The position numbers were made by a program, and so were the translations under genes. Below the pieces are notes generated by a model. The model saw only the letters and a program-made list of their open reading frames with translations, ran no database searches and was not told where the DNA came from. Below, one piece after another: positions 1 through 64,000 of a DNA stretch of 64,000 nt. Location: positions 5,143,501 through 5,207,500 of the forward strand of contig NZ_CP080025.1 of NCBI RefSeq assembly GCF_020463795.1. Reading direction: 5' to 3'. Position 1 is the stretch's first letter. Each line of letters starts with the position of its first letter. Origin of the DNA: Echinicola marina (GTDB lineage Bacteria; Bacteroidota; Bacteroidia; Cytophagales; Cyclobacteriaceae).

Positions 1-2445
1 ACTTGGCAAACCTCCATCCTCAATCCATGAAACGGTAAACACATCATTTGAAAGTGAAGTGATTTTGTTTCTTTGAGTATTGGCTGTCAAATCTGCCCTC
101 CAGCTGAAATCACTATTCTGAACAAGGGTAGAGGTCAAATAAAGTTCGATCCCTTTATTATTAATGCTACCAACATTGGTGAGCAATGTACTTCTAACAA
201 AAGCAGGTTGCTGTGCAGTATAGTTATAAAGCAAATCAACTGTTTCTCTATTATATAAATCCAAAGAACCACCTAATTTGTTATTGAGCAATAAGAAATC
301 AAAACCTAAATTCAACTCCTTTTTCTTTTCCCAACGTAAGTCAGGATTGGGGTTCCTAGCGGCTCCATATGTCTGATAAAATATACCTTCTTGTGGATAA
401 ACACCCCCTGTAGAAAGAGTTACCATCGAATTATAATTTCCAATTCCTTGGTTACCTGTCACACCATAACCTAAACGGACCTTAAGATTATTAACCGCAG
501 AGCTACTTCTTAAAAATTCTTCTTGAGTCAATTCCCACCCTACTGATAAGGCAGGGAAGTTACCCCATTTATGGTTAGACCCAAATCTGGAAGATCCCTC
601 TCTTCTAATAGTTGCCTGAACAAAATACTTTTCTCTATAAGAATAACTTGCTCTTGCAAAAAGGGCCACTAGGGTATTATCCTCTTTAAAACTTCCCATA
701 CCAGGTCTTGGAAGTTGAGTGTTGTTTATAGCACTACCTGCTCCAAGATTCCAATCTAAAAATCCATCAGTAGTAAATCCATTATTGTTTACATTGAAGG
801 TTTCAGTCGTAAAATACTGATAACTATAGCCACCTATAACATCTAATGAATGGTCACTAGCAAATACTCTCTTGTAATTTAAAGTTGATTCAAAAGTATT
901 TGACCAATTCAAATAATTACTCTTAGATGCATACCCCATTCCTTGATACTGAGAAGTAGGACGATTGGCAAAATCATTCATGGATTGATAGTATCTATCA
1001 TTATAGGAATTCCGCACATGTGCTCCAAAAGCCGAAGCAGTAAGTCCTTCGATGATCTCTAAAGTCAACCTAGCATCCCCAGAAAAAGTTTGTTGGTTTC
1101 TTTCACTTATCCTGTTGGCATATCTAGAAAGCGGATTGTAATTATTATATGCTTGGGTTTCTACATATGATCCATCCTCATTGAATATCGGAGCTGTAGG
1201 ATTTCTTTGAATAGCCTGCTCAAAATCACCTGTTCCCCCTCCCAAAAGATTAGCCTTATTAAAGTTTGTAGCTATATTGGAAGCTAAGGTAAGGCGATCG
1301 TTCAATCCTGTTTGGTTGAAACTGATTCTACCACCATATTGACGCCTACTATTTTCTTTAGCAATACCTTCAGCATCATTAAAATAAAATGAAGCTCGAT
1401 AAGTAGAGTTCTCCCCACCGCCTGAAGCAGCAAAATTATGGTACTGACTTAAGTTTTGCTTATTTAAAAGCATATCATACAGATCAGTAGAATGTCCTAA
1501 ATCATTAACCTCATCTATCAAACCTTGATCAATAAGATCACGAAATTCATCGGCAGTTAAGAAATCAGGTTTTTTATCCACAAATTCTCGTTGAACATAA
1601 GTGGAATAGTCAAATTGCGATCTTCCTGCTTTGCCTTTTTTGGTTGTAATAAGAATAACACCTGCATTACCTCTTGTTCCATAAATGGCAGCTGCTGAAC
1701 CATCTTTCAACACATCAAAAGACTCAATATCGTCCTGCTGAAGAAGATCCAAACTACCACCGGGAATTCCATCAATTACTATTAAAGGACTGGTCGTACC
1801 AATAATAGATGTTAATCCCCTAAGCTGAATATCTGTCCCTGCATTTGGGTTACTTCCCTGAGTTCTATTGATATTCAATCCCGCTACTTTTCCTTGTATC
1901 AATTCTAAAGGAGAACGCATCCCCCCTTGAACAAAATCCTCCTCTCCTACATTTGCAACAGAGGAAGTAATTTCTCTCTTCTTTTGAGACCCGTAACCAA
2001 TCACCACAAATTCTTCTAGTGATTCCGTATCTGAGGCCAACACTACATTAAGGCTGGATTGACTTCCTACAGGGATCTCTTTTGATTCCATACCTATAAA
2101 ACTAAAGATCAATACGGATTCGCTGGAAGCTACAGAAATACTGTACTTTCCGTCTAAATCCGTAACGGTTCCATTGGTAGTCCCTTTTTCTAAAATAGAA
2201 ACACCTGGAAGGGGTTCTCCCGACTCATCGGTGACGGTTCCGCTAATCTGTTTTGCTTTGATTTCAGAAAATGCCGCAAGGGCTTGGGCATTGTTTCCTG
2301 GTAAAATTGTGGGACTTGCAGTAGCATAGGAAAAAGATCCTAATACACCGGAAAGGAGCATCATCATAATACCTCCTTTCACTCCCCGAAAGTTTGAAGC
2401 TGAACTACCATCTGGAATGATAGCATCTGTAAACTTTGCTTTCAT
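1..2445 (-). CDS. SusC/RagA-type TonB-linked outer membrane receptor, 5' part (cut by window edge)
   Basis: The minus strand is open from an ATG at 2445 to the first base of the window, giving the first 815 residues of a larger receptor; the C-terminal barrel end lies outside. An N-terminal hydrophobic export segment (about residues 25-45) is followed by a carboxypeptidase-regulatory-like domain (about 67-150; QISGTVTDESGEPLPGV, TVTDLDGKYSI), the plug (PLIVIDGIPGG, then DDIESFDVLKDGSAAAIYG) and beta-barrel strands with the usual FGSNHKWGNFPALSVGW segment. Such receptors import oligomers across the outer membrane together with a SusD lipoprotein; that partner is expected just before position 1. 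The substrate cannot be read from the sequence. The gene ahead of it (3301-4344) points the same way but has its own terminator in between. Confidence 0.93.
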   Translation of the reverse strand, partial: MKAKFTDAIIPDGSSASNFRGVKGGIMMMLLSGVLGSFSYATASPTILPGNNAQALAAFSEIKAKQISGTVTDESGEPLPGVSILEKGTTNGTVTDLDGKYSISVASSESVLIFSFIGMESKEIPVGSQSSLNVVLASDTESLEEFVVIGYGSQKKREITSSVANVGEEDFVQGGMRSPLELIQGKVAGLNINRTQGSNPNAGTDIQLRGLTSIIGTTSPLIVIDGIPGGSLDLLQQDDIESFDVLKDGSAAAIYGTRGNAGVILITTKKGKAGRSQFDYSTYVQREFVDKKPDFLTADEFRDLIDQGLIDEVNDLGHSTDLYDMLLNKQNLSQYHNFAASGGGENSTYRASFYFNDAEGIAKENSRRQYGGRISFNQTGLNDRLTLASNIATNFNKANLLGGGTGDFEQAIQRNPTAPIFNEDGSYVETQAYNNYNPLSRYANRISERNQQTFSGDARLTLEIIEGLTASAFGAHVRNSYNDRYYQSMNDFANRPTSQYQGMGYASKSNYLNWSNTFESTLNYKRVFASDHSLDVIGGYSYQYFTTETFNVNNNGFTTDGFLDWNLGAGSAINNTQLPRPGMGSFKEDNTLVALFARASYSYREKYFVQATIRREGSSRFGSNHKWGNFPALSVGWELTQEEFLRSSSAVNNLKVRLGYGVTGNQGIGNYNSMVTLSTGGVYPQEGIFYQTYGAARNPNPDLRWEKKKELNLGFDFLLLNNKLGGSLDLYNRETVDLLYNYTAQQPAFVRSTLLTNVGSINNKGIELYLTSTLVQNSDFSWRADLTANTQRNKITSLSNDVFTVSWIEDGGLPS

Positions 2446-3016
2446 GCGAAATTTGGGTTAGGGTTTGAAAATTATTTTGGGTGAATCAGGCTATCCAGCC
2501 AAAAAAATAATGGTAGGAACCACCTCATTCAACCCATAAAGCTAAACCCATTTAGTAAAAATGCAAAATCGTTTTATCAAATTTGGCATCATCAAAAACA
2601 CTTACCACATCTAACAAAACACATTACATGAAAAAAAATGTAATTCAAATCGACAAACCTATCTTTAATAACAAAATCATGACCTTATATCTTTTTTAAA
2701 ATTTTAATAAAATAATCCTTTTAATTTAAAAAATTGTGCTATTGTCCTAATTGTACAAAGCAAAAATCTTGTTTTTATTACCATAAATACACAAAAAAAT
2801 CAGCGCAAAAATTAACTCCAATTATTCAATAATGCCATTATAAATTGATGTGCATTTACTCCATCACCGGAAAAACAAAAATAACCAGAGCATCCTCCTA
2901 TAAAAAAGTCAGACACCCCATATAAATGAGCATAGGGCCTGATACGCTGTTAAAAACTAACAATTTAACCGGATGATGAAGAACCAGACAATCAATTGCT
3001 TTACTGTATCCATAAA
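2446..3016. other. Gene-free upstream region of the first susC
   Basis: No convincing coding frame is seen on either strand. The stretch is very AT-rich. It must carry the promoter of the minus-strand susC that starts at 2445; the best box seen is at 2654-2661. Further out lies the terminator of the LacI-type gene (3017-3056). Confidence 0.6.
2654..2661 (-). promoter_or_regulatory. Candidate -7 promoter box of the first susC
   Basis: Read on the minus strand the bases are TAGGTTTG, an exact match to the Bacteroidota TAnnTTTG box. No TTG box at the preferred 17-23 bp distance is clear, and the leader to the ATG at 2445 would be about 200 nt, so this is only a candidate. Confidence 0.35.
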
Positions 3017-3056
3017 TTAAAACCTCACTAATCGTAACACATTAGTGAGGTTTTAA
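3017..3056 (-). terminator. Strong intrinsic terminator, 16-bp perfect stem
   Basis: Arms 3017-3032 and 3041-3056 are perfectly complementary (TTAAAACCTCACTAAT and its complement) around the 8-nt loop CGTAACAC. The T-rich arm gives a U-tract on both strands. It is placed to end transcripts of the minus-strand LacI-type gene, about 245 bp after its stop, and to insulate the first susC. Confidence 0.75.
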
Positions 3057-3070
3057 TCTTTAACCCTGCT

Positions 3071-3132
3071 TATTAATTAGCGATCGTAGTGTGGTTTTAA
3101 ACCCGGATTATGCATTAGCAATCGTAGTGAGG
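3071..3132. repeat. Two tandem copies of a dispersed intergenic repeat
   Basis: Two copies of the same word family lie side by side: TTAATTAGCGATCGTAGTG (within 3071-3094) and GCATTAGCAATCGTAGTG (within 3105-3132). A third copy lies at 15481-15508, where the match extends to GGATTAT, CATTAG and GTAGTGAGG. About 55 bp after the second copy is CGCTACGAT (3183-3191 region), an inverted version of ATCGTAG, so the transcript of this zone can fold. No coding frame is linked with it. Confidence 0.5.
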
Positions 3133-3300
3133 GCTGAAAATGCAAGAAAACAAGCCAGTTTAGTATCCTAAGCGTAGTACCGCTACGATGTAAAACTAAA
3201 GCAAAACGAATGATTTTATCCACCGTGGCAAATAAGGCCGAAATACTTGTGCGTCGCGGTGTAGATAGACCAATGCATCTTCGCGTTTAATGACAAAACA

Positions 3301-4344
3301 CTACTTATTCACGCCTACCTTCTTTTTAGACGATTCCCTTTCATTCACCGAAGCTTGCAGCACAATTTTCTTCACCTTTCTGTCCTCCACATTTGTATCG
3401 ATAAGTTCCAACATGGTACTGATTAATTTCTCCGCTATCTCCTCTTTAGGCTGAACTATACTGGTCACTGTTGGCGTATTGAACTTAAAAAACTCATTAT
3501 CATCAAAGGCAATGACAGCAATATCTTCTGGAATTTTTATCCCCATCTCCTTCATGACTTGCATGCCCTTCATGGCCAAATAATTAGTGGCAAAAAAGAT
3601 GGCGTCCAAATCTCTATTATTTAGAAAATAATCTTTTAACGCCTTAGCGGTATCTGCAGAAGAGTAGGAACCAAAGGGCACCTTCAATACTTTTGGACTG
3701 ATCCCCAGTGTTTTACACATTTGATCATATGCCTCCATCCTATCGTGCATTTGGGACTGGTCACTATCGAGGGTGACCAATCCTATATTCTTCAAGCCAT
3801 TGTTCAAAAACAAATCCAGTCCTTGTTTCGCTCCCTGAAAATTGTCAATGACCACATGGCTACATTCCACATCCGGTAAATACCTATCAAAAAGAATCAT
3901 TGGATTCCTGTCATTGGATAGTTCTTTGATAAACTTGGGGTCCATCCCCACAGGAGGCGTCAGTATATAACCGTCCACTTGTAAATCCTTAAAAACCCTG
4001 ATCAGTCCCATGGTCTTTTCGGGGTCATTATTGGTACTACTGTAAATGATCTTGTATCCATCCTTGAATGCCTGGTCCTCAATCATCTTAGCAATCGTGG
4101 CAAAAAATGGATTGGATATATCCTCCACCATAAAAACAATAATATTGGATTTTCCTGTCCTTAAGCTTTTCGCCAGCTGACTGGGATAATAGCCTATTTC
4201 TTTGACATAAGCCTGTACCTTATCGATCAATTTCTGACTAATTCTATTTTCCTCGGCCTTACCATTCAATACAAACGAAACGGTTGTCACAGAAATATTT
4301 AGCTCCTTGGCGATGGCTTTTATAGAGTGTTTCTTTTTTTGCAT
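3301..4344 (-). CDS. LacI/GalR-family transcriptional regulator
   Basis: 347 residues, the normal family length. The N-terminal helix-turn-helix (SIKAIAKELNISVTTVSFVLNG, about residues 7-28, split here as SIKAIAKELNIS and VTTVSFVLNG) and the hinge (IGYYPSQLAKSLRTGKS) are followed by a periplasmic-binding-protein-like effector domain (NIIVFMVEDISNPFFATIA at the start, IPEDIAVIAFDD and PTVTSIVQP near the end). Members bind DNA as dimers and respond to a sugar or its phosphate. It lies after the SusD/SusC pair 4524-9230 on the same strand but is separated from it by a terminator, so it is probably transcribed on its own. It is a good candidate regulator of one of the flanking SusC loci; the ligand is unknown. 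Confidence 0.92.
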   Translation of the reverse strand: MQKKKHSIKAIAKELNISVTTVSFVLNGKAEENRISQKLIDKVQAYVKEIGYYPSQLAKSLRTGKSNIIVFMVEDISNPFFATIAKMIEDQAFKDGYKIIYSSTNNDPEKTMGLIRVFKDLQVDGYILTPPVGMDPKFIKELSNDRNPMILFDRYLPDVECSHVVIDNFQGAKQGLDLFLNNGLKNIGLVTLDSDQSQMHDRMEAYDQMCKTLGISPKVLKVPFGSYSSADTAKALKDYFLNNRDLDAIFFATNYLAMKGMQVMKEMGIKIPEDIAVIAFDDNEFFKFNTPTVTSIVQPKEEIAEKLISTMLELIDTNVEDRKVKKIVLQASVNERESSKKKVGVNK

Positions 4345-4472
4345 TTGCGGGATTTATACTAAGCAAAAATGGTTCCTTTATCGGTCCCATTTGAATTTGT
4401 TAAATACCAAATATAATCTATTTTCTTAAAAATTAAAGATTCTTATTTATCTAAGCTTTTAAGTACAGAAAA

Positions 4473-4502
4473 CAAAAGGCCATTCCCAGGAACGGCCTTT
4501 TG
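4473..4502 (-). terminator. Intrinsic terminator behind the SusC/SusD pair
   Basis: CAAAAGGCC (4473-4481) pairs with GGCCTTTTG (4494-4502), with TTCC/GGAA extending the stem inside. It follows the susD stop at 4524 closely and ends the minus-strand SusC-SusD transcript. Confidence 0.75.
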
Positions 4503-4523
4503 TAATCATTGGTAAGAAATAAA

Positions 4524-6071
4524 TCATTCCACATCCCACCACATTCTAGTGGTATATAGATCCAGTCCTTGCCTCGCCACTGCTGCATTATACCCTTCTG
4601 GATTATTGGCTGCTTCCGCTCCTGGATATCTCAACCTCCTTGGAATGGTACCATTGGTTTGATTTCCAGGATAATTCACAGGAGTCAATACTGGAAAACC
4701 TGTTCTTCTCCAATTGGCATATGCCTCATATTCATTCAATAAGGTAGCCGCCCAGTATTGCTCACCAAGTATCCTGTCCCACTCTGCGCTATTGTAGGGG
4801 TTGGCAGCCAAATAAGCTACGATATCAGCATCTGCTACCTCCAAACTGGCATCGTATACTGTAAACTGTTTCATGGCCGCGGTTACTCCTGCATTATAAT
4901 GTTCTGCAGCATTACCAGATGCCCAGTCCCGCTCAATGGCTTCAGCTATTAAAAACTCTACTTCTGCATAAGTCTGAAAAACCATTGGCGATTCTCTCAA
5001 AACAAACAGGGGATTGATCCTACTATAATCATCCCTTCTTGCCGAAGAGGTGTAAAGCGGATCAAAATTCTCAATGGTATTTCCATCATAACCGTTGGGA
5101 AGTCCCATAGGCTCTCCCCCATTTCTCACCCAGCTTAATTTCTCTAGCCTAGGATCATTACCTGCAACCATCCAATCCACAAAGGTTTTGCTCAATACCC
5201 CTTGATCATCATTGGTATAATTAGTACCGTCCCAGTTGAACACTTCTCCAATTCCGTTCCTATTGATGCCCGCAGGACCATCAGTGTGGGAGATAAAGCA
5301 GATATCCTCATTGCTGGTCATCACCCCACCAGCAATGGCTTTTCCAACATATTCTTCAGCCAAACTGGGAGCTACTTTGCTCATACGCATGCCAATCCTC
5401 AACATCAACGAATAAGCAAACTTCCTCCATTTATCAAGATCTCCACCATAGATCAAATCCTGACTGCCGGGATTTGTCTGAGCAGCATCTAAAAGACCCG
5501 CGGCTATTTCTAACTCATTGGCCAAATCAGGATAGATTTCTTCTTGAGGATCATAAGCAGGAAAGAAGTTTTGGTCAATAAACCCCTTGCCTGCATCGAA
5601 ATAAGGTACATCACCATAGATATCGGTTATCCTTTGGAAAGCAAAAACTTTCCAAATCCGAGCAATAGCATGGTAATTTACGTTCGAAGGGTCATTGCCT
5701 TCTTTTGTGGGATCTGTAATATCTGCCAGGTTGACCAAATCCTTGATATAATTCACATACGCCCTATCCCATAATGCAGCAGAATAAGAATCATTGTGTA
5801 GGTACTTGTCCCCTACCCAATAAGTCGCCAAGGCAGCAAAATGCTGTATCATCACGGACTGATAAATCATCACTGTTCGCCAGTTCTCATACCGTTCACC
5901 GGATGTTTGAAGCTGGGTATAAGCTAAAATAAAGCCTGGGTCAATCTCACTGGCAACTCTAGGATCAACGTTTAACTCTGCCAAATTATCAGTATTACAG
6001 GCATTGAAGGACACCATTAACATGAGGCACAAAGCTGTAATTTTTATATATATCGTCTTCATTGTTTTCAT
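4524..6071 (-). CDS. SusD/RagB-family nutrient-binding lipoprotein (SusD-like)
   Basis: 515 residues with a lipoprotein signal (hydrophobic stretch, then FNAC, mature Cys about residue 25). The body has SusD-like features: the helical TPR-rich start (PGFILAYTQLQTSGERY), the middle ADITDPTKEG segment, and the C-terminal EQYWAATLLNEYEAYANWRRTGFP motif typical of the SusD-like 2 group. It would sit on the outer face of the outer membrane as the lid over the SusC pore encoded directly upstream (6089-9230), 17 bp away. A second ATG three codons in (MKTIYIK) is an equally good start. The substrate is not evident; no glycoside hydrolase or peptidase is adjacent to suggest one. Confidence 0.93.
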   Translation of the reverse strand: MKTMKTIYIKITALCLMLMVSFNACNTDNLAELNVDPRVASEIDPGFILAYTQLQTSGERYENWRTVMIYQSVMIQHFAALATYWVGDKYLHNDSYSAALWDRAYVNYIKDLVNLADITDPTKEGNDPSNVNYHAIARIWKVFAFQRITDIYGDVPYFDAGKGFIDQNFFPAYDPQEEIYPDLANELEIAAGLLDAAQTNPGSQDLIYGGDLDKWRKFAYSLMLRIGMRMSKVAPSLAEEYVGKAIAGGVMTSNEDICFISHTDGPAGINRNGIGEVFNWDGTNYTNDDQGVLSKTFVDWMVAGNDPRLEKLSWVRNGGEPMGLPNGYDGNTIENFDPLYTSSARRDDYSRINPLFVLRESPMVFQTYAEVEFLIAEAIERDWASGNAAEHYNAGVTAAMKQFTVYDASLEVADADIVAYLAANPYNSAEWDRILGEQYWAATLLNEYEAYANWRRTGFPVLTPVNYPGNQTNGTIPRRLRYPGAEAANNPEGYNAAVARQGLDLYTTRMWWDVE

Positions 6072-6088
6072 AATTTTGGAACCTTCAA

Positions 6089-9000
6089 TTAGAATTTCAC
6101 ACTTAAGTTAAAACCATAACTCCTCGTCTGAGGAACCCCGTACCACTCCAGGCCTTGTCCGTTGGATGAACTGTAAGTTGACTCTGGATCGATATTATCC
6201 ACTTCACTATGAATCAACCATAAATTCCTGCCTATTAACGATAAACTTGCTGAACTGAAGGGAGTGTTCCTTAACAAACTATTGGGGAATACATAGCCCA
6301 AAGAAACCTGTCTTAATTTGATATAATCGGCACTGTACACAAAATATTCGGTGATGGACGCCAACTGACTGTAATAGTTCTGTACAGTGGTAATACCTTG
6401 GTTACCAGGATCACTAGCAGCTATTTCCCAAGTTTTAGGATCACCATTTTCATCTACACCAGAAATGGTCAAACCATTTTCCCTACCTTCCAAGGTTGCC
6501 TTATGCATACCGTTGGAATAGGAATTGGCATTTGTACCAGAGAATAAAGACCCTCCAAACTTAAAGTCTACCAAGAAACCTAATGTAAAATTCTTAAAGG
6601 CAAAGTTGTTATTCCAACCACCTGCCCAAGGTGCAACGCCATCACCTAAATAAAAGGCTCCGCTTTCCTGAACAGGCAATCCATTGGCATCATATACCTT
6701 CTGCCCATCAATTCTCCTATGCTTTAGACCTACGATCACTCCATAACCTCCTTCCATGTACATCTGGGTTTCTTCATCCACATAAGGAATTCTATGCTGG
6801 ATATTGGCACCTCCGCCTCTTGGCGATTCCACAGATAGCACCTTGGAATCTCCAAATAATTGGTCCACATCATTTTTATTATAGGAGAAGTTCAAGCTCG
6901 TATTCCATCTCAGCTGACTACTTTCCAAAATAGATCCAGTCACCAATACTTCATGACCTGAATTGGACACCTTGCCTACGTTTACAGTAGCGTTGCCATA
7001 GCCGGAAGTTTGAGAAATGGTCGCTTGGATAATATCATCCCTTGTCTCCCGATTATAATAGGCATAATCTATACCCAATCGATCCTCAAAAAACCGAATA
7101 TCCACGCCTACCTCAAACTCATTGGTCCTCAAAGGCTTCAACTGGCTATTAGGCACACTGGTTTGATCGATTCTACCCAAGGCGGCCCCATTATGCCCCT
7201 GGCCGAACAAACTGTAATTGAGTATCAATTGATAGGGATCTGTACCTCCACCAGCTCCGGCCATGGAGGCCCTTACCTTACCAAAAGATATCCATTCTGG
7301 TAATTCAAATGCTTCTGAGAAAACAAAACTTGCTCCCACACTTGGGAAAAGCAGGTCATTTGAATCTGTAGGTAATGTGGAGTACCAATCATTTCTGGCG
7401 GTCGCATTTAGGAATAATAAATCTTTATACGAAAACTCAGCAGATCCATAAAGTGAATTGATACCAAATTCCCTGATACTGTATATAATGGATTGCTGAC
7501 CTCCATTGGGCAGTGTATGTAAAAACGGTACATTGAAATTCGTGGCCCTACCGCCCAAAACCTCATATTTATTGGTCATGGTACTGCCTCCTACAAATGC
7601 GCTCACACCAAAATCCCCCCATTTGTGATCTGAGCCTAACATCCAGTCCATATTAATTTCCCGGACCCGATGTTCTTCTTCGTTCAAAGCACCCAATTGA
7701 ATATAGGCCGTACCATAGGGCTCTAAACTTCTCCTTCTGGAAGTATAGAAATCCGAGCCTATCCTACCTTGCAAATACAACCAATCCGTAAAATCGTACC
7801 TTGCTAATGCTGAGCCTATCACCCGGTCCCTGATATTGGAATTTTCAAATTGATAAGCCGCCCAATATGGATTTTGGGTAAAAGTATTATCCACATACTG
7901 AAGCTCGTAACCATCAGGCCTTGCCCCTAATTTGTTGGGGTCTCCTTTCAAATCAAGGACATTAATACTTGGTGGCAATACCGATAAGGTTGCGTTGCCA
8001 TTACCAGGCGCATCCGATAGCCTTGCCCTATTGCTTACATCTTCTCTTGAATATTGGATTTTAGCAGAAAGGGTTAATTTCTCTATATAATTGGCATTGG
8101 TGGACAACGTAGCGGTTTGCCGGTTCATCCCTGAATTAGGGGTGATTGCCTGATTTCTCAAATCGGATACAGAGAATCTAAAAGTTTGCTTATCATTGCC
8201 GCCACTTAAAGCAACTGTGTTGGTCCAAGTAGTCCCTGTCCTATAATACCTGCCAAAATTATCTCCAGCATACACATAGGGCCTTTGTTCACCATCAAAC
8301 TGATAAACCATAGAACCATCAAGTTTACCTCCCCAAGCCGATGCTCCATATAAAAAGCCTTGGCCCTCATTAGCCGGTTTTAAACCTGCATTACCATGGC
8401 CATATTCTTGTTGGAAATCAAAGCGATTAATAATGCGGTCAGCAGTAAACTGGGAATTTACCTCTACTCCAATGCCTTTTCTATTTACACCTTTTTTCGT
8501 GGTGATCAATACCACACCATTCGAAGCTCTGGAGCCATACAGTGCCGCAGCTGTATTACCTTTCAGTACACTCATGGATTCTATATCATCCGGGTTGATA
8601 CTGGTCAATCCATCTCCCCAGTCAACTCCCCCCCCACATACCAGCACTACCCAGTTGGGAATTATCCATTGGTACTCCGTCTATTACGAACAATGGTTGG
8701 TTTTGGCCACTTAAAGAAGAGTTACCTCTGATAACTATCCTACTCGAACCAGCTACACCAGAACCAATATTGCTCACATTTACACCGGCTACACGTCCCT
8801 GGATCTGATCTCCCAAACTAATTTCCCGGGCCTCCACCAAATCGTCCCCACCTACTTCCGTAACTGAATAAGCCAGGGATCGCTTCTCTTTTGCAATACC
8901 CAAAGCAGTCACCACCACCTCGGACAAATCTGCCAAATCCTCTTCCAAGGTCACGTTAAGGCTACTTCGGTTTCCTACCGTGAACTGTTGTGAAACATAA

Positions 9001-9230
9001 CCTACAAATGAAAATTCAATTATGGTTTCATCAGTAACATTTATGGAATACTTACCATCAAGATCTGTCACTGTACCTGTATTGGTAGCTGTATTCCGGA
9101 CATTCACCCCTGGAATGGGCTGCCCATCTGAAGAACCTATCACGGTTCCACTCAGTACTCTATCTTGCGCCTGGACCTCCAGGTTGATCAATAGTGCCAT
9201 AGAAAATATGGCCAGTAAAATTTTGCTCAT
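6089..9230 (-). pseudogene. SusC/RagA-type TonB-linked receptor, split by a +1 shift in a G8 run
   Basis: Two overlapping frames together make one receptor. The 5' frame (9230 down to 8622) encodes a signal peptide, carboxypeptidase-regulatory domain (VLSGTVIGSSDGQPIPGVNV) and plug to PLFVIDGVPMDNSQLGSAGMW; it then hits TGA. The 3' frame (to 6089) continues with GVDWGDGLTSINPDDIESM, the rest of the plug and a full barrel ending in NLSVKF. The switch falls exactly in eight consecutive C on the plus strand (8628-8635). Seven would join both parts to a normal protein of 1046 residues reading MWGGVDWGDG. The gene pairs with the SusD at 4524-6071. Options are a sequencing error in the homopolymer, a recent inactivating indel, or slipped-strand on/off switching; the sequence cannot tell these apart. 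Confidence 0.88.
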
Positions 9231-9580
9231 AAATTTTAGGATTTGATTAAGGTTAAGAAGAAATAATTACTTGTAAATTCAAGTTTAAAACACTGGCGTG
9301 TTTTCCCGGGTGCATTAAGGTGGGTAGTTAAACGTGCTAGGGTAATCTTAAGCTCTATGGTAAACTTTCAGAAGCCAATCTCCAATTTACCTCCTTCCAT
9401 ACATCTATAAACGAAATTTCGTTGATCTTAGATGTATCCTATTAAATATAGGAATTTCAATCAAAACACAAAACATATAACCTATAATTTTATAAAAAAT
9501 GAGAGAAGGCAAGCACTAATTCAAAATATATAAAACTTCATTCAATCAAATTCCCTCGCCTAATTTTAATTCACCAATTA

Positions 9581-9644
9581 CCCAAGATCCGGAGAATCTC
9601 CTCCACGGGCAGGACAAGCCTTGGGAAACCAGATGACTGCCGTG
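9581..9644. promoter_or_regulatory. Candidate structured leader with alternative helices
   Basis: Three complementary sets interleave: CCCAAG (9581-9586) with CTTGGG (9620-9625); GGAGA with TCTCC (9591-9601); and CACGGGCAG (9604-9612) with CTGCCGTG (9637-9644, one bulged G). The first and third helices cross, so they form a pseudoknot or exclude each other. A TGGGAAACCA hairpin with a GAAA loop lies inside the third. It is not a riboswitch class I recognise. It is about 350 bp before the susC at 9230 (minus strand) and 510 bp before the gene at 10156. Confidence 0.35.
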
Positions 9645-9690
9645 AAAATAATCCAATATTAATGAATTTAACATTTTTAACGTCCTTGCC

Positions 9691-9794
9691 TTAACCTGTA
9701 TTTAACCCCTAGTTAAGCCGTGTTTATCCCGTGTTTTAGCCGTGTTTCTCTTATCAGAAACTTAGGTTTGTCTTAGGGTCATCTTGGGATTGCC
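9691..9794. repeat. Phased array of nine 11-bp direct repeats
   Basis: Five abutting 11-mers start at 9691, 9702, 9713, 9724 and 9735: TTAACCTGTAT, TTAACCCCTAG, TTAAGCCGTGT, TTATCCCGTGT, TTTAGCCGTGT. After 5 bp (TTCTC) four more start at 9751, 9762, 9773 and 9784: TTATCAGAAAC, TTAGGTTTGTC, TTAGGGTCATC, TTGGGATTGCC. Every unit begins with TT, and three carry CCGTGT or CCCGTGT at the same place. A period of one helical turn points to one DNA face: a multimeric regulator site or intrinsic bend in the divergent upstream region of the susC at 9230 and the gene at 10156. Confidence 0.6.
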
Positions 9795-10155
9795 CTCACC
9801 TTAGTTCCTAGAATAGTAAGGGAACATACCCTTCAATATTTCGGCTATAAGAAGCTTGAGCCCCCTTTTTTATATCACCATGATAGGGCAACAAGCTATT
9901 TACTTGTAAGGGAACATTGTCAACTAACATGATTACAAATTATTTTTTTCAATAAAAAACCAACGTAAAACGACTATTAAAACTATTTAGTAGCCAAAAT
10001 GCAAAAGCCTCCTATGGATAACTTCAAAAATTTGGAATGGTTTTGGCATTAACTCAGACAAATCAACTTATAGACAAAAAAGTTGAATTAACTACATAAT
10101 AAATACATTATATCAACAATGTCAAAAAGCTAGTAAAGCAACATTACTAGCTCAG

Positions 10156-11484
10156 ATGATTAAACTAAACCACAGCGTTATGAATAAGCAGAAACTAAAT
10201 AAATGGTTGGGTATATCCCTCTTGATGTGGTTAACAATTGCAATTGTAACCCCAAAACAAGCTAAAGCAGAAGCACCTATTGGCGTATCATTCCAGGTCT
10301 TTTATGACCAACTGTCCCCCCATGGAGACTGGGTAGAAGATGCACGGTATGGGTACATATGGCTGCCATATGTCGATCACAATTTCCATCCCTATGGCAC
10401 AAATGGTCACTGGGTGATGACAGAATACGGTAACACCTGGGTATCCGATTATAGCTGGGGATGGGCTCCGTTTCATTATGGTAGATGGTTATATGACGAT
10501 TATTACGGCTGGGCATGGGTTCCTGGATATGAATGGGCACCTGCCTGGGTAAGCTGGAGAAATGGTGGCGGATATTACGGATGGGCACCTTTGGGACCAA
10601 ATGTTTCAATCAGTGTAAATATAGGTATACCTAGTTTCCACTGGGTTTTTGTCCCTCATAGAAGATTTACCCATAGACATGTTTACCGTTATTATGCCCC
10701 AAGAAGGAATATAGTAAATATTTATAACCAAACGACGGTTATCAATAACACCGTGATTTACAACAATCACCGCTATATCGCTGGACCTGGAAAACAACAT
10801 ATAGAAAGATACAGCAGAAGCCGTGTGCCGGTTTACAGGGTGAATTCCAGCCAAAAACCTGGAAGAACTAACATCAGCAGGAACGCTGTAAATGTTTACA
10901 AACCACAAATAAGAAGTAATTCCGGAAACTCCAGGTATAATGCCAAGCCTAGTAAAATCACTAGCCGTCAAAATGCCAGAGTAAACAGAGAAGAATATAG
11001 TAGGGGAAATACTGCGATCAGAGGCAACAGAAGTAATACCAACTCACGCAGCTATGGAAATTCAAACACCAATAGATCTTCCTCGCCATCTGCCACTTAT
11101 AGAGGGTCTTCCCCTAGCAGATCTGAGCAATCTAATTCCAACAAACCAAAAACGATGAAAGCCACTCCTTATCCTAATGGCAGTAATAATCGCCAAGTAA
11201 GGAGTCCTAGAAATACAACTTATGAGTCAAATAAAGGAAACGCTTATTCTGGCAGAACAAAAGCTTCTCCAAGCACAAGAACAAAAAGCAGTAGTCCCAG
11301 TAGGGTATCAAGGCCTTCAAGCTCAAACAGGCAAGTAAAAAGCCAACCAAGCAGAAGTCGTACTGCCGTGAGCAAAAGTCCCCAAGTCAGAAGGGCTCCT
11401 GCCACTAGAAGTAGTTCTAGAAGCTCCAATTCAAGTGCCAGCAGTAGAAGATCTTCCAGTAGCAGAGGTAGGTCAAACAACTAA
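10156..11484 (+). CDS. Exported W/Y/G-rich DUF6600-like protein with Ser/Arg-rich tail
   Basis: Up to 442 residues; the ATG at 10180 (MNKQKLNKWLG) is a better start because the signal peptide then begins there and ends near PKQAKAEA. The folded part (about residues 45-190) consists of aromatic repeats such as YGNTWVSDYSWGWAPFHYG, YGWAWVPGYEWAPAWVSW and GYYGWAPLGPN, the pattern of the DUF6600 family. From about residue 225 to the end the chain is low-complexity, rich in Ser, Arg and Asn, strongly basic and presumably disordered. Family members are exported proteins of unknown function in Bacteroidota and Proteobacteria. It stands alone, with a terminator directly behind it. A cell-surface or nucleic-acid/polyanion-binding role for the basic tail is a guess. 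Confidence 0.8.
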   Translation: MIKLNHSVMNKQKLNKWLGISLLMWLTIAIVTPKQAKAEAPIGVSFQVFYDQLSPHGDWVEDARYGYIWLPYVDHNFHPYGTNGHWVMTEYGNTWVSDYSWGWAPFHYGRWLYDDYYGWAWVPGYEWAPAWVSWRNGGGYYGWAPLGPNVSISVNIGIPSFHWVFVPHRRFTHRHVYRYYAPRRNIVNIYNQTTVINNTVIYNNHRYIAGPGKQHIERYSRSRVPVYRVNSSQKPGRTNISRNAVNVYKPQIRSNSGNSRYNAKPSKITSRQNARVNREEYSRGNTAIRGNRSNTNSRSYGNSNTNRSSSPSATYRGSSPSRSEQSNSNKPKTMKATPYPNGSNNRQVRSPRNTTYESNKGNAYSGRTKASPSTRTKSSSPSRVSRPSSSNRQVKSQPSRSRTAVSKSPQVRRAPATRSSSRSSNSSASSRRSSSSRGRSNN

Positions 11485-11533
11485 TTTGACTACTTAAATA
11501 GAGAAAAAGATGAATGTTAGGTGATAGATTATT

Positions 11534-11564
11534 AAAAGCTTGTCAGATGTGCTGGCAAGCTTTT
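11534..11564 (+). terminator. Intrinsic terminator after the DUF6600-like gene
   Basis: AAAAGCTTGTCAG (11534-11546) pairs with CTGGCAAGCTTTT (11552-11564) through one T-G wobble around the loop ATGTG, followed by more T. It is about 50 bp after the stop at 11484. Confidence 0.85.
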
Positions 11565-11566
11565 TT

Positions 11567-11896
11567 CATTTGCCACTGATCATTTGATATAACCAAACTA
11601 GACATATACAGAAGACACCATTCGATAGGTTCCGCTTAAAGCGGTAAATTAAAATTCATTAAAATAAAGGCTTATAATGGCTCCAGTGGGCATTTTCTTT
11701 AAAAACGGAAAGAATTTAGCCAAAATAAAAAAACGGAGCATCCCCTTCACAAGTACCAGATTTACAGCTATAAACCAGCAAAGGAAAAAACCCTATCCAC
11801 TTTTGAAAGGGAAATCTCTTGCTCAAAACCCTTGAAAACTAAATAATCTCCCTATATTCACGTTTTTAATAGCATAAACTTAAAAAATTTAACACT
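11567..11896. other. Gene-free spacer before the histone-like gene
   Basis: No open frame of note on either strand and no clear repeat. It should contain the promoter of the small gene starting at 11897, but no exact TAnnTTTG box stands out. Confidence 0.4.
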
Positions 11897-12076
11897 ATGA
11901 GCAGATTCACAGAAGTTAAGGATTTGATTGATTCTTTAGAAGATGATTTCGAAAAGTTCTACGAAAAAGGAAACAAAGCAGCTGGTACTCGTGTAAGAAA
12001 CGGCATGCAGGCAATTAAAAACCTGGCTCAGGACATCAGAAAAGAAATTACTGAGATCAAGAATTCAGAAAAATAA
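11897..12076 (+). CDS. Small histone H1-like (Hc1-like) DNA-associated protein
   Basis: ATG at 11897 to TAA at 12074-12076 encodes 59 residues: MSRFTEVKDLIDSLEDDF, then EKFYEKGNKAAGTRVRNGMQ and a helix ending in KNSEK. This matches the short Bacteroidota proteins annotated as histone H1-like Hc1, recognised from the conserved FYEKGNKAAGTRVR core. They are thought to bind DNA or act in chromosome compaction. The product is highly charged, alternates acidic and basic residues and is predicted to be largely helical. The gene is monocistronic, with a hairpin terminator 47 bp downstream. Experimental knowledge of the family is thin, so the DNA-binding role is an inference from the family name. Confidence 0.85.
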   Translation: MSRFTEVKDLIDSLEDDFEKFYEKGNKAAGTRVRNGMQAIKNLAQDIRKEITEIKNSEK

Positions 12077-12122
12077 TTCTATTTCTTTTTGACCAAGTCG
12101 AAAAGTAAATCAGTATTCAAAA

Positions 12123-12152
12123 ACATGCCGATACTATATAGTACCGGCATGT
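12123..12152. terminator. Hairpin between convergent genes
   Basis: ACATGCCG (12123-12130) pairs with CGGCATGT (12145-12152), and TACTA with TAGTA inside. A weak T-run follows on the plus strand. It lies between the histone-like gene (+) and the DUF1080 gene (-), so it may serve both. Confidence 0.6.
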
Positions 12153-12175
12153 TTATTTTGGAGCCTGATCGATCT

Positions 12176-12856
12176 CTACAGTTCCCTGATCGAAATATCC
12201 TTAAATTTCACAACTGATCCATGGCCTAAAAATCCAATATGCCCCCTTGTTCTGGATAGACCTGGATGCTCCTTTCCATCGAGTGTTCCACCCTTACTAG
12301 CCCTCTCAATATCCCCCTTCAAGATCGTTTTTCCATTGAGAATAACCTTGATTTTATTACCCTTTACGATCACCTCTTCACTGTTCCACTCACCAACAGG
12401 CTTTAAGGCCCCTCTCTTTGCAGGGATCACACCATATACAGAACCATGGTACTGATATTCTTTAAGATGGGCATATTTACTTGCCGTATTATCCAAGATT
12501 TGTAATTCCATCCCCGCATAAGCAGCATCCCCCTTTAATGGAGCTCTAATCCCCAAACCATTGTTCGCTCCAGGAGTCAATAAAAAATCAAATTTCAAAT
12601 GAAAGTCGGAATACTCCTTCTCCGTATACAAATTACCACTTCCTCCCCTATCCGGCCGAATGACCAACACACCATCTTCAACTACATAGTCGGTCTTGTT
12701 CCCCACCCATCCAGTAAGGTCCTTACCATTGAATAATTGGGTAAATCCAAGAGGAGGCACTAGCCCAACAAGTGAAATTATGCTGATTCCAGCAAATACT
12801 AAAAACACCCCTTTTAAAAGGGACCTATTTAAATTGTGTTTTTTTATCATAAACAT
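12176..12856 (-). CDS. DUF1080 (3-keto-disaccharide hydrolase-like) exported protein
   Basis: 226 residues with an N-terminal hydrophobic export or anchor segment (GVFLVFAGISIISLVGLVPP, about residues 14-33). The rest is a single concanavalin-like sandwich of the DUF1080 family: GFTQLFNGKDLTGWVGNKTD at the start, EYSDFHLKFDFLLTPGANNG and GMELQILDN in the middle, and RTRGHIGFLGHGSVVKFKDI at the end. Members act on or bind sugars; some hydrolyse 3-keto-glycosides. The start may be the third codon (MIKKHNLN). An IS1595-family element inserted 19 bp upstream of the start at most, so the original promoter is now about 1 kb away and expression may depend on the element. Confidence 0.88.
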   Translation of the reverse strand: MFMIKKHNLNRSLLKGVFLVFAGISIISLVGLVPPLGFTQLFNGKDLTGWVGNKTDYVVEDGVLVIRPDRGGSGNLYTEKEYSDFHLKFDFLLTPGANNGLGIRAPLKGDAAYAGMELQILDNTASKYAHLKEYQYHGSVYGVIPAKRGALKPVGEWNSEEVIVKGNKIKVILNGKTILKGDIERASKGGTLDGKEHPGLSRTRGHIGFLGHGSVVKFKDISIREL

Positions 12857-12874
12857 TAGTAGTTCGTTTAATAA

Positions 12875-12882
12875 TTATCTTT
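12875..12882. repeat. Target site duplication of the IS1595-family element, left copy
   Basis: TTATCTTT directly outside the left terminal repeat; the same eight bases occur at 13918-13925 outside the right one. Eight base pairs is the usual duplication length for this family. Confidence 0.8.
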
Positions 12883-13917
12883 TATGTGTATCCGTTTTAC
12901 TGCACGTATGGGTAAGTGCCCGCAATAACGAGCCTTTCAAAGAGTCCTTTGCCAAAATATCTTCGGTTCAATCTGTAAACAAACTCATTTAAATAGTTCT
13001 GTAAATATTTATAAGTTATCATGTGATATACCCCCAACAGGGTTCTTTTAAGATTACTGATTGCTTTGTGTACCCATTTTAAGGTGTCGTTTACGGACTC
13101 CTTTCCCGATGGAACGGCCAAATGGGTGGCCACCACTTCCTCTATTTTCGAGTAGGCCGTGTTCTTGTCTGTAAACAGTACCACATCCCCTACGGTATTG
13201 GCCCGGATAAAGGCATTGACACTCTCGCAGTCCACTTTGTCCATGACCCTCATTTTGAAATAGCCACAGCGCTTTGTTTTCTGCCCGGAATCCAGGTCTT
13301 CCAAGGGTACCGATTCGGCCGCCACCGCTACTGCGGTCTGTTTCTGGCTGCCTTTTCCACGTTTAAGCTGACCCAAGATCTGGTTCTCCTGTACGGTTTC
13401 CATATAACACTCGTCATATTCAATCATGTCACTGAGGATATAAAGCTCATCTCGTTGTCCCATGGCTGACCGTATCCTGTGCATCAGACGGAAAGTGGTC
13501 TCATATCGGCTAAGCCCCAGTTGCCGCTGGAGCTCAAGGCAGGAAAACCCTTTCTTGGTCGCCGACATAAACAGCATGGCCAATAGCCAGATACGGAGCG
13601 GAAGCTTGCTGTTTTCCATTACCGTCCCTGATTTAAGAGAAGAACGTCTCCGACAACTGCTGCATTCGAAAAACCTGCCGTTGGCAAACCAATAGTGTCG
13701 GGTTATCTTCTCACAGTTTTTGCACCGTATACCGCTTTTCTCACGGTATTTCTTGATGTATTGTTCACAACTTTCCTCATCTGGGAAATGGCCCGTAAAT
13801 TCTATAAGGTTCATAGCTTTTCTTGTTTTTATGCAAGAAAACAACTATCCTGATACCTTGAAATTTAATGACACGTATTGTCATATTTTATTACGTGCAC
13901 TCTTACGGATACACATA
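12883..13917 (-). mobile_element. Complete IS1595-family insertion sequence, 1035 bp
   Basis: The ends are 26-bp inverted repeats: left 12883-12908 and right 13892-13917 share TATGTGTATCCGT, differ at four of the next five bases and then share TGCACGTA, so 22 of 26 match. An 8-bp duplication (TTATCTTT) flanks the element. One transposase gene fills it. Intact ends, an intact duplication and an intact gene indicate a recent and probably still active insertion. It landed just upstream of the DUF1080 gene. Removing it and one duplication copy restores a continuous intergenic sequence. Confidence 0.9.
12897..13844 (-). CDS. IS1595-family (ISXO2-like) transposase
   Basis: 315 residues. The N-terminal zinc ribbon is seen in IRCKNCEKITRHYWFANGRF and FECSSCRRR, followed by KLPLRIWLLAMLFMSATKKG and the helix-turn-helix-like LGLSRYETTFRLMHRIR. 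The DDE-type catalytic domain includes YDECYME, VVLFTDKNTAYS and VHKAISNLKRTLLGVYHMI, and ends with LNEFVYRLNRRYFG, all typical of ISXO2-like transposases. A second ATG at codon 11 (MNLIEFTG) matches the usual start of the family and may be the true one. The stop codon lies within the left terminal repeat. The frame is intact. Confidence 0.93.
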   Translation of the reverse strand: MFSCIKTRKAMNLIEFTGHFPDEESCEQYIKKYREKSGIRCKNCEKITRHYWFANGRFFECSSCRRRSSLKSGTVMENSKLPLRIWLLAMLFMSATKKGFSCLELQRQLGLSRYETTFRLMHRIRSAMGQRDELYILSDMIEYDECYMETVQENQILGQLKRGKGSQKQTAVAVAAESVPLEDLDSGQKTKRCGYFKMRVMDKVDCESVNAFIRANTVGDVVLFTDKNTAYSKIEEVVATHLAVPSGKESVNDTLKWVHKAISNLKRTLLGVYHMITYKYLQNYLNEFVYRLNRRYFGKGLFERLVIAGTYPYVQ

Positions 13918-13925
13918 TTATCTTT
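13918..13925. repeat. Target site duplication of the IS1595-family element, right copy
   Basis: TTATCTTT, identical to 12875-12882. The stretch from here to msrA at 14229 holds no gene; one exact TAnnTTTG box (TAGATTTG, 14055-14062) is a weak promoter candidate for msrA. Confidence 0.8.
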
Positions 13926-14228
13926 CGTTAAAAACCCTATATACCAATAATTATTTAGGTATCGTAAGTTAAAAATAAGAAACCCTCCAATAGTATAGGC
14001 ACTTTTACCACTTTAATCTCAAACTCCGTTATCCCTCCTTAAAATTATATAGCTTAGATTTGGCTATTCTATTGAAATTATCATTATCGAATAAAATTCC
14101 CGAGGGTTCATTTTTGATCTGACCCTTTTATTATAAATTGACTTATTAAACCATTTTTGCCCATTTTCACGTAATTAACTAATATAAACCTATTCCAAAC
14201 CTAAAATTCAATTCACCCCTAAAGACTC

Positions 14229-14840
14229 ATGAAAAATCTATTGCTAATGGCATTTGCACTGGTCTTTTTGACTTTTGCTTCAAAAGCCAGTTCGCTTGAA
14301 AATATGGTAGAACTGGACACCGCGACCTTTGCCGCTGGCTGTTTTTGGTGCACTGAAGCACAATTCTTACAGCTTGAAGGTGTCAAGACAGTAGTTTCCG
14401 GTTATACTGGAGGAACGGTCAAAAACCCTACTTACAAACAAGTCTGCACAGGTAAAACAGGGCACGCTGAAGCCATACAAATCACCTATGATCCCAATAT
14501 CATCAGCTACGATGAACTCTTGGAAGCTTTCTTTATTTCCCATGATCCTACACAGTTAAATAGACAAGGGAATGACGTGGGCACACAATACAGATCGGCT
14601 ATATTCTATCACAATACCGGGCAAAAAGAAATGGCTAATTATTATATCAAAAAACTGACGGAAGAAAATATCTATCCAAAAAAAATCGTCACTGAGGTAT
14701 CTCCTGTAGGAGAATACTATGTAGCAGAAGATTATCATCAAAACTACTACGCACTCAACAAAAACCAGCCTTACTGCCAATTTGTGATTACTCCAAAGCT
14801 GGAGAAGTTCAAAAAAGTGTTTAAAGAAAAGCTTAAATGA
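14229..14840 (+). CDS. msrA: Peptide methionine-S-sulfoxide reductase MsrA, exported
   Basis: 203 residues. The catalytic motif GCFWC (residues 37-41, nucleophile Cys38) follows an N-terminal export signal (LLLMAFALVFLTFASKASS). VVSGYTGG, GHAEAIQITYDP, FFISHDPTQLNRQGNDVGTQYRS (given as FFISHDPTQLNRQ and GNDVGTQYRS) and EDYHQNYY are all standard MsrA signatures. It reduces the S-epimer of methionine sulfoxide in proteins. The signal places it in the periplasm, where it would repair oxidised envelope proteins. It is followed by msrB after 19 bp in what looks like a two-gene operon. The reductant in the periplasm is not encoded nearby. Confidence 0.96.
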   Translation: MKNLLLMAFALVFLTFASKASSLENMVELDTATFAAGCFWCTEAQFLQLEGVKTVVSGYTGGTVKNPTYKQVCTGKTGHAEAIQITYDPNIISYDELLEAFFISHDPTQLNRQGNDVGTQYRSAIFYHNTGQKEMANYYIKKLTEENIYPKKIVTEVSPVGEYYVAEDYHQNYYALNKNQPYCQFVITPKLEKFKKVFKEKLK

Positions 14841-14859
14841 ACATTAAAATCAATCTATC

Positions 14860-15378
14860 ATGAAAAAATTGATGCTTATAACCTTGTCGCTAACTGTCCT
14901 CTGTAGCTGTAGTATGGGACAAAACAATACAGAAAAAGCTGAAAACCCCTACTATTCTAGAACTGATACCAGCAAACTTCAAGTCACTGATACAGAATGG
15001 AAAAAGATACTTTCTCCTTTTCTTTATGCTGTGGCCAGAGAGGCAGCCACTGAAAGGGCATTCACCGGAAAATATTGGAATGCAGATGCTAAGGGCACCT
15101 ACTACTGTGCGGTTTGCGGTAACAAGCTATTTCTATCAGAAGCTAAATTTGAAAGTGACTGTGGTTGGCCTAGCTTCTTTGAGGCTGTAAGGAAGAACAG
15201 TGTCATTTATAAAGAAGACAACAGTCACGGAATGCAAAGAATAGAAGTATTATGCGGTAGATGTGACTCCCATCTCGGCCATATCTTTAATGATGGGCCT
15301 CCTCCTACCCACAAACGTTTCTGCATGAACTCAGTTTCCCTGGATTTCGAACCGCTGCTTGGGACCATTTCCCAATGA
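14860..15378 (+). CDS. msrB: Peptide methionine-R-sulfoxide reductase MsrB, lipoprotein
   Basis: 172 residues with a lipoprotein-type signal (LTVLCSC, mature Cys about 17). Zinc-binding pairs CAVC (Cys83, 86) and CGRC (Cys132, 135), the ESDCGWPSF segment and the catalytic RFCMNS (Cys155) are all present. It reduces the R-epimer of methionine sulfoxide, complementing MsrA encoded 19 bp upstream; together they restore both epimers in exported proteins. Both carry export signals, so the pair is an envelope repair system rather than a cytoplasmic one. Confidence 0.96.
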   Translation: MKKLMLITLSLTVLCSCSMGQNNTEKAENPYYSRTDTSKLQVTDTEWKKILSPFLYAVAREAATERAFTGKYWNADAKGTYYCAVCGNKLFLSEAKFESDCGWPSFFEAVRKNSVIYKEDNSHGMQRIEVLCGRCDSHLGHIFNDGPPPTHKRFCMNSVSLDFEPLLGTISQ

Positions 15379-15820
15379 TGCTAAGCTAATATTGCACAAT
15401 TTCAAAACCCAATAGCTACTTTACCCAAAACATGGCATTTAAGTAACACCCTATTGTCTCACCCATTTATGGCTTAAATCGGATTATTCATTAGTGATCG
15501 TAGTGAGGACTTGTATCCCCAAAGGACAAATCCAGTCAACTAAAAAAAGCCCACTATTTTTTTCAGTTTCCTTAGATTTTAATTTCGCATATTTGTTTAA
15601 ATTAAATAAAATGTATATCCGCAATTGCACCAGTAAAGGTTAAAAGCGAATCGAAATGTTGATTTTAGTTAAAATATCAACTCCTTCGGTCTTCAGTCTT
15701 CAAACTCCCGACCGCTTAAGCAAAGGATTTAAGGTTACTGGCATCTTTGCGGATAATCAGATTAAATAATTACACATCAGTAATTCATTCACCCAAATAA
15801 CTAAAATCATTTGTAAATAA
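15379..15820. other. Gene-free region with one dispersed repeat copy
   Basis: No coding frame of note. The repeat at 15481-15508 is the only recognisable structure. The second half should contain the promoter of the hybrid sensor gene starting at 15821. Confidence 0.5.
15481..15508. repeat. Third copy of the dispersed repeat seen at 3071-3132
   Basis: GGATTATTCATTAG followed by TGATCGTAGTGAGG. Compared with 3105-3132 only three of 28 bases differ. The flanks (TAAATC before, CTTGTATCC after) are unrelated or only weakly similar, so the repeated unit is short. Confidence 0.6.
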
Positions 15821-16940
15821 ATGAAATCCCCCCATTGCTTCATTCTTCTTTATATCCTTGTTTTGGCCACCCTGTTTTCTTGTGGCCCAAAAGAAGCCTC
15901 CAAAAAATATAAAATAGGCTTCTCCCAATGTGTCAGCAATGATGCCTGGAGAAAAGCCATGCATGACGAAATGTACCGCGAACTGTCCTTCTATCCTGAC
16001 TTGAGTTTGGAAATAAAGGATGCAAAGGGGGACAATGCTACTCAAATCCGCCAAATAAAAGAACTGGTGGAATCTGGGATTGACTTATTGATTGTATCAC
16101 CTAATGAATCATCGCCGATAACCCCAATTGTAGAGGAGGTTTTCCAAAATGGAACACCAGTGATCGTAGTAGACCGAAAAACTTCCTCAAACCTATATTC
16201 GGCCTATGTAGGTGGCAATAATTATGAGGTGGGATTCACGGCAGGACAGTATATCCGTAATCTTCTAAATGGCAAAGGTGAAATTTTGGAAATTTGGGGG
16301 CTTAGAGGTAGCTCCCCGGCTGTAGAAAGACACAGAGGGCTGCTCAATGCTTTTCAAGGTTCAGACATTAATATTGTCACTGAGATCAGTGGACAATGGG
16401 AAAAAGACACTGCCAAAAACCAACTAAGGGCCCATCTGTTAAAAGAAAATATTCCTGAATTTGACTTAATATTTGGTCATAATGATGTAATGGCCATAGG
16501 CGCACATGAAATATGCAATGCATTAAATATCCACCATAAAAAATTCCTGGGAGTAGACGCCCTTCCCGGTCCTTACGGAGGAATCCAAGCTGTAACAGAT
16601 GATGTACTCGACGCTACTTTTTTCTACCCCACTGGTGGAGACAAATCCATTGAAGTGGCCCATAAGATACTTAAAGGTGAATACTTTGAAAAAGAAAACA
16701 TCCTTCAAACAGCCGTGGTTGATTCATCCAATGTCCGGATCATCAAACAACAGACAGATAAAATCATAGATCAACAAGACAATATTACCCGTCAAAGAGA
16801 CCGGATCAATATTCAAATGGAGATTTACAAAAACCAAAGAACTTTTCTCTTTGTTTTCGGCCTTACTTTGGTAGTAGCCATCATTTCACTGGCCTATATT
16901 TTCAAATCCCTAAGAGATAAACAAGAAATCAATGAGGAAG

Positions 16941-17487
16941 TAAATAATCCTCGGGGCAAGCCCACGAGGCATTATTGGTCAATCGAATATTTTTAATTGA
17001 TAATTGGTCTTCAGTTTTTTATATCCTTTTTCCAGCCCTTGACTCTTTACATAATTAGCGATCTTTTCCTCTGTTCCATGTTGGCCTACCGTATTGACAA
17101 AATATCCCTTACCCCAAAACTCCCCTCCCCAGAGCTGTTTTTTCACCTCTGGGCATTCTTTAAACACCTCTCGTGACACTAAACTCTTTATCTTTCTCAC
17201 TATTTTGGTTATACTATACGTTGGAACCGATTGGATCAGAAAATGTACATGGTCAGCATCTGTACCGATTTCCAGAAATTTAATCTCATATCTTAGTTCT
17301 ATCTGTTCACACGTCGATGTCAGAACTTTATCAACCTCTTTACTGAACACTACTCGTCTATATTTTGCTGAGCAAACTATATGGTACAGCAAAACTGATA
17401 CATTATGACTCTTATGGATATACTTACTTTCTTGCGACATCGAGTCACAAGATAGTAAAACGAGGCTAGCCTCGGGGAATTTGACCC
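16941..17487 (-). mobile_element. IS200/IS605-family insertion sequence (tnpA only), ends approximate
   Basis: The element carries one tnpA gene, and the usual subterminal hairpins lie at both ends: 16949-16969 (CCTCG, GGG, loop CAAG, CCC, one A bulge, CGAGG) and 17461-17474 (CGAGGC-TA-GCCTCG). There are no inverted terminal repeats and no target duplication, as expected for this single-strand transposition family. Exact cleavage points cannot be fixed by eye; TTGAC at 17481-17485 is a plausible boundary motif. About 545 bp. It interrupts the HTCS gene between the membrane segment and the kinase domain. Confidence 0.88.
16979..17440 (-). CDS. tnpA: IS200/IS605-family Y1 transposase TnpA
   Basis: 153 residues, the normal length. 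The HUH motif is visible in TDADHVHFLIQ, the catalytic tyrosine in IANYVKSQG, and LLYHIVCSAKYRRVVF and GGEFWGKGYFVNTVG are characteristic of the family. It cuts and rejoins single-stranded DNA at hairpin-marked ends. The frame is complete and no key residue is missing, so the element may still move. No TnpB gene accompanies it. Confidence 0.95.
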   Translation of the reverse strand: MSQESKYIHKSHNVSVLLYHIVCSAKYRRVVFSKEVDKVLTSTCEQIELRYEIKFLEIGTDADHVHFLIQSVPTYSITKIVRKIKSLVSREVFKECPEVKKQLWGGEFWGKGYFVNTVGQHGTEEKIANYVKSQGLEKGYKKLKTNYQLKIFD

Positions 17488-19117
17488 TAAGAGATTAAAA
17501 AACAAAAACAAGGAGATCTCAGAACAAAAAGACAAAGTCCTTGAACTATCCCAAAAGGCTGAAAAAGCCACTCAACAAAAATTTGAGTTCTTCACCAATA
17601 TTTCCCATGAATTCAGGACTCCGCTTACTTTGATCCAAGCTCCAGTTGAAGACCTCCTAAACAATAAAGATGCCGCTCCCTTTAAAAATGATCTGTCATT
17701 GATAAGGAAAAATTCAATGCGGCTATTACGATTGGTCAATCAACTAATGGACCTGAGAAAGTTAGATTCTGCAAAAATGCATATAAAGGCTGCGGAACAT
17801 GACATCATTCCTTTTTTGGAAGAAATCATGTCCTCTTTCCAAAAATTAGCACTGCAAAGTGGCATTACCTTTAAACTTATAACAGAAGACAGAAATCTCA
17901 AGTTATGGTTTGATCCCATGATGCTGGACAAAGTCATGTTCAACCTACTTTCCAATGCTTTTAAATTCACACATGAAAAGGGAAGCATCATCATTAAAGT
18001 AGAACAAAATGCACTTTCAAATGAAGTACTGATAAAAGTTGAAGATACAGGTGAAGGTATGTCTGAAGAATCTGTCAAACATATATTCAACCGATTTTAT
18101 CAGGGAGAGAATTTTTCCCAATCTGGATCAGGTCTTGGCCTGGCACTGTCCAAGGACTTGATTGAACTACATCATGGACATATAGAAGTTGAAAGCCATC
18201 TGGGTAATGGCACTAAATTTTCTGTTCATCTTAAAAGCGGAAAAGCCCATTTTAATTCATCTGAAATAATCGAAGGTGAGCATCAGCAATATTTCTCTGA
18301 AGAAAACATAAGTTTTGAAGATTTTGAGCCCCGCCCTGTGATGGTTGAAAGTGACGAACCAAAAGAACATACCGTTCTTGTCATTGAAGATGAAAAACCC
18401 ATACGGGATTATCTGTGTAAGCAGCTGGGAAAACACTTTCATATCATCCAAGCTGAAAATCTTGAAACAGGTCTAAACAAGGCCCTGGACCAAGTTCCCG
18501 ACCTTATTACCATTGACCTGATGCTCCAGCAGAAAAACGGATTTGATATAGTTAAAATCCTGAAAAATGACATCAGAACCTCACATATCCCCATCATTGT
18601 AATAACTGCTAAAAAAGGAATCGAAGAACGCATAAAAGGCATCAAACTGGGAATAGATGATTATATCACCAAACCATTTAGCTTTGAATTGGTCCTCGAA
18701 AGAATCAAAATGCTCCTGGCCAATAGGCAAAAATTAAGAGAACATTATATTCATGAATTGCCTGTCGAAAATACGGCCATTACTAAACAGTCTCCTGACA
18801 AAAAGTTTGTAAGTAACTTCACTGCACTGGTGGAGAAAAATATCTCCAATTCCCAATTTGGCGTCAATGAAATTTGTCTGGAAATGGGACTTTCCAGAGG
18901 CCAGCTTTACAGAAAATTAAAAGCCCTTTTGGGATACAGTGTAAATGACTATATCAATAAGGTCAGATTAAAGAAAGCCAAACACCTCCTTTTGACAGAA
19001 AACTCTCCCATTGCTGACATTGCCTTTCAGGTAGGTTTTACGACTTCAGCCTACTTTTCCACTGCATTTAAAAACCACTTTGGCATTACGCCTTCTGAGT
19101 TTAGAGACCAACAACAT

Positions 19118-19147
19118 CAAAATTGATTCAAATTTGAATCAATTTTG
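19118..19147 (+). terminator. 30-bp perfect palindrome over the HTCS stop codon
   Basis: CAAAATTGATTCAAA (19118-19132) is followed immediately by its exact reverse complement (19133-19147). The HTCS stop TGA is at 19124-19126, inside the left arm. The stem is AT-rich with T-rich ends. A terminator that isolates the regulator from the fructan operon is likely; a two-fold protein site is the alternative. Confidence 0.55.
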
Positions 19148-19220
19148 AAAACCTGACACAAAATTGAAAGTCTAAAAACTCACAAATCCACACCGAAACC
19201 GATTGAAATCAACAATACAC

Positions 19221-19284
19221 CTTGATTTTTTATTTATCAAGCCCTTTTGATCTGAAATTGTAATTTTTTGAAACAAGATCAAAA
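19221..19284 (+). promoter_or_regulatory. Candidate operator region of the fructan operon
   Basis: Two inverted repeats lie about 450-520 bp before the susC start: CTTGAT (19221-19226) with ATCAAG (19236-19241), and TTTTGATCT (19245-19253) with AGATCAAAA (19276-19284). The shared TTGAT/ATCAA words suggest repeated sites for one protein, possibly the AraC-type output domain of the adjacent HTCS. Binding is not shown by sequence alone. Confidence 0.35.
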
Positions 19285-19328
19285 TTTCCCTCCATTTATA
19301 CTTCATAGCTTAGTCCTAACAATAAGCC

Positions 19329-19742
19329 ATGAAAGAAATAACAATATATTACCTTGACATTAACCTACTATACAGTCTTTTATTTTGTACAGTAATAATA
19401 ATGATTCAGAAAGGAAGTCCTGAAGTTCTCAAAGGGAACGTTATGATTTCCCATACACTTTCTATCACTGTTATGGGGCTTGCGATCCTTGATTATCCAA
19501 TCCTAAAAGCCAGTAGTAAGAACCAATTATTTCACTCCCAAACACTAACTGAAACTGCGGTCTATAATTACCCAATAAGTACGGCTATACCTTTCCTTTT
19601 ACCCTTTAATTCTATCATTAGCGGAACCATATATACTGCAGCTACTTGTCCTGTTTTATATACAGTTAATGACATCCATAAAACCCAACCAACAAAAATT
19701 AACCTAAACAATAACAAAATGAAAAACCCATTTACCCTATGA
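19329..19742 (+). CDS. Doubtful 137-residue open frame in the leader of the fructan susC
   Basis: An ATG-started frame of 137 residues ends with TGA overlapping the susC ATG (19739) by four bases. It contains hydrophobic stretches (LLYSLLFCTVIIMIQ, PFLLPFNSIISGTIY) but I recognise no family, and residue use is unlike that of a typical soluble protein. It may be a chance frame in a long 5' leader. The ATGA overlap would fit translational coupling if it is real. A very short frame (MKNPFTL) ends at the same TGA. Confidence 0.2.
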   Translation: MKEITIYYLDINLLYSLLFCTVIIMIQKGSPEVLKGNVMISHTLSITVMGLAILDYPILKASSKNQLFHSQTLTETAVYNYPISTAIPFLLPFNSIISGTIYTAATCPVLYTVNDIHKTQPTKINLNNNKMKNPFTL

Positions 19743-22700
19743 AAACAAGTGTATTAAGTCTATTATTTGCCCTTTTGCTTGTTTTGCCACTTATGGCACA
19801 AACCAGAGAAATCACAGGCAAAGTAACCGACCAGTCCTCAGGAGAAGCCCTTCCTGGTGTGACGGTGCAAGTACAGGGCACCACCCAAGGTGCCATCACC
19901 GATTTGGATGGAAACTATTCCATCACAGCTGGTCCCGATGCAATTTTAGTATTTTCCTTTATTGGTTATGCATCAGTATCAGAAACAGTCGGCAACAGAA
20001 GTATTATAGATGTGATCCTAAGTCAAGATATTTCCAATTTGGAAGAGGTGGTAGTAGTGGGATATAGTTCCCAGAAAAAATCAGATATGACTGGAGCAAT
20101 TGTAGCCGTGGACTTGGCTCCCTTAGAGGGACAAAGCATGAGTACCGGTAACCCCATGCAGGCCTTACAGGGCCGTGTTCCAGGTTTATATGTCGAAAAA
20201 TCAGGCGATCCTTCCGGTTCCAATAGCAGAATCCTGATCCGAGGGATAACCACGCTGGGAAACAACGATCCATTATATGTCATTGATGGTGTCCCAACGA
20301 AAAGACAAGAGGTTTTTGCCAGTCTTAATCCCGAGGCCATAGAGTCTGTACAAGTATTAAAAGATGCATCCGCTTCTTCTGTATATGGATCCCGGGCAGC
20401 CAATGGTGTAATCGTGGTGACTACTAAAAACAAAAGCCTAGGTGGTGATAAGTTTAGCGTAACCTTTAACACCAATGTTTCAAGACTATCCGAAAAACCA
20501 CAACGATACGACATGCTCAATGCAGTCCAAAGAGGCGAAGTGCTGTGGCGCGCCTCTGTCAATGATGGCGCTGACCCCGCAGGTGGATATGGAGAAATCT
20601 ATAATTTTGACTGGAACGGTGATTTTGACAATCCAGTTTTGAACAGCGTTACGGTCCAACCTTTCGTGGGTGGTGACGAAACAGTTCCTGCTGGAGATAC
20701 CGATTGGCAGGATGCGACCTATGAAACAGGCTGGGCTTTCAATAATGAATTGACCGTAGCAACCAATTCAGAGAAATCATCGCTGATGATCAATTTAGGC
20801 AACTATAAAAACACGGGGATGCTTAAATACACCAATTATGAGCGAAACACTGCTCGGATCAACGCCAACACTTGGCTATTTGATGATGTTGTGAAATTTG
20901 GGATAAATACCCAATTCAGCTCTTCCAATGAAACGCTCGCCACTCCTGATGTGGGTAGTGCTCCTACTCCCGGACTGGCCATCTATATGGCACCAACCAT
21001 CCCTGTATATGATATCAACGGTAATTTTGCAGGACCTCTAGGAGCAGGGTATTCGGACAGAAATAATCCAGTTCTCATGCAATACATCAACAGATGGGAC
21101 AATACCCGCAAAAACAATTTTTATGGAAATGTATTTGCAGAAATCAATATTTTGGAAAACCTAAAATTCCGCAGCAGCTTGGGCCTTGATTATAGCGATT
21201 TCCAGAAAAAAGACATAGAGCCCAAAGTAAACAATGGCTTTATCACTAGGAGCAATAACAGGCTTATTTGGGATACCAATAAGTTCACCAGCTTGGTATT
21301 TTCCAATACCCTAAACTACCAACTCACTAAAGGATCACACAGGTTTGAAGCCCTTTTGGGAGTAGAATCCATCAAAGACGATTTGAATAGTTTAATAGCT
21401 ACGGCCGATGGTTTTGCGGTTGAAACAGAATCCTATTTTGTACTGGATGCCGCCACAGGAGCAAGAACCTCCAATGGCCGCTCCACAGGTAACCGCTTAT
21501 TGTCACAATTCGGTAAACTGAACTATGCCTTCGATGACCGTTATTTGGCTTCTTTTACCCTAAGGCGTGATGGTTCTTCCAGGTTCGGTAGCAATAACCG
21601 ATATGGTGTGTTCCCAGCTGCTACCGTTGGTTGGAGAATAAGTAATGAAGAATTTCTTAAAGACAATCCTACCCTTTCTGATTTGAAACTGAGAATTGGC
21701 TATGGGGAAGTTGGTAATCAGGAAATTGGAGACTTGGCCAGGTTTGGTCTTTATGAATCCAGGTATGGCCCGAACCAAGCCCAATACATCGGTGGTTTTT
21801 TTGAAATCTACTATAATGTGGGTACAGCCTATGATATTAACGGAAACAATACAGGAAACCTTCCATCTGGCTTTGTTTCCATACAAGCTGAAAACCCTGA
21901 TTTGAAATGGGAGACTACCAAAGAATGGAACTTTGGCTTAGATTTCAGCCTGTTCAATTATGCCATCAATGGCTCCTTTGACTATTTTACCAGAGAGACC
22001 AGTGATATCCTAACCACTCCTCCGATTGCCTCTGTAATAGGTGAAGGACAACAGCGCGTATTAAACGGAGCTACCACCAAAACCAATGGATGGGAACTTG
22101 CACTGAACTATGCCAAGGACTTTGACAATGGGATGACCTTTACCATCAATACCAATTTTGGGGCTTTTGCTGACGAAATCACCTATTTGCCTGAAGAGGT
22201 AAGGGCAGCTTTCCCTGGAACTGCACAAAACTCAATCATTGGCCATTCGCAGTTCTCCATATTCGGTTACCAATATGATGGACTATTCCAAAGTCAAGAG
22301 GACGTAGACAACAGCCCGGATCAGGTGGGTGCAAGACCCGGTGGCTTGAAGTTTAAAGACATCAATAATGATGGGGTAATAGATTCTGATGATAGGGATT
22401 TTATCGGCACCACACTTCCTGCCTTAGAATACGGTGTAGGCTTTGATCTTTCCTATAAAAATTTCGACTTCTCCATCTTTGGTTCAGGCGTTACAGGAAG
22501 AATCGGACAGGACCCCTATATTTTCTGGAACAACTTTGTTCAAGGACGTGAAAATGCAGGTTTAGGTGTTTTGAATGCTTGGACCCCGGAAAACACCAAT
22601 ACAGATATTCCTTCCCTTTCCTTGGCTTTCAATGACCAAAGAACCTCTGATTACCTTTTCAGAAACAACTCCTATTTTAAAATCAGAAATCTCCAAATTG

Positions 22701-22888
22701 GCTATTCCTTACCCGAATCCATCATCAACAAATGGGCAGGAATGTCTAGACTGAGGGTATATTTCCAAGGGGAAAACCTCTTGTATTTTACACCTAGTGG
22801 CTATATCGGATCTGATCCTGAGCGTACAGATTCAAACAGAATCCCGGTACCCACCACGCTTTCACTAGGACTTAATGTAAACTTCTAA
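19739..22888 (+). CDS. SusC-type TonB-linked fructan receptor
   Basis: 1049 residues. Signal peptide (SVLSLLFALLLVLPLMAQ), carboxypeptidase-regulatory-like domain (REITGKVTDQSSGEALPGV, AITDLDGNYSI), plug (VVVGYSSQKKSDMTG, PLYVIDGVPTKRQ, AIESVQVLKDASASSVYGSR) and beta-barrel (RRDGSSRFGSNNRYGVFP, PDLKWETTKEWNFGLDF, final LGLNVNF). It forms the outer membrane channel that takes up oligosaccharides, powered by TonB. Assignment to fructan rests on context: SusD 11 bp downstream, two GH32 enzymes, a sugar porter and a fructokinase in the same direction, in the order known from characterised Bacteroides fructan loci. The frame is intact. Confidence 0.94.
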   Translation: MKTSVLSLLFALLLVLPLMAQTREITGKVTDQSSGEALPGVTVQVQGTTQGAITDLDGNYSITAGPDAILVFSFIGYASVSETVGNRSIIDVILSQDISNLEEVVVVGYSSQKKSDMTGAIVAVDLAPLEGQSMSTGNPMQALQGRVPGLYVEKSGDPSGSNSRILIRGITTLGNNDPLYVIDGVPTKRQEVFASLNPEAIESVQVLKDASASSVYGSRAANGVIVVTTKNKSLGGDKFSVTFNTNVSRLSEKPQRYDMLNAVQRGEVLWRASVNDGADPAGGYGEIYNFDWNGDFDNPVLNSVTVQPFVGGDETVPAGDTDWQDATYETGWAFNNELTVATNSEKSSLMINLGNYKNTGMLKYTNYERNTARINANTWLFDDVVKFGINTQFSSSNETLATPDVGSAPTPGLAIYMAPTIPVYDINGNFAGPLGAGYSDRNNPVLMQYINRWDNTRKNNFYGNVFAEINILENLKFRSSLGLDYSDFQKKDIEPKVNNGFITRSNNRLIWDTNKFTSLVFSNTLNYQLTKGSHRFEALLGVESIKDDLNSLIATADGFAVETESYFVLDAATGARTSNGRSTGNRLLSQFGKLNYAFDDRYLASFTLRRDGSSRFGSNNRYGVFPAATVGWRISNEEFLKDNPTLSDLKLRIGYGEVGNQEIGDLARFGLYESRYGPNQAQYIGGFFEIYYNVGTAYDINGNNTGNLPSGFVSIQAENPDLKWETTKEWNFGLDFSLFNYAINGSFDYFTRETSDILTTPPIASVIGEGQQRVLNGATTKTNGWELALNYAKDFDNGMTFTINTNFGAFADEITYLPEEVRAAFPGTAQNSIIGHSQFSIFGYQYDGLFQSQEDVDNSPDQVGARPGGLKFKDINNDGVIDSDDRDFIGTTLPALEYGVGFDLSYKNFDFSIFGSGVTGRIGQDPYIFWNNFVQGRENAGLGVLNAWTPENTNTDIPSLSLAFNDQRTSDYLFRNNSYFKIRNLQIGYSLPESIINKWAGMSRLRVYFQGENLLYFTPSGYIGSDPERTDSNRIPVPTTLSLGLNVNF

Positions 22889-22899
22889 AATTGGAAATC

Positions 22900-24642
22900 A
22901 TGAAAAATTATAAATTATATATCTCAGCTATTATACTAGGGTTTTCCTTGGTTTCTTGTTCGGAAGACTTCCTTGAATATGAACCCGAAGGCGTACTCTC
23001 TAGTGAAAATGTGGCCACTCCAGAAAATGCTGAAGGATTAGTGATTGCAGCTTATGCAGGCATTGGCAATGATGAAATGGTGGGCCCCCTTACCCATATG
23101 TGGGTATTTGGTAGTGTTCGATCAGATGATGCCTATAAAGGCGGAGGTGGCCGTACCGATGTTGGGGAGATTGACAGATATGAACAATACAATTTGACCA
23201 TTCCTGACCAAGGTGATTTTATGGCCCCAAGGACATGGACCAATTACTACAAAGCCATCTCCAGAGCCAATTTTGCCTTGCAGGTGATCAATGAAATTCC
23301 TGATGGAGCTTATGCCAATAAGACAATAAGGCAAGCTGAATTGAGGTTTTTGAGGGCTCACTCCCACTTTATGCTTAAAATATTGTTCAAAAAAATCCCC
23401 TATATCACAGAGGAATTAAGTCAAGAAGAAATCGGCCAAGTAAGCAATGAGATCCCCAATGATGAGCTTTGGGACAAGATTGCGGATGATTTTCTTTTCG
23501 CCTATAATAACCTCCCACAATCCCAGGATGAAGTAGGTAGAGCAGACAAGAATGCTGCTGCTGCTTATCTGGCCAAAACACGGCTATTCCAAGCTTATGA
23601 ACAAAACGAAGACCATCAGGTTACCAATATAAATACCTCTAGATTGGAAGAAGTCATACAGTATGCAGATGAGGTAACCGGCAGCTTGGAAGATGACTTT
23701 GGGAACAACTTCTTGGATGGTTTTGACAATGGACCAGAGTCCATTTGGGCAGTACAGTTCTCCATCAATGACGGGACCACCGTGGGACGATTAAGCTTTG
23801 TAACCGGATTAAACTCACCGCATGGAACAGGATTATATGGCTGCTGTGGCTTTCACCTTGCCAGCCAAAACATGGTCAATGCCTTCAAAACAGATGCAAA
23901 TGGCCTTCCCTTATTGGACGATTTCAATAACGAGGACATTTTCACCAATTTATTGCCTGATGGCACGACTCCTGCATCTACAGGACTTACCGTAGACCCT
24001 AGATTGGACCACACAGTAGGGATACCAGGAAGACCATTCAAATACAGAAATACTGTCAACTCAAGTGGTGACATGGTCTATAACTTCAGCTGGGCAAGGG
24101 ATCCAGGGGTCTATGGCTATTTTGGAAATATGAAAGAACAACAAGCTCCAGATTGTTCTTGCTATAAAAAAGAAGGCCCTTTTATCGGCACCTCAAAAAA
24201 CATAGATTTTATCCGCTACGCTGATGTATTACTATGGAAAGCAGAAGCATTAATCCAGTTGGACAGATGGAACGAGGCCCTTCCATTAATTAACGAGATA
24301 AGGGCGAGAGCGGCTGCCAGTACTTCACGACCACTCAATGCCGGTGCAGAGGACATCTACAATATTGGACTTTATACCTCCTTTCCCAATAAAGAGTATG
24401 CTTGGAAAGCTTTGAAATTCGAAAGAAGATTAGAATTTGCCATGGAGGGTGACCGTTTCTTCGATTTGGTGAGATGGGGTGAAGCAGAAGAAGTACTGAA
24501 TGCCTATCTGGCTGAAGAAAAAACCAAAAGGGACTTCTTGTCCAGTGCTGAATTTACCGCTGGCAGGGATGAATATTATCCTATTCCTCAAAGGGAGATT
24601 GACTTTACGGGTGGGCTTTATAAGCAAAACCCTGGCTATTAA
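22900..24642 (+). CDS. SusD-family fructan-binding lipoprotein
   Basis: 580 residues from the ATG at 22900; a TTG nine bases earlier is in frame but less likely. Lipoprotein signal LGFSLVSCSEDFLEYEP (mature Cys about 20). SusD features: TPENAEGLVIAAYAGIGNDE at the start, RQAELRFLRAHSHFMLKILF in the TPR part, and the C-terminal pattern RYADVLLWKAEALIQL, ALKFERRLEFAMEGDRFFDL, VRWGEAEEVL. This full-length SusD form acts as the substrate-binding lid on the SusC channel encoded immediately upstream. It contains an unusual GTGLYGCCGFHLAS segment. Fructan binding is inferred from neighbours. Confidence 0.94.
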   Translation: MKNYKLYISAIILGFSLVSCSEDFLEYEPEGVLSSENVATPENAEGLVIAAYAGIGNDEMVGPLTHMWVFGSVRSDDAYKGGGGRTDVGEIDRYEQYNLTIPDQGDFMAPRTWTNYYKAISRANFALQVINEIPDGAYANKTIRQAELRFLRAHSHFMLKILFKKIPYITEELSQEEIGQVSNEIPNDELWDKIADDFLFAYNNLPQSQDEVGRADKNAAAAYLAKTRLFQAYEQNEDHQVTNINTSRLEEVIQYADEVTGSLEDDFGNNFLDGFDNGPESIWAVQFSINDGTTVGRLSFVTGLNSPHGTGLYGCCGFHLASQNMVNAFKTDANGLPLLDDFNNEDIFTNLLPDGTTPASTGLTVDPRLDHTVGIPGRPFKYRNTVNSSGDMVYNFSWARDPGVYGYFGNMKEQQAPDCSCYKKEGPFIGTSKNIDFIRYADVLLWKAEALIQLDRWNEALPLINEIRARAAASTSRPLNAGAEDIYNIGLYTSFPNKEYAWKALKFERRLEFAMEGDRFFDLVRWGEAEEVLNAYLAEEKTKRDFLSSAEFTAGRDEYYPIPQREIDFTGGLYKQNPGY

Positions 24643-24766
24643 ACCTGTTGTATGGGCGGACGGATGAAAATCTGTCTGCCCTTTCAAAAAAGAATTATAG
24701 AAGAATTGTGTTTTTTTATCCGAAATTATTTCAAACCTTTAAAAGGTCAACTAAATCGATTAACCC

Positions 24767-26416
24767 ATGAAAACTTCACTTTTGAAAAGTTTATTATTTG
24801 GAGCCTTCATTTTACTCCTGACATTTACCTCCACTTGGGCTGGAGAGATTGAACTTAGGATTACCAAAAATTACCTTAACTTCCCTGTTAGTCATCAAGA
24901 AGACCGGCATAAAATGACCTTCCATATTCCTGGTCAAGCAGACTTAACCGTGGTCATTCGGCTATCTGCTGATGAACCTGACTACTGGGTATTCAAAGAT
25001 GTTTCCAACCTAAAAGGTAAAACCATAAAGATTTCCTATGAGGGAAATGAAGCTGGGCTGTCCAAAATCTATCAGGCAGATGAGATAGAAGGGGAAGCCA
25101 ATATATACCAAGAGAAAAACAGGCCTCAGTTTCATTTTACCACACAAAGGGGCTGGATCAATGATCCCAATGGACTGCTTTTTCATGATGGGGAATACCA
25201 CCTCTTTTACCAACATAATCCCTATGAAAGGGAATGGGAGAATATGCACTGGGGACATGCGGTGAGCAAGGATCTTATCCATTGGGAAGAACTTCCGGAC
25301 GCCTTATACCCCGACCATTTGGGAGCCATGTTTTCTGGATCAGCAGTTATTGATTATAATAATACAGCCGGTTTTAATAAGAAAAACACTCCTGCTATGA
25401 TTGCTGCTTATACAGCTGCAGGTCCTGAAAAGCAAGTGCAGGCCATCGCCTATAGCCTGGACAATGGACGCACCTTCACCAAGTATGAGGGCAATCCTGT
25501 TATTGATTCAAAACACATCTGGAACAGTCAAGATACACGAGACCCCAAGGTCTTTTGGTATGAACCTGGAAAACACTGGGTCATGGTCCTCAATGAAAGG
25601 GATGGCCATTCCATCTATAATTCCAATGATCTTAAAAATTGGGAATACCAAAGTCATATCACAGGATTCTGGGAATGCCCCGAATTATTTGAATTACCCA
25701 TAGATGGTGATACCAATAACACCCTTTGGGTGATGTATGGGGCTTCAGGAACCTATATGCTGGGTGATTTTGATGGCAAGACCTTTACGCCTAAAGCAGG
25801 AAAATACCAGTTCACCTCTGGTCCTATTTATGCGGCACAGACATTTACCAATGTCCCCAATGGACGTAGGATACAAATAGGTTGGGGACAAATCACACAT
25901 CCAGAAATGCCATTTAAAGGTATGATGATGCTCCCCACAGAACTAAGCCTCAAGGAAACCAAAGATGGGCCAAGACTCTTTAACCTTCCCGTAAAGGAAA
26001 CTGAGCAGCTGTTTACGCCCATTCAACATTGGGAAACGCTCTCTGCGGAAAAAGCAAACGAGGCCCTAAAGCCACTTTCTGAATCTGGGGAAGTACGAAT
26101 CAAAACCACCATCAAGCTTTCCCACGCGACCAGTGCTGGCTTGAACCTTTTTGGTCAAAACATCTTGAATTATGACCTTAACTTCAACAAAATTAACGGT
26201 GTATTCTATTCCCCCAATGATCCCACAAGCATGGAAATATCAGCAGATATCTATATTGACCGGAGCAGTATTGAGGTATTTGTGGACGGAGGGGCACTAA
26301 CATTGATTATGCCGAGAAGACCAGACACCAACAATAATGAAGGCTTCCATTTTTGGGGCAACAATATTGAAATAAAGAATTTGGAAGTATTTGAGGCTAA
26401 GTCAATATGGGAATAG
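24767..26416 (+). CDS. GH32 beta-fructosidase with N-terminal DUF4980-like domain
   Basis: 549 residues with a cleavable signal (LLFGAFILLLTFTSTWAGE). An N-terminal beta domain of the DUF4980 type (about 25-115) precedes the five-bladed GH32 propeller: WINDPNG with the Asp nucleophile, MHWGHAVSKDLIHWEELP, MFSGSAVID, the RDPK transition-state motif and ECPEL with the acid/base Glu. The C-terminal sandwich carries YIDRSSIEVFVDGG. The enzyme releases fructose from levan, inulin or sucrose, probably in the periplasm. Exo or endo action and linkage preference cannot be read. It lies 124 bp after susD, on the same strand as the rest of the locus. Confidence 0.95.
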   Translation: MKTSLLKSLLFGAFILLLTFTSTWAGEIELRITKNYLNFPVSHQEDRHKMTFHIPGQADLTVVIRLSADEPDYWVFKDVSNLKGKTIKISYEGNEAGLSKIYQADEIEGEANIYQEKNRPQFHFTTQRGWINDPNGLLFHDGEYHLFYQHNPYEREWENMHWGHAVSKDLIHWEELPDALYPDHLGAMFSGSAVIDYNNTAGFNKKNTPAMIAAYTAAGPEKQVQAIAYSLDNGRTFTKYEGNPVIDSKHIWNSQDTRDPKVFWYEPGKHWVMVLNERDGHSIYNSNDLKNWEYQSHITGFWECPELFELPIDGDTNNTLWVMYGASGTYMLGDFDGKTFTPKAGKYQFTSGPIYAAQTFTNVPNGRRIQIGWGQITHPEMPFKGMMMLPTELSLKETKDGPRLFNLPVKETEQLFTPIQHWETLSAEKANEALKPLSESGEVRIKTTIKLSHATSAGLNLFGQNILNYDLNFNKINGVFYSPNDPTSMEISADIYIDRSSIEVFVDGGALTLIMPRRPDTNNNEGFHFWGNNIEIKNLEVFEAKSIWE

Positions 26417-26506
26417 CCTCAGTCCCCTCCTAAACACAACAACAAAAATCAAATGCAAACCATCGCAAAACGGTAGTTTAAACGAAATCCAAAATGACGC
26501 AAAACC

Positions 26507-28012
26507 ATGAAAACTTCATTCAACCCCTTGATATACCTGCTCATCTTAGGGATGTTTGCAGCATGTACTGAGTCCAAAAAAGAAAAACAAGCTGAATTGG
26601 AAATCCCCAATTCCGAACCTGCCTTTGATGAGACTTACCGTCCTCAATATCATTTCACTCCTCCAAAATCCTGGATGAATGACCCCAACGGAATGGTGTA
26701 TTTGGATGGAGAATACCACTTATTTTACCAGCACAACCCTGACAGCAATGTCTGGGGTCCAATGCACTGGGGGCACGCGGTTTCCACAGATATGTTGCAC
26801 TGGGAACATTTGCCCATCGCGCTTTACCCTGATAGTCTAGGTACCATATTTTCTGGTAGCGCTGTGATTGACAAAGGAAACACGAGTGGGCTGGGTGAAG
26901 ATGGCAAAAACCCCATGATAGCCATTTTTACCTATCACCATCCGGAAAAAGGCCAAACCCAAGGAATTGCCTTTAGCAATGACAAAGGGAGAACTTGGAC
27001 CAAATATAAAAACAATCCAGTACTGAACAACCCTGGAATACCTGACTTTAGAGACCCCAAGGTGAGCTGGTATGACCAAGGTAATGGAACCGGAAAATGG
27101 ATCATGACCCTGGCGGTAAAGGACAAAATCAGCTTTTACTCCTCTCCCAACTTAATTGACTGGGAACATGAAAGTGATTTCAGTCCCTCATGGGCTTCCT
27201 ATGGTGGCGTTTGGGAATGCCCGGACTTGTTTCCATTAACTGATCAAGAAGGTCATGAGAAATGGGTATTACTGGTCAGCATCAACCCCGGAGGACCCAA
27301 CGGGGGATCGGCCACCCAATATTTTACAGGAAACTTTGATGGTGGAAATTTCACCGCTGATGGCAAGGATGTGAAGTGGATAGATTACGGGGCTGACAAT
27401 TATGCCGGTGTTACTTGGTCTGACATCCCAAAAACAGATGGAAGAAGATTATTTCTAGGCTGGATGAGCAACTGGCTATATGCCAATATTGTCCCTACTA
27501 CCATTTGGAGATCAGCCATGACCCTGCCTAGGAAACTCGAACTATATCATTTTGAAGGCAAAGACTTATTGGCCTCCAGGCCTGTAATGGAAGTCAAAAC
27601 ATTATACGGTAATTCGGAAAAAATCGAAGCCAAAAGCCATTTATTGAGAGACGAACTTTTCCATTTGGATTTAAAAACAGCAAATGGGAACAGGGCATCC
27701 ATTAAGTTCAGCAATGATTTAGGAGAAGAGGTTCTCCTTCATATTGAACAGAACAAAGTAATTTTCGACAGAAGCAAATCAGGTCAGGTCAAATTCAATG
27801 AAGCTTTCCAAGCCATACATGAAGCGCCCCTAAATGGCCTGGAGATTAATGATATTGATATTTATTCAGATAAATCTTCTCTAGAGTTCTTTTTCAATGA
27901 TGGGGAACTGGTCTTAACAGAGATATTATTTCCCAATTCTCCATTATTAAAATTGGATTTGGAAGGGATAGAAAACAATGGTGAAGTTCATTATCTGAAT
28001 TCCACTTGGTAA
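26507..28012 (+). CDS. GH32 beta-fructosidase, lipoprotein
   Basis: 501 residues with lipoprotein signal LILGMFAACTESKKEK (mature Cys about 20). Catalytic motifs are complete: WMNDPNG (Asp nucleophile), MHWGHAVSTDMLHWEHLP, IFSGSAVID, FRDPKVSWYD and WECPDLF (acid/base Glu). The C-terminal beta-sandwich includes DIYSDKSSLEFFFNDGE. It lacks the N-terminal extra domain of the preceding paralogue and is membrane-anchored, so the two enzymes probably differ in placement and substrate. A surface-exposed first-cut or periplasmic final-cut role are both possible. Confidence 0.95.
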   Translation: MKTSFNPLIYLLILGMFAACTESKKEKQAELEIPNSEPAFDETYRPQYHFTPPKSWMNDPNGMVYLDGEYHLFYQHNPDSNVWGPMHWGHAVSTDMLHWEHLPIALYPDSLGTIFSGSAVIDKGNTSGLGEDGKNPMIAIFTYHHPEKGQTQGIAFSNDKGRTWTKYKNNPVLNNPGIPDFRDPKVSWYDQGNGTGKWIMTLAVKDKISFYSSPNLIDWEHESDFSPSWASYGGVWECPDLFPLTDQEGHEKWVLLVSINPGGPNGGSATQYFTGNFDGGNFTADGKDVKWIDYGADNYAGVTWSDIPKTDGRRLFLGWMSNWLYANIVPTTIWRSAMTLPRKLELYHFEGKDLLASRPVMEVKTLYGNSEKIEAKSHLLRDELFHLDLKTANGNRASIKFSNDLGEEVLLHIEQNKVIFDRSKSGQVKFNEAFQAIHEAPLNGLEINDIDIYSDKSSLEFFFNDGELVLTEILFPNSPLLKLDLEGIENNGEVHYLNSTW

Positions 28013-28092
28013 GTAAAAATAAGGGGGTAAAAATGTTTCAATTCAACTATCTTGTAGCTAGTTTTGACGAATAGCCCGAAAATAAACCAAAA

Positions 28093-29436
28093 ATGAACAG
28101 TAAAAAGTACGTAATTTTTCTCTCTATAGTAGCCGCATTGGGAGGTTTTCTATTTGGCTTTGATACCGCAGTAATCTCAGGGGCCGAAAGGTTCATCCAG
28201 GAGAAATGGCAACTCAGTGATTGGACCCATGGAATGGCGGTTGCCATTGCACTTTATGGCACAGTGATCGGAGCTCTTTTTGGAGGCGTTCCCGCAGATA
28301 AATACGGCCGTAAAAAATCTTTATTATGGATTGGGCTGCTCTATTTTGTCTCCGCCCTTGGCTCAGCACTGGCGCCAGATGTCATCACCTTTATGGCACT
28401 TAGGTTTATTGGAGGTCTCGGAGTGGGAGCTTCTTCAGTAGTGGCCCCCATGTACATCAGTGAAATTGCTCCTGCAAAAAACCGGGGAGTGCTGGTAGCC
28501 CTCTTCCAGTTCAATATCGTATTCGGTATTTTGATGGCCTACTTCTCCAATTACCTGATAGAAACCGCCAACCTCAATGAAAGCTGGAGATGGATGATGG
28601 GGATGGAAGCCATTCCTGCACTGATATATACTTTACTGACCATTAAGGTTCCCAAAAGTCCACGTTGGCTAATAGCCCATCAAAACAATGTCGCAGAAGC
28701 AACAGAGATATTGACCAAAACGGATCCTGAAGGTGTAGATGAAGCCATCAGACTGGCCATAGAAGAACGAAATAGAGAAAAAATAAAAGTAGGCTTTTCC
28801 GCCCTGTTCAAACACGGCCATATCAAAACCACCATGCTGGCCATAATGATCGCCATGTTCAACCAGCTTTCAGGAATCAATGCCATCATCTATTTTGCCC
28901 CAAGGGTATTTGAAATGGCAGGAATAGATGCTGAAAGTGCCTTATTATCCACTATTGGCATTGGAGCAGTAAATATGATAGCCACCATGTTGGGACTCTA
29001 CCTTATCGATAGAATAGGCCGGAAAAAACTGATGCTGATCGGTTCAGTTGGCTATATTATCTCCTTAATCTTGATTGCCTATTCCTTTTCTGGTGGGGCC
29101 ATTCCTCCATCCTATTTGCCCGTGTTTGTATTTATTTTCATTGCCTCCCATGCTGTAGGACAAGGCAGTGTTATCTGGGTGTTTATTGCGGAAGTATTCC
29201 CTAACGAAACCAGGGCATATGGCCAGTCCATTGGATGTTTCACCCATTGGATCTTAGCTGCCATCATCGCCAATATCTTCCCCTTCTTTGCCAATACCTT
29301 TGGTGCGGTGAGTATATTTGGCTTCTTTGCTTTGATGATGGTCTTGCAGCTGGTTTGGGTATTGACCAAAATGCCAGAAACCAAAGGACGCTCATTGGAG
29401 GAAATTCAACAAGATATGATCGCTAGCAATGCATAA
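28093..29436 (+). CDS. MFS sugar porter, probable fructose importer
   Basis: 447 residues, twelve predicted membrane helices, sugar porter family. Signatures: GFLFGFDTAVISGAE in helix 1, DKYGRKKSLLWIG between helices 2 and 3, VPKSPRWLIAH before the central loop, QLSGINAIIYFAPRVFE in helix 7, DRIGRKKLMLIG and the C-terminal MPETKGRSLEEIQ. It would move the released monosaccharide into the cytoplasm by proton symport. Its position between the GH32 enzymes and the fructokinase makes fructose the likely cargo. The 3' end overlaps the kinase start by 8 bp, which indicates coupled translation. Confidence 0.93.
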   Translation: MNSKKYVIFLSIVAALGGFLFGFDTAVISGAERFIQEKWQLSDWTHGMAVAIALYGTVIGALFGGVPADKYGRKKSLLWIGLLYFVSALGSALAPDVITFMALRFIGGLGVGASSVVAPMYISEIAPAKNRGVLVALFQFNIVFGILMAYFSNYLIETANLNESWRWMMGMEAIPALIYTLLTIKVPKSPRWLIAHQNNVAEATEILTKTDPEGVDEAIRLAIEERNREKIKVGFSALFKHGHIKTTMLAIMIAMFNQLSGINAIIYFAPRVFEMAGIDAESALLSTIGIGAVNMIATMLGLYLIDRIGRKKLMLIGSVGYIISLILIAYSFSGGAIPPSYLPVFVFIFIASHAVGQGSVIWVFIAEVFPNETRAYGQSIGCFTHWILAAIIANIFPFFANTFGAVSIFGFFALMMVLQLVWVLTKMPETKGRSLEEIQQDMIASNA

Positions 29437-30310
29437 AAAAATAGTCATCTTCGGTGAAATGCTTTGGGATTGTTTTTCTGATAGAAGCATCCCTGGAGGG
29501 GCACCTATGAATGTAGCTCTCCACACCCAATACCTGGGCTTGGAAACTTCCTTTATCTCAAAAGTGGGAAATGACAACTGGGGAAAGGAGCTGCTTGACT
29601 TTGTTCAAGATAAGTCCCTGAACACTGACCTGATCCAGGTAGACGAACATTATGATACCAGTAGGGTATTAGTGGATGATGCTGATAAGGAAAACATCAA
29701 ATATGAAATTGTAGAAGCAGTAGCCTGGGATTTTATCCAATGGTCAAAAGAAATGCAGAAAAAGGTCAATGAAGCAGATGCTTTTATCTTTGGCAGTCTG
29801 TCTGCTAGGAATGAAGATAGTAGAAACACCTTGTTTAAGCTCTTGGAAACATCCGTTCTAAAAATATTTGACATCAATTTAAGAGCTCCATATTTCGAGG
29901 CTTCACTGCTTGAAAAACTATTGAAGAAAGCAGATATCCTTAAGATCAACGACGATGAATTGCTCTTGCTCATGGATATTTTCAAACTAGACAAAAACGG
30001 GGATAAAGCCTTGGAAAGATTATCTGAAGATTTTGGATTACAAATGATCTGTGTGACCAAGGGAGCTGCCGGAGCCATTATTTATGATGGTAAAAAAAGC
30101 CATTCCCACCCAGGCTATAAAGTAAAAGTAGCCGATACCGTTGGTTCTGGCGATGCTTTTTTGAGCGGTTTTATCTATAAGTCACTTTCAGGTGATTCAC
30201 CCAAAGAGATATTGGATTTTGCTTGTGCACTCGGAGCTTTAGTTGCCACCAATAAGGGGGGTACTCCACAATATGAACTGGAAGACATTGCTTCCATTCA
30301 AAGGACCTGA
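29429..30310 (+). CDS. PfkB-family fructokinase
   Basis: 293 residues. The ribokinase-fold signatures are GEMLWDCFSDRSIPGGAPMN (substrate-binding start), FDINLRAPYF, ICVTKGAAGAII and the C-terminal DTVGSGDAFLSGF, with the catalytic Asp in GSGDAF. It phosphorylates fructose with ATP, committing the sugar brought in by the porter whose stop it overlaps. GGAPMNVA in place of the GGAxaNvA of ribokinases is typical for fructokinases. It is the last gene of the fructan operon: a strong terminator follows directly. Confidence 0.93.
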   Translation: MHKKIVIFGEMLWDCFSDRSIPGGAPMNVALHTQYLGLETSFISKVGNDNWGKELLDFVQDKSLNTDLIQVDEHYDTSRVLVDDADKENIKYEIVEAVAWDFIQWSKEMQKKVNEADAFIFGSLSARNEDSRNTLFKLLETSVLKIFDINLRAPYFEASLLEKLLKKADILKINDDELLLLMDIFKLDKNGDKALERLSEDFGLQMICVTKGAAGAIIYDGKKSHSHPGYKVKVADTVGSGDAFLSGFIYKSLSGDSPKEILDFACALGALVATNKGGTPQYELEDIASIQRT

Positions 30311-30311
30311 T

Positions 30312-30352
30312 AAAGGAAAGGCTTGTTCAAAATAGAAACAAGCCTTTCCTTT
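30312..30352 (+). terminator. Terminator of the fructan operon, 16-bp stem
   Basis: Arms 30312-30327 and 30337-30352 (AAAGGAAAGGCTTGTT and its complement) flank a 9-nt loop, followed by further T. It directly follows the fructokinase stop at 30310. Confidence 0.92.
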
Positions 30353-30405
30353 TTTAACATATTCCTTTCTCCAAGAGACCATCGTTTTAGGTCAAATTTG
30401 TTAAG

Positions 30406-31479
30406 CTAATGGATGCTTATTCTCTTGCCCTCCTCAGCAGATTTAAAAGCGGCCTCCACAACTTTTATATCCCTTAAGCCTTCTTCTCCAGGAACCATCA
30501 CGGCCCTACCATCGATAATGGCCAAAGCATCATCATCCATCTGTACAGCCTGCTGACTTTTCACCTGGTCTGAAAACTGTATGCCGTCACTGGTATAGCC
30601 CTTAATCCCTCTGTAAGACTGAAAAGGTTCCAACCTGAAATTACCACGGCCACAAGTAACCGTTAACCTCCCCATATTCATCCCAAAACTAGTAGCACAG
30701 TTCGCCATGAGTCCTCCAGGAAATTCCAATATATAATTCATGGTCTCATCTACCTCAGCAAACATTTCAGGTCGGCGTTTGCTTTCATAGGCCATTACGG
30801 ATAGAGGCTCTAAACCACTCAAATACCTGACAGCATTGATTGGATAAACACCCATATCGTACATCGCTCCGCCTCCCATTTCCTTATTCAATCTCCATAT
30901 CCCAGTGCTGTTCATCGTAAAGCCTGCTACCGCCTCCAGCATCCTCAAGTCACCGTATTTTTGATTTTTGACAAACGCCCTTAACTGCTGGGTATTCGGT
31001 TCATGTTGCATACGATAACCTATACTTAATTTTACCTTGTTCTTCTTACAGGCTGCTATAATCTCTTCACACTCTTTAACCGTTTTGGCCATGGGCTTTT
31101 CACACCAAACATGTTTTCCTGCCTCAGCAGCCTTAATCGCAAATTCAGTATGCATGCTATTGGGCAATACCACATAGACTACATCGATATCAGCATTATT
31201 GGCTATGGATTCAAAGTTGTCATAGTTATAAACATTTTCATCAGGGATATCATACTTTTCCTGCCATGAAACTGCTTTTTCAGGAGTTCCCGTAACAATA
31301 CCGGCCAAATAACAATGCTCGGTCATTTGCAGCGAAGGGGCCAGTTGCCCGGTACTATACCCTCCCAGCCCCACTAAAGCTACCCCTAGTTTCTCTTTTT
31401 TCTTTCCTATAGAAATGTGTGAAAAAGACATCGCTGCTGTGGCTAAACTGGTCTTTTGGATAAATTGTCGTCGTCGCAT
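30406..31479 (-). CDS. Gfo/Idh/MocA-family NAD(P)-dependent oxidoreductase, exported
   Basis: 357 residues. An N-terminal Tat-like signal (MRRRQFIQKTSLATAAMSFS) precedes the Rossmann fold (GVALVGLGGYSTGQLA), the YVVLPNSMHTEFAIKAAEAG strand and the EKPMAKT motif with the conserved Lys, then the C-terminal alpha/beta domain (GGGAMYDMGVYPINAVRYL). It resembles glucose-fructose oxidoreductases and related periplasmic sugar dehydrogenases of this group. It faces the fructan operon tail to tail, so a link with fructose is possible but not shown. Substrate and cofactor direction cannot be fixed from sequence. Confidence 0.9.
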   Translation of the reverse strand: MRRRQFIQKTSLATAAMSFSHISIGKKKEKLGVALVGLGGYSTGQLAPSLQMTEHCYLAGIVTGTPEKAVSWQEKYDIPDENVYNYDNFESIANNADIDVVYVVLPNSMHTEFAIKAAEAGKHVWCEKPMAKTVKECEEIIAACKKNKVKLSIGYRMQHEPNTQQLRAFVKNQKYGDLRMLEAVAGFTMNSTGIWRLNKEMGGGAMYDMGVYPINAVRYLSGLEPLSVMAYESKRRPEMFAEVDETMNYILEFPGGLMANCATSFGMNMGRLTVTCGRGNFRLEPFQSYRGIKGYTSDGIQFSDQVKSQQAVQMDDDALAIIDGRAVMVPGEEGLRDIKVVEAAFKSAEEGKRISIH

Positions 31480-31530
31480 AATGGTTTAAAGATCTGATGG
31501 TGAGGCATAATTTACAAAAAATCATAAAAC

Positions 31531-31562
31531 AAAAGCCTGTTTGGAATATCAAACAGGCTTTT
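31531..31562 (-). terminator. Terminator of the beta-barrel gene 31583-32131
   Basis: AAAAGCCTGTTTG (31531-31543) pairs exactly with 31550-31562 around a 6-nt loop; on the minus strand a T-rich tail (TTTTGTTTTA) follows. Confidence 0.85.
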
Positions 31563-31582
31563 GCTATTCTTCTTTCAACTGA

Positions 31583-32131
31583 TTAAAAGTTCTTCCCAAT
31601 AGATACTTTTATTAACCTGTTTTTACTTTCAAAATCATTATAATTCAAATCTGAAAAACCAAAATCATAACTTCCCTGTACATTGAAGCCCAAGGGCAAA
31701 TTCACCCCTACTCCTACCACTCCCCCCATATCAAACTGGGAAAGCTCATTTATAGAAGATACATTGGTCGCTCCATCGTATTTTCTTGCTACAAGAAAGG
31801 AGGCTTGCGGACCAGCAAAAACATTAATCAGTGGAATAAATCCCAAGCGCACCAGTACAGGAACATCAATATAATGCAATCTTTCTTTTCCTGAAGTCCC
31901 CATATTGTCTACTTCTGCTCCTTTTTGAGAATACTGTATACTTGGCTCTACGCCTATCAGCCCCAACAAACTTATCTTTTTGTATATACCAGCATGGAAC
32001 CCTGAATTTCCTCCATTACTGATATCATGGATCTTAGAGTAATTCCATCCCGCCCTAATCCCCGTTTGTGCTTTTACCTGCTGATAAGCCCCCAACAGTA
32101 GCATTACAATTATGATCAACTGTGTTTTCAT
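31583..32131 (-). CDS. Outer membrane beta-barrel protein (PorT-like family)
   Basis: 182 residues with signal peptide LIIIVMLLLGAYQQVKAQ. The mature part alternates hydrophobic and polar residues as an eight-stranded barrel: TGIRAGWNYSKI, GFHAGIYKKISL, LIGVEPSIQYSQKGAEV, YIDVPVLVRLGF, VFAGPQASFLV and the last strand KVSIGKNF ending in Phe. This is the common outer-membrane beta-barrel domain of Bacteroidota. Function unknown. The next gene upstream (32344-32949) is a paralogue with the same strand order, each with its own terminator. Confidence 0.85.
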   Translation of the reverse strand: MKTQLIIIVMLLLGAYQQVKAQTGIRAGWNYSKIHDISNGGNSGFHAGIYKKISLLGLIGVEPSIQYSQKGAEVDNMGTSGKERLHYIDVPVLVRLGFIPLINVFAGPQASFLVARKYDGATNVSSINELSQFDMGGVVGVGVNLPLGFNVQGSYDFGFSDLNYNDFESKNRLIKVSIGKNF

Positions 32132-32294
32132 GGTTTTTACTTGGTTTTATGTTTTGCTTTAAAGTGAAATTCAAACAAATGGAGAAAGCTACTAGCTAAA
32201 AAAGTAATTCAATAAAATGGTAACGTTAGGCATTCCGATTTATTTAGCAAAAAATAATATAAATCTAACGTTTGAGTTTCTGTACACCCCAGAA

Positions 32295-32326
32295 AAAAGG
32301 GCTTTGCTTTACAGCAAAACCCTTTT
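32295..32326 (-). terminator. Terminator of the beta-barrel gene 32344-32949
   Basis: AAAAGGGCTTTGCT (32295-32308) pairs with AGCAAAACCCTTTT (32313-32326) with one A-C mismatch; loop TTAC. The T-run on the minus strand follows. Confidence 0.8.
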
Positions 32327-32343
32327 CTATTTTTCTATATCTT

Positions 32344-32949
32344 TTAGAAGCTATAGCCCAAAGAAACTTTAAAGCCCCTATTATAGACTTCGGCATCTGA
32401 GTCCTTAAAGACAGGTGTCAGCCCTAAATCATAGCTACCCTGTACATTTAAACCTACAGGAAGGTTATATCCTATACCAAACACCAAGCCAGCATCTAAA
32501 TCATTGATATCATCACGCTCCCACTCAAAGGTTGATCCAAAAGCATCTCCTTCAAATTTCGAATCTACCAGAATAGAACCTTGGGGACCTGCAAAGATAT
32601 TAAAACCATCACTGGCATAAAACCTTAATAAAATCGGCACATCCACATAACTAAGTACCGTTCTGGAATCTGCAAAATTATCTGCTGTTGTTCCTTTTTG
32701 TGAAAAATAGGCTCCGGGCTCAATGGCAAAGTTATCGGTCACGAACATGTTTCCATATATACCTGCATGAAAACCCGCCCTATTGGTATAATCATTATTG
32801 GAGCCATCGTCTCCTCCCCAATTAAAGAAACTTGCCCCTCCACGAATACCAAAATTACTCATCTGAGCACTTGCCGGTGTCCTCCTTTGTGCATTTGCAT
32901 CCCAAACAAATAATGTTACTGCGATAAAAGCAAAAATTACCTTTTTCAT
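32344..32949 (-). CDS. Outer membrane beta-barrel protein (PorT-like family), paralogue
   Basis: 201 residues with signal peptide VIFAFIAVTLFVWDANAQ. Barrel segments NFGIRGGASFFNW, AGFHAGIYGNMFVTDNFAIE, PGAYFSQKGTTAD, LSYVDVPILLRFYA, FNIFAGPQGSILVDSKF and final KVSLGYSF match those of the neighbour 31583-32131 one by one, so the pair arose by duplication. The loop parts differ and contain several Asp/Asn. Function unknown. Confidence 0.85.
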   Translation of the reverse strand: MKKVIFAFIAVTLFVWDANAQRRTPASAQMSNFGIRGGASFFNWGGDDGSNNDYTNRAGFHAGIYGNMFVTDNFAIEPGAYFSQKGTTADNFADSRTVLSYVDVPILLRFYASDGFNIFAGPQGSILVDSKFEGDAFGSTFEWERDDINDLDAGLVFGIGYNLPVGLNVQGSYDLGLTPVFKDSDAEVYNRGFKVSLGYSF

Positions 32950-33065
32950 GTTGTTTATATAGTTGGTTCAACCACTACTCTACGAATTCCATGCCAAAAC
33001 GTATGCTGCTTAATTTAATTAAATGTCTACCCCCTATGATAAAAGGCTGCTAAGCTCATTAGCAC

Positions 33066-34136
33066 CTACTTAACTCTTTTTTCAATATAATAGGAATTTA
33101 AAACAGCCAAAGCCCCCATATACTTCAACTTAAAGCGAATCAGGTCCCCAACTTGGTAATTTTTCGGGTTTTTACCCAAATCCAGGATCAACATATCCGA
33201 ACTTCCTCCCAATACTTCAAATTCGTCCTTATCATAAATCAAATATTTAGGATCTACATCCAACAAGCCCAGGTCCAATATTCCTCGAAAGGAAGATTGG
33301 CCATATAAGGATTCATCGATCTCAGCAATTTCCCCTTGGGGATTTGCTGCTAAATTACCCGTGGGCAAAAGTGGTTTTTCCTGCAACTCAATGATTTCAG
33401 CGCACAATTCAAAAACACCGTCATTCATCCCCTTGATGGTGGAATCGTCAAATAGATTGGCACCAAAATACAGGGTTTCCCCCACCCTGAAATGATTGAC
33501 TCCTTTTGGTAACTGGTGGTTCAGCATCAGTGGAATGGTCACCGAAGTTCCTGCAGATACCCAAGGAATTTCTTTGTTGAATTTTAATTCAATGATCTGT
33601 TTATAAAGTGACAATTGAATTAATTTGTCTGTAGAAGGCATTACCCCATTTAGGCAATTTAAATTGGTACCTAGCCCAATCACCTCCACATTGGGCAACC
33701 TGAAAATCTTGGCATAAAACTCCACCAAATCTTCACCCATGACCCCTTCCCTTAAATCTCCAGTCTCCACCATAATGATGATTTGGTGTTTCTTTTGCTG
33801 CTTGACGGCCTCTTCACTGATCCACTTTATCGTATTTAATTCACTGTTCAAACTTACATCTGCATAGGTAACCACATCAGCCAGGTTACGCTTAGAAGGA
33901 GGTTTAATATAAACCGTTTTTATGTTTTCATTGATTTCCTTCACCTTAGCTAGATTACTTATCCTGGAATCATGGATTTCATCTATACCTAAGTCTATCA
34001 GCTCTTGGATGTAAATCTCATTTCCACATAGTAATTTGGAAACTGCTCCCCAAGCCACATTATTCTCCTTAAATTTCTGACGTAGAAATTCGTAATTCCT
34101 TTTCAGGTTATCCTTGTAAAGATTTAGAAATGCCAT
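33066..34136 (-). CDS. PLP-dependent amino-acid racemase of the alanine/ornithine racemase family
   Basis: 356 residues, fold-type III. The PLP lysine is in WGAVSKLLCG (Lys34); VETGDLREGVMGED and GVNHFRVGETLYFGANLFDD match the ornithine racemase-like subgroup rather than biosynthetic Alr, which has a different N-terminus. It would interconvert L and D forms of an amino acid. It follows a GNAT acetyltransferase by one base and a sodium:solute symporter upstream, all on the minus strand, suggesting import, modification and racemisation of an amino acid. The actual amino acid is unknown. Confidence 0.85.
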   Translation of the reverse strand: MAFLNLYKDNLKRNYEFLRQKFKENNVAWGAVSKLLCGNEIYIQELIDLGIDEIHDSRISNLAKVKEINENIKTVYIKPPSKRNLADVVTYADVSLNSELNTIKWISEEAVKQQKKHQIIIMVETGDLREGVMGEDLVEFYAKIFRLPNVEVIGLGTNLNCLNGVMPSTDKLIQLSLYKQIIELKFNKEIPWVSAGTSVTIPLMLNHQLPKGVNHFRVGETLYFGANLFDDSTIKGMNDGVFELCAEIIELQEKPLLPTGNLAANPQGEIAEIDESLYGQSSFRGILDLGLLDVDPKYLIYDKDEFEVLGGSSDMLILDLGKNPKNYQVGDLIRFKLKYMGALAVLNSYYIEKRVK

Positions 34137-34137
34137 T

Positions 34138-34578
34138 TTATTTTTTCAACCTCATTTCGAGGTATTTATTGGTAAAACCCAGTTTTTCATAGAGTTTTCT
34201 TGCGGGATTGTCTGGCTCCACATGCAAGGCAATATCACCACTGGACATATCTATGGCTGTTTTCATTAATTTCTTCCCCACTCCTTTCCCTCTTTGATTG
34301 GCATTAACAGCTATATAAACTAAAATATTTTCTGGAATATATCCAGACATTCCTGTTTTATTCACCACTACTGCTCCTACAATCTTCCCATTTTCTCTTC
34401 CCATAACAACAAAACCTCCTTTATCGCCAGCCATGTCCAAAGCATAGTCCAAGCATTTCATGATATCCGCGTGAGGATCACCATATTCTTCCAAATGCTT
34501 AAACAGAAAATCTGCAATTTCGGTTTTTTGTAAAAAGGTGGCATTATCAATGGTTGAAAGTGTCTCTATTTTCATCAT
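34138..34578 (-). CDS. GNAT-family N-acetyltransferase
   Basis: 146 residues, a single GNAT domain. The acetyl-CoA loop is visible as VNANQRGKGVGKKLMKTAID (motif A), followed by the motif B region ARKLYEKLGFTNKYLEMRLKK. The substrate is not clear; the neighbours (amino-acid racemase one base downstream, symporter 40 bp upstream) point to an amino acid or a related amine. A D-amino-acid acetylating role would fit but is inference only. Confidence 0.88.
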   Translation of the reverse strand: MMKIETLSTIDNATFLQKTEIADFLFKHLEEYGDPHADIMKCLDYALDMAGDKGGFVVMGRENGKIVGAVVVNKTGMSGYIPENILVYIAVNANQRGKGVGKKLMKTAIDMSSGDIALHVEPDNPARKLYEKLGFTNKYLEMRLKK

Positions 34579-34618
34579 ATTGGATATTTATTCTGTATAT
34601 ACTCACTAATTATTTAAT

Positions 34619-36025
34619 TCAGCTTAAGCTATCAACAAGCAAAAACACTGCTAAAGAGGCTGTAAGCCCAAATAAATTGGCATCTAGCCCTAAGGGAAGT
34701 GACGTTCCACTAAGTGCCAAACCAGCCGTAACCCCGCCTCCTATGATCATCGAAGATAAAGCTGCTTTTGGATTTCTCTTATTCCAAAACAAACCTGCTA
34801 GAATAGGGACTAATAGGCCCGATACCATAAATGCATAAGAATAAAGCATCAATTCCAGCACATTGGTCATTTGCATAGCTATTAGCAAAGCCAAAGTCCC
34901 TATCACTAAAGTAAAAAGCTGGCTGAAATGCATGGATTTCTTTTCAGCTTGTTTGGCAAACCACCTTCCAAAAAGATCTGTAGTCAGATTTCCTGAGGCA
35001 GCCATCAGACATGAATCTGCAGTGGAAAGTACCGCTGAAAAATAAGCGGACATCATCAGTCCCATAATCCCTGCAGGTAAAACTGTACTAAGCAAAATAG
35101 GCAAGCCCATTTCTGGATCTAAATCTTCAATATTTTCTGCTATCATCCCTTGTTCAAAGGCAACCCTGGCCAATAATCCCAATGAAACACCCATAAAGGC
35201 CATAACCGGCCATTCAAAAAGCCCTGCAATATACCATGCTCGCTTGGCTGATTTCACATCTCTACTCGCGAAAATTCGCTGATAAAGCGTCATGCCCACA
35301 AACCAAATAGGCAAAATGGTTATCCCCCAATTGGCCATATCCTGCCAGGTCAAATTGGAAAGGCTGAAAAATTCCTTGGGCAGGGTCTCATGAATGGCTT
35401 CCCAACCTCCAACATGGTGATAGGAAATAGGCAAACCTATTAAACTAAAGCCCAACAATAAAATCACCCACTGAATGGTATCGGTATAAATAACAGCCTT
35501 TAACCCACCCATAACGGTATAAACTACTGCAATAATCCCCATGATTAAAAGGGCAAGGTTCAAGTCCAATCCTTTGAAAGTTCCCGAAGCTAGTTTTGCG
35601 CCAGCCAAAAGTTGTGAAGAAGTAAATCCCAAATAGCCCACAAAACAAATGATTCCTGAGGCAATCCCTACTGGCCGATTAAAGAGGTATTGAAAAATCT
35701 GGGGGAAGGTGTAAAAATTAGCAAAAGCAGGATTTGATTTCACCTTAGGAATTAAAAATACTGCTGCCAGCCAGGCTCCAATCAATCCCGTAAAGAGCAT
35801 CCAACTACCTGAAAGTCCCATTGCAAATCCCAAGCCGCCCAGACCTATACTAAAACCACCGCCTACATCAGTAGCCACCACTGAAAGTCCAATATGCCAG
35901 TGCCCAATGGATCTCCCCCCTACATAATAGTCATCCTGCCCCTGGTTATTTCGCATGAAGTAGAACCCCACTCCAAGCATAATGATCATATACAATATAA
36001 AAATACCTACATCTATCCATTCCAT
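34619..36025 (-). CDS. Sodium:solute symporter family transporter
   Basis: 468 residues with about thirteen membrane helices. Start features VGFYFMRNNQGQDDYYVGGRSIGHW and GLSVVATDVGGGFSIGLGGLGF, then FLGFTSSQLLAGAKL-like and VMGGLKAVIYTDTIQWVILL segments, and SAYFSAVLSTADSCLMAASGN are hallmarks of the SSS family with the sodium-site Ser/Thr in SAVLSTADS. It imports a solute with Na+. It begins an apparent three-gene unit with the acetyltransferase and the racemase, so an amino acid is a likely cargo. Confidence 0.92.
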   Translation of the reverse strand: MEWIDVGIFILYMIIMLGVGFYFMRNNQGQDDYYVGGRSIGHWHIGLSVVATDVGGGFSIGLGGLGFAMGLSGSWMLFTGLIGAWLAAVFLIPKVKSNPAFANFYTFPQIFQYLFNRPVGIASGIICFVGYLGFTSSQLLAGAKLASGTFKGLDLNLALLIMGIIAVVYTVMGGLKAVIYTDTIQWVILLLGFSLIGLPISYHHVGGWEAIHETLPKEFFSLSNLTWQDMANWGITILPIWFVGMTLYQRIFASRDVKSAKRAWYIAGLFEWPVMAFMGVSLGLLARVAFEQGMIAENIEDLDPEMGLPILLSTVLPAGIMGLMMSAYFSAVLSTADSCLMAASGNLTTDLFGRWFAKQAEKKSMHFSQLFTLVIGTLALLIAMQMTNVLELMLYSYAFMVSGLLVPILAGLFWNKRNPKAALSSMIIGGGVTAGLALSGTSLPLGLDANLFGLTASLAVFLLVDSLS

Positions 36026-36174
36026 TAAAAGAGATTCTTTTTGTCTACACCAATATTAACAAAATGTTGAAGTTATAGTTTTCCTCGTTTTTTCCAATAA
36101 GGACTGCACTTATTTAGGAAATGATCTATAAAAACTTGTTTTTACAATAATGAACCAAAAAATCAGGCAATAAA

Positions 36175-36197
36175 AAAGGCCGGAACTACCGGCCTTT
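36175..36197 (-). terminator. Terminator of the sdhCAB operon
   Basis: AAAGGCCGG (36175-36183) pairs with CCGGCCTTT (36189-36197); on the minus strand TTTTTTA follows. It is 25 bp after the sdhB stop. Confidence 0.9.
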
Positions 36198-36221
36198 CAC
36201 TTTATGTGTCTATGATCTCAA

Positions 36222-36971
36222 TTATACATTCTCACTGCTGACAATGGCAGAGAAATATTCCCTGTTCATTCTAGCGATATTGGTCAAACTGATGCCTTTA
36301 GGACATTCAATTGAACATGCTCCTGTGTTGGTACATGCGCCAAATCCTTCCTCATCCATTTGGGCGATCATCTTCTCTGCTCTCTCTTTTCTTTCCACCT
36401 TACCTTGTGGCAACATGGCCAACTGGGAGATTTTAGCGGAAGTAAACAGCATAGCAGAAGCATTTTTACAAGCCGCTACGCAAGCTCCACATCCAATACA
36501 CGTCGCCGCATCAAAAGCCTCGTCAGCAATTTTCTTTGGAATAGGAATCTCATTGGCATCAGGTACACCACCCGTATTTACCGACACATAACCACCTGCC
36601 TGGATAATACGGTCAAACGCACCTCTATCCACTACCAAATCCTTCACCACAGGGAAAGCTGCTGCTCTCCAAGGTTCTATGGTGATGGTATCTCCATCCT
36701 TGAAAGATCTCATATGCAACTGGCAGGTAGTAGTTTGCTGAGGTCCGTGAGGCTTACCATTGATATGCAAAGAACACATCCCGCAGATACCTTCTCTACA
36801 GTCATGGTCAAAGTGAACTGGATCTTCTCCTTTTTCAGAAAGCTCCTCGTTCAAAACGTCCAACATCTCCAAGAAAGACATGTCTTCAGAAATATCAGCA
36901 ATATTATAATTAACAAAACCGCCCTTGTCTGAGCTGTTTTTTTGTCTCCAAACTTTAAGTGTTAAGTTCAT
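36222..36971 (-). CDS. sdhB: Succinate dehydrogenase/fumarate reductase iron-sulfur subunit
   Basis: 249 residues. The N-terminal ferredoxin-type domain carries the [2Fe-2S] ligands in [12 protein letters not shown] and a later TTTCQLH; the C-terminal domain carries [11 protein letters not shown] and [15 protein letters not shown] for the [4Fe-4S] and [3Fe-4S] clusters. It passes electrons from the flavoprotein to the quinone site in the membrane subunit. This is the form found in Bacteroidota with class B (single membrane subunit, two haems) enzymes. It lies 30 bp after sdhA. Confidence 0.97.
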
Positions 36972-37001
36972 AATAATTATGAATTTTTGGTTGTCAAATG
37001 A

Positions 37002-38936
37002 TTACTTGTAACTTCTCTGGGTCAACTTCACGTTCTCGAACACAAGCGGTTCTTTGTTCAGCTCTTCCTCCACATTATCTCCCATGTGTTTCCAAGCACC
37101 CACGTAAGCAAAATTCTCATCATCACGAAGGGCTTCACCTTCTTCGGTTTGATATTCTTCTCGGAAGTGACCACCACACGACTCATTTCTGTGCAGTGCA
37201 TCTCTCACCATAAGCTCTCCCAACTCCAGGAAGTCAGCCACTCTGTGCGCCTTTTCCAAGGATAGGTTCAACTCATCACCTGTTCCCAATACTTTGACAT
37301 CAGACCAAAATTCCTTTCTCAGCTCTTGGATCATGCCGATAGCCTTTTGAAGCCCTTCAGCAGTTCTGGCCATTCCACAGTATTCCCACATGATTTTCCC
37401 CAATCGCTTATGGAAATCATCTACTGTTTTCTTACCATTGATGGAAAGTAGTTTTTGGATTTTATCCTTGATTTCTTTTTCCGACTGCTTGAAAGCCTCA
37501 TGATCCGTTCCCACTTTCTCGTAAGGCATGCCCGCCAAGTAATCACCGATAGTGTAAGGAATCACAAAATAACCATCTGCAAGGCCCTGCATCAATGCAG
37601 AAGCTCCCAATCTGTTAGCACCGTGATCAGAGAAGTTGGCCTCTCCTAGGGCATAAAGACCAGGTACAGTAGTCATCAAATGGTAATCTACCCAAAGTCC
37701 ACCCATAGTATAGTGAACAGCTGGATAAATCTTCATTGGCGTCTGATAAGGATTCTCACCAGTGATCTGCTGATACATATCAAACAGGTTACCATATTTA
37801 GCACTGATCGTGTCTTCTCCGTCTCTGATGATAGCATCACGGAAATCCAAGAATACCGCTTCTCCGGTTTCATTTACCCCTCTGCCCTCATCACAAACAT
37901 ACTTGGCATTTCTAGAAGCCACGTCACGAGGAACCAAGTTACCGAAAGAAGGATACCTTCTTTCCAAATAATAGTCTCTGTCCTCGTCCTTAATATCTTT
38001 AGGCATGATTTCCCTCTTACGAAGTTTCTCAGCCAATTCTTTTGTTTTAGGCACCCATACCCTACCGTCATTTCTCAAAGATTCTGACATCAAAGTCAAT
38101 TTAGACTGATGGTCTCCTGAAACAGGAATACAAGTTGGGTGAATTTGGGTATAACAAGGGTTGGCAAAATAAGCCCCTTTCTTATGTGCTCTCCAAGCAG
38201 CCGTCACATTAGATCCCATGGCATTGGTAGAAAGGAAAAAAACGTTTCCATACCCACCAGTACAAAGCAACACGGCATGTGCGCTGTGAGATTCAATGGC
38301 ACCAGTGATCAGGTTTCTGGTAACAATACCTCTGGCTTTGCCATCGATGGTTACCACATCCATCATTTCAGTTCTTGGATAAAGCTTCACCTTTCCATTG
38401 GCTACCTGACGGCTCAAGGCAGAATAAGCACCCAAAAGCAACTGCTGTCCCGTTTGGCCCCTGGCATAGAAAGTACGTGATACCTGGGCACCACCAAATG
38501 AACGGTTGGCAAGCAATCCACCATATTCACGGGCAAATGGAACACCTTGCGCCACACATTGGTCAATAATATTTACAGAAACTTCTGCTAGTCTGTGTAC
38601 ATTGGCTTCTCTGGAACGGTAATCGCCTCCTTTAATGGTGTCATAAAACAACCTGTAAACGGAGTCACCATCATTTTGATAGTTCTTTGCAGCATTGATA
38701 CCACCCTGAGCAGCAATAGAGTGCGCTCTCCTAGGGCTATCTTGGAAACAAAAAGCCTTAACATTATAGCCCAACTCAGCCAAAGAAGCTGCTGCTGAAG
38801 CACCTGCTAGACCAGTCCCTACTACAATTACCTCATATTTCCTTTTGTTGGCCGGATTGACCAACTTCATATTAAATTTATGTTTAGTCCACTTTTCAGC
38901 TAATGAACCTGCTGGTATTTTAGAATCAAGTATCAT
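37002..38936 (-). CDS. sdhA: Succinate dehydrogenase/fumarate reductase flavoprotein subunit
   Basis: 644 residues. FAD-binding [20 protein letters not shown], the FAD-attachment His in [12 protein letters not shown] (S-I-A-A-Q-G-G), catalytic region with HPTCIP and the Arg-containing [19 protein letters not shown] are visible. It oxidises succinate to fumarate. It sits between sdhC (12 bp before) and sdhB (30 bp after). Confidence 0.97.
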
Positions 38937-38948
38937 ATTGGCTAGTTA

Positions 38949-39635
38949 TTAATTCAAAGTTGAGAAATAGATATAAAGTGGCATTGAGGCAAACATAGCC
39001 GGAACAATGATGGAAAAAGCACTGCCGATAAACTTGATCGCCGGAGTGTACTTCTTGTGATTCAGTCCCAATGTCTGAAATGCACTGGCAAAACCATGAT
39101 ACAAGTGGAAGCCCAAAAATGCCATTGCAATTACATAAAGAGCAACTAAGCCAATATTAGAGAAAGCGAGGTTAACTACCGAATAAAGATCTTTGAACTC
39201 ACCGCCTTCATAAGTCACCATTGGTATGGCTCCCCAATGCATCTGTGCCCAGAAATTCTGAAGGTGAACAACAATAAAAATAAATACAATGGTACCTAGT
39301 ACCCCCATGTTTCTGGAATTCCATGTACTATTGGTACCTGCTTTGCTATCTGCATAATTTACTGGTCTTGCCTTCTTATTTTTTGCAGAAAGAATGATCG
39401 AAACAACCACATGTCCAATAATGGAGATGTAAGTCAGGTAGGAAAGAATTTTCACTGCCGGATTGGTAGTCATAAATTTAGCATATTCATTAAATGCCTG
39501 CCCACCGTCATCTTTGAATAAAAGCATGTTTCCAGAAACGTGTCCTATCAAAAACAGGATCAGGAATAAGCCTGTCAGGGCCATTAGCAACTTTCGTCCC
39601 AAAGTGCTACTAAAGGTTTTGGTTACCCAACTCAT
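38949..39635 (-). CDS. sdhC: Succinate dehydrogenase cytochrome b subunit (class B)
   Basis: 228 residues with five predicted membrane helices, starting with KLLMALTGLFLILFLIGHVS, whose His is a likely haem ligand. Further His residues in ISIIGHVVVSIIL, FIVVHLQNF and FLGFHLYHGF are placed to bind two b haems. It anchors SdhA/SdhB to the inner membrane and reduces menaquinone. Class B enzymes with one large subunit are the norm in Bacteroidota. It is the first gene of the operon. Confidence 0.95.
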   Translation of the reverse strand: MSWVTKTFSSTLGRKLLMALTGLFLILFLIGHVSGNMLLFKDDGGQAFNEYAKFMTTNPAVKILSYLTYISIIGHVVVSIILSAKNKKARPVNYADSKAGTNSTWNSRNMGVLGTIVFIFIVVHLQNFWAQMHWGAIPMVTYEGGEFKDLYSVVNLAFSNIGLVALYVIAMAFLGFHLYHGFASAFQTLGLNHKKYTPAIKFIGSAFSIIVPAMFASMPLYIYFSTLN

Positions 39636-39993
39636 AAAATTTCTCTTTATTTGTGTAGATGGTTTTTAAAATGTTCAAATTGGTTAACAAATTTACATGT
39701 CGAAAGTTTATCAAACAATTGATCACTACGTATTGCCCTTATTTTAAAAGGTTCTAAATAATTATCAGAAACCTATTTTTCAGGTATTTTTAAACTTTTT
39801 GCTCCTTTATCACTTAATTTTTATGTTGGATTTCGGTAATACGGTACACTTCCTTAACTTTAATTCGTATATATTTATTAATTAAGGTAAATGCGATATT
39901 TTATACTTAGAAGTTTTTTAAGTATAAATACTGTAAATTTTTAAGTAATCCACCTAAATAAACTGGTTAGATTTAGGTGAAGTAGTAAAACTT
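39636..39993. other. Divergent promoter region between sdhC and the T9SS surface protein
   Basis: No gene. Besides the sdh promoter box at 39688-39715 the stretch is AT-rich with no notable repeat. Confidence 0.5.
39688..39715 (-). promoter_or_regulatory. Candidate promoter of sdhCAB
   Basis: On the minus strand TTTG (39715-39712) and TAAATTTG (39695-39688) are 16 bp apart, close to the Bacteroidota consensus TTG-N17-23-TAnnTTTG. The transcript would start near 39682, giving a leader of about 47 nt. Confidence 0.5.
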
Positions 39994-42789
39994 ATGAGAT
40001 ATATGAAATGTAAAGCTTTTCTCTTATTCACCCTGTCACTATTGTTTATAGGACTTCAAGAGACATTAGCTACACACATCCGGGCAGGTGAAATCATTGC
40101 AGAGAGAATTTCTGTTCAATCCCTTACCTATAGGATCACTGTCGTAGGTTATACGGACACCCGTTCCTCGGTTATATTTGGCCCGGGACGAATTGAGTTT
40201 GGAGATGGCCGGGTAGTAGAAAACCTCAATACGGAGAGTGACTTCGAAATGGTGGAATCACTGGGCAACCAAATTGAAAAAAACACCTTTGTGATCACCC
40301 ATACCTATCAAGGCCCTGGTCAATACACTATCCGGTTTCAGGAATTTAACCGTAACGACCTTACGCTTAACATGGACAACTCAGTAGAAACACCTTTCTA
40401 TATTGAGACCATGATTACCATTGATCCATTTATAGGTGTCAACAACTCACCTGTATTGACCATCCCTCCAGTGGATAATGGCCAGATCAATACCCGCTAC
40501 ATCCATAACCCAGGAGCATATGATCCTGATGGAGACAGTTTGGCTTATCGATTTGACGATATCGTTCCCCTTCAGGATTTCCAAAGACCGGTAAACAATT
40601 ATAGAAGCCCTGCATCTGGAGAATTTAGCTTCAACAAAGAAGATGGCAGCCCCAATCCATATATCTCCATGGACCCTTTAACTGGTGACTTAATTTGGGA
40701 TGCACCTGGAGTGGCAGGACAATACAACGTAGCCTTCCATATAGAAGAATGGCGGAAAATCAACGGCGAATACCAAAAAATCGGTTATGTGGTCCGGGAT
40801 ATGCAGATTATCATTGAGAATTCCGATAACCAAAGACCCGTTTTAGAGGTACCACCTGATATATGTGTGGTGGCCGGAACTAATATTGAAGAAATCATAC
40901 AAGGTACTGATCCAGATGGGGATGATATCAAAATAGAAGTTTTTGGAGACCCTATCGAAATCACCTCTTCCCCTGCTTCCTATGATCCTGTGGCTACTTT
41001 CCAGTCTTCACCTGGTATTATTAATTTCGATTGGCAAACAGTCTGTGGCCATGTAAGGGCCAGGGAATATCAGGTCAGGATCCGTATTACTGATGACCCA
41101 GAATCGGGACCTGCTTTGGTGGACATCAAAACTTGGAATATCAAAGTCGTCGGCCCTCCTCCGGTGATTCAGGATGTAGAACAAATGCCAGGAAGGACTG
41201 CAACAATAAATTGGGATCCCTATTCCTGTGGCAATAGTGCCGAAACCATGCAAATATGGAGGAGCATCAATAGCAATCCTTACGAACCTGATTCTTGTGA
41301 AACCGGTATCAGGGCTGGTTATGAATTGATAGGAACTACTGACATGAGCACCTTTGAGTTCACAGACATCAATGGTGGAGAGGGATTGTCTCCTGGCAAC
41401 ACCTACTGTTACCGACTAGTGGCAGTTTACCCTCAGCCAAGAGGTGGAGAAAGCATTGTTTCTGAGGAATTCTGTGTGACCATTGATGTAGATGTACCGA
41501 TCATCACCAATGTCAGTGTAGAGGAAACAGATCCTACAAACGGCGAGATGTTTATCAAGTGGACCCCGCCATATGATATTGATCAAACTCAATATCCCGG
41601 ACCTTATGAATACCAACTTATCCGTTCTGAGGGCTTCAGAGGAGACAACAACAACACTACAGTAATCACTACGAGTGATACACTATTTACTGATACAGGA
41701 TTAAACACGGAGGGACTGGTATATAATTATGAGGTAGTATTACTTGATGGTGGAGTGAGGATTGATACCTCAAGCAAGGCCTCTTCAGTTTGGCTGCAAC
41801 CTACCATCATCAATGAAGCCATTGAACTCAATTGGCAATTTGATGTACCGTGGAACAATAGTATCAGCCAATATACCCATGAAGTCTATCGAAACCGTAC
41901 TGATCCAGAGGCTAGTGATGTAGATACCTTTGAGCTAATTGCAGAAGTAGATGTCACTGCTAACGGCTTTACCTTCTTGGATGATGGCAGCCATAATGGA
42001 GTACCGCTAAGCAGGGACACAGAGTATTGTTATTATGTAATTACCAAAGGTGCCTATAATGTAGACATATTGACCTATCCTCTGGAAAATAAATCTCAGA
42101 TCATTTGTGCCAGACCTGATGACAATAGACTCCCATGCCCACCTGTACTGACTTATGAAGGTCCAAACTGTGAAGAATTCCTTGCGGACAAAGCATGTAA
42201 TTTTGATGCTTTCTACCATGACCTCAGCTGGGAACCCAACTTCACTGGAGATTGTGATGATGAATTGGGGAGCTATAAAATTTACTTCTCTGAAACAGGT
42301 AATGAAGGCACTTTCGAATTGGTAAGTACCTTGAATGCATTGGATTTGAATACTAGAATTTCAGGACTGACAGAACTAAAAGGTTGTTACTATATTACCG
42401 CTGTGGACCGCTCTGGAAATGAAAGTGAGCCAAGCAATATCGTCTGTGTAGACAATTGTCCAAATTATGAACTACCCAATGCTTTCACTCCTGATGGTGA
42501 CGGTATCAATGATACCTTCCAAGCTTTTGATAATCCTTTTGTAAGATGCCCACGATTTGTTGATGCGGTGGATATTAAAATATATAACCGTTGGGGAGTA
42601 ATGGTATTCGAATACAATAGTGCAACATCTAATGAAAATGATATTTATATTCGTTGGGATGGCATAGACAAAAATGGAAATGAATTACCTGCAGGCACCT
42701 ATTTCTACTCCGGAACGGTATTATTCAACACCAATGATGAAAGCATTAATTCTGAAGAATTAAAAGGACATGTTCAAATTATTAAATGA
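39994..42789 (+). CDS. Large surface protein with gliding-motility/T9SS C-terminal sorting domain
   Basis: 931 residues. Signal peptide (AFLLFTLSLLFIGLQETLATHI), then an N-terminal domain that starts THIRAGEIIAERIS as in proteins with a PKD-like IEFGDGR segment, several Ig/fibronectin-like repeats (PVLTIPPVDN, GDSLAYRF, YCYRLVAVYP, YCYYVITKG, GCYYITAVDRSGNESEP), and a C-terminal gliding motility domain: ELPNAFTPDGDGINDTF, KIYNRWGVMVFEY, WDGIDKNGNELPAGTYFY. That end is recognised by the type IX secretion system (type B sorting domain). It is exported to the cell surface; the role is probably adhesive. The next gene overlaps it by four bases. Confidence 0.9.
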   Translation: MRYMKCKAFLLFTLSLLFIGLQETLATHIRAGEIIAERISVQSLTYRITVVGYTDTRSSVIFGPGRIEFGDGRVVENLNTESDFEMVESLGNQIEKNTFVITHTYQGPGQYTIRFQEFNRNDLTLNMDNSVETPFYIETMITIDPFIGVNNSPVLTIPPVDNGQINTRYIHNPGAYDPDGDSLAYRFDDIVPLQDFQRPVNNYRSPASGEFSFNKEDGSPNPYISMDPLTGDLIWDAPGVAGQYNVAFHIEEWRKINGEYQKIGYVVRDMQIIIENSDNQRPVLEVPPDICVVAGTNIEEIIQGTDPDGDDIKIEVFGDPIEITSSPASYDPVATFQSSPGIINFDWQTVCGHVRAREYQVRIRITDDPESGPALVDIKTWNIKVVGPPPVIQDVEQMPGRTATINWDPYSCGNSAETMQIWRSINSNPYEPDSCETGIRAGYELIGTTDMSTFEFTDINGGEGLSPGNTYCYRLVAVYPQPRGGESIVSEEFCVTIDVDVPIITNVSVEETDPTNGEMFIKWTPPYDIDQTQYPGPYEYQLIRSEGFRGDNNNTTVITTSDTLFTDTGLNTEGLVYNYEVVLLDGGVRIDTSSKASSVWLQPTIINEAIELNWQFDVPWNNSISQYTHEVYRNRTDPEASDVDTFELIAEVDVTANGFTFLDDGSHNGVPLSRDTEYCYYVITKGAYNVDILTYPLENKSQIICARPDDNRLPCPPVLTYEGPNCEEFLADKACNFDAFYHDLSWEPNFTGDCDDELGSYKIYFSETGNEGTFELVSTLNALDLNTRISGLTELKGCYYITAVDRSGNESEPSNIVCVDNCPNYELPNAFTPDGDGINDTFQAFDNPFVRCPRFVDAVDIKIYNRWGVMVFEYNSATSNENDIYIRWDGIDKNGNELPAGTYFYSGTVLFNTNDESINSEELKGHVQIIK

Positions 42790-43220
42790 GCCCATTAAGC
42801 AATCAAGATTTTGATATCGTGCTATTTGATGGAGTCTGCAACCTGTGTAATCAGGCTGTGGACTTTATCATTCAGCATGATTCAAAAAATCATTTCAAGT
42901 TGGCCTCTCTACAAGATGAGCCTGGCAAGGCACTCTTAAAAGGAAAATCCATTGATGAAGCCTACCTCGACTCTATAGTACTATTAAGAAAGAACAAAGT
43001 ATATTACAAGAGCCGGGCTGCTTTGGAAATTGCAAAAAAACTCAAGGGGCTTTGGCCCCTTTTTTATGGTTTCATCATTGTACCCCAATTTTTGAGAGAC
43101 CCTGTTTATGATTGGATAGCCAAAAATCGCTACAAATGGTTTGGGAAAAGAGACACTTGTCGATTACCTAATGAGCGTGAAAAAAGGAAATTTCTCTCCA
43201 CTGATGATTTTATCAAATGA
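42786..43220 (+). CDS. DCC-family thiol-disulfide oxidoreductase (DUF393)
   Basis: 144 residues. The D-x-x-C-x-x-C hallmark is FDGVCNLCNQAVDF near the N-terminus, followed by FKLASLQDEPG and LLRKNKVYYKSRAAL. The family is thioredoxin-like, with predicted disulfide chemistry but little experimental data. The ATG overlaps the stop of the preceding surface protein gene (ATGA), so the two may be translationally coupled, though no functional link is evident. Confidence 0.92.
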   Translation: MSPLSNQDFDIVLFDGVCNLCNQAVDFIIQHDSKNHFKLASLQDEPGKALLKGKSIDEAYLDSIVLLRKNKVYYKSRAALEIAKKLKGLWPLFYGFIIVPQFLRDPVYDWIAKNRYKWFGKRDTCRLPNEREKRKFLSTDDFIK

Positions 43221-43298
43221 GGTTAAAAATCAATAAAGGCTTTCCGAACTTTCAATGATTCCGTTTCATCGCTTTATCTGCTTTGCTTAATTTTTTGA

Positions 43299-43306
43299 TA
43301 TATTTG
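43299..43306 (+). promoter_or_regulatory. Candidate -7 box of fabD
   Basis: TATATTTG is an exact TAnnTTTG box, about 110 bp before the fabD start. TTTG at 43282-43285 is closer than the usual spacing, so the upstream box is uncertain. Confidence 0.4.
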
Positions 43307-43414
43307 TGTCCACGATTAACATTTTGAATTTACCAAAGCCACTTGGAAATCTTAAATTGATCTCTTTGAGATATTTATCAAATAGAAAAGTGGATTCATA
43401 AAAAACAAAAACGC

Positions 43415-44290
43415 ATGAAAGCTTATGTTTTCCCCGGTCAAGGGGCACAGTTCCCGGGAATGGGTAAAGAATTATATGAAACCAATACTGAAGCCAAAAA
43501 GCTTTTTGATCAGGCTGATGAAATATTGGGGTTCAAGATCAGTGAAATCATGTTCAACGGTACCGCTGATGAGCTTAAGCAAACCAAAGTAACCCAGCCA
43601 GCCGTTTTTCTTCACTCCGTAATTTTAGCCAAAACCACTGCAGATTTTAAGCCTGAAATGGCTGCAGGTCACTCTTTGGGTGAACTTTCTGCCTTGGTAG
43701 CTACTGGAGCCCTTTCTTTTGAGGATGGCTTAAAATTAGTTTACGAAAGAGCTTTGGCCATGCAAGAAGCTTGCGAAATCAACCCTTCCACCATGGCTGC
43801 CATCCTAGGCCTTGATGATGCAAAGGTAGAGGAAATCTGTGCCAGCATTAATGATGAGGTGGTTGTAGCTGCCAACTATAACTGTCCTGGACAGTTGGTG
43901 ATTTCTGGCTCAAATAAAGGTATTGAAATTGCCTGTGAAAAAGCCAAAGAAGCTGGTGCAAAAAGAGCCCTTCCTCTTCCTGTAGGTGGAGCATTTCACT
44001 CACCATTAATGGAACCCGCTAGGGAAAAATTAGAAAAGGCCATTGAAGCTACCTCTTTCAACTCTCCAATTTGCCCTGTTTACCAAAACGTAAGCACTAA
44101 AGGAGAAACAGATGTAGAGACCATTAAAAAGAACCTAATTGCCCAACTGACTGCACCAGTAAAATGGACCCAATCGGTACAAAATATGGTAGCAGATGGT
44201 GGAACTGAATTTGTGGAATGTGGGCCTGGAAAAGTACTTCAAGGCTTGGTGAAGAAAATCCACCGTGAAGCTGAAGTTTCTGGACTTTAA
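43415..44290 (+). CDS. fabD: Malonyl-CoA:ACP transacylase
   Basis: 291 residues. GQGAQFPGMG at the start, the nucleophile Ser87 in AAGHSLGELSAL, the conserved Arg in YERALAMQEA, and the catalytic His in GAFHSPLM are in place. It transfers malonyl from CoA to acyl carrier protein, the first step of type II fatty acid synthesis. No other fab gene is adjacent. A hairpin terminator follows at 44368. Confidence 0.96.
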   Translation: MKAYVFPGQGAQFPGMGKELYETNTEAKKLFDQADEILGFKISEIMFNGTADELKQTKVTQPAVFLHSVILAKTTADFKPEMAAGHSLGELSALVATGALSFEDGLKLVYERALAMQEACEINPSTMAAILGLDDAKVEEICASINDEVVVAANYNCPGQLVISGSNKGIEIACEKAKEAGAKRALPLPVGGAFHSPLMEPAREKLEKAIEATSFNSPICPVYQNVSTKGETDVETIKKNLIAQLTAPVKWTQSVQNMVADGGTEFVECGPGKVLQGLVKKIHREAEVSGL

Positions 44291-44367
44291 TTTAAGACAT
44301 AAGATTCCAGATAAAAGACTTAAGACTAAAATCAGTTGTTCTTAGTTTGTAATCAAGAACTTATTTT

Positions 44368-44390
44368 AAAGGGGATTTTCAATCCCCTTT
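44368..44390 (+). terminator. Terminator of fabD
   Basis: AAAGGGGATT (44368-44377) pairs with AATCCCCTTT (44381-44390), with a short TTC loop. Confidence 0.85.
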
Positions 44391-44437
44391 GTTTATTAGA
44401 TGAATTGTATGATCTATATATTCAATTCCTAAAATTC

Positions 44438-44445
44438 TACATTTG
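44438..44445 (+). promoter_or_regulatory. Candidate -7 box of bioA
   Basis: TACATTTG matches TAnnTTTG exactly and lies 30 bp before the ATG at 44476. It overlaps the in-frame TTG at 44443, which argues that the TTG is not the start. Confidence 0.5.
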
Positions 44446-44475
44446 TCTCAAAAACAAAAACGATCAAATAGCCAT

Positions 44476-45777
44476 ATGACACAGCAAGAAATCCTATCTG
44501 TAGATAATAAGCACATCTGGCACCCTTATACCTCTGCAAATAGAGCTATTGACAACCTTGTGGTCCAAGGTGCAAAAGGTGTTTATCTGGAACTTGGTGA
44601 AGGCAAAAAAGTACTCGATGGCATGTCCAGCTGGTGGTCTACGATCCATGGCTATAATGTTCCTGAGCTTAACCAAGCTATCCAAAAGCAATTGGAAAAA
44701 ATGGCTCATGTGATGTTTGGAGGAATTACCCATGAACCAGCAGCATTTCTTACTAAAAAACTACTGGAAATAGCCCCTTCAGGACTCGAGCATATTTTTT
44801 TCAGTGATTCAGGTTCAGTTGCAGTGGAAGTAGCCATGAAAATGGCTTTGCAATACTGGCACTCTAAAGATCAGGGAAACAAAAACCGTTTTATTACGAT
44901 TAGAAATGGTTACCACGGGGACACCTGGCATGATATGTCCGTTTGTGACCCAGTTACTGGCATGCACAGTATTTTCAATAACCGGCTTTCCCCTCAAATC
45001 TTTCTTCCAGCTCCTCAATCAAAATTTGATGGTCCACTCATTAAAAAAGAAATCCTTGAGATGGAAGAAGTGCTTTCTCAGAGGCACGAGGAAATCGCTG
45101 CTTTTATTTTAGAACCCATTGTCCAGGGAGCCGGTGGAATGCGATTTTACCATCCTGAATATTTAAAGGCGGTCAAACAGCTTTGTGAAAAATACAATAT
45201 CCTGCTGATCGCTGATGAAATCGCCACTGGATTTGGAAGAACGGGAAAACTCTTTGCCTGTGAGCATTCAGGGATCAGTCCAGATATCATGTGTCTCGGA
45301 AAAGCCTTAACAGGAGGCTATATGTCCTTTGCAGCAACACTTTGCAGTACAGATGTAGCACAAACCATCTCCGATGGCAGTCCAGGGGTATTTATGCACG
45401 GCCCAACATTTATGGGCAACCCTTTGGCCTGTGCAACGGCCATTGCCAGCCTTGATCTCTTATTATCAAAAAATTGGAAACAAGAAATCCGAAATATTGA
45501 AAAACATTTAGGACAAAAATTATCTTCGCTGGCTAACTTAAATGAAGTAAACGATGTACGAGTATTGGGAGCTATCGGTGTAGTAGAAATGAAAGAAGCC
45601 GTGAATATGTCCAAAATCCAGCAAAAGCTATTGGAAAAAGGTATATGGTTAAGGCCTTTTGGCAAATTGATCTATACCATGCCGCCATTTAACATTACAG
45701 AAGAGGAACTTTCAAAACTAAGTTCAGGAATGGTTTCAGCCATTGAAGAATATTCCAAAGAACTTATGATCAAGTAG
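44476..45777 (+). CDS. bioA: Adenosylmethionine-8-amino-7-oxononanoate aminotransferase
   Basis: 433 residues from the ATG at 44476. Class III aminotransferase: HIWHPYTS at the N-terminus, MSSWWSTIHGYNVPELNQA, GYHGDTWHDMSVCDP, the Asp that holds PLP in LLIADEIATGFGRTGKLF, and the PLP lysine in CLGKALTGGYMSFAATL. It makes 7,8-diaminopelargonate, the third step of the biotin pathway, using SAM as amino donor. The other biotin genes are not in the window, so bioA stands apart from a bio cluster. An in-frame TTG 33 bp upstream is unlikely to be used. Confidence 0.95.
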   Translation: MTQQEILSVDNKHIWHPYTSANRAIDNLVVQGAKGVYLELGEGKKVLDGMSSWWSTIHGYNVPELNQAIQKQLEKMAHVMFGGITHEPAAFLTKKLLEIAPSGLEHIFFSDSGSVAVEVAMKMALQYWHSKDQGNKNRFITIRNGYHGDTWHDMSVCDPVTGMHSIFNNRLSPQIFLPAPQSKFDGPLIKKEILEMEEVLSQRHEEIAAFILEPIVQGAGGMRFYHPEYLKAVKQLCEKYNILLIADEIATGFGRTGKLFACEHSGISPDIMCLGKALTGGYMSFAATLCSTDVAQTISDGSPGVFMHGPTFMGNPLACATAIASLDLLLSKNWKQEIRNIEKHLGQKLSSLANLNEVNDVRVLGAIGVVEMKEAVNMSKIQQKLLEKGIWLRPFGKLIYTMPPFNITEEELSKLSSGMVSAIEEYSKELMIK

Positions 45778-45850
45778 CAGAAAAGCCTTTTATAAAATTC
45801 AGGCTTAATCGCAACAACAATTACATTAATTTTGAAAAAAGCTAATAAAA

Positions 45851-46186
45851 ATGACATTACTAGAAAAAATCAAAACCAATCCTGAAACCATCACTTTCCC
45901 AGAAGTAATCGCCTATATCGATGAAAATTATGATTTCATCCCTACCAAGTTTACGAATGGCGACACCACCAACGAGCCCAATCAAAACAATGGTTCCTGC
46001 AAAATTTTCAGTTTCGCCAAACTTCAAGGCTTCAATCAGGATCAAACCTTAAATCTATTTGGAGATTTTTACAGAGAGGAAGTTCTAGAAGACCCTAAAG
46101 GCACAGGCCATCAAAACATTCGCAACTTTATAAAGAGCGGCTGGGAAGGTATTCTATTTGATGGAGAAGCTCTTCAGGCAAAATAA
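45851..46186 (+). CDS. HopJ-family protein (type III effector HopJ-like)
   Basis: 111 residues. TFPEVIAYIDENYDFIPTKF, then FTNGDTTNEPNQNNGSCKIF (adjacent) and KLQGFNQDQTLNLFGDFYRE are the conserved parts of the HopJ family. Despite the family name, homologues are widespread in free-living bacteria without type III secretion and the molecular role is unknown. The gene is 73 bp after bioA on the same strand and could be co-transcribed. A hairpin follows at 46213-46240. Confidence 0.9.
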   Translation: MTLLEKIKTNPETITFPEVIAYIDENYDFIPTKFTNGDTTNEPNQNNGSCKIFSFAKLQGFNQDQTLNLFGDFYREEVLEDPKGTGHQNIRNFIKSGWEGILFDGEALQAK

Positions 46187-46212
46187 GCATATTCAATTTT
46201 AACTAATATAAA

Positions 46213-46240
46213 ACTGGTCGTAGCTTATCCTGCGACCAGT
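46213..46240 (+). terminator. Terminator of the HopJ-like gene
   Basis: ACTGGTCG (46213-46220) pairs with CGACCAGT (46233-46240); CCACTTTTTA follows, a modest T-tract. Confidence 0.65.
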
Positions 46241-46334
46241 CCACTTTTTAATACAAGACCATATCGAGTCTTTATTAAGCTTATTTTTTTAAATTTAATT
46301 TTCAATTCCCTATAACCCTAATACCTACTAAACC

Positions 46335-47909
46335 ATGCCAAAGACGATTTTCAAATCATTCCTTTTTACCATTTTCATTTGTTTATTTGCCAGGGAAGTT
46401 TCCTCGCAAACATCACCGGAAAAGATCAACTTTGTCAGGCAGGGGGTGAAAAGACTGATTTTTGACGAAAACCAGGCCATTCCATTGTCCAGTCTTGACC
46501 CAAAGGCAATTGTTGGGTTTTCATCCATGTATCCCCGTAAGACATATAGTGAAATAGCTGCAGATCTTAATACTGAAGGAGAAACACTCATTGTCCAATC
46601 ACCACAAGAATCTGAAACCGCTGTTTGGTTTGGTGGTTTCAATCCCTTTGCTACCTATACCGTTGACTTGGAATCATGCTTAGGAAGTGGAGAAATTGGC
46701 TTTCAATTTTCGGATTCTAAAGACCAAAAACAATTCATCGTTAAAGTGGCCTATAAAGACAATATACTGACTGATGTAAAACTAAAAGTCACCATAAACC
46801 AGAAAACCATAACTGATCAGTCCATCGCAGTAAATAAAGAGGGGCCAAAAAACTTACAGGGTAAAATCATCCTGCAAATGCTTGGAAGCGGTTTGAACTT
46901 ATATATCCATGATCAGGGCTTACCCAAGGTGATCGGTCAGAGCGACTTTAACAACTTTATTGACTTAAGAAAAAAAGAGTATATTCATTCCCTTCAATCC
47001 CAGCTCTACCTTCACCTTATAAACGGACAGGTTCAAATCAAGAAGGTGGACATGGCATTGACCACTGGGGTTGGTTTAGCAGACATCAGGACCATCACCT
47101 ATGAAAATGGGGACCCAATGCTCGACCAAGGACGTCTTTGGTATACCATGTCCATTCGAGGACGGGCCCTTCCACATCATATCCAAGGCGTATTCAGCAT
47201 GGATCCAACTGTCTTCGACATAAAACTGGAAGGTGTTATCCTATTTGACCGTAAAGATGGCCTGCTTAGAAATGAGATAGCTTCCCATTTATTTTATGAC
47301 AGAAATGAGCAGATATGGAGAGGGCTGACCACAGGGTTCAGTGCTTATGCCTTTCCAGACAAAGAGAAAAAGCAATTACTGGCCATAGAAAGCAAAAGGG
47401 ACCCCCGGTTTGGTTTTTCAGTAATGGATGCTGTTCCATTTGGAATGGTAGGTGATATTGAAGATCCTCATATTCTATTTGATGAGGAAGTTAACAAGTG
47501 GCGAATGTTGACCTGTGAGAACCAAGGTCAAGGTTATAAAGCCATCGTTTTGGAATCTGACTATTGGAACAAGGGATATACCAGAATATCCGGACCAGTA
47601 GCACATAATTCTACAGGTACATCTATTCAAAAAATCGGCGACAGTCGTTATTGTTTCTCTGGTAGCTCAGAAAGGGAAATTTTTATTTACAGCTATCCAG
47701 ACCTCAAAGAAGTTGGTACTTTAAAAATGGATCTCCCACCTTGGGACAGTAATGCCGGCACCAGAGTATGGCCAAATATTGTCCAGTTGCCTGAAGGTTA
47801 TCCTTCCCCCTATATTGCATTAATGATGGACCGCTATAACTATCCCGGCCTTACCGGTCCTAACTGGACCTATGGTGCGCTATACCTGTATCATGCTTAC
47901 GATCAATAA
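46335..47909 (+). CDS. Secreted protein of unknown function, possible beta-propeller
   Basis: 524 residues with a signal peptide (FKSFLFTIFICLFAREVSSQ). I do not recognise a family. The first 220 residues look like a beta-sandwich (TAVWFGGFNPFATYTVDLES, GEIGFQFSDSKDQKQFIVKV). The rest has features of a five-bladed propeller as in furanosidases: IEDPHILFDEEVNKWRML, GYKAIVLESDYWNKGY and a late RVWPNIVQLPEGY. A carbohydrate-related role is a guess. It stands alone, with no PUL genes next to it. Confidence 0.75.
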   Translation: MPKTIFKSFLFTIFICLFAREVSSQTSPEKINFVRQGVKRLIFDENQAIPLSSLDPKAIVGFSSMYPRKTYSEIAADLNTEGETLIVQSPQESETAVWFGGFNPFATYTVDLESCLGSGEIGFQFSDSKDQKQFIVKVAYKDNILTDVKLKVTINQKTITDQSIAVNKEGPKNLQGKIILQMLGSGLNLYIHDQGLPKVIGQSDFNNFIDLRKKEYIHSLQSQLYLHLINGQVQIKKVDMALTTGVGLADIRTITYENGDPMLDQGRLWYTMSIRGRALPHHIQGVFSMDPTVFDIKLEGVILFDRKDGLLRNEIASHLFYDRNEQIWRGLTTGFSAYAFPDKEKKQLLAIESKRDPRFGFSVMDAVPFGMVGDIEDPHILFDEEVNKWRMLTCENQGQGYKAIVLESDYWNKGYTRISGPVAHNSTGTSIQKIGDSRYCFSGSSEREIFIYSYPDLKEVGTLKMDLPPWDSNAGTRVWPNIVQLPEGYPSPYIALMMDRYNYPGLTGPNWTYGALYLYHAYDQ

Positions 47910-48156
47910 CCAATATGCTAGATGAAAGCTTATTTGAAAATATTATTATCCTGAATATTGGGTAGTTTTATTGGATATTGAAAACGCTATTCCAAGAAAG
48001 GCTTGGATAAAAAAGGATGCTTTTGAGGTTTTACCATATGGATGGGATTTTGGTTTTTCAAGAATGGATTGTATGCATACCTTGATTTTGGAAGGTGATG
48101 CTTAGTGATACACATTTGCACCAAAATCCCCCACACCGCCAAAAAAAAAACAATAA

Positions 48157-49584
48157 TCAGACCTTAACCAATTTCCATTTACCCTTATTAAAAATCCAAC
48201 TGCTGACCACTGCATGTACAGAGTGTCCTACGGCGATGGCAATAAACACGCCATTGGCCCCCAAATCAAAATGGTGAGCAAGTATATAGGCCAAAGGAAG
48301 CTGAAAAAGCCACAATACACAGATATTGATAATGGTAGGTGTACGCGTATCCCCTGCCCCATTCAAAGACTGGCTCATGACCATCCCGTAAGCAAAAAAC
48401 ACATACCCTAAACAGATAATTCCTAAACCTCTACCTCCTATGGAAACCACCTCAGGATTCGCATTAAACCAACCGATAATCCAGTCTCCACCCAAGAAAA
48501 AGATCAAACCGCAGGAACCCAAAAAAACAGCAGTATAATGAGCTGCCTTCCATGCTGATGCTTCCGCCCGATAGGGATGTCCAGCACCCAAATTCTGGCC
48601 AACCAAGGTAGCTGCTGCATTCGAAAACCCCATAGCCGGCAATAATGCAAAAATAATCAAACGGATAGCTATGGTGAAGCCAGCCAAAGCCACGCTTCCA
48701 CTAATCGACACTATCCTCATAAGGATTATCCAGCTGGCAGATTCTATCAAAAACTGCCCCATTCCCCCTATGGCGATCTTAAGAATATTTTGTACCGTAT
48801 GCCATTTGAAGCGCATCACTTCCCAACGGAAATTGATGACTGCCTTCCCGCTGAGTAAAACAGACAGTTGGTACAATACCCCAATGGACCTGCCAATAGT
48901 AGTGGCCCAGGCAGCCCCTTCCAATCCAAGCTCAGGGAAAAAACCTATCCCAAATATCAAAAGCGGATCGAGAAGTATATTGATGCCATTTGCCAACCAA
49001 AGTGTTCGCATGGCTATTACTGCATTGCCCGCCCCACGAAAAACCCCATTGATCAAAAAAAGGAGCATGATACTGATATTACCCGCAAAGATAATTTGGG
49101 TATAACGATAGCCATTTTCAACCAAATCAGCTTCTCCCCCCATCAATTGAAGTAACTCCTTGGCAAAATAAAGTCCCAGCACACCAACCACTACGGCCAA
49201 GACAGCACAAATACTGATTGCTTGAAAGGCAGCTTCTGAGGCAGCTTCTCTATTTTTCTCCCCTATCCTACGGGCCACTACCGCCGTAGCAGCCATACTC
49301 AAGCCAATAGCCACTGAATATACGATAGTTAAAACAGACTCGGTAAGCCCCACCGTGGCCACAGCCTGTACCCCCAGCTTGCCTACAAAGAAAATGTCCA
49401 CCACCGCAAAGAGCGATTCCATTAACATTTCTAAAATCATCGGTATGGACAGGTAAAATATGGCCTTCCGAATACTACCAATAGTGTAATCTTCCTCTAC
49501 GCCACTAAGGGCATTTTTTATATGCTCGATGATGCGCTTTAAAGTCATGGTTTTTCTGATATGTTCCATAGTAAAAAAATCCAC
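48157..49584 (-). CDS. MATE-family efflux transporter
   Basis: 475 residues with twelve predicted membrane helices in two related halves. The start of the first half (AIFYLSIPMILEMLMESLFAVVDIFFVGKLG) and VATVGLTESVLTIVYSVAIGLSMAATAVVARRIGEKN show the MATE signature; SMAATAVVARRIGEKN and SNAAATLVGQNLGAGHP are the paired motifs. Na+ or H+ coupled export of cationic drugs or metabolites is the usual activity. The true start may be a few codons later (MTLKRIIEH). It points against the unknown secreted gene, and nothing adjacent gives a substrate. A residue-like stretch at 47971-48105 lies between the two. Confidence 0.93.
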   Translation of the reverse strand: MDFFTMEHIRKTMTLKRIIEHIKNALSGVEEDYTIGSIRKAIFYLSIPMILEMLMESLFAVVDIFFVGKLGVQAVATVGLTESVLTIVYSVAIGLSMAATAVVARRIGEKNREAASEAAFQAISICAVLAVVVGVLGLYFAKELLQLMGGEADLVENGYRYTQIIFAGNISIMLLFLINGVFRGAGNAVIAMRTLWLANGINILLDPLLIFGIGFFPELGLEGAAWATTIGRSIGVLYQLSVLLSGKAVINFRWEVMRFKWHTVQNILKIAIGGMGQFLIESASWIILMRIVSISGSVALAGFTIAIRLIIFALLPAMGFSNAAATLVGQNLGAGHPYRAEASAWKAAHYTAVFLGSCGLIFFLGGDWIIGWFNANPEVVSIGGRGLGIICLGYVFFAYGMVMSQSLNGAGDTRTPTIINICVLWLFQLPLAYILAHHFDLGANGVFIAIAVGHSVHAVVSSWIFNKGKWKLVKV

Positions 49585-49711
49585 TCCTAAATGGAGTAGA
49601 GAAATGGACCTCTTGCGAGGTTTATATTCCCGGTATTGAAAAATTATGACTTCATAAGACCCTAAATTTGGGAAATGAAAAGAAGAGAAACAATAGATTC
49701 ATGATTTTTGA

Positions 49712-50203
49712 TCAAAAAAGTGAAGCGGAAAAGTATTTTACTTCAGAAACATCCGGACATTTCTCCAATAATTCCTGATTTGTTACTTTCAACTTTGGGT
49801 GGACAAAATCCGGTAAAATTTCCGCAAGAGGAATCAAAACAAACTTTCGACCTGACATCATGGGATGAGGCACATTCAACCTTTCCGTATCAATCACCTG
49901 ATCACCAAAATAAATAATATCAATATCCATCGTCCTATTCCCCCACTTGATGTCGCGTTCCCGTCCAAGTTGGTTTTCTATAGCCAAAACAATATCCAAT
50001 ACCTCCTCTGCAGGTTTGTCAGTAGAAAACAATACAGCCATATTAAGGTAATCACCCGAAGACTTCCCGCCCCAAGCCGCAGTTTCATAAATTCCAGACA
50101 GTTTAATGATCTCAAACTGTCTGCCCAACTCCAAAACAGCTTCCTTCAATAGCGCCTCCCTATCAGCTAAATTCCCTCCAATCAATAAAACTACTTTCTC
50201 CAT
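49712..50203 (-). CDS. folK: 2-amino-4-hydroxy-6-hydroxymethyldihydropteridine pyrophosphokinase
   Basis: 163 residues from the ATG at 50203 (MEKVVLLIGGNLADREALL). The open frame runs back to 50266, but those 21 residues are not part of the family. The HPPK signatures are GGNLADRE, ETAAWGGKSSGDYLNMAVLF and LGRERDIKWGNRTMDIDIIYFGD, followed by LNVPHPMMSGRKFVLIPLAE. It transfers pyrophosphate from ATP to the pterin in folate synthesis. It is divergent from sppA, with an 80-bp shared upstream region. Confidence 0.94.
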   Translation of the reverse strand: MEKVVLLIGGNLADREALLKEAVLELGRQFEIIKLSGIYETAAWGGKSSGDYLNMAVLFSTDKPAEEVLDIVLAIENQLGRERDIKWGNRTMDIDIIYFGDQVIDTERLNVPHPMMSGRKFVLIPLAEILPDFVHPKLKVTNQELLEKCPDVSEVKYFSASLF

Positions 50204-50283
50204 AAGTGGGTTAATTTCAAAGTTCAAAACTAACAGAAATAAGAAAAAAGACTTAATTTCGGACATTACAAAAAAGTATTTAT

Positions 50284-52041
50284 ATGAAATTTTTAAGCAA
50301 TGTATTCGCTGTATTAATAGGCTTATTTATCTTTTCCCTGTTTGGATTCTTTTTTCTTGCAGGACTAATAAGCCTTACAACTGCTGAGGACAAAGTGGCC
50401 ATTGAGGACAATACCCTACTGCATATGAACCTTAATAATGTTGTTCTGATGGAGCGCACCGCTGATGACAATATGAATCTGTCAAGTTTCGGTTTGGTCC
50501 CTACTGCCAATAAAATTGGCTTGACTAATTTGAAAACGGCCATTAAAACAGCAAAAAACAATGACAAAATAAAAGGAATTTATTTGGAGGCTGGCAGTGT
50601 CATGGCCAATCCAGCAATGCTCCTCGAGTTAAGAAATTCGTTGGACGACTTTAAGTCTTCTGGAAAATTCATCATTGCCTACTCAGAATATTTTTCGGAA
50701 AACGGATATTTTCTTTCTAGCATTGCGGATGAGCTTTATATGAACCCAATGGGGGGATTAGAGTTTAATGGACTTTCATCTGAAGCTTTATTCTTTAAAG
50801 GTTTATTGGAAAAACTGGAAATTGAACCGGTGATCTTCAGAGTTGGAGAATACAAAAGTGCTGTGGAGCCATTTATTCTTGATCAAATGAGTGAGGCCAA
50901 CAGAAAACAAACTGAAGAATTTTTGGGGGATATCAACCAATTTGCCATCAAAACCATTTCAGAAAGCCGAGATATCAACCTTGAAGAGCTTCAGAACATC
51001 AATGAACAGATGCTGATCAGAAAACCTCAAGATGCAGTTGATTTGGGGCTAATAGATGGCATATGGTATGATGATCAAGTCAAGGACCTATTAAGGGAAA
51101 AGATGGGAATTGCTGAAAATGGTAAAATAAAAACCATCAATATTACCGGCATCAATACCACTGCAAAAACCGAAAACATCACCGCCTCGGACCGAGTGGC
51201 AGTGATCATCGCTCAAGGAGAAATTGTCAGCGGAAAAGTAGAAAATGCGTTAAGCTCAGAAATTATAGCCAAAGAAATCAAAGATGCCAGACTCGATGAC
51301 AATATCAAAGCCATCGTCTTGAGGGTAAATTCTCCCGGAGGATCAATATTGGCCTCTGATGTTATCTGGAGGGAAATGAATGAGGCCAAGAAAGTAAAGC
51401 CAGTAATTGCCTCCATGTCTGAGCTAGCCGCCTCTGGAGGCTATTATATTTCTGCTCCAGCGGATACCATCGTGGCCCAACCCAATACCATTACAGGTTC
51501 TATTGGAATTTTTGGCATGTGGTTCAATGCCAAAGGTCTGCTTAATAATAAACTGGGAATTACCACTGACGTAGCCAAAACAGGAGAATTCTCAGACTTT
51601 ATGAACCCTACAAGGGCCTTGACGGAAGTAGAGAAAAACATTATCCAAAACCAAATTGAAGACGGTTATGACACCTTTATCCAAAGGGTTGCGGATGGCC
51701 GAGAGATGAGTAAAGAGGCTGTTTTGGAAGTTGCCAGTGGCCGGGTTTGGAGCGGAGTGCAAGCCAAAGAAAAAGGCTTGGTAGATGTATTGGGAGGCTT
51801 GGAAGATGCCATTGAAATTGCTGCTACCAAAGCCAATATTGAAGACGAATACCGTGTATTATACTTCCCGAAACAAAAGAACTTTATAGAACAAATCATG
51901 AGTGAACTAGGAACGGATATTGAAGCCAAATACATGAATTACCGTTTTGGGGAAAGCTATCAAATGTTCCAGCAAATTGAGAAGGTCAAAGATATGCAAG
52001 GCGTGATGGCACGAATGCCCTTTGATGTGATAATCGAATAA
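50284..52041 (+). CDS. sppA: Signal peptide peptidase SppA (protease IV type, 67K form)
   Basis: 585 residues, the long double-domain form. One N-terminal membrane anchor (LIGLFIFSLFGFFFLAGLIS). The first domain carries the general-base Lys in RVGEYKSAVEPF; the second carries LRVNSPGGSILASD and the nucleophile Ser in MSELAASGGYYISAPAD, with TITGSIGIFG following. It cleaves leftover signal peptides in the inner membrane. The gene faces folK and is followed by a terminator. Confidence 0.95.
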   Translation: MKFLSNVFAVLIGLFIFSLFGFFFLAGLISLTTAEDKVAIEDNTLLHMNLNNVVLMERTADDNMNLSSFGLVPTANKIGLTNLKTAIKTAKNNDKIKGIYLEAGSVMANPAMLLELRNSLDDFKSSGKFIIAYSEYFSENGYFLSSIADELYMNPMGGLEFNGLSSEALFFKGLLEKLEIEPVIFRVGEYKSAVEPFILDQMSEANRKQTEEFLGDINQFAIKTISESRDINLEELQNINEQMLIRKPQDAVDLGLIDGIWYDDQVKDLLREKMGIAENGKIKTINITGINTTAKTENITASDRVAVIIAQGEIVSGKVENALSSEIIAKEIKDARLDDNIKAIVLRVNSPGGSILASDVIWREMNEAKKVKPVIASMSELAASGGYYISAPADTIVAQPNTITGSIGIFGMWFNAKGLLNNKLGITTDVAKTGEFSDFMNPTRALTEVEKNIIQNQIEDGYDTFIQRVADGREMSKEAVLEVASGRVWSGVQAKEKGLVDVLGGLEDAIEIAATKANIEDEYRVLYFPKQKNFIEQIMSELGTDIEAKYMNYRFGESYQMFQQIEKVKDMQGVMARMPFDVIIE

Positions 52042-52063
52042 AGACCAGTCATCGGATTAAAGG

Positions 52064-52087
52064 AGGAGCATTTTTTAAGGTGCTCCT
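52064..52087 (+). terminator. Terminator of sppA
   Basis: AGGAGCA (52064-52070) pairs with TGCTCCT (52081-52087), followed by eight T. Confidence 0.85.
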
Positions 52088-52416
52088 TTTTTTTTGAATA
52101 GTGTAATATAATTTTTCTCCTATGTCCAGAATTGCACCAAAAAGGATTAATATTCCAAATATCAACTCAAATAACAAAGGATTCCCTTAGTAATGGCCAT
52201 ATAAACCAATGAGTAATAAATTTACGAATGCGAAAGCAGATTCACATATTTTATTAAATGACGTCCAAAAACGCAGTTACTGGGAACATATGCTTATTAA
52301 AGTCCTCTAAATGGCAAATTTCAGGACTAAACTTTCTATGTTAATTCTCGAAACAATTGCTCTAAGTCATCAAAATCACGATTTCCTCTTTGCTCTTATA
52401 CAAACTAGCACAAAAA
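52088..52416. other. Gene-free spacer between convergent transcripts
   Basis: No frame above chance size on either strand, and no repeat recognised. It separates the sppA terminator from that of the RND operon. Confidence 0.4.
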
Positions 52417-52440
52417 AAGGGCTGCCCATGGACAGCCCTT
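52417..52440 (-). terminator. Terminator of the RND efflux operon
   Basis: AAGGGCTG (52417-52424) pairs with CAGCCCTT (52433-52440) around an 8-nt loop; on the minus strand a run of T follows. Confidence 0.85.
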
Positions 52441-52485
52441 CAACTAACTCACTTATCATTTAATTATCAGGAAATTTCTTTGGTA

Positions 52486-53928
52486 TTATTGGCTCATAGA
52501 ACCTCCCAATGCCCTATAAAGGTTAACTATACTTTTCAGCTTTTGGGTTTTTAACCCAACATAATCCAATTCAGCCTCCAAAGCCCTATTTTGGGAATTG
52601 ATTACATCCAAATAATTGGCATAACCAACAGAAAACATCGTATTGGCATTGGAAATCGACCTTCTCAGTACCAAAACTTCATCCGTTTTAAGTGTCAATT
52701 GCTCATCGAGAGTAGAATAAACATTTACCATATCCAAGACTTCCAAATACGCATTCAATACCGTTTGCTCATAGTCTAAAAAGGCAATCTTTTGCGAGGC
52801 TTTTGCCTGCTCAAAAGAAGCTTTTATTCTACCCTTATTGAAGATAGGTGCCATTAAGTTGGCCCCTGCTTCATAAAAGGTAGATGCTGGACTTAGAAAC
52901 AATTTACTAATGTCAAAAGCATTAAAGCCTACTCCACCGACCAGATTTAAAGAAGGGAAAAATGCCGCCCTGGCCACTTTTACATCGGCCTTTGAAGCTT
53001 CCAGCTCCATCTCTGCCTGTCTAATATCTGGCCTTCGTTGAAGCAAATCCGCTGGTATACCAATTTGGATAATCTCAGGGACAAAGTCCACCTGAGACAA
53101 AGTAGTCCTCTGCAATCCATCCTCATAAGTCCCCAACAAGCTCATTAAGGCTATTTCAACGGATCTTAACTCCCTTTTCTTTTGTACTAATAGGGATTTT
53201 GAATTCAGCAATTGGGCCTCAAACTGGTCTACTGCTAGCTGGGTTTCCTTTCCTGATTCCTTAAGGTCTTTGGAAAGTTTAAATGCTGTCTCCTGATAAG
53301 CAATATTCTTGGATAGAATGATAACCTCTTCATCCAAACCTACCATTTCATAATACAACTTAGCTACATTGGCAATCAGCTGAGTCTTGACCATATTGGC
53401 CGCCTGCTCAGTAGCCAGCCAGCGTGCCATTGCTGCCTTTTTTCTATTGGAAAATTTACCCCAAATATCCAATTCCCAAGCAAACTGGGCACCAAGTACG
53501 AAATCCTTATAGGGAGATGGTATTTTTTGGTCCTCAGAAAGATTATCAGAAAAATTGGTATCATAATTCCCCACTCCATCCATGGTATAATCTCCAAATT
53601 TTTTCTGCCTTGCTCCAACTATAGCGCTGATTTCAGGTAACACACCTAGCTTCCCTACTTTCATCTGGGAATTGGCGATGCGAATTCTTTCTAAAGTCTT
53701 TAAGACATCTTGGTTATTTTCAATTGCTTTTGAAATCAATCGCTTTAAACGCTCATCTTCAAAAAACATCCTCCAATGCTCTTCAGCCAAGGTTTCCACC
53801 GAATCCTGGATTACACCGTAATCATCCGGAATAGTCAATTCTTGATCTTGGGCGATCTCACCAGTTTTACAGGACCAGGCCAGCAATAAGGTAAAAAGAC
53901 CGCTAAATATTACTCTTTTATTCATCAT
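52486..53928 (-). CDS. Outer membrane efflux channel (TolC/OprM-type lipoprotein)
   Basis: 480 residues with lipoprotein signal (LLLAWSCKTGEI, mature Cys about 20). Two repeats of the outer membrane efflux domain are seen: LISKAIENNQDVLKTLERIRIANSQ, GVLPEISAIVGARQ, FAWELDIWGKFSNRKKAAMARW; then IPADLLQRRPDIRQAEMELE, FFPSLNLVGGVGFNAF and YANYLDVINSQNRALEAELD. It is the channel of the tripartite pump. Its ATG overlaps the stop of the RND gene by four bases. Confidence 0.95.
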   Translation of the reverse strand: MMNKRVIFSGLFTLLLAWSCKTGEIAQDQELTIPDDYGVIQDSVETLAEEHWRMFFEDERLKRLISKAIENNQDVLKTLERIRIANSQMKVGKLGVLPEISAIVGARQKKFGDYTMDGVGNYDTNFSDNLSEDQKIPSPYKDFVLGAQFAWELDIWGKFSNRKKAAMARWLATEQAANMVKTQLIANVAKLYYEMVGLDEEVIILSKNIAYQETAFKLSKDLKESGKETQLAVDQFEAQLLNSKSLLVQKKRELRSVEIALMSLLGTYEDGLQRTTLSQVDFVPEIIQIGIPADLLQRRPDIRQAEMELEASKADVKVARAAFFPSLNLVGGVGFNAFDISKLFLSPASTFYEAGANLMAPIFNKGRIKASFEQAKASQKIAFLDYEQTVLNAYLEVLDMVNVYSTLDEQLTLKTDEVLVLRRSISNANTMFSVGYANYLDVINSQNRALEAELDYVGLKTQKLKSIVNLYRALGGSMSQ

Positions 53929-56900
53929 GCTTTTTCTGCTGCTTTTTCTATTGGTTCTTCTGACTTTTTCTTAAAATGTGTACCGATTGATTCAAAGACC
54001 ACATATAGACCTGGAATCAAGAAAACGCCCACTACGGTACCTATAAACATCCCACCAGCTGCAGCGGTACCAATAGTACGGTTACCAATGGCGCCTGCTC
54101 CCGTGGCAATTGTTAAAGGAATCAAACCACAAACAAAAGCAAAAGAAGTCATCAAAATAGGACGTAATCTCTCCACTCCACCTCTAATAGCTGACTCGAT
54201 AATTCCCAAGCCTCTATTTCTGTTCTGAATGGCTATTTCAATAATCAGAATGGCATTTTTACCCAATAGACCAATCAACATCACCAAGGATACTTGGGCA
54301 TAGATATTGTTCTCCAAACCTGTCAATTTCAACAATAGGAAAGCACCAAAAATACCTGCAGGAAGGGATAAAATCACCGGCATAGGCAACATATAGCTTT
54401 CATACTGGGCGGCCAATAATAAGTACACAAAAACCAAACAAATAGCGAAAATATACAGGGCTTGATTTCCTGATGCAATCTGCTCTCGGGTAATGCCTGA
54501 CCAATCAATATCAAAACCTCTTGGTAGGAACTCCAAGGCTGTAGCTTCCACTGCTTGGATAGCATCTCCACTACTAAAACCAGGCGCCGCTTCGCCATTG
54601 ATCATCGCGGAAGTGTACATATTGTACCTGGTCAACTGCTCCGGTCCATACACCCGCTCCAAGGTCACAAAGTTGGAATAAGGCACCATATCTCCATGGG
54701 AGCTCTTGGCATACATCTTTAGCAGGGATTCAGGATTGGTCCTGTATTCAGGTGCTGCTTGGATCATCACTTTGTACATCTGTCCAAAGCGGATAAAGTT
54801 CGAAGCATAGAAACTACCGATAAAACTCTGCAGCGTCTCCATGGCTTCCTCTACTGAAACCCCTAATTTAGAGGCCTTATCATGATCTACATGAAGAATA
54901 TACTGAGGGAAATTTGGATCAAAGTTGGTAAATACACCATTTAGCTCTGGTTTTTCATTCAATGCAGCCACAAAGTCCTGGGTAGTTTTGGCTGTAATAC
55001 CCAGCGGCCCACCAGTTTTATCCAATAGCCTCATCTCAAAGCCAGAAGCATTACCAAAACCAGGTACACTTGGAGGAGGGAAAAACTGAATTTCTGCACC
55101 TGTAATATGGCTCACCCTACCTTCATATTCACGAATTAGCTCAGCCACACTCATGTCCCTGTCTTCCCAAGCTACCAAGTTGATCATCCCCATACCATAG
55201 GATGCTCCGGCTGTTTCTGTAAGCAAACTATAACCCGCAAGGGTGGAAATGGTTTCTACCTCATCCAAAGGCAATAAAGCTGCTTGAACATCATCCAAAA
55301 TCACTTTGGTTCGTTCCACTGTTGCTCCTGGAGGAGTGGTAACATTCACATAGATCATACCCTGGTCTTCTGTTGGAATGAACCCAGTAGGCAGGACACT
55401 GTTGATGCCAAAAGTGGCCAAAAAGAATACTGCCAAAATTCCGAAGGTAATTGACTTCCTCCCCACAATGGCCTTAAGTACACCGGCGTATTTCCCTGAA
55501 AGTTTATCATATCGGCTATTGAAACCATCGAAGAACTTCTGCATAAAACCTTTGGGCTTGCCCTCTTCATGATGATTGGGCTTCAATAACAAACTACAAA
55601 GTGCTGGTGAGAGTGTAAGTGCATTCACCCCGGAAATCACAATAGCAATCGCCAGGGTCAAGGAGAACTGTCTGTAGAAAATACCAACAGGACCTGACAT
55701 AAAGCCAACAGGAATAAATACTGCTGACATTACCATGGTAATGGCTATAATTGCTCCGCCTATTTCCTTCATCGCAGAAATGGTCGCATCCTTGGCACTC
55801 ATTTTATCCTCATGCATCTTCACATGGACCGCCTCTACCACTACAATGGCATTATCAACCACAATACCAATCGCCAGCACCAGTGCAAATAAAGTCAATA
55901 GGTTAATAGAGAATCCAAATAGATCCATAAAGAAGAAGGTACCAATCAATGAAACCGGTACAGCAATGGCTGGAATCAAAGTAGATCTAAAATCCTGGAG
56001 GAAGATAAACACCACTATGGACACCAGAATAAAGGCCTCAAGCAAGGTCTTGATTACCCCCGCAATCGAAGCATCCAGAAATCTTGAAACATCATAAGAA
56101 ACATTATAGGTCATGCCTGGAGGAAATGAACTTCCCTTCAACTCCTCCATTTTCGCCTTGATGGCATTGATGACATCACGGGCATTGGAACCAGGACGCT
56201 GCTTGATCATAATAGAGGCTGATGGACTCCCATCAGTTATAGAAACCATATTATAATCTTCCGAATCAAATTCTACCTCGGCAACATCTTTGATTTTCAG
56301 TAATGAACCATCAGGAAGCGCTTTAATGGTAATATTTTCATAATCCTCTTCCTTATTGAACTTTCCTGTATAACGAAGGACATATTGCAGCATCTGGGGA
56401 TCTTTGTCTGAACTGATGCCTGATTTTCCGGGTGCAGCTTCCACATTTTGGCTTCTGATAGCATCCGTGATGTCTTGTGGAGAAATATCATATGCCACCA
56501 TTCTGTCAGGATTCATCCAGATTCTCATGGCATAATCCCTTACCCCCATTATTTCACAAAAACCAACACCATCAATCCGCTTCAATTCCTTCAACACATT
56601 GATGTCGGCAAAATTATAAACAAACTTTTCATCTTGGGTGGAATCAGAACTCATCAAATTGAGGTAAAGCAACATACTGTTCACCTCTTTTTCTGTCATT
56701 ACACCCGCTCTAATAACTTCCTCAGGAAGTTCATCTATCACCGTAGAGACCCTGTTCTGCACATTCACCGCTGCTTGGTCGGGATCTGTGCCTACCTTAA
56801 ATACTACCGTGATCACCGTCACACCGTCATTGGTATTTACGGAATTCATATAAGTCATCCCCGGAACACCATTAATGGCTCTTTCCAAAGGAGTGGCCAC

Positions 56901-57080
56901 AGCCTTGGCCAATACCTCTGCGTTTGCACCTGTATATTGAGCAGTAACCGTCACTGAAGGAGGTACAATCTCCGGGAATTGGGTCACTGGCAATGAAGTC
57001 AATGATAATAATCCGACCAAGGTTATGATCACCGAAATGACCGTGGATAAAATTGGTCGCCTAATGAATATTTCAAACAT
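53925..57080 (-). CDS. RND multidrug efflux permease (HAE1/AcrB type)
   Basis: 1051 residues. Starts FEIFIRRPILSTVISVIITL with PPSVTVTAQYTGANAEVLAK; the proton relay region is LVLAIGIVVDNAIVVVEAVH with the two adjacent Asp/Asn positions, and LVFVYLLLAAQYESYMLP and GLLGKNAILIIEIA follow in the second half. Twelve membrane helices and two large periplasmic loops are expected. It exports drugs, detergents or metabolites by proton antiport. The adaptor gene lies 31 bp upstream, the channel gene overlaps at the 3' end. Confidence 0.96.
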   Translation of the reverse strand: MFEIFIRRPILSTVISVIITLVGLLSLTSLPVTQFPEIVPPSVTVTAQYTGANAEVLAKAVATPLERAINGVPGMTYMNSVNTNDGVTVITVVFKVGTDPDQAAVNVQNRVSTVIDELPEEVIRAGVMTEKEVNSMLLYLNLMSSDSTQDEKFVYNFADINVLKELKRIDGVGFCEIMGVRDYAMRIWMNPDRMVAYDISPQDITDAIRSQNVEAAPGKSGISSDKDPQMLQYVLRYTGKFNKEEDYENITIKALPDGSLLKIKDVAEVEFDSEDYNMVSITDGSPSASIMIKQRPGSNARDVINAIKAKMEELKGSSFPPGMTYNVSYDVSRFLDASIAGVIKTLLEAFILVSIVVFIFLQDFRSTLIPAIAVPVSLIGTFFFMDLFGFSINLLTLFALVLAIGIVVDNAIVVVEAVHVKMHEDKMSAKDATISAMKEIGGAIIAITMVMSAVFIPVGFMSGPVGIFYRQFSLTLAIAIVISGVNALTLSPALCSLLLKPNHHEEGKPKGFMQKFFDGFNSRYDKLSGKYAGVLKAIVGRKSITFGILAVFFLATFGINSVLPTGFIPTEDQGMIYVNVTTPPGATVERTKVILDDVQAALLPLDEVETISTLAGYSLLTETAGASYGMGMINLVAWEDRDMSVAELIREYEGRVSHITGAEIQFFPPPSVPGFGNASGFEMRLLDKTGGPLGITAKTTQDFVAALNEKPELNGVFTNFDPNFPQYILHVDHDKASKLGVSVEEAMETLQSFIGSFYASNFIRFGQMYKVMIQAAPEYRTNPESLLKMYAKSSHGDMVPYSNFVTLERVYGPEQLTRYNMYTSAMINGEAAPGFSSGDAIQAVEATALEFLPRGFDIDWSGITREQIASGNQALYIFAICLVFVYLLLAAQYESYMLPMPVILSLPAGIFGAFLLLKLTGLENNIYAQVSLVMLIGLLGKNAILIIEIAIQNRNRGLGIIESAIRGGVERLRPILMTSFAFVCGLIPLTIATGAGAIGNRTIGTAAAGGMFIGTVVGVFLIPGLYVVFESIGTHFKKKSEEPIEKAAEKA

Positions 57081-57111
57081 ACTCTAGTAAATCTTTTTAG
57101 CTATTAGGTTC

Positions 57112-58317
57112 TTATAAGGAATTGTATAAAGTGTCATAGGCTTCTTCATCTGAAACACTAACTGGTTCAATGACACTTCCGTCCTTCACCTGTTGTATAC
57201 CTTCATAGATGATCCTATCACCACTTTTGAAACCTTCAGCCACATAAAACAACCCAAACCTTTTAATCGGCCTGAAACTCCTCACCTGCACTTTATTCTC
57301 TTCATCCAAGATATATACGTAGGTAAAATCCTGGATCTCAAAACATGATTTCTGAGGAATCAAGAAGATATTGTTCATTTCATTGGTCATTTTGATCTTG
57401 CCGCTGGCACCGTGCTTGATCAAACCGTCAGGATTTGGAAATCTCACCCTAAAAGCAATAGAACCGGTTCCTTTTTCAAAATCTGCCTCCATGGTTTCCA
57501 GTTTCCCCTTATATGGGTATTCTTGACCATCTGATAATATCAAGGTCAATTCCTTTTCTAACACTTCTGACTCTCCTGACTCCAGTTTTTCACGCATAAA
57601 CCTCAGGTATTCGTTCTCATTTACCTTGTAGTAAGCAAAAATCTCTGAAATATCTGTGATATGGGTCATCAGATCCCCAGTAGTCACCAAACTACCCGTT
57701 TTAAAAGGAATCCTATCCACGATCCCATCAAATGGCGCTTTGATAGTTGTATATGAAAGTCCAGTTTTGGCATTTTTAAGCATGGATTCGGCCTCCATAA
57801 TTCCTGATTGGGCCATTTCATATTTGGCTTCTGCCAATTCCAACTCGGATGAAGTAATGATTTTCTTATCTACCAAAGTCTGTAGCCTCTCTACTTCAAG
57901 TTTAGCTGCCTGAGCCTCGGCTTTGGCCTGCATCAACCTTGCCTGGTTACTATTCACTTCTTCAAAAAGCTCAGCTGAACTCAACTTAAACAATGGCTGT
58001 CCTTTTTTCACATAGGCACCTTCATCTACAAAAATATCATCCACAAAGCCCTCTACTTTTGCCCGGACCTCCACAAACTGGACTGCTTGAATATCGCACA
58101 CATAAGTCTGAGGTACCTCAATTTTCTGTGGCGATAATTTCATGGTTGGAATCTTTAAAGGCTTTTTCCTTTTGAATTCTTTGGTATTTCCTTCATTGCA
58201 CGAAAATACAAGTGGCATGCAGACTAATAGTAACAAGAATACATGCGAGCATTTTCTTAAAGAAATTCGTTGATTCAAGAGTGGTATCATAAATGTAGTA
58301 TGGTTATACGGTAGCAA
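57112..58317 (-). CDS. RND efflux periplasmic adaptor (membrane fusion lipoprotein)
   Basis: 401 residues. A signal with LLLLVCMPLVFSC gives a lipoprotein; the true start may be the ATG at codon 10 (MIPLLNQRIS). The biotinyl-lipoyl-like part (VRAKVEGFVDDIFVDEGAYVKKGQPLFKL), the alpha-hairpin (SNQARLMQAKAEAQAAKLEVERLQ), GLSYTTIKAPFDGIVDRIPF and the beta-barrel domains are in the usual order. It links the permease to the outer membrane channel. First gene of the three-gene operon; no TetR or AraC regulator is adjacent. Confidence 0.94.
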   Translation of the reverse strand: MLPYNHTTFMIPLLNQRISLRKCSHVFLLLLVCMPLVFSCNEGNTKEFKRKKPLKIPTMKLSPQKIEVPQTYVCDIQAVQFVEVRAKVEGFVDDIFVDEGAYVKKGQPLFKLSSAELFEEVNSNQARLMQAKAEAQAAKLEVERLQTLVDKKIITSSELELAEAKYEMAQSGIMEAESMLKNAKTGLSYTTIKAPFDGIVDRIPFKTGSLVTTGDLMTHITDISEIFAYYKVNENEYLRFMREKLESGESEVLEKELTLILSDGQEYPYKGKLETMEADFEKGTGSIAFRVRFPNPDGLIKHGASGKIKMTNEMNNIFLIPQKSCFEIQDFTYVYILDEENKVQVRSFRPIKRFGLFYVAEGFKSGDRIIYEGIQQVKDGSVIEPVSVSDEEAYDTLYNSL

Positions 58318-59016
58318 ATAACTTTTATTCGTTCAAAACTTAATTCAAAATGCCAAACAACTCCCTTTCACCATGATCTAATCATGATTAACGGGTAACC
58401 CAATGGCTATTTTGGAGATTATTTTACTGATCGATTGTTTAACCGATATTCTATCTAAGGTTGTTTTAAATGGCCGGAAAGTTCAAAATCAAAAGATCCA
58501 CTGGACGGACTTTTGCACCTCCCTATTATCCATTTTTCATTGTGTCAACCTAAACTTGAGTGATTAAAGAAGAAAAACCATGAAATCTTTTACTTCACGG
58601 AAAATTCCCCTATAATGTAGAATAAAACATAAAGCTCAATGAAAGGACGTTTTACCTAAACGATAGCTTTCACTTACTTCTCGATCATTAAGTGCAAAAA
58701 TATATTTTTCGCAATCCGACGGTCATATTATTACATGATCGGTCATAATTTTGTCCAAAAATTCCACACTTTTTCGATCTAACAAATATTACACCAAAAA
58801 ATAAATAGGAAATCAAACCAAAACACTAAAACAATATAATCACCATAAACAAAACAAATACTCAACCATCAACCATAGATTGATTCCAAAAACCTGTAAA
58901 AAGTTGAAAAAAATTCTTACAATATATTTTCCGCAATCAAAAAACAGGCCCGAAGACCTTCTTATTTCCACTAATTACATGTAAGAAACAACACCTTTAG
59001 GTCCAAAACTATTTTT
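58318..59016. promoter_or_regulatory. Long upstream region of the RND operon with candidate operators
   Basis: No gene in 699 bp. The palindrome CATGATCTAATCATG (58372-58386) lies 55 bp before the adaptor start and is well placed for a repressor. Further up, CGGTCAT occurs twice, at 58720-58726 and 58740-58746, exactly 20 bp apart, the second inside ATGATCGGTCAT. No TetR-type gene adjoins, so a regulator would act from elsewhere. Confidence 0.4.
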
Positions 59017-59220
59017 TCATCTAAGTTCGTCCAAATCATAATCTTTCCCTATCCCCCACCTGAGCAACTCTTCCATTTCATAGATTTCGAGCGTATCCCT
59101 ATCCTTAACCTTAAAATTATCCCTACCTATTTTGGCTAACACCTCTAACTCCCGCTTCTCACCATAATTGGTCAAACAATAAACCCTACCTACCCTTAAA
59201 TTATCCAATGATATTGCCAT
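59017..59220 (-). CDS. Small conserved-looking protein of unknown function
   Basis: 67 residues, MAISLDNLRVGRVYCLTNYG, then EKRELEVLAKIGRDNFKVKD and RDTLEIYEMEELLRWGIGKD, ending YDLDELR. The pattern of short beta strands (VGRVYCLTN, ELEVLAKI, NFKVKD) with a charged C-terminal helix suggests an SH3-like barrel. I recall similar small proteins in other Bacteroidota but know no function. It is alone, transcribed away from serA. Confidence 0.7.
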   Translation of the reverse strand: MAISLDNLRVGRVYCLTNYGEKRELEVLAKIGRDNFKVKDRDTLEIYEMEELLRWGIGKDYDLDELR

Positions 59221-59596
59221 GATCTATTTTCTCTCTATACTTCATTAATTTACCAACAGCATCATTATAACCCTTACATAAGAAAAGCTAAATTTTATTC
59301 AGCCCGAAGCTTTATAGCTTTCTTCCGAAAGTGATTAACGAATCTTCAAAAATACTCCATTAAACAGAAACTATCATAAGAATATAGCTGTATATTTTTC
59401 TTTACATAAAGACACATACAGTAGCTTCCAGCATAATTTTCCCTCCTATCTCTTCTATTTCGCAGATTACTGAGAATTAATGGACTTGAAGCCCCAAACC
59501 TGGAACAAAAAATTAAAAGTATTTTTCGTAACAAACGCACATATAATTTGATAAAATACTAAATTTACAGCCTAATCATTAAAAGTTCACCACAAA
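59221..59596. other. Divergent upstream region of the small gene and of serA
   Basis: No gene and no clear repeat. It must hold the promoters for both neighbours; TATAATTTG at about 59546 is one base longer than the TAnnTTTG consensus. Confidence 0.4.
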
Positions 59597-61489
59597 ATGG
59601 CCATGATTAAAAAGTTTATCATCGATTTTGACAGTACATTTACACAAGTAGAAGCTTTAGACATTCTAGGAGAGATCAGCTTGAGAAATGACCCCAAAAG
59701 AGATGAAAAATTAAAAGCGATCAAAGACATCACTGACCTAGGCATGGAGGGAAAAGTTTCCCTAAGAGAAAGCTTAGAAAAAAGAATTGAAATCCTTTGT
59801 GCCAACAAAGGACAAATCCAAGAACTCGTTGAAGAGCTAAGTAAAAAGATTTCCAAATCTTTCCAGAGAAACAAAGAATTTATCCAGGAAAACGCGGAAA
59901 ACATTTATATTATCTCTAATGGTTTCAAAGATTTCATCACACCGGTAGTTGCAAAATATGGGGTGGATGAGAACAATGTGTTTGCCAATGAGTTTGTTTA
60001 CGATTCGGATGGAAATATTGTCGATTTCAACCGGGAAAACTTGCTTTCCAAAAACAATGGAAAACCGGAAACCATTAAGACACTTAACCTTGAAGGAGAT
60101 GTGTATGTAATAGGTGACGGCTACACAGATTATGAAATCAAGGCCTCAGGCCTAGCCAATAAATTTTACGCATTTACAGAAAACATCAACCGTCCAAAAG
60201 TTTCTTCTAAGGCTGATCATATCGCCCCAAGTTTAGACGAAATTTTGTATGTTAACAAAATGAATAAGAAATACTCTTACCCTAAAAGCCGGATCAATGT
60301 ACTCCTGCTTGAAAATGTCCACCCTATTGGGGTAGAATTGATGAAGCAAGAAGGCTACAACGTGGAAGTTGTGAGCTCTGCTATGTCTGAAGAAGAACTG
60401 TGCGAAAAGATCAAAACGGTATCCATTATTGGTATCCGATCAAAAACCCAGATCACCAAAAAAGTTTTGGAAAATGCCAACAGATTGATCGCAGTAGGCG
60501 CCTTCTGTATTGGGACCAACCAAATTGATCTGGAAACATGCCAGGAAAAGGGGATTGCGGTATTCAATGCCCCCTTCAGCAATACCCGATCTGTTGTAGA
60601 ATTGGCCATTTCCGAAATCATCTTCTTGATGAGAAATCTTCATGACAAATCCTTGAAGATGCACCAAGGCGTTTGGAACAAATCTGCCAGTGGTAGTTTT
60701 GAAGTAAGAGGCAAAAAACTGGGTATAATCGGCTATGGTAATATCGGTGCCCAACTTTCTGTTTTGGCAGAAAACATGGGCATGAACGTATTCTACTATG
60801 ATATTGTCGAGCGATTGGCTTTGGGAAATGCCACCAAAGTGGATTCTTTGGATGAACTTTTGGAAACCTGCGACATCATTTCCCTACATGTGGATGGACG
60901 TAAGGAAAACAAAAACATCCTTGATAAAGACAAGATCGCCAAGATGAAAAAAGGCGCTATTTTAGTTAACCTGAGTCGGGGTCACGTAGTGGATGTACCT
61001 GCCCTCAAAGAAGCCCTTATTTCTGGAAAACTGGCAGGTGCAGCTGTGGATGTATTCCCTTCAGAACCTAAAAACAACAGTGAACCGTTTGAGTCAGAGC
61101 TCAAAGGATGTCCAAACACCATACTTACGCCCCATATCGGAGGAAGTACCCTTGAGGCCCAACAAAACATTGCTCAGTTTGTTCCGGGAAAAATCATTGA
61201 ATACATCAATACAGGAAACACATTCAATAGTGTAAACTTCCCGAACATCCAATTGCCTTTCTTAAGAGATGCCCACAGACTGATCCATATCCATCACAAT
61301 GAACCTGGAGTACTGGCTAAAATCAATCAAGTTTTGGCTAGCTACAAAATCAATATCGTTGGCCAATATCTAAAAACCAATGAAAAGATTGGTTATGTAA
61401 TTACGGATATTGATAAAGCCTACGAAACAGAGGTAATTGACGCATTAAAGGAAATCGAAGGAACAATCAGATTCCGTATCCTTTACTAA
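59597..61489 (+). CDS. serA: Fusion of a SerB-like HAD phosphatase and phosphoglycerate dehydrogenase
   Basis: 630 residues, against about 410-530 for ordinary SerA. Residues 1-225 are a HAD phosphatase: IIDFDSTFTQVEALD (nucleophile Asp10, Asp12), IYIISNGF, and VIGDGYTDYE. Residues 233-555 are D-3-phosphoglycerate dehydrogenase: INVLLLENVHPIGVEL, AVGAFCIGTNQIDL, LGIIGYGNIGAQLS (NAD site), GAILVNLSRGHVVDVPAL and ILTPHIGGSTLEAQQNIAQF. Residues 560-630 form an ACT-like end (HHNEPGVLAKINQVLASYKI). One chain would thus carry the first and last steps of serine synthesis. The HAD motif has Ser instead of Gly after the second Asp. ATG at codon 3 is also possible. Confidence 0.93.
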   Translation: MAMIKKFIIDFDSTFTQVEALDILGEISLRNDPKRDEKLKAIKDITDLGMEGKVSLRESLEKRIEILCANKGQIQELVEELSKKISKSFQRNKEFIQENAENIYIISNGFKDFITPVVAKYGVDENNVFANEFVYDSDGNIVDFNRENLLSKNNGKPETIKTLNLEGDVYVIGDGYTDYEIKASGLANKFYAFTENINRPKVSSKADHIAPSLDEILYVNKMNKKYSYPKSRINVLLLENVHPIGVELMKQEGYNVEVVSSAMSEEELCEKIKTVSIIGIRSKTQITKKVLENANRLIAVGAFCIGTNQIDLETCQEKGIAVFNAPFSNTRSVVELAISEIIFLMRNLHDKSLKMHQGVWNKSASGSFEVRGKKLGIIGYGNIGAQLSVLAENMGMNVFYYDIVERLALGNATKVDSLDELLETCDIISLHVDGRKENKNILDKDKIAKMKKGAILVNLSRGHVVDVPALKEALISGKLAGAAVDVFPSEPKNNSEPFESELKGCPNTILTPHIGGSTLEAQQNIAQFVPGKIIEYINTGNTFNSVNFPNIQLPFLRDAHRLIHIHHNEPGVLAKINQVLASYKINIVGQYLKTNEKIGYVITDIDKAYETEVIDALKEIEGTIRFRILY

Positions 61490-61530
61490 ATCATATAGCA
61501 ACAAACAATTAACCTATACAACTATAAAAG

Positions 61531-61556
61531 GAGAGTCAATCATCGGTATTGCTCTC
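61531..61556 (+). terminator. Terminator of serA
   Basis: GAGAGTCAAT (61531-61540) pairs with ATTGCTCTC (61548-61556) with one bulged T, followed by seven T. Confidence 0.8.
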
Positions 61557-61598
61557 TTTTTTTATAGGTGAAAATTTTGAGGGGATAAAAATAAAAAA

Positions 61599-61794
61599 GG
61601 AACGGGTCTTAGAGTGTTACAAACCTCTTTATAGACAAGATTTGAGCTGCCAGGGTTTCGCAACCTTCCACTGTTATCCTGCTTCCGAAGAAACGAGGTC
61701 CCGATAGCTATCGGGATGAGGCCTGGTTTTGAAAAAAGGCTTCACTCGGTATTTTTGTTAATTGTGAAGTTTGAACATGTCGGCGACCCGAACC
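61599..61794 (-). ncRNA. Probable structured small RNA, about 196 nt
   Basis: Minus strand. The ends are complementary: GGTTCGGGTC (61794-61785) pairs with GACCCGTTCC (61608-61599), eight pairs around a TT/TT loop. TATATTTG, a perfect -7 box, lies at 61807-61800, so transcription would begin almost exactly at the 5' end of that helix. After the 3' end comes TTTTTTATTTTT. Inside are UCCCGAU-AGCU-AUCGGGA, GUUUC-UUCG-GAAGC, a GGUU-GCGA-AACC hairpin with GNRA loop, ACUUCAC/GUGAAG and CCAGG/CCUGG. No protein frame fits. Size and paired ends suit a 6S-like or signal-recognition-like RNA, but I see no diagnostic core of either (no GGAAGGAAGCAG motif), so the class stays open. Confidence 0.5.
61676..61719. 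repeat. Perfect 18-bp palindrome inside the small RNA
   Basis: TCCCGATAGCTATCGGGA (61699-61716 region) is fully self-complementary. I have the impression that this word recurs between genes in Cytophagales, which would suggest a REP-like unit inside the RNA, but no second copy is in this window. Confidence 0.45.
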
Positions 61795-61807
61795 TTCTGC
61801 AAATATA

Positions 61808-62274
61808 CAAATAAGATTGAGGAATGATAAAAATATCCATAGAGATCTAAAAAACCAACAAACACATTCCATTTAACTATAAATCAATCAGTTACAAAAC
61901 AAGCAATAGCAATGCCCTATTATCAAAATATCCTAACATTGTTTTGATAAAAACTACCAAAAGTCCCTGTATCTAAGAGGAAAAACCAAAGATTTATCGT
62001 CAAGCACATTGATTATTTACCCAATAGAAAATATTGCAAAAAAAATCTGCTTAAACTTAAGTCCGTGAATAAAATATCAATACAACACAAGCCTTCTTCA
62101 TTTTGGATTAGGTTATTGAATGTTTTTTTTATTAAATTATGAAGATTAAGTCAATATCAGAACAAAAACTTGAGCCCTCTTTACCCATATTAACATTCAA
62201 CTATTTTATTCATTTTTAATTATTTTCACTTCATTTAAAATCATAACTTCGCACTATATTTAGCAGCTTAAGAA
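61808..62274. other. Gene-free upstream region of the universal stress gene
   Basis: Very AT-rich; no frame or repeat of note. TATATTTA at about 62257 is a near-match to the TAnnTTTG box for the gene at 62275. Confidence 0.4.
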
Positions 62275-63201
62275 ATGTATACAATTAAGAAACTCATTGT
62301 TTGCCTAGACCACACAGAAATGGATGAAACATTGGTGAAATTCGCTTCTTTTATAGCGAAGATCAACCACACCAAAAAGATCTATTTTACCAATGTGATC
62401 AGAAACCTTCAGATTCCAAAAGACATTTTGAAAGAATTCCCCAATCTAGTCGAGAACATGATAGAGGAAAGAAAAGGGCAAATGAAAAATTTGGTTGACC
62501 AACATTTTGATAAAGACCTAAAGATTGAATTAAGTTATGTAGTGAAAGAAGGGCAGCTATCGAAAAAAATCCTAAAACTAGCCCATGAGAAATCTGCAGA
62601 CATGATCTTGGTGGGAAGAAAGTCTACCCTTTCTGGCAGTGGCGTTGTTTCACAACGATTAGCCAGAAGAGCATCTTGTTCCCTTATGATCGTCCCTGAA
62701 AGCTGCACAAGCCCTAAAGTGGAAAAATTATTGGTTCCAAGTGACTTCTCTGACTATTCTAAAGACGCTTTGGAAGAGGCGATCATGATCGCAGAACGCC
62801 ACGGAAGCCATGTGGAAATTATCTGCCAAAATGTATTCTCAGTTCCTTCTGGCTACCACCTTACAGGTAAATCTTATGAAGAATTTGCAGATATCATGAA
62901 GATAAATGCTCAAGTCAACTTCAAGAAGTTCATCAGGAAAATTGACACTAAAAATGTCACTATTCACCCAGTTTACACGGTAGACAATAACGATGATCCT
63001 GTGGAAGACATTTTCATGAAAGCCCAAGAAGCCAATGTGGATGGAATTATCATAGGTGCCAAAGGAAGAACAGCAGCAACTGCCCTGTTTATCGGCAGCA
63101 TGGCTGAAAGGCTTATCCAGCTTAATGACAAATTCCCACTTGTAGTTACCAGACCTAAAGGTAAAAATGCTGGAATTTTAGACTATATTCTAGAAATATA
63201 A
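62275..63201 (+). CDS. Tandem universal stress protein (two UspA domains)
   Basis: 308 residues. The first domain (about 1-140) starts IKKLIVCLDHTEMDETLVKF and ends SADMILVGRKSTLSGSGVVS and RRASCSLMIVPE. The second (about 150-300) starts VEKLLVPSDFSDYSKDALEE and ends VDGIIIGAKGRTAATALFIG, SMAERLIQLNDKFPLVVTRP, with the GxxGx9GS nucleotide-binding pattern. Such proteins respond to starvation or energy stress. No partner gene is adjacent; a hairpin terminator follows. Its upstream region contains the putative small RNA, transcribed away from it. Confidence 0.92.
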   Translation: MYTIKKLIVCLDHTEMDETLVKFASFIAKINHTKKIYFTNVIRNLQIPKDILKEFPNLVENMIEERKGQMKNLVDQHFDKDLKIELSYVVKEGQLSKKILKLAHEKSADMILVGRKSTLSGSGVVSQRLARRASCSLMIVPESCTSPKVEKLLVPSDFSDYSKDALEEAIMIAERHGSHVEIICQNVFSVPSGYHLTGKSYEEFADIMKINAQVNFKKFIRKIDTKNVTIHPVYTVDNNDDPVEDIFMKAQEANVDGIIIGAKGRTAATALFIGSMAERLIQLNDKFPLVVTRPKGKNAGILDYILEI

Positions 63202-63261
63202 AATTAACCATAGCAATATTCTATTTTGCAAAAAATCCATACTTGGTCGAAAAGCCAAGAG

Positions 63262-63288
63262 AAAGGCCGTCTAATTTCTGACGGCTTT
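63262..63288 (+). terminator. Terminator of the universal stress gene
   Basis: AAAGGCCGTC (63262-63271) pairs with GACGGCTTT (63280-63288) with one bulged G; TTATTTA follows. Confidence 0.8.
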
Positions 63289-63435
63289 TTATTTATCAAA
63301 AAAAAACACTTAAACCAATTAACCCTCAAAAGTAAAAAACCAAGGCAATCTAAGCACTTCCCTACTTCCTTAACTTTTTATATTTTATGTAAAAAGCCAT
63401 TAAACTTATGCATAGATTAGAAGTCTAAGTAAAGC

Positions 63436-63984
63436 ATGAGACCATTGGATGACTTAGCCATTTTAGCACTTATAAAAGACCCTTCCACTAAAGAAAAAGG
63501 ATATCGTCAGTTGGTAGAGCAATACCAAGTAAGGGTATATGGCATCATCAGAAAAATGGTTTTGATCCATGAGGATGCTAATGACATCACGCAAAACACT
63601 TTTATCAAAGCGTTCAAAAACATCGACAAATTTAAGGGTGACGCCAGTATTTTCACTTGGTTATATCGCATAGCAACCAATGAAAGCCTCAACTTTTTAA
63701 ACAAAAAAAAGAAACGTATTTTCTTCCAAATTGATGATCATATCATGAAAATGGAAAACTACTTGGAAAAATCACCACATATAGACGGGGATAAAATTGA
63801 AGTTTTATTACAGAAGGTTTTGCTCAAATTACCAGAAAAGCAAAGACTGGTTTTTAACCTCAGGTATTTCGAGGAATTAAGCTATGAAGACATAAGTACC
63901 ATTACCGAAACTTCCGTGGGTGCATTAAAAGCCTCCTATCATCATGCGGTAAAAAAAATTGAAAAGGAAATCAAAGAAGAATAA
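63436..63984 (+). CDS. ECF-type RNA polymerase sigma factor
   Basis: 182 residues, complete. Region 2: LIHEDANDITQNTFIKAFKN and IFTWLYRIATNESLNFLNKK, the core-binding and -10 reading helices. Region 4: LPEKQRLVFNLRYFEELSYE, DISTITETSVGALKASYHHAV, the -35 reading helix-turn-helix. No regions 1 or 3, as usual for the extracytoplasmic function class. An anti-sigma factor gene may follow beyond 64000, but the window ends 16 bp later. The stimulus is unknown. Confidence 0.94.
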   Translation: MRPLDDLAILALIKDPSTKEKGYRQLVEQYQVRVYGIIRKMVLIHEDANDITQNTFIKAFKNIDKFKGDASIFTWLYRIATNESLNFLNKKKKRIFFQIDDHIMKMENYLEKSPHIDGDKIEVLLQKVLLKLPEKQRLVFNLRYFEELSYEDISTITETSVGALKASYHHAVKKIEKEIKEE

Positions 63985-64000
63985 ACCTTATAGGTTTTTC

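Follow-up and report, generated by a model that had tools for sequence, protein, structure and literature searches.

An IS200-type element splits the BT1754-like regulator of a fructan locus in Echinicola marina, probably leaving a null allele that is revertible in principle

In the genome of Echinicola marina, a single 5.69-Mb contig, the regulator of a fructan locus is interrupted by a 555-bp insertion element. It is highly likely that a recent IS200-type insertion split this regulator into pieces that do not signal, and that the resulting allele is null but revertible in principle. The event is an ordinary insertion mutation by a known type of element, and its mechanism, an IS200-group insertion giving a null but potentially revertible allele, is a known one. 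We analysed the locus in a window of 64,000 nucleotides (the whole stretch of DNA under study, positions 5143501-5207500 of the contig), to which the coordinates refer unless stated otherwise. A preliminary description of the window, made from its letters, had noticed the interruption, and this observation was confirmed in nearly every detail; its suggestion of a reversible switch found no support.

Organization of the fructan locus

The features of the regulator, the element and the downstream genes are collected in Table 1.

Table 1. Coordinates of the interrupted regulator, the insertion element and the fructan genes in the window
Feature	Position	Strand	Evidence
Sensor half of fructan regulator	15821..16939	+	Peripla_BP_4 E 1.4e-39 (ORF 15821-16996); 2x7x E 2.8e-78, residues 29-329
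IS200-type insertion element, 555 bp	16940..17494	-	Nine full copies and exact empty site in G005
Right-end hairpin and terminal TTTAC	16940..16978	-	Fold z -3.48 (16930-16985, minus strand)
tnpA, Y1 (HUH) transposase, 153 aa, intact	16979..17440	-	Y1_Tnp E 4.8e-37; IS200/IS605 model 125.5 bits, cut-off 55
Left-end palindrome	17441..17494	-	z -1.05 alone (17440-17505); z -4.30 with tnpA start (17400-17505)
Target pentamer TTTAA on tnpA strand (TTAAA on +), kept in empty site	17495..17499	-	
Kinase/ATPase/receiver/AraC half of regulator	17495..19126	+	HisKA, HATPase_c, Response_reg, HTH_18
Better conserved non-coding block, 3' of regulator and 5' of susC	19127..19338	+	Alignment with G005 and G006
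SusC-type transporter, intact	19739..22888	+	TIGR04056 E 3.7e-243; 98.6% identity to G005
SusD-type lipoprotein, intact	22891..24642	+	NF033071 E 3.4e-12, below model cut-off; full length, 93-94% identity to G005/G006
GH32 enzyme a, intact	24767..26416	+	Glyco_hydro_32N E 8.9e-75, above cut-off; NCBIfam sucrose hydrolase models below cut-off
GH32 enzyme b, intact	26507..28012	+	Glyco_hydro_32N E 5.5e-98, above cut-off; NCBIfam models below cut-off
Sugar porter (MFS), intact	28093..29436	+	TIGR00879 E 7.3e-107, above cut-off
Fructokinase-like PfkB kinase, intact	29429..30310	+	NF006957 E 1.4e-34, below cut-off; full length in G005 and G006

The sensor half is ~91% identical to its counterparts in G005 and G006, the two congeners closest by regulator. 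It contains an N-terminal hydrophobic segment, a periplasmic sugar-binding domain, a second hydrophobic (membrane) segment and the start of the linker; its membrane segments were read off the sequence by eye and are putative. Of the genes downstream, those for the transporter, two GH32 enzymes, porter and fructokinase had been described as intact; all six (SusC, SusD, two GH32, sugar porter and fructokinase) are full length and collinear with those of G005 and G006. GH32 matches above the cut-off occur at nine places in the genome, and the only strong ones are the two of the fructan locus, the remaining seven being weak partial matches (E 2.7e-6 to 2.3e-4).

The block that follows the regulator stands out in the alignment with G005 and G006, most of the subsequent leader being less conserved, and is the probable promoter and operator region. 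A 137-aa frame 5' of susC (19329-19742) has no counterpart in G005, G006, G008 or G001 at E <= 1e-10. This region reads as a long leader, with one conserved block at ~19127-19338 and another directly before susC. In G008 and G001 (L138, L139), an additional sugar porter gene, with 47% identity to the porter at the end of the locus, lies between the regulator and susC.

A BT1754-like regulator divided into two frames

The element interrupts the regulator (15821-19126) in the linker that precedes the kinase domain, and its tnpA is on the minus strand. As had been described, a Y1_Tnp transposase separates the Peripla_BP_4 half from the HisKA/receiver/HTH_18 half. Because 555 is divisible by three, the two halves share a frame, an outcome with a chance of one in three. 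Excising exactly 16940-17494 gives one 916-codon frame, so the earlier claim that the halves rejoin to a gene of normal length was upheld.

Among solved structures, the best match of the sensor is 2x7x, which we take to be the BT1754 sensor. The BT1754-type domain set (sensor, HisKA, HATPase, receiver and AraC) is all present but on two split frames, and the regulator is classed from its sequence as a BT1754-like hybrid two-component system, as the preliminary description proposed. Like BT1754 of Bacteroides thetaiotaomicron, it has sugar-binding sensor, kinase, receiver and AraC domains and adjoins SusC/SusD, GH32, porter and fructokinase genes, which presumably also make up the BT1754 locus. 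It differs in that it is interrupted by an element and in that fructose is assigned as its ligand by homology only. A redundant second regulator was also considered and rejected, since a search of the genome with the sensor half found no second copy of the sensor at E <= 1e-10.

The sensor frame (15821-16996) takes in 18 residues from the element after 373 native residues and stops at 16994. The kinase frame contains eight stops within the element, the last of which is TAA at 17456. From this stop to the His codon at 17606, the start-codon scan found no ATG, GTG or TTG, which bears out the earlier statement that the kinase fragment has no start codon before its His box; only ATC at 17516 and ATT at 17600 are found there. 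The first usual start in the kinase frame is TTG at 17630, and the first ATG is at 17717.

As sequenced, the regulator is most likely null, given that no ATG, GTG or TTG precedes the His box, and the locus, though intact, is most likely uninducible. The sensor fragment would be an anchored binding protein without a kinase, and translation from TTG 17630 or ATG 17717 would give a protein without the phospho-accepting His. No other BT1754-like regulator was found in the genome, and this one would be reduced to two non-signalling pieces; no usual start yields a full kinase, in keeping with the earlier expectation that the split should leave no signalling protein. In B. thetaiotaomicron, the adjacent fructan locus is not induced without BT1754, and a mutant in which BT1754 is deleted has a growth defect on fructose (PMC3404733). 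The same outcome is therefore the best inference for E. marina, where the susC-to-fructokinase operon would not be inducible by fructose in cells that carry the element. Some expression could possibly still come from a basal or alternative promoter, or from initiation at ATC 17516 or ATT 17600. The assembly represents one state, and the population is possibly a mixture of occupied and empty sites. The allele is also a warning against predicting growth on fructan from the presence of an intact fructan locus.

Ends, copies and classification of the element

The genome contains eleven matches to the element, of which nine are full-length copies, one is a partial copy (~93% identity) and one is a fragment of 50 bases. 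An alignment of the nine full copies that included their flanks shows agreement between GTAAATAATCC and GACCCTAAGAGA, with TTAAA next, and divergence outside. Because the shared sequence ends at the same bases in the nine full copies, the copy in the window is bounded at 16940 and 17494. The right end is common to all nine, apart from one substitution in one copy. The other eight full copies differ from the window copy by 0, 0, 1, 1, 1, 2, 2 and 6 bases. TTTAA (on the tnpA strand) stands directly before the left end in 9/9.

The HVH and the Tyr of NYVKSQ in TnpA align with transposase chains 2xm3, which we take to be the ISDra2 TnpA, and 2xma, indicating that the HUH motif and the catalytic Tyr are present. 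Sub-terminal hairpins occur at both ends of the element, and the left one is significant only together with the tnpA start. Insertion is 3' of a fixed short target without duplication, as seen from TTTAA before all nine copies and from the empty site in G005. The element carries tnpA without tnpB: its 555 bp consist of the 153-aa tnpA with 39 and 54 bases outside, and the sole other listed frame (17094-17408, plus strand) is antisense to tnpA. These features assign the element to the IS200 group (tnpA only) of the IS200/IS605 family. It has in common with that group, whose mechanism is taken from IS608 and ISDra2, the Y1 transposase with HUH and Tyr, the sub-terminal hairpins, the lack of target duplication and the fixed pentamer beside the left end. 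It differs in that its 555 bp contain no tnpB and its mobility is putative. Its target TTTAA also differs from the TTGAT of ISDra2 (PMC2806898).

Two other identities were rejected. The model for a REP-associated domesticated transposase scored 37.2 bits against a cut-off of 80. For excision by RNA splicing (IStron-like), only the 39 and 54 bases are available outside tnpA, and no Rfam family matched anywhere in the window at gathering thresholds.

The regulator contains 18 TTTAA pentamers, counting both strands, so many targets are on offer. At the other eight full copies, we looked for flanking frames of at least 60 aa and found none at four. Of the remaining copies, one lies inside a short acetyltransferase-like frame (a weak match, E 0.042, with no match on the other side) and one at the end of a sigma-factor-like frame (E 1.5e-15), which it either interrupts or adjoins. 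A third adjoins a methyltransferase-like frame (E 6.5e-5, below cut-off), and the fourth is bordered solely by a 61-aa frame. Nothing suggests that the element targets regulators.

The partial copy (L018, 455250-455631 of the genome) is probably older than the nine near-identical copies, so the element family may predate its recent burst in the lineage. Among seven tnpA loci inspected in congeners, five have recognisably the same ends, each with 555 bases and with TTTAA before it (5/5). The remaining two, both in G007, have a tnpA only 51% identical without these ends, and are classed as another element. A related element occupies one shared site in G009, G010 and G004 (L032, L034, L037), with a stop at tnpA codon 7. 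It looks like a fixed, decayed insertion. G004 holds another related copy ~1.3 kb away with different flanks.

A recent insertion at a site that is empty in relatives

The joint obtained by removing 16940-17494 equals the G005 sequence letter for letter (GAGGAATTAAAAAACAAAAACAAGGA), with no base lost or duplicated. The earlier claim that a scarless empty site would restore the gene agrees with this joint. An assembly error is unlikely, given the exact match of the rejoined flanks to G005 at the target of the element. Reasoning from the sequence over target lengths of 4-6 bases, only a pentamer would keep the joint open; a tetramer gives a stop and a hexamer a frameshift. In the joint alignment only rows L020, L023, L026 and L029 are meaningful, as minus-strand loci were left unturned, and the frames of the other congeners come from a separate search of the genus.

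In that search of 11 genomes, the regulator is uninterrupted in all ten other congeners (frames of 914-985 aa), one of which carries a second uninterrupted regulator of 932 aa. The E. marina regulator, with a 555-aa frame, is the sole interrupted one in the genus. In a family sample of 295 genomes, scoring the four best candidates of each gave 20 places in 19 genomes at E <= 1e-180; 19 of the 20 are uninterrupted (895-985 aa, in 18 other genomes), the exception being E. marina itself. Relatives of tnpA at E <= 1e-40 were found in 5 of the 11 genus genomes and in neither G005 nor G006. By DNA, the element was found at E <= 1e-60 in 5 of the 295 family genomes, with two candidates per genome scored.

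We counted as lineage changes those codons that changed in E. marina where both other species, G005 and G006, agree. Synonymous and nonsynonymous changes were 46/7 in the sensor half against 114/20 for G005 and G006 pooled (p 1.0), and 79/11 in the kinase half against 140/27 (p 0.46). The regulator was under normal constraint for most of the history of the lineage. This constraint on both halves, together with the near-identical copies of the element, points to a very recent insertion. The regulator would thus have been inactivated in a single recent event, when an apparently active IS200-type element transposed into its linker, and its ancestral sequence is known from a close relative.

Loss-of-function alleles of regulators caused by insertion sequences are a general class. 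The E. marina allele resembles this class in being confined to a single genome, recent and disruptive, with the rest of the locus intact. It differs from the usual insertion alleles in that an element of the IS200/IS605 class can leave without a scar, which makes the allele potentially revertible.

Excision and alternative explanations

Judging from ISDra2 and IS608, TnpA may release the element in the form of a single-strand circle, so that the gene is rebuilt without a scar. Precise reversion of the regulator is plausible, since the catalytic residues of TnpA, the hairpins at the ends and the target are compatible with an active element. The expected outcome would be rare revertants and no regulated switch. 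The allele is a ready natural assay for precise excision by an IS200-group element in Bacteroidota.

A laboratory or lineage-specific loss of the gene without selection for fructan, within a broader decay of the strain's carbohydrate loci, is a possible if doubtful background. It concerns the cause of the insertion, not its mechanism, and is compatible with the preferred explanation. The very recent date would fit such a loss, as would another transporter gene of the window (6089-9230), which is also frameshifted while its orthologues are intact in two congeners. However, that frameshift falls within a run of G and is possibly a sequencing error, and the fructan locus is otherwise intact, without a significant nonsynonymous excess (lowest p 0.076, for the fructokinase).

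A reversible on/off switch, an idea raised in the preliminary description, would need precise excision at appreciable frequency, so that a population contains cells of both states and growth on fructan favours those that are on. We consider this unlikely. The catalytic HUH and Tyr, the hairpins at the ends, the retained target and the exact, in-frame joint would all serve it. Gene-restoring excision of ISDra2, with tnpA on its own promoter, occurred at ~2.6x10^-3 per viable cell; the restored gene was tetA, and excision was ~tenfold higher after irradiation (PMC2806898). IS608 and ISDra2 excise best with the transposed strand on the lagging-strand template (PMC5371812), and the tnpA strand of the window copy lies on the inferred lagging-strand template, the favoured arrangement. 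The fork direction was taken from GC skew in 40 samples of the chromosome, which switches sign at about 1.42-1.45 Mb and a second time at about 4.36 Mb, fluctuating weakly up to 4.46 Mb. Omitting two near-terminus copies, tnpA is co-directional with the inferred fork in 6/7 copies away from the skew switch (one-sided p 0.0625), and with one near-terminus copy added in 7/8 (p 0.035). This is a weak orientation bias, which assumes a G-rich leading strand.

Against a switch, no examined relative carries an insertion at this site (10 congeners and 19 other family places). The element is a multi-copy transposon found at eight other unrelated places in the genome, four of them without an open frame of at least 60 aa at the border, so nothing marks the regulator site as special. 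The copies in three congeners stayed at their shared site as tnpA decayed, a weak point, as a dead tnpA may explain it. IS200 is moreover described as apparently not mobile (PMC12594629). A dedicated reversible switch is thus unsupported. In an open-licence library, searches on insertions in polysaccharide-locus regulators or IS200/IS605 reversible switches gave only PMC5649170.

That the split pieces still work is very unlikely. Translation of the kinase half would have to begin at a non-standard start, or its transcript inside the element, and the product would have to act in trans, either constitutively or together with the sensor fragment. The kinase, receiver and AraC domains are all intact, and promoter-like matches occur on the plus strand inside the element at 16976-17004 and 17395-17424. 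However, such matches are not commoner than in shuffled sequence (13 against a mean of 13.5, for the one promoter type scanned), and the kinase frame lacks ATG, GTG and TTG from the last stop to the His codon. A functional gene pair of this kind, which the preliminary description had asked about in relatives, was found in none of the 10 congeners and at none of the 19 other family-sample places.

It is equally improbable that the element serves as a heritable, scarless, replication-coupled off state, a form of bet-hedging in which lagging-strand excision regenerates fructan users each generation and the nine near-identical copies could supply TnpA in trans.

Other features of the window

The SusC-type gene at 6089-9230 (minus strand) lies beside SusD-like and LacI-type genes and is frameshifted at an 8-base G run into frames of 852 and 202 aa. 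The intact orthologues in G006 and G005 (1062- and 1047-aa frames, 96% identity) are without this run. Possible explanations are a sequencing error, a genuine lesion and a tract prone to slippage. A transposase with an IS1595-type domain (E 2.3e-22) is encoded at 12897-13844 (minus strand), and the genes beside it resemble methionine sulfoxide reductases, a name given from reading their sequences.
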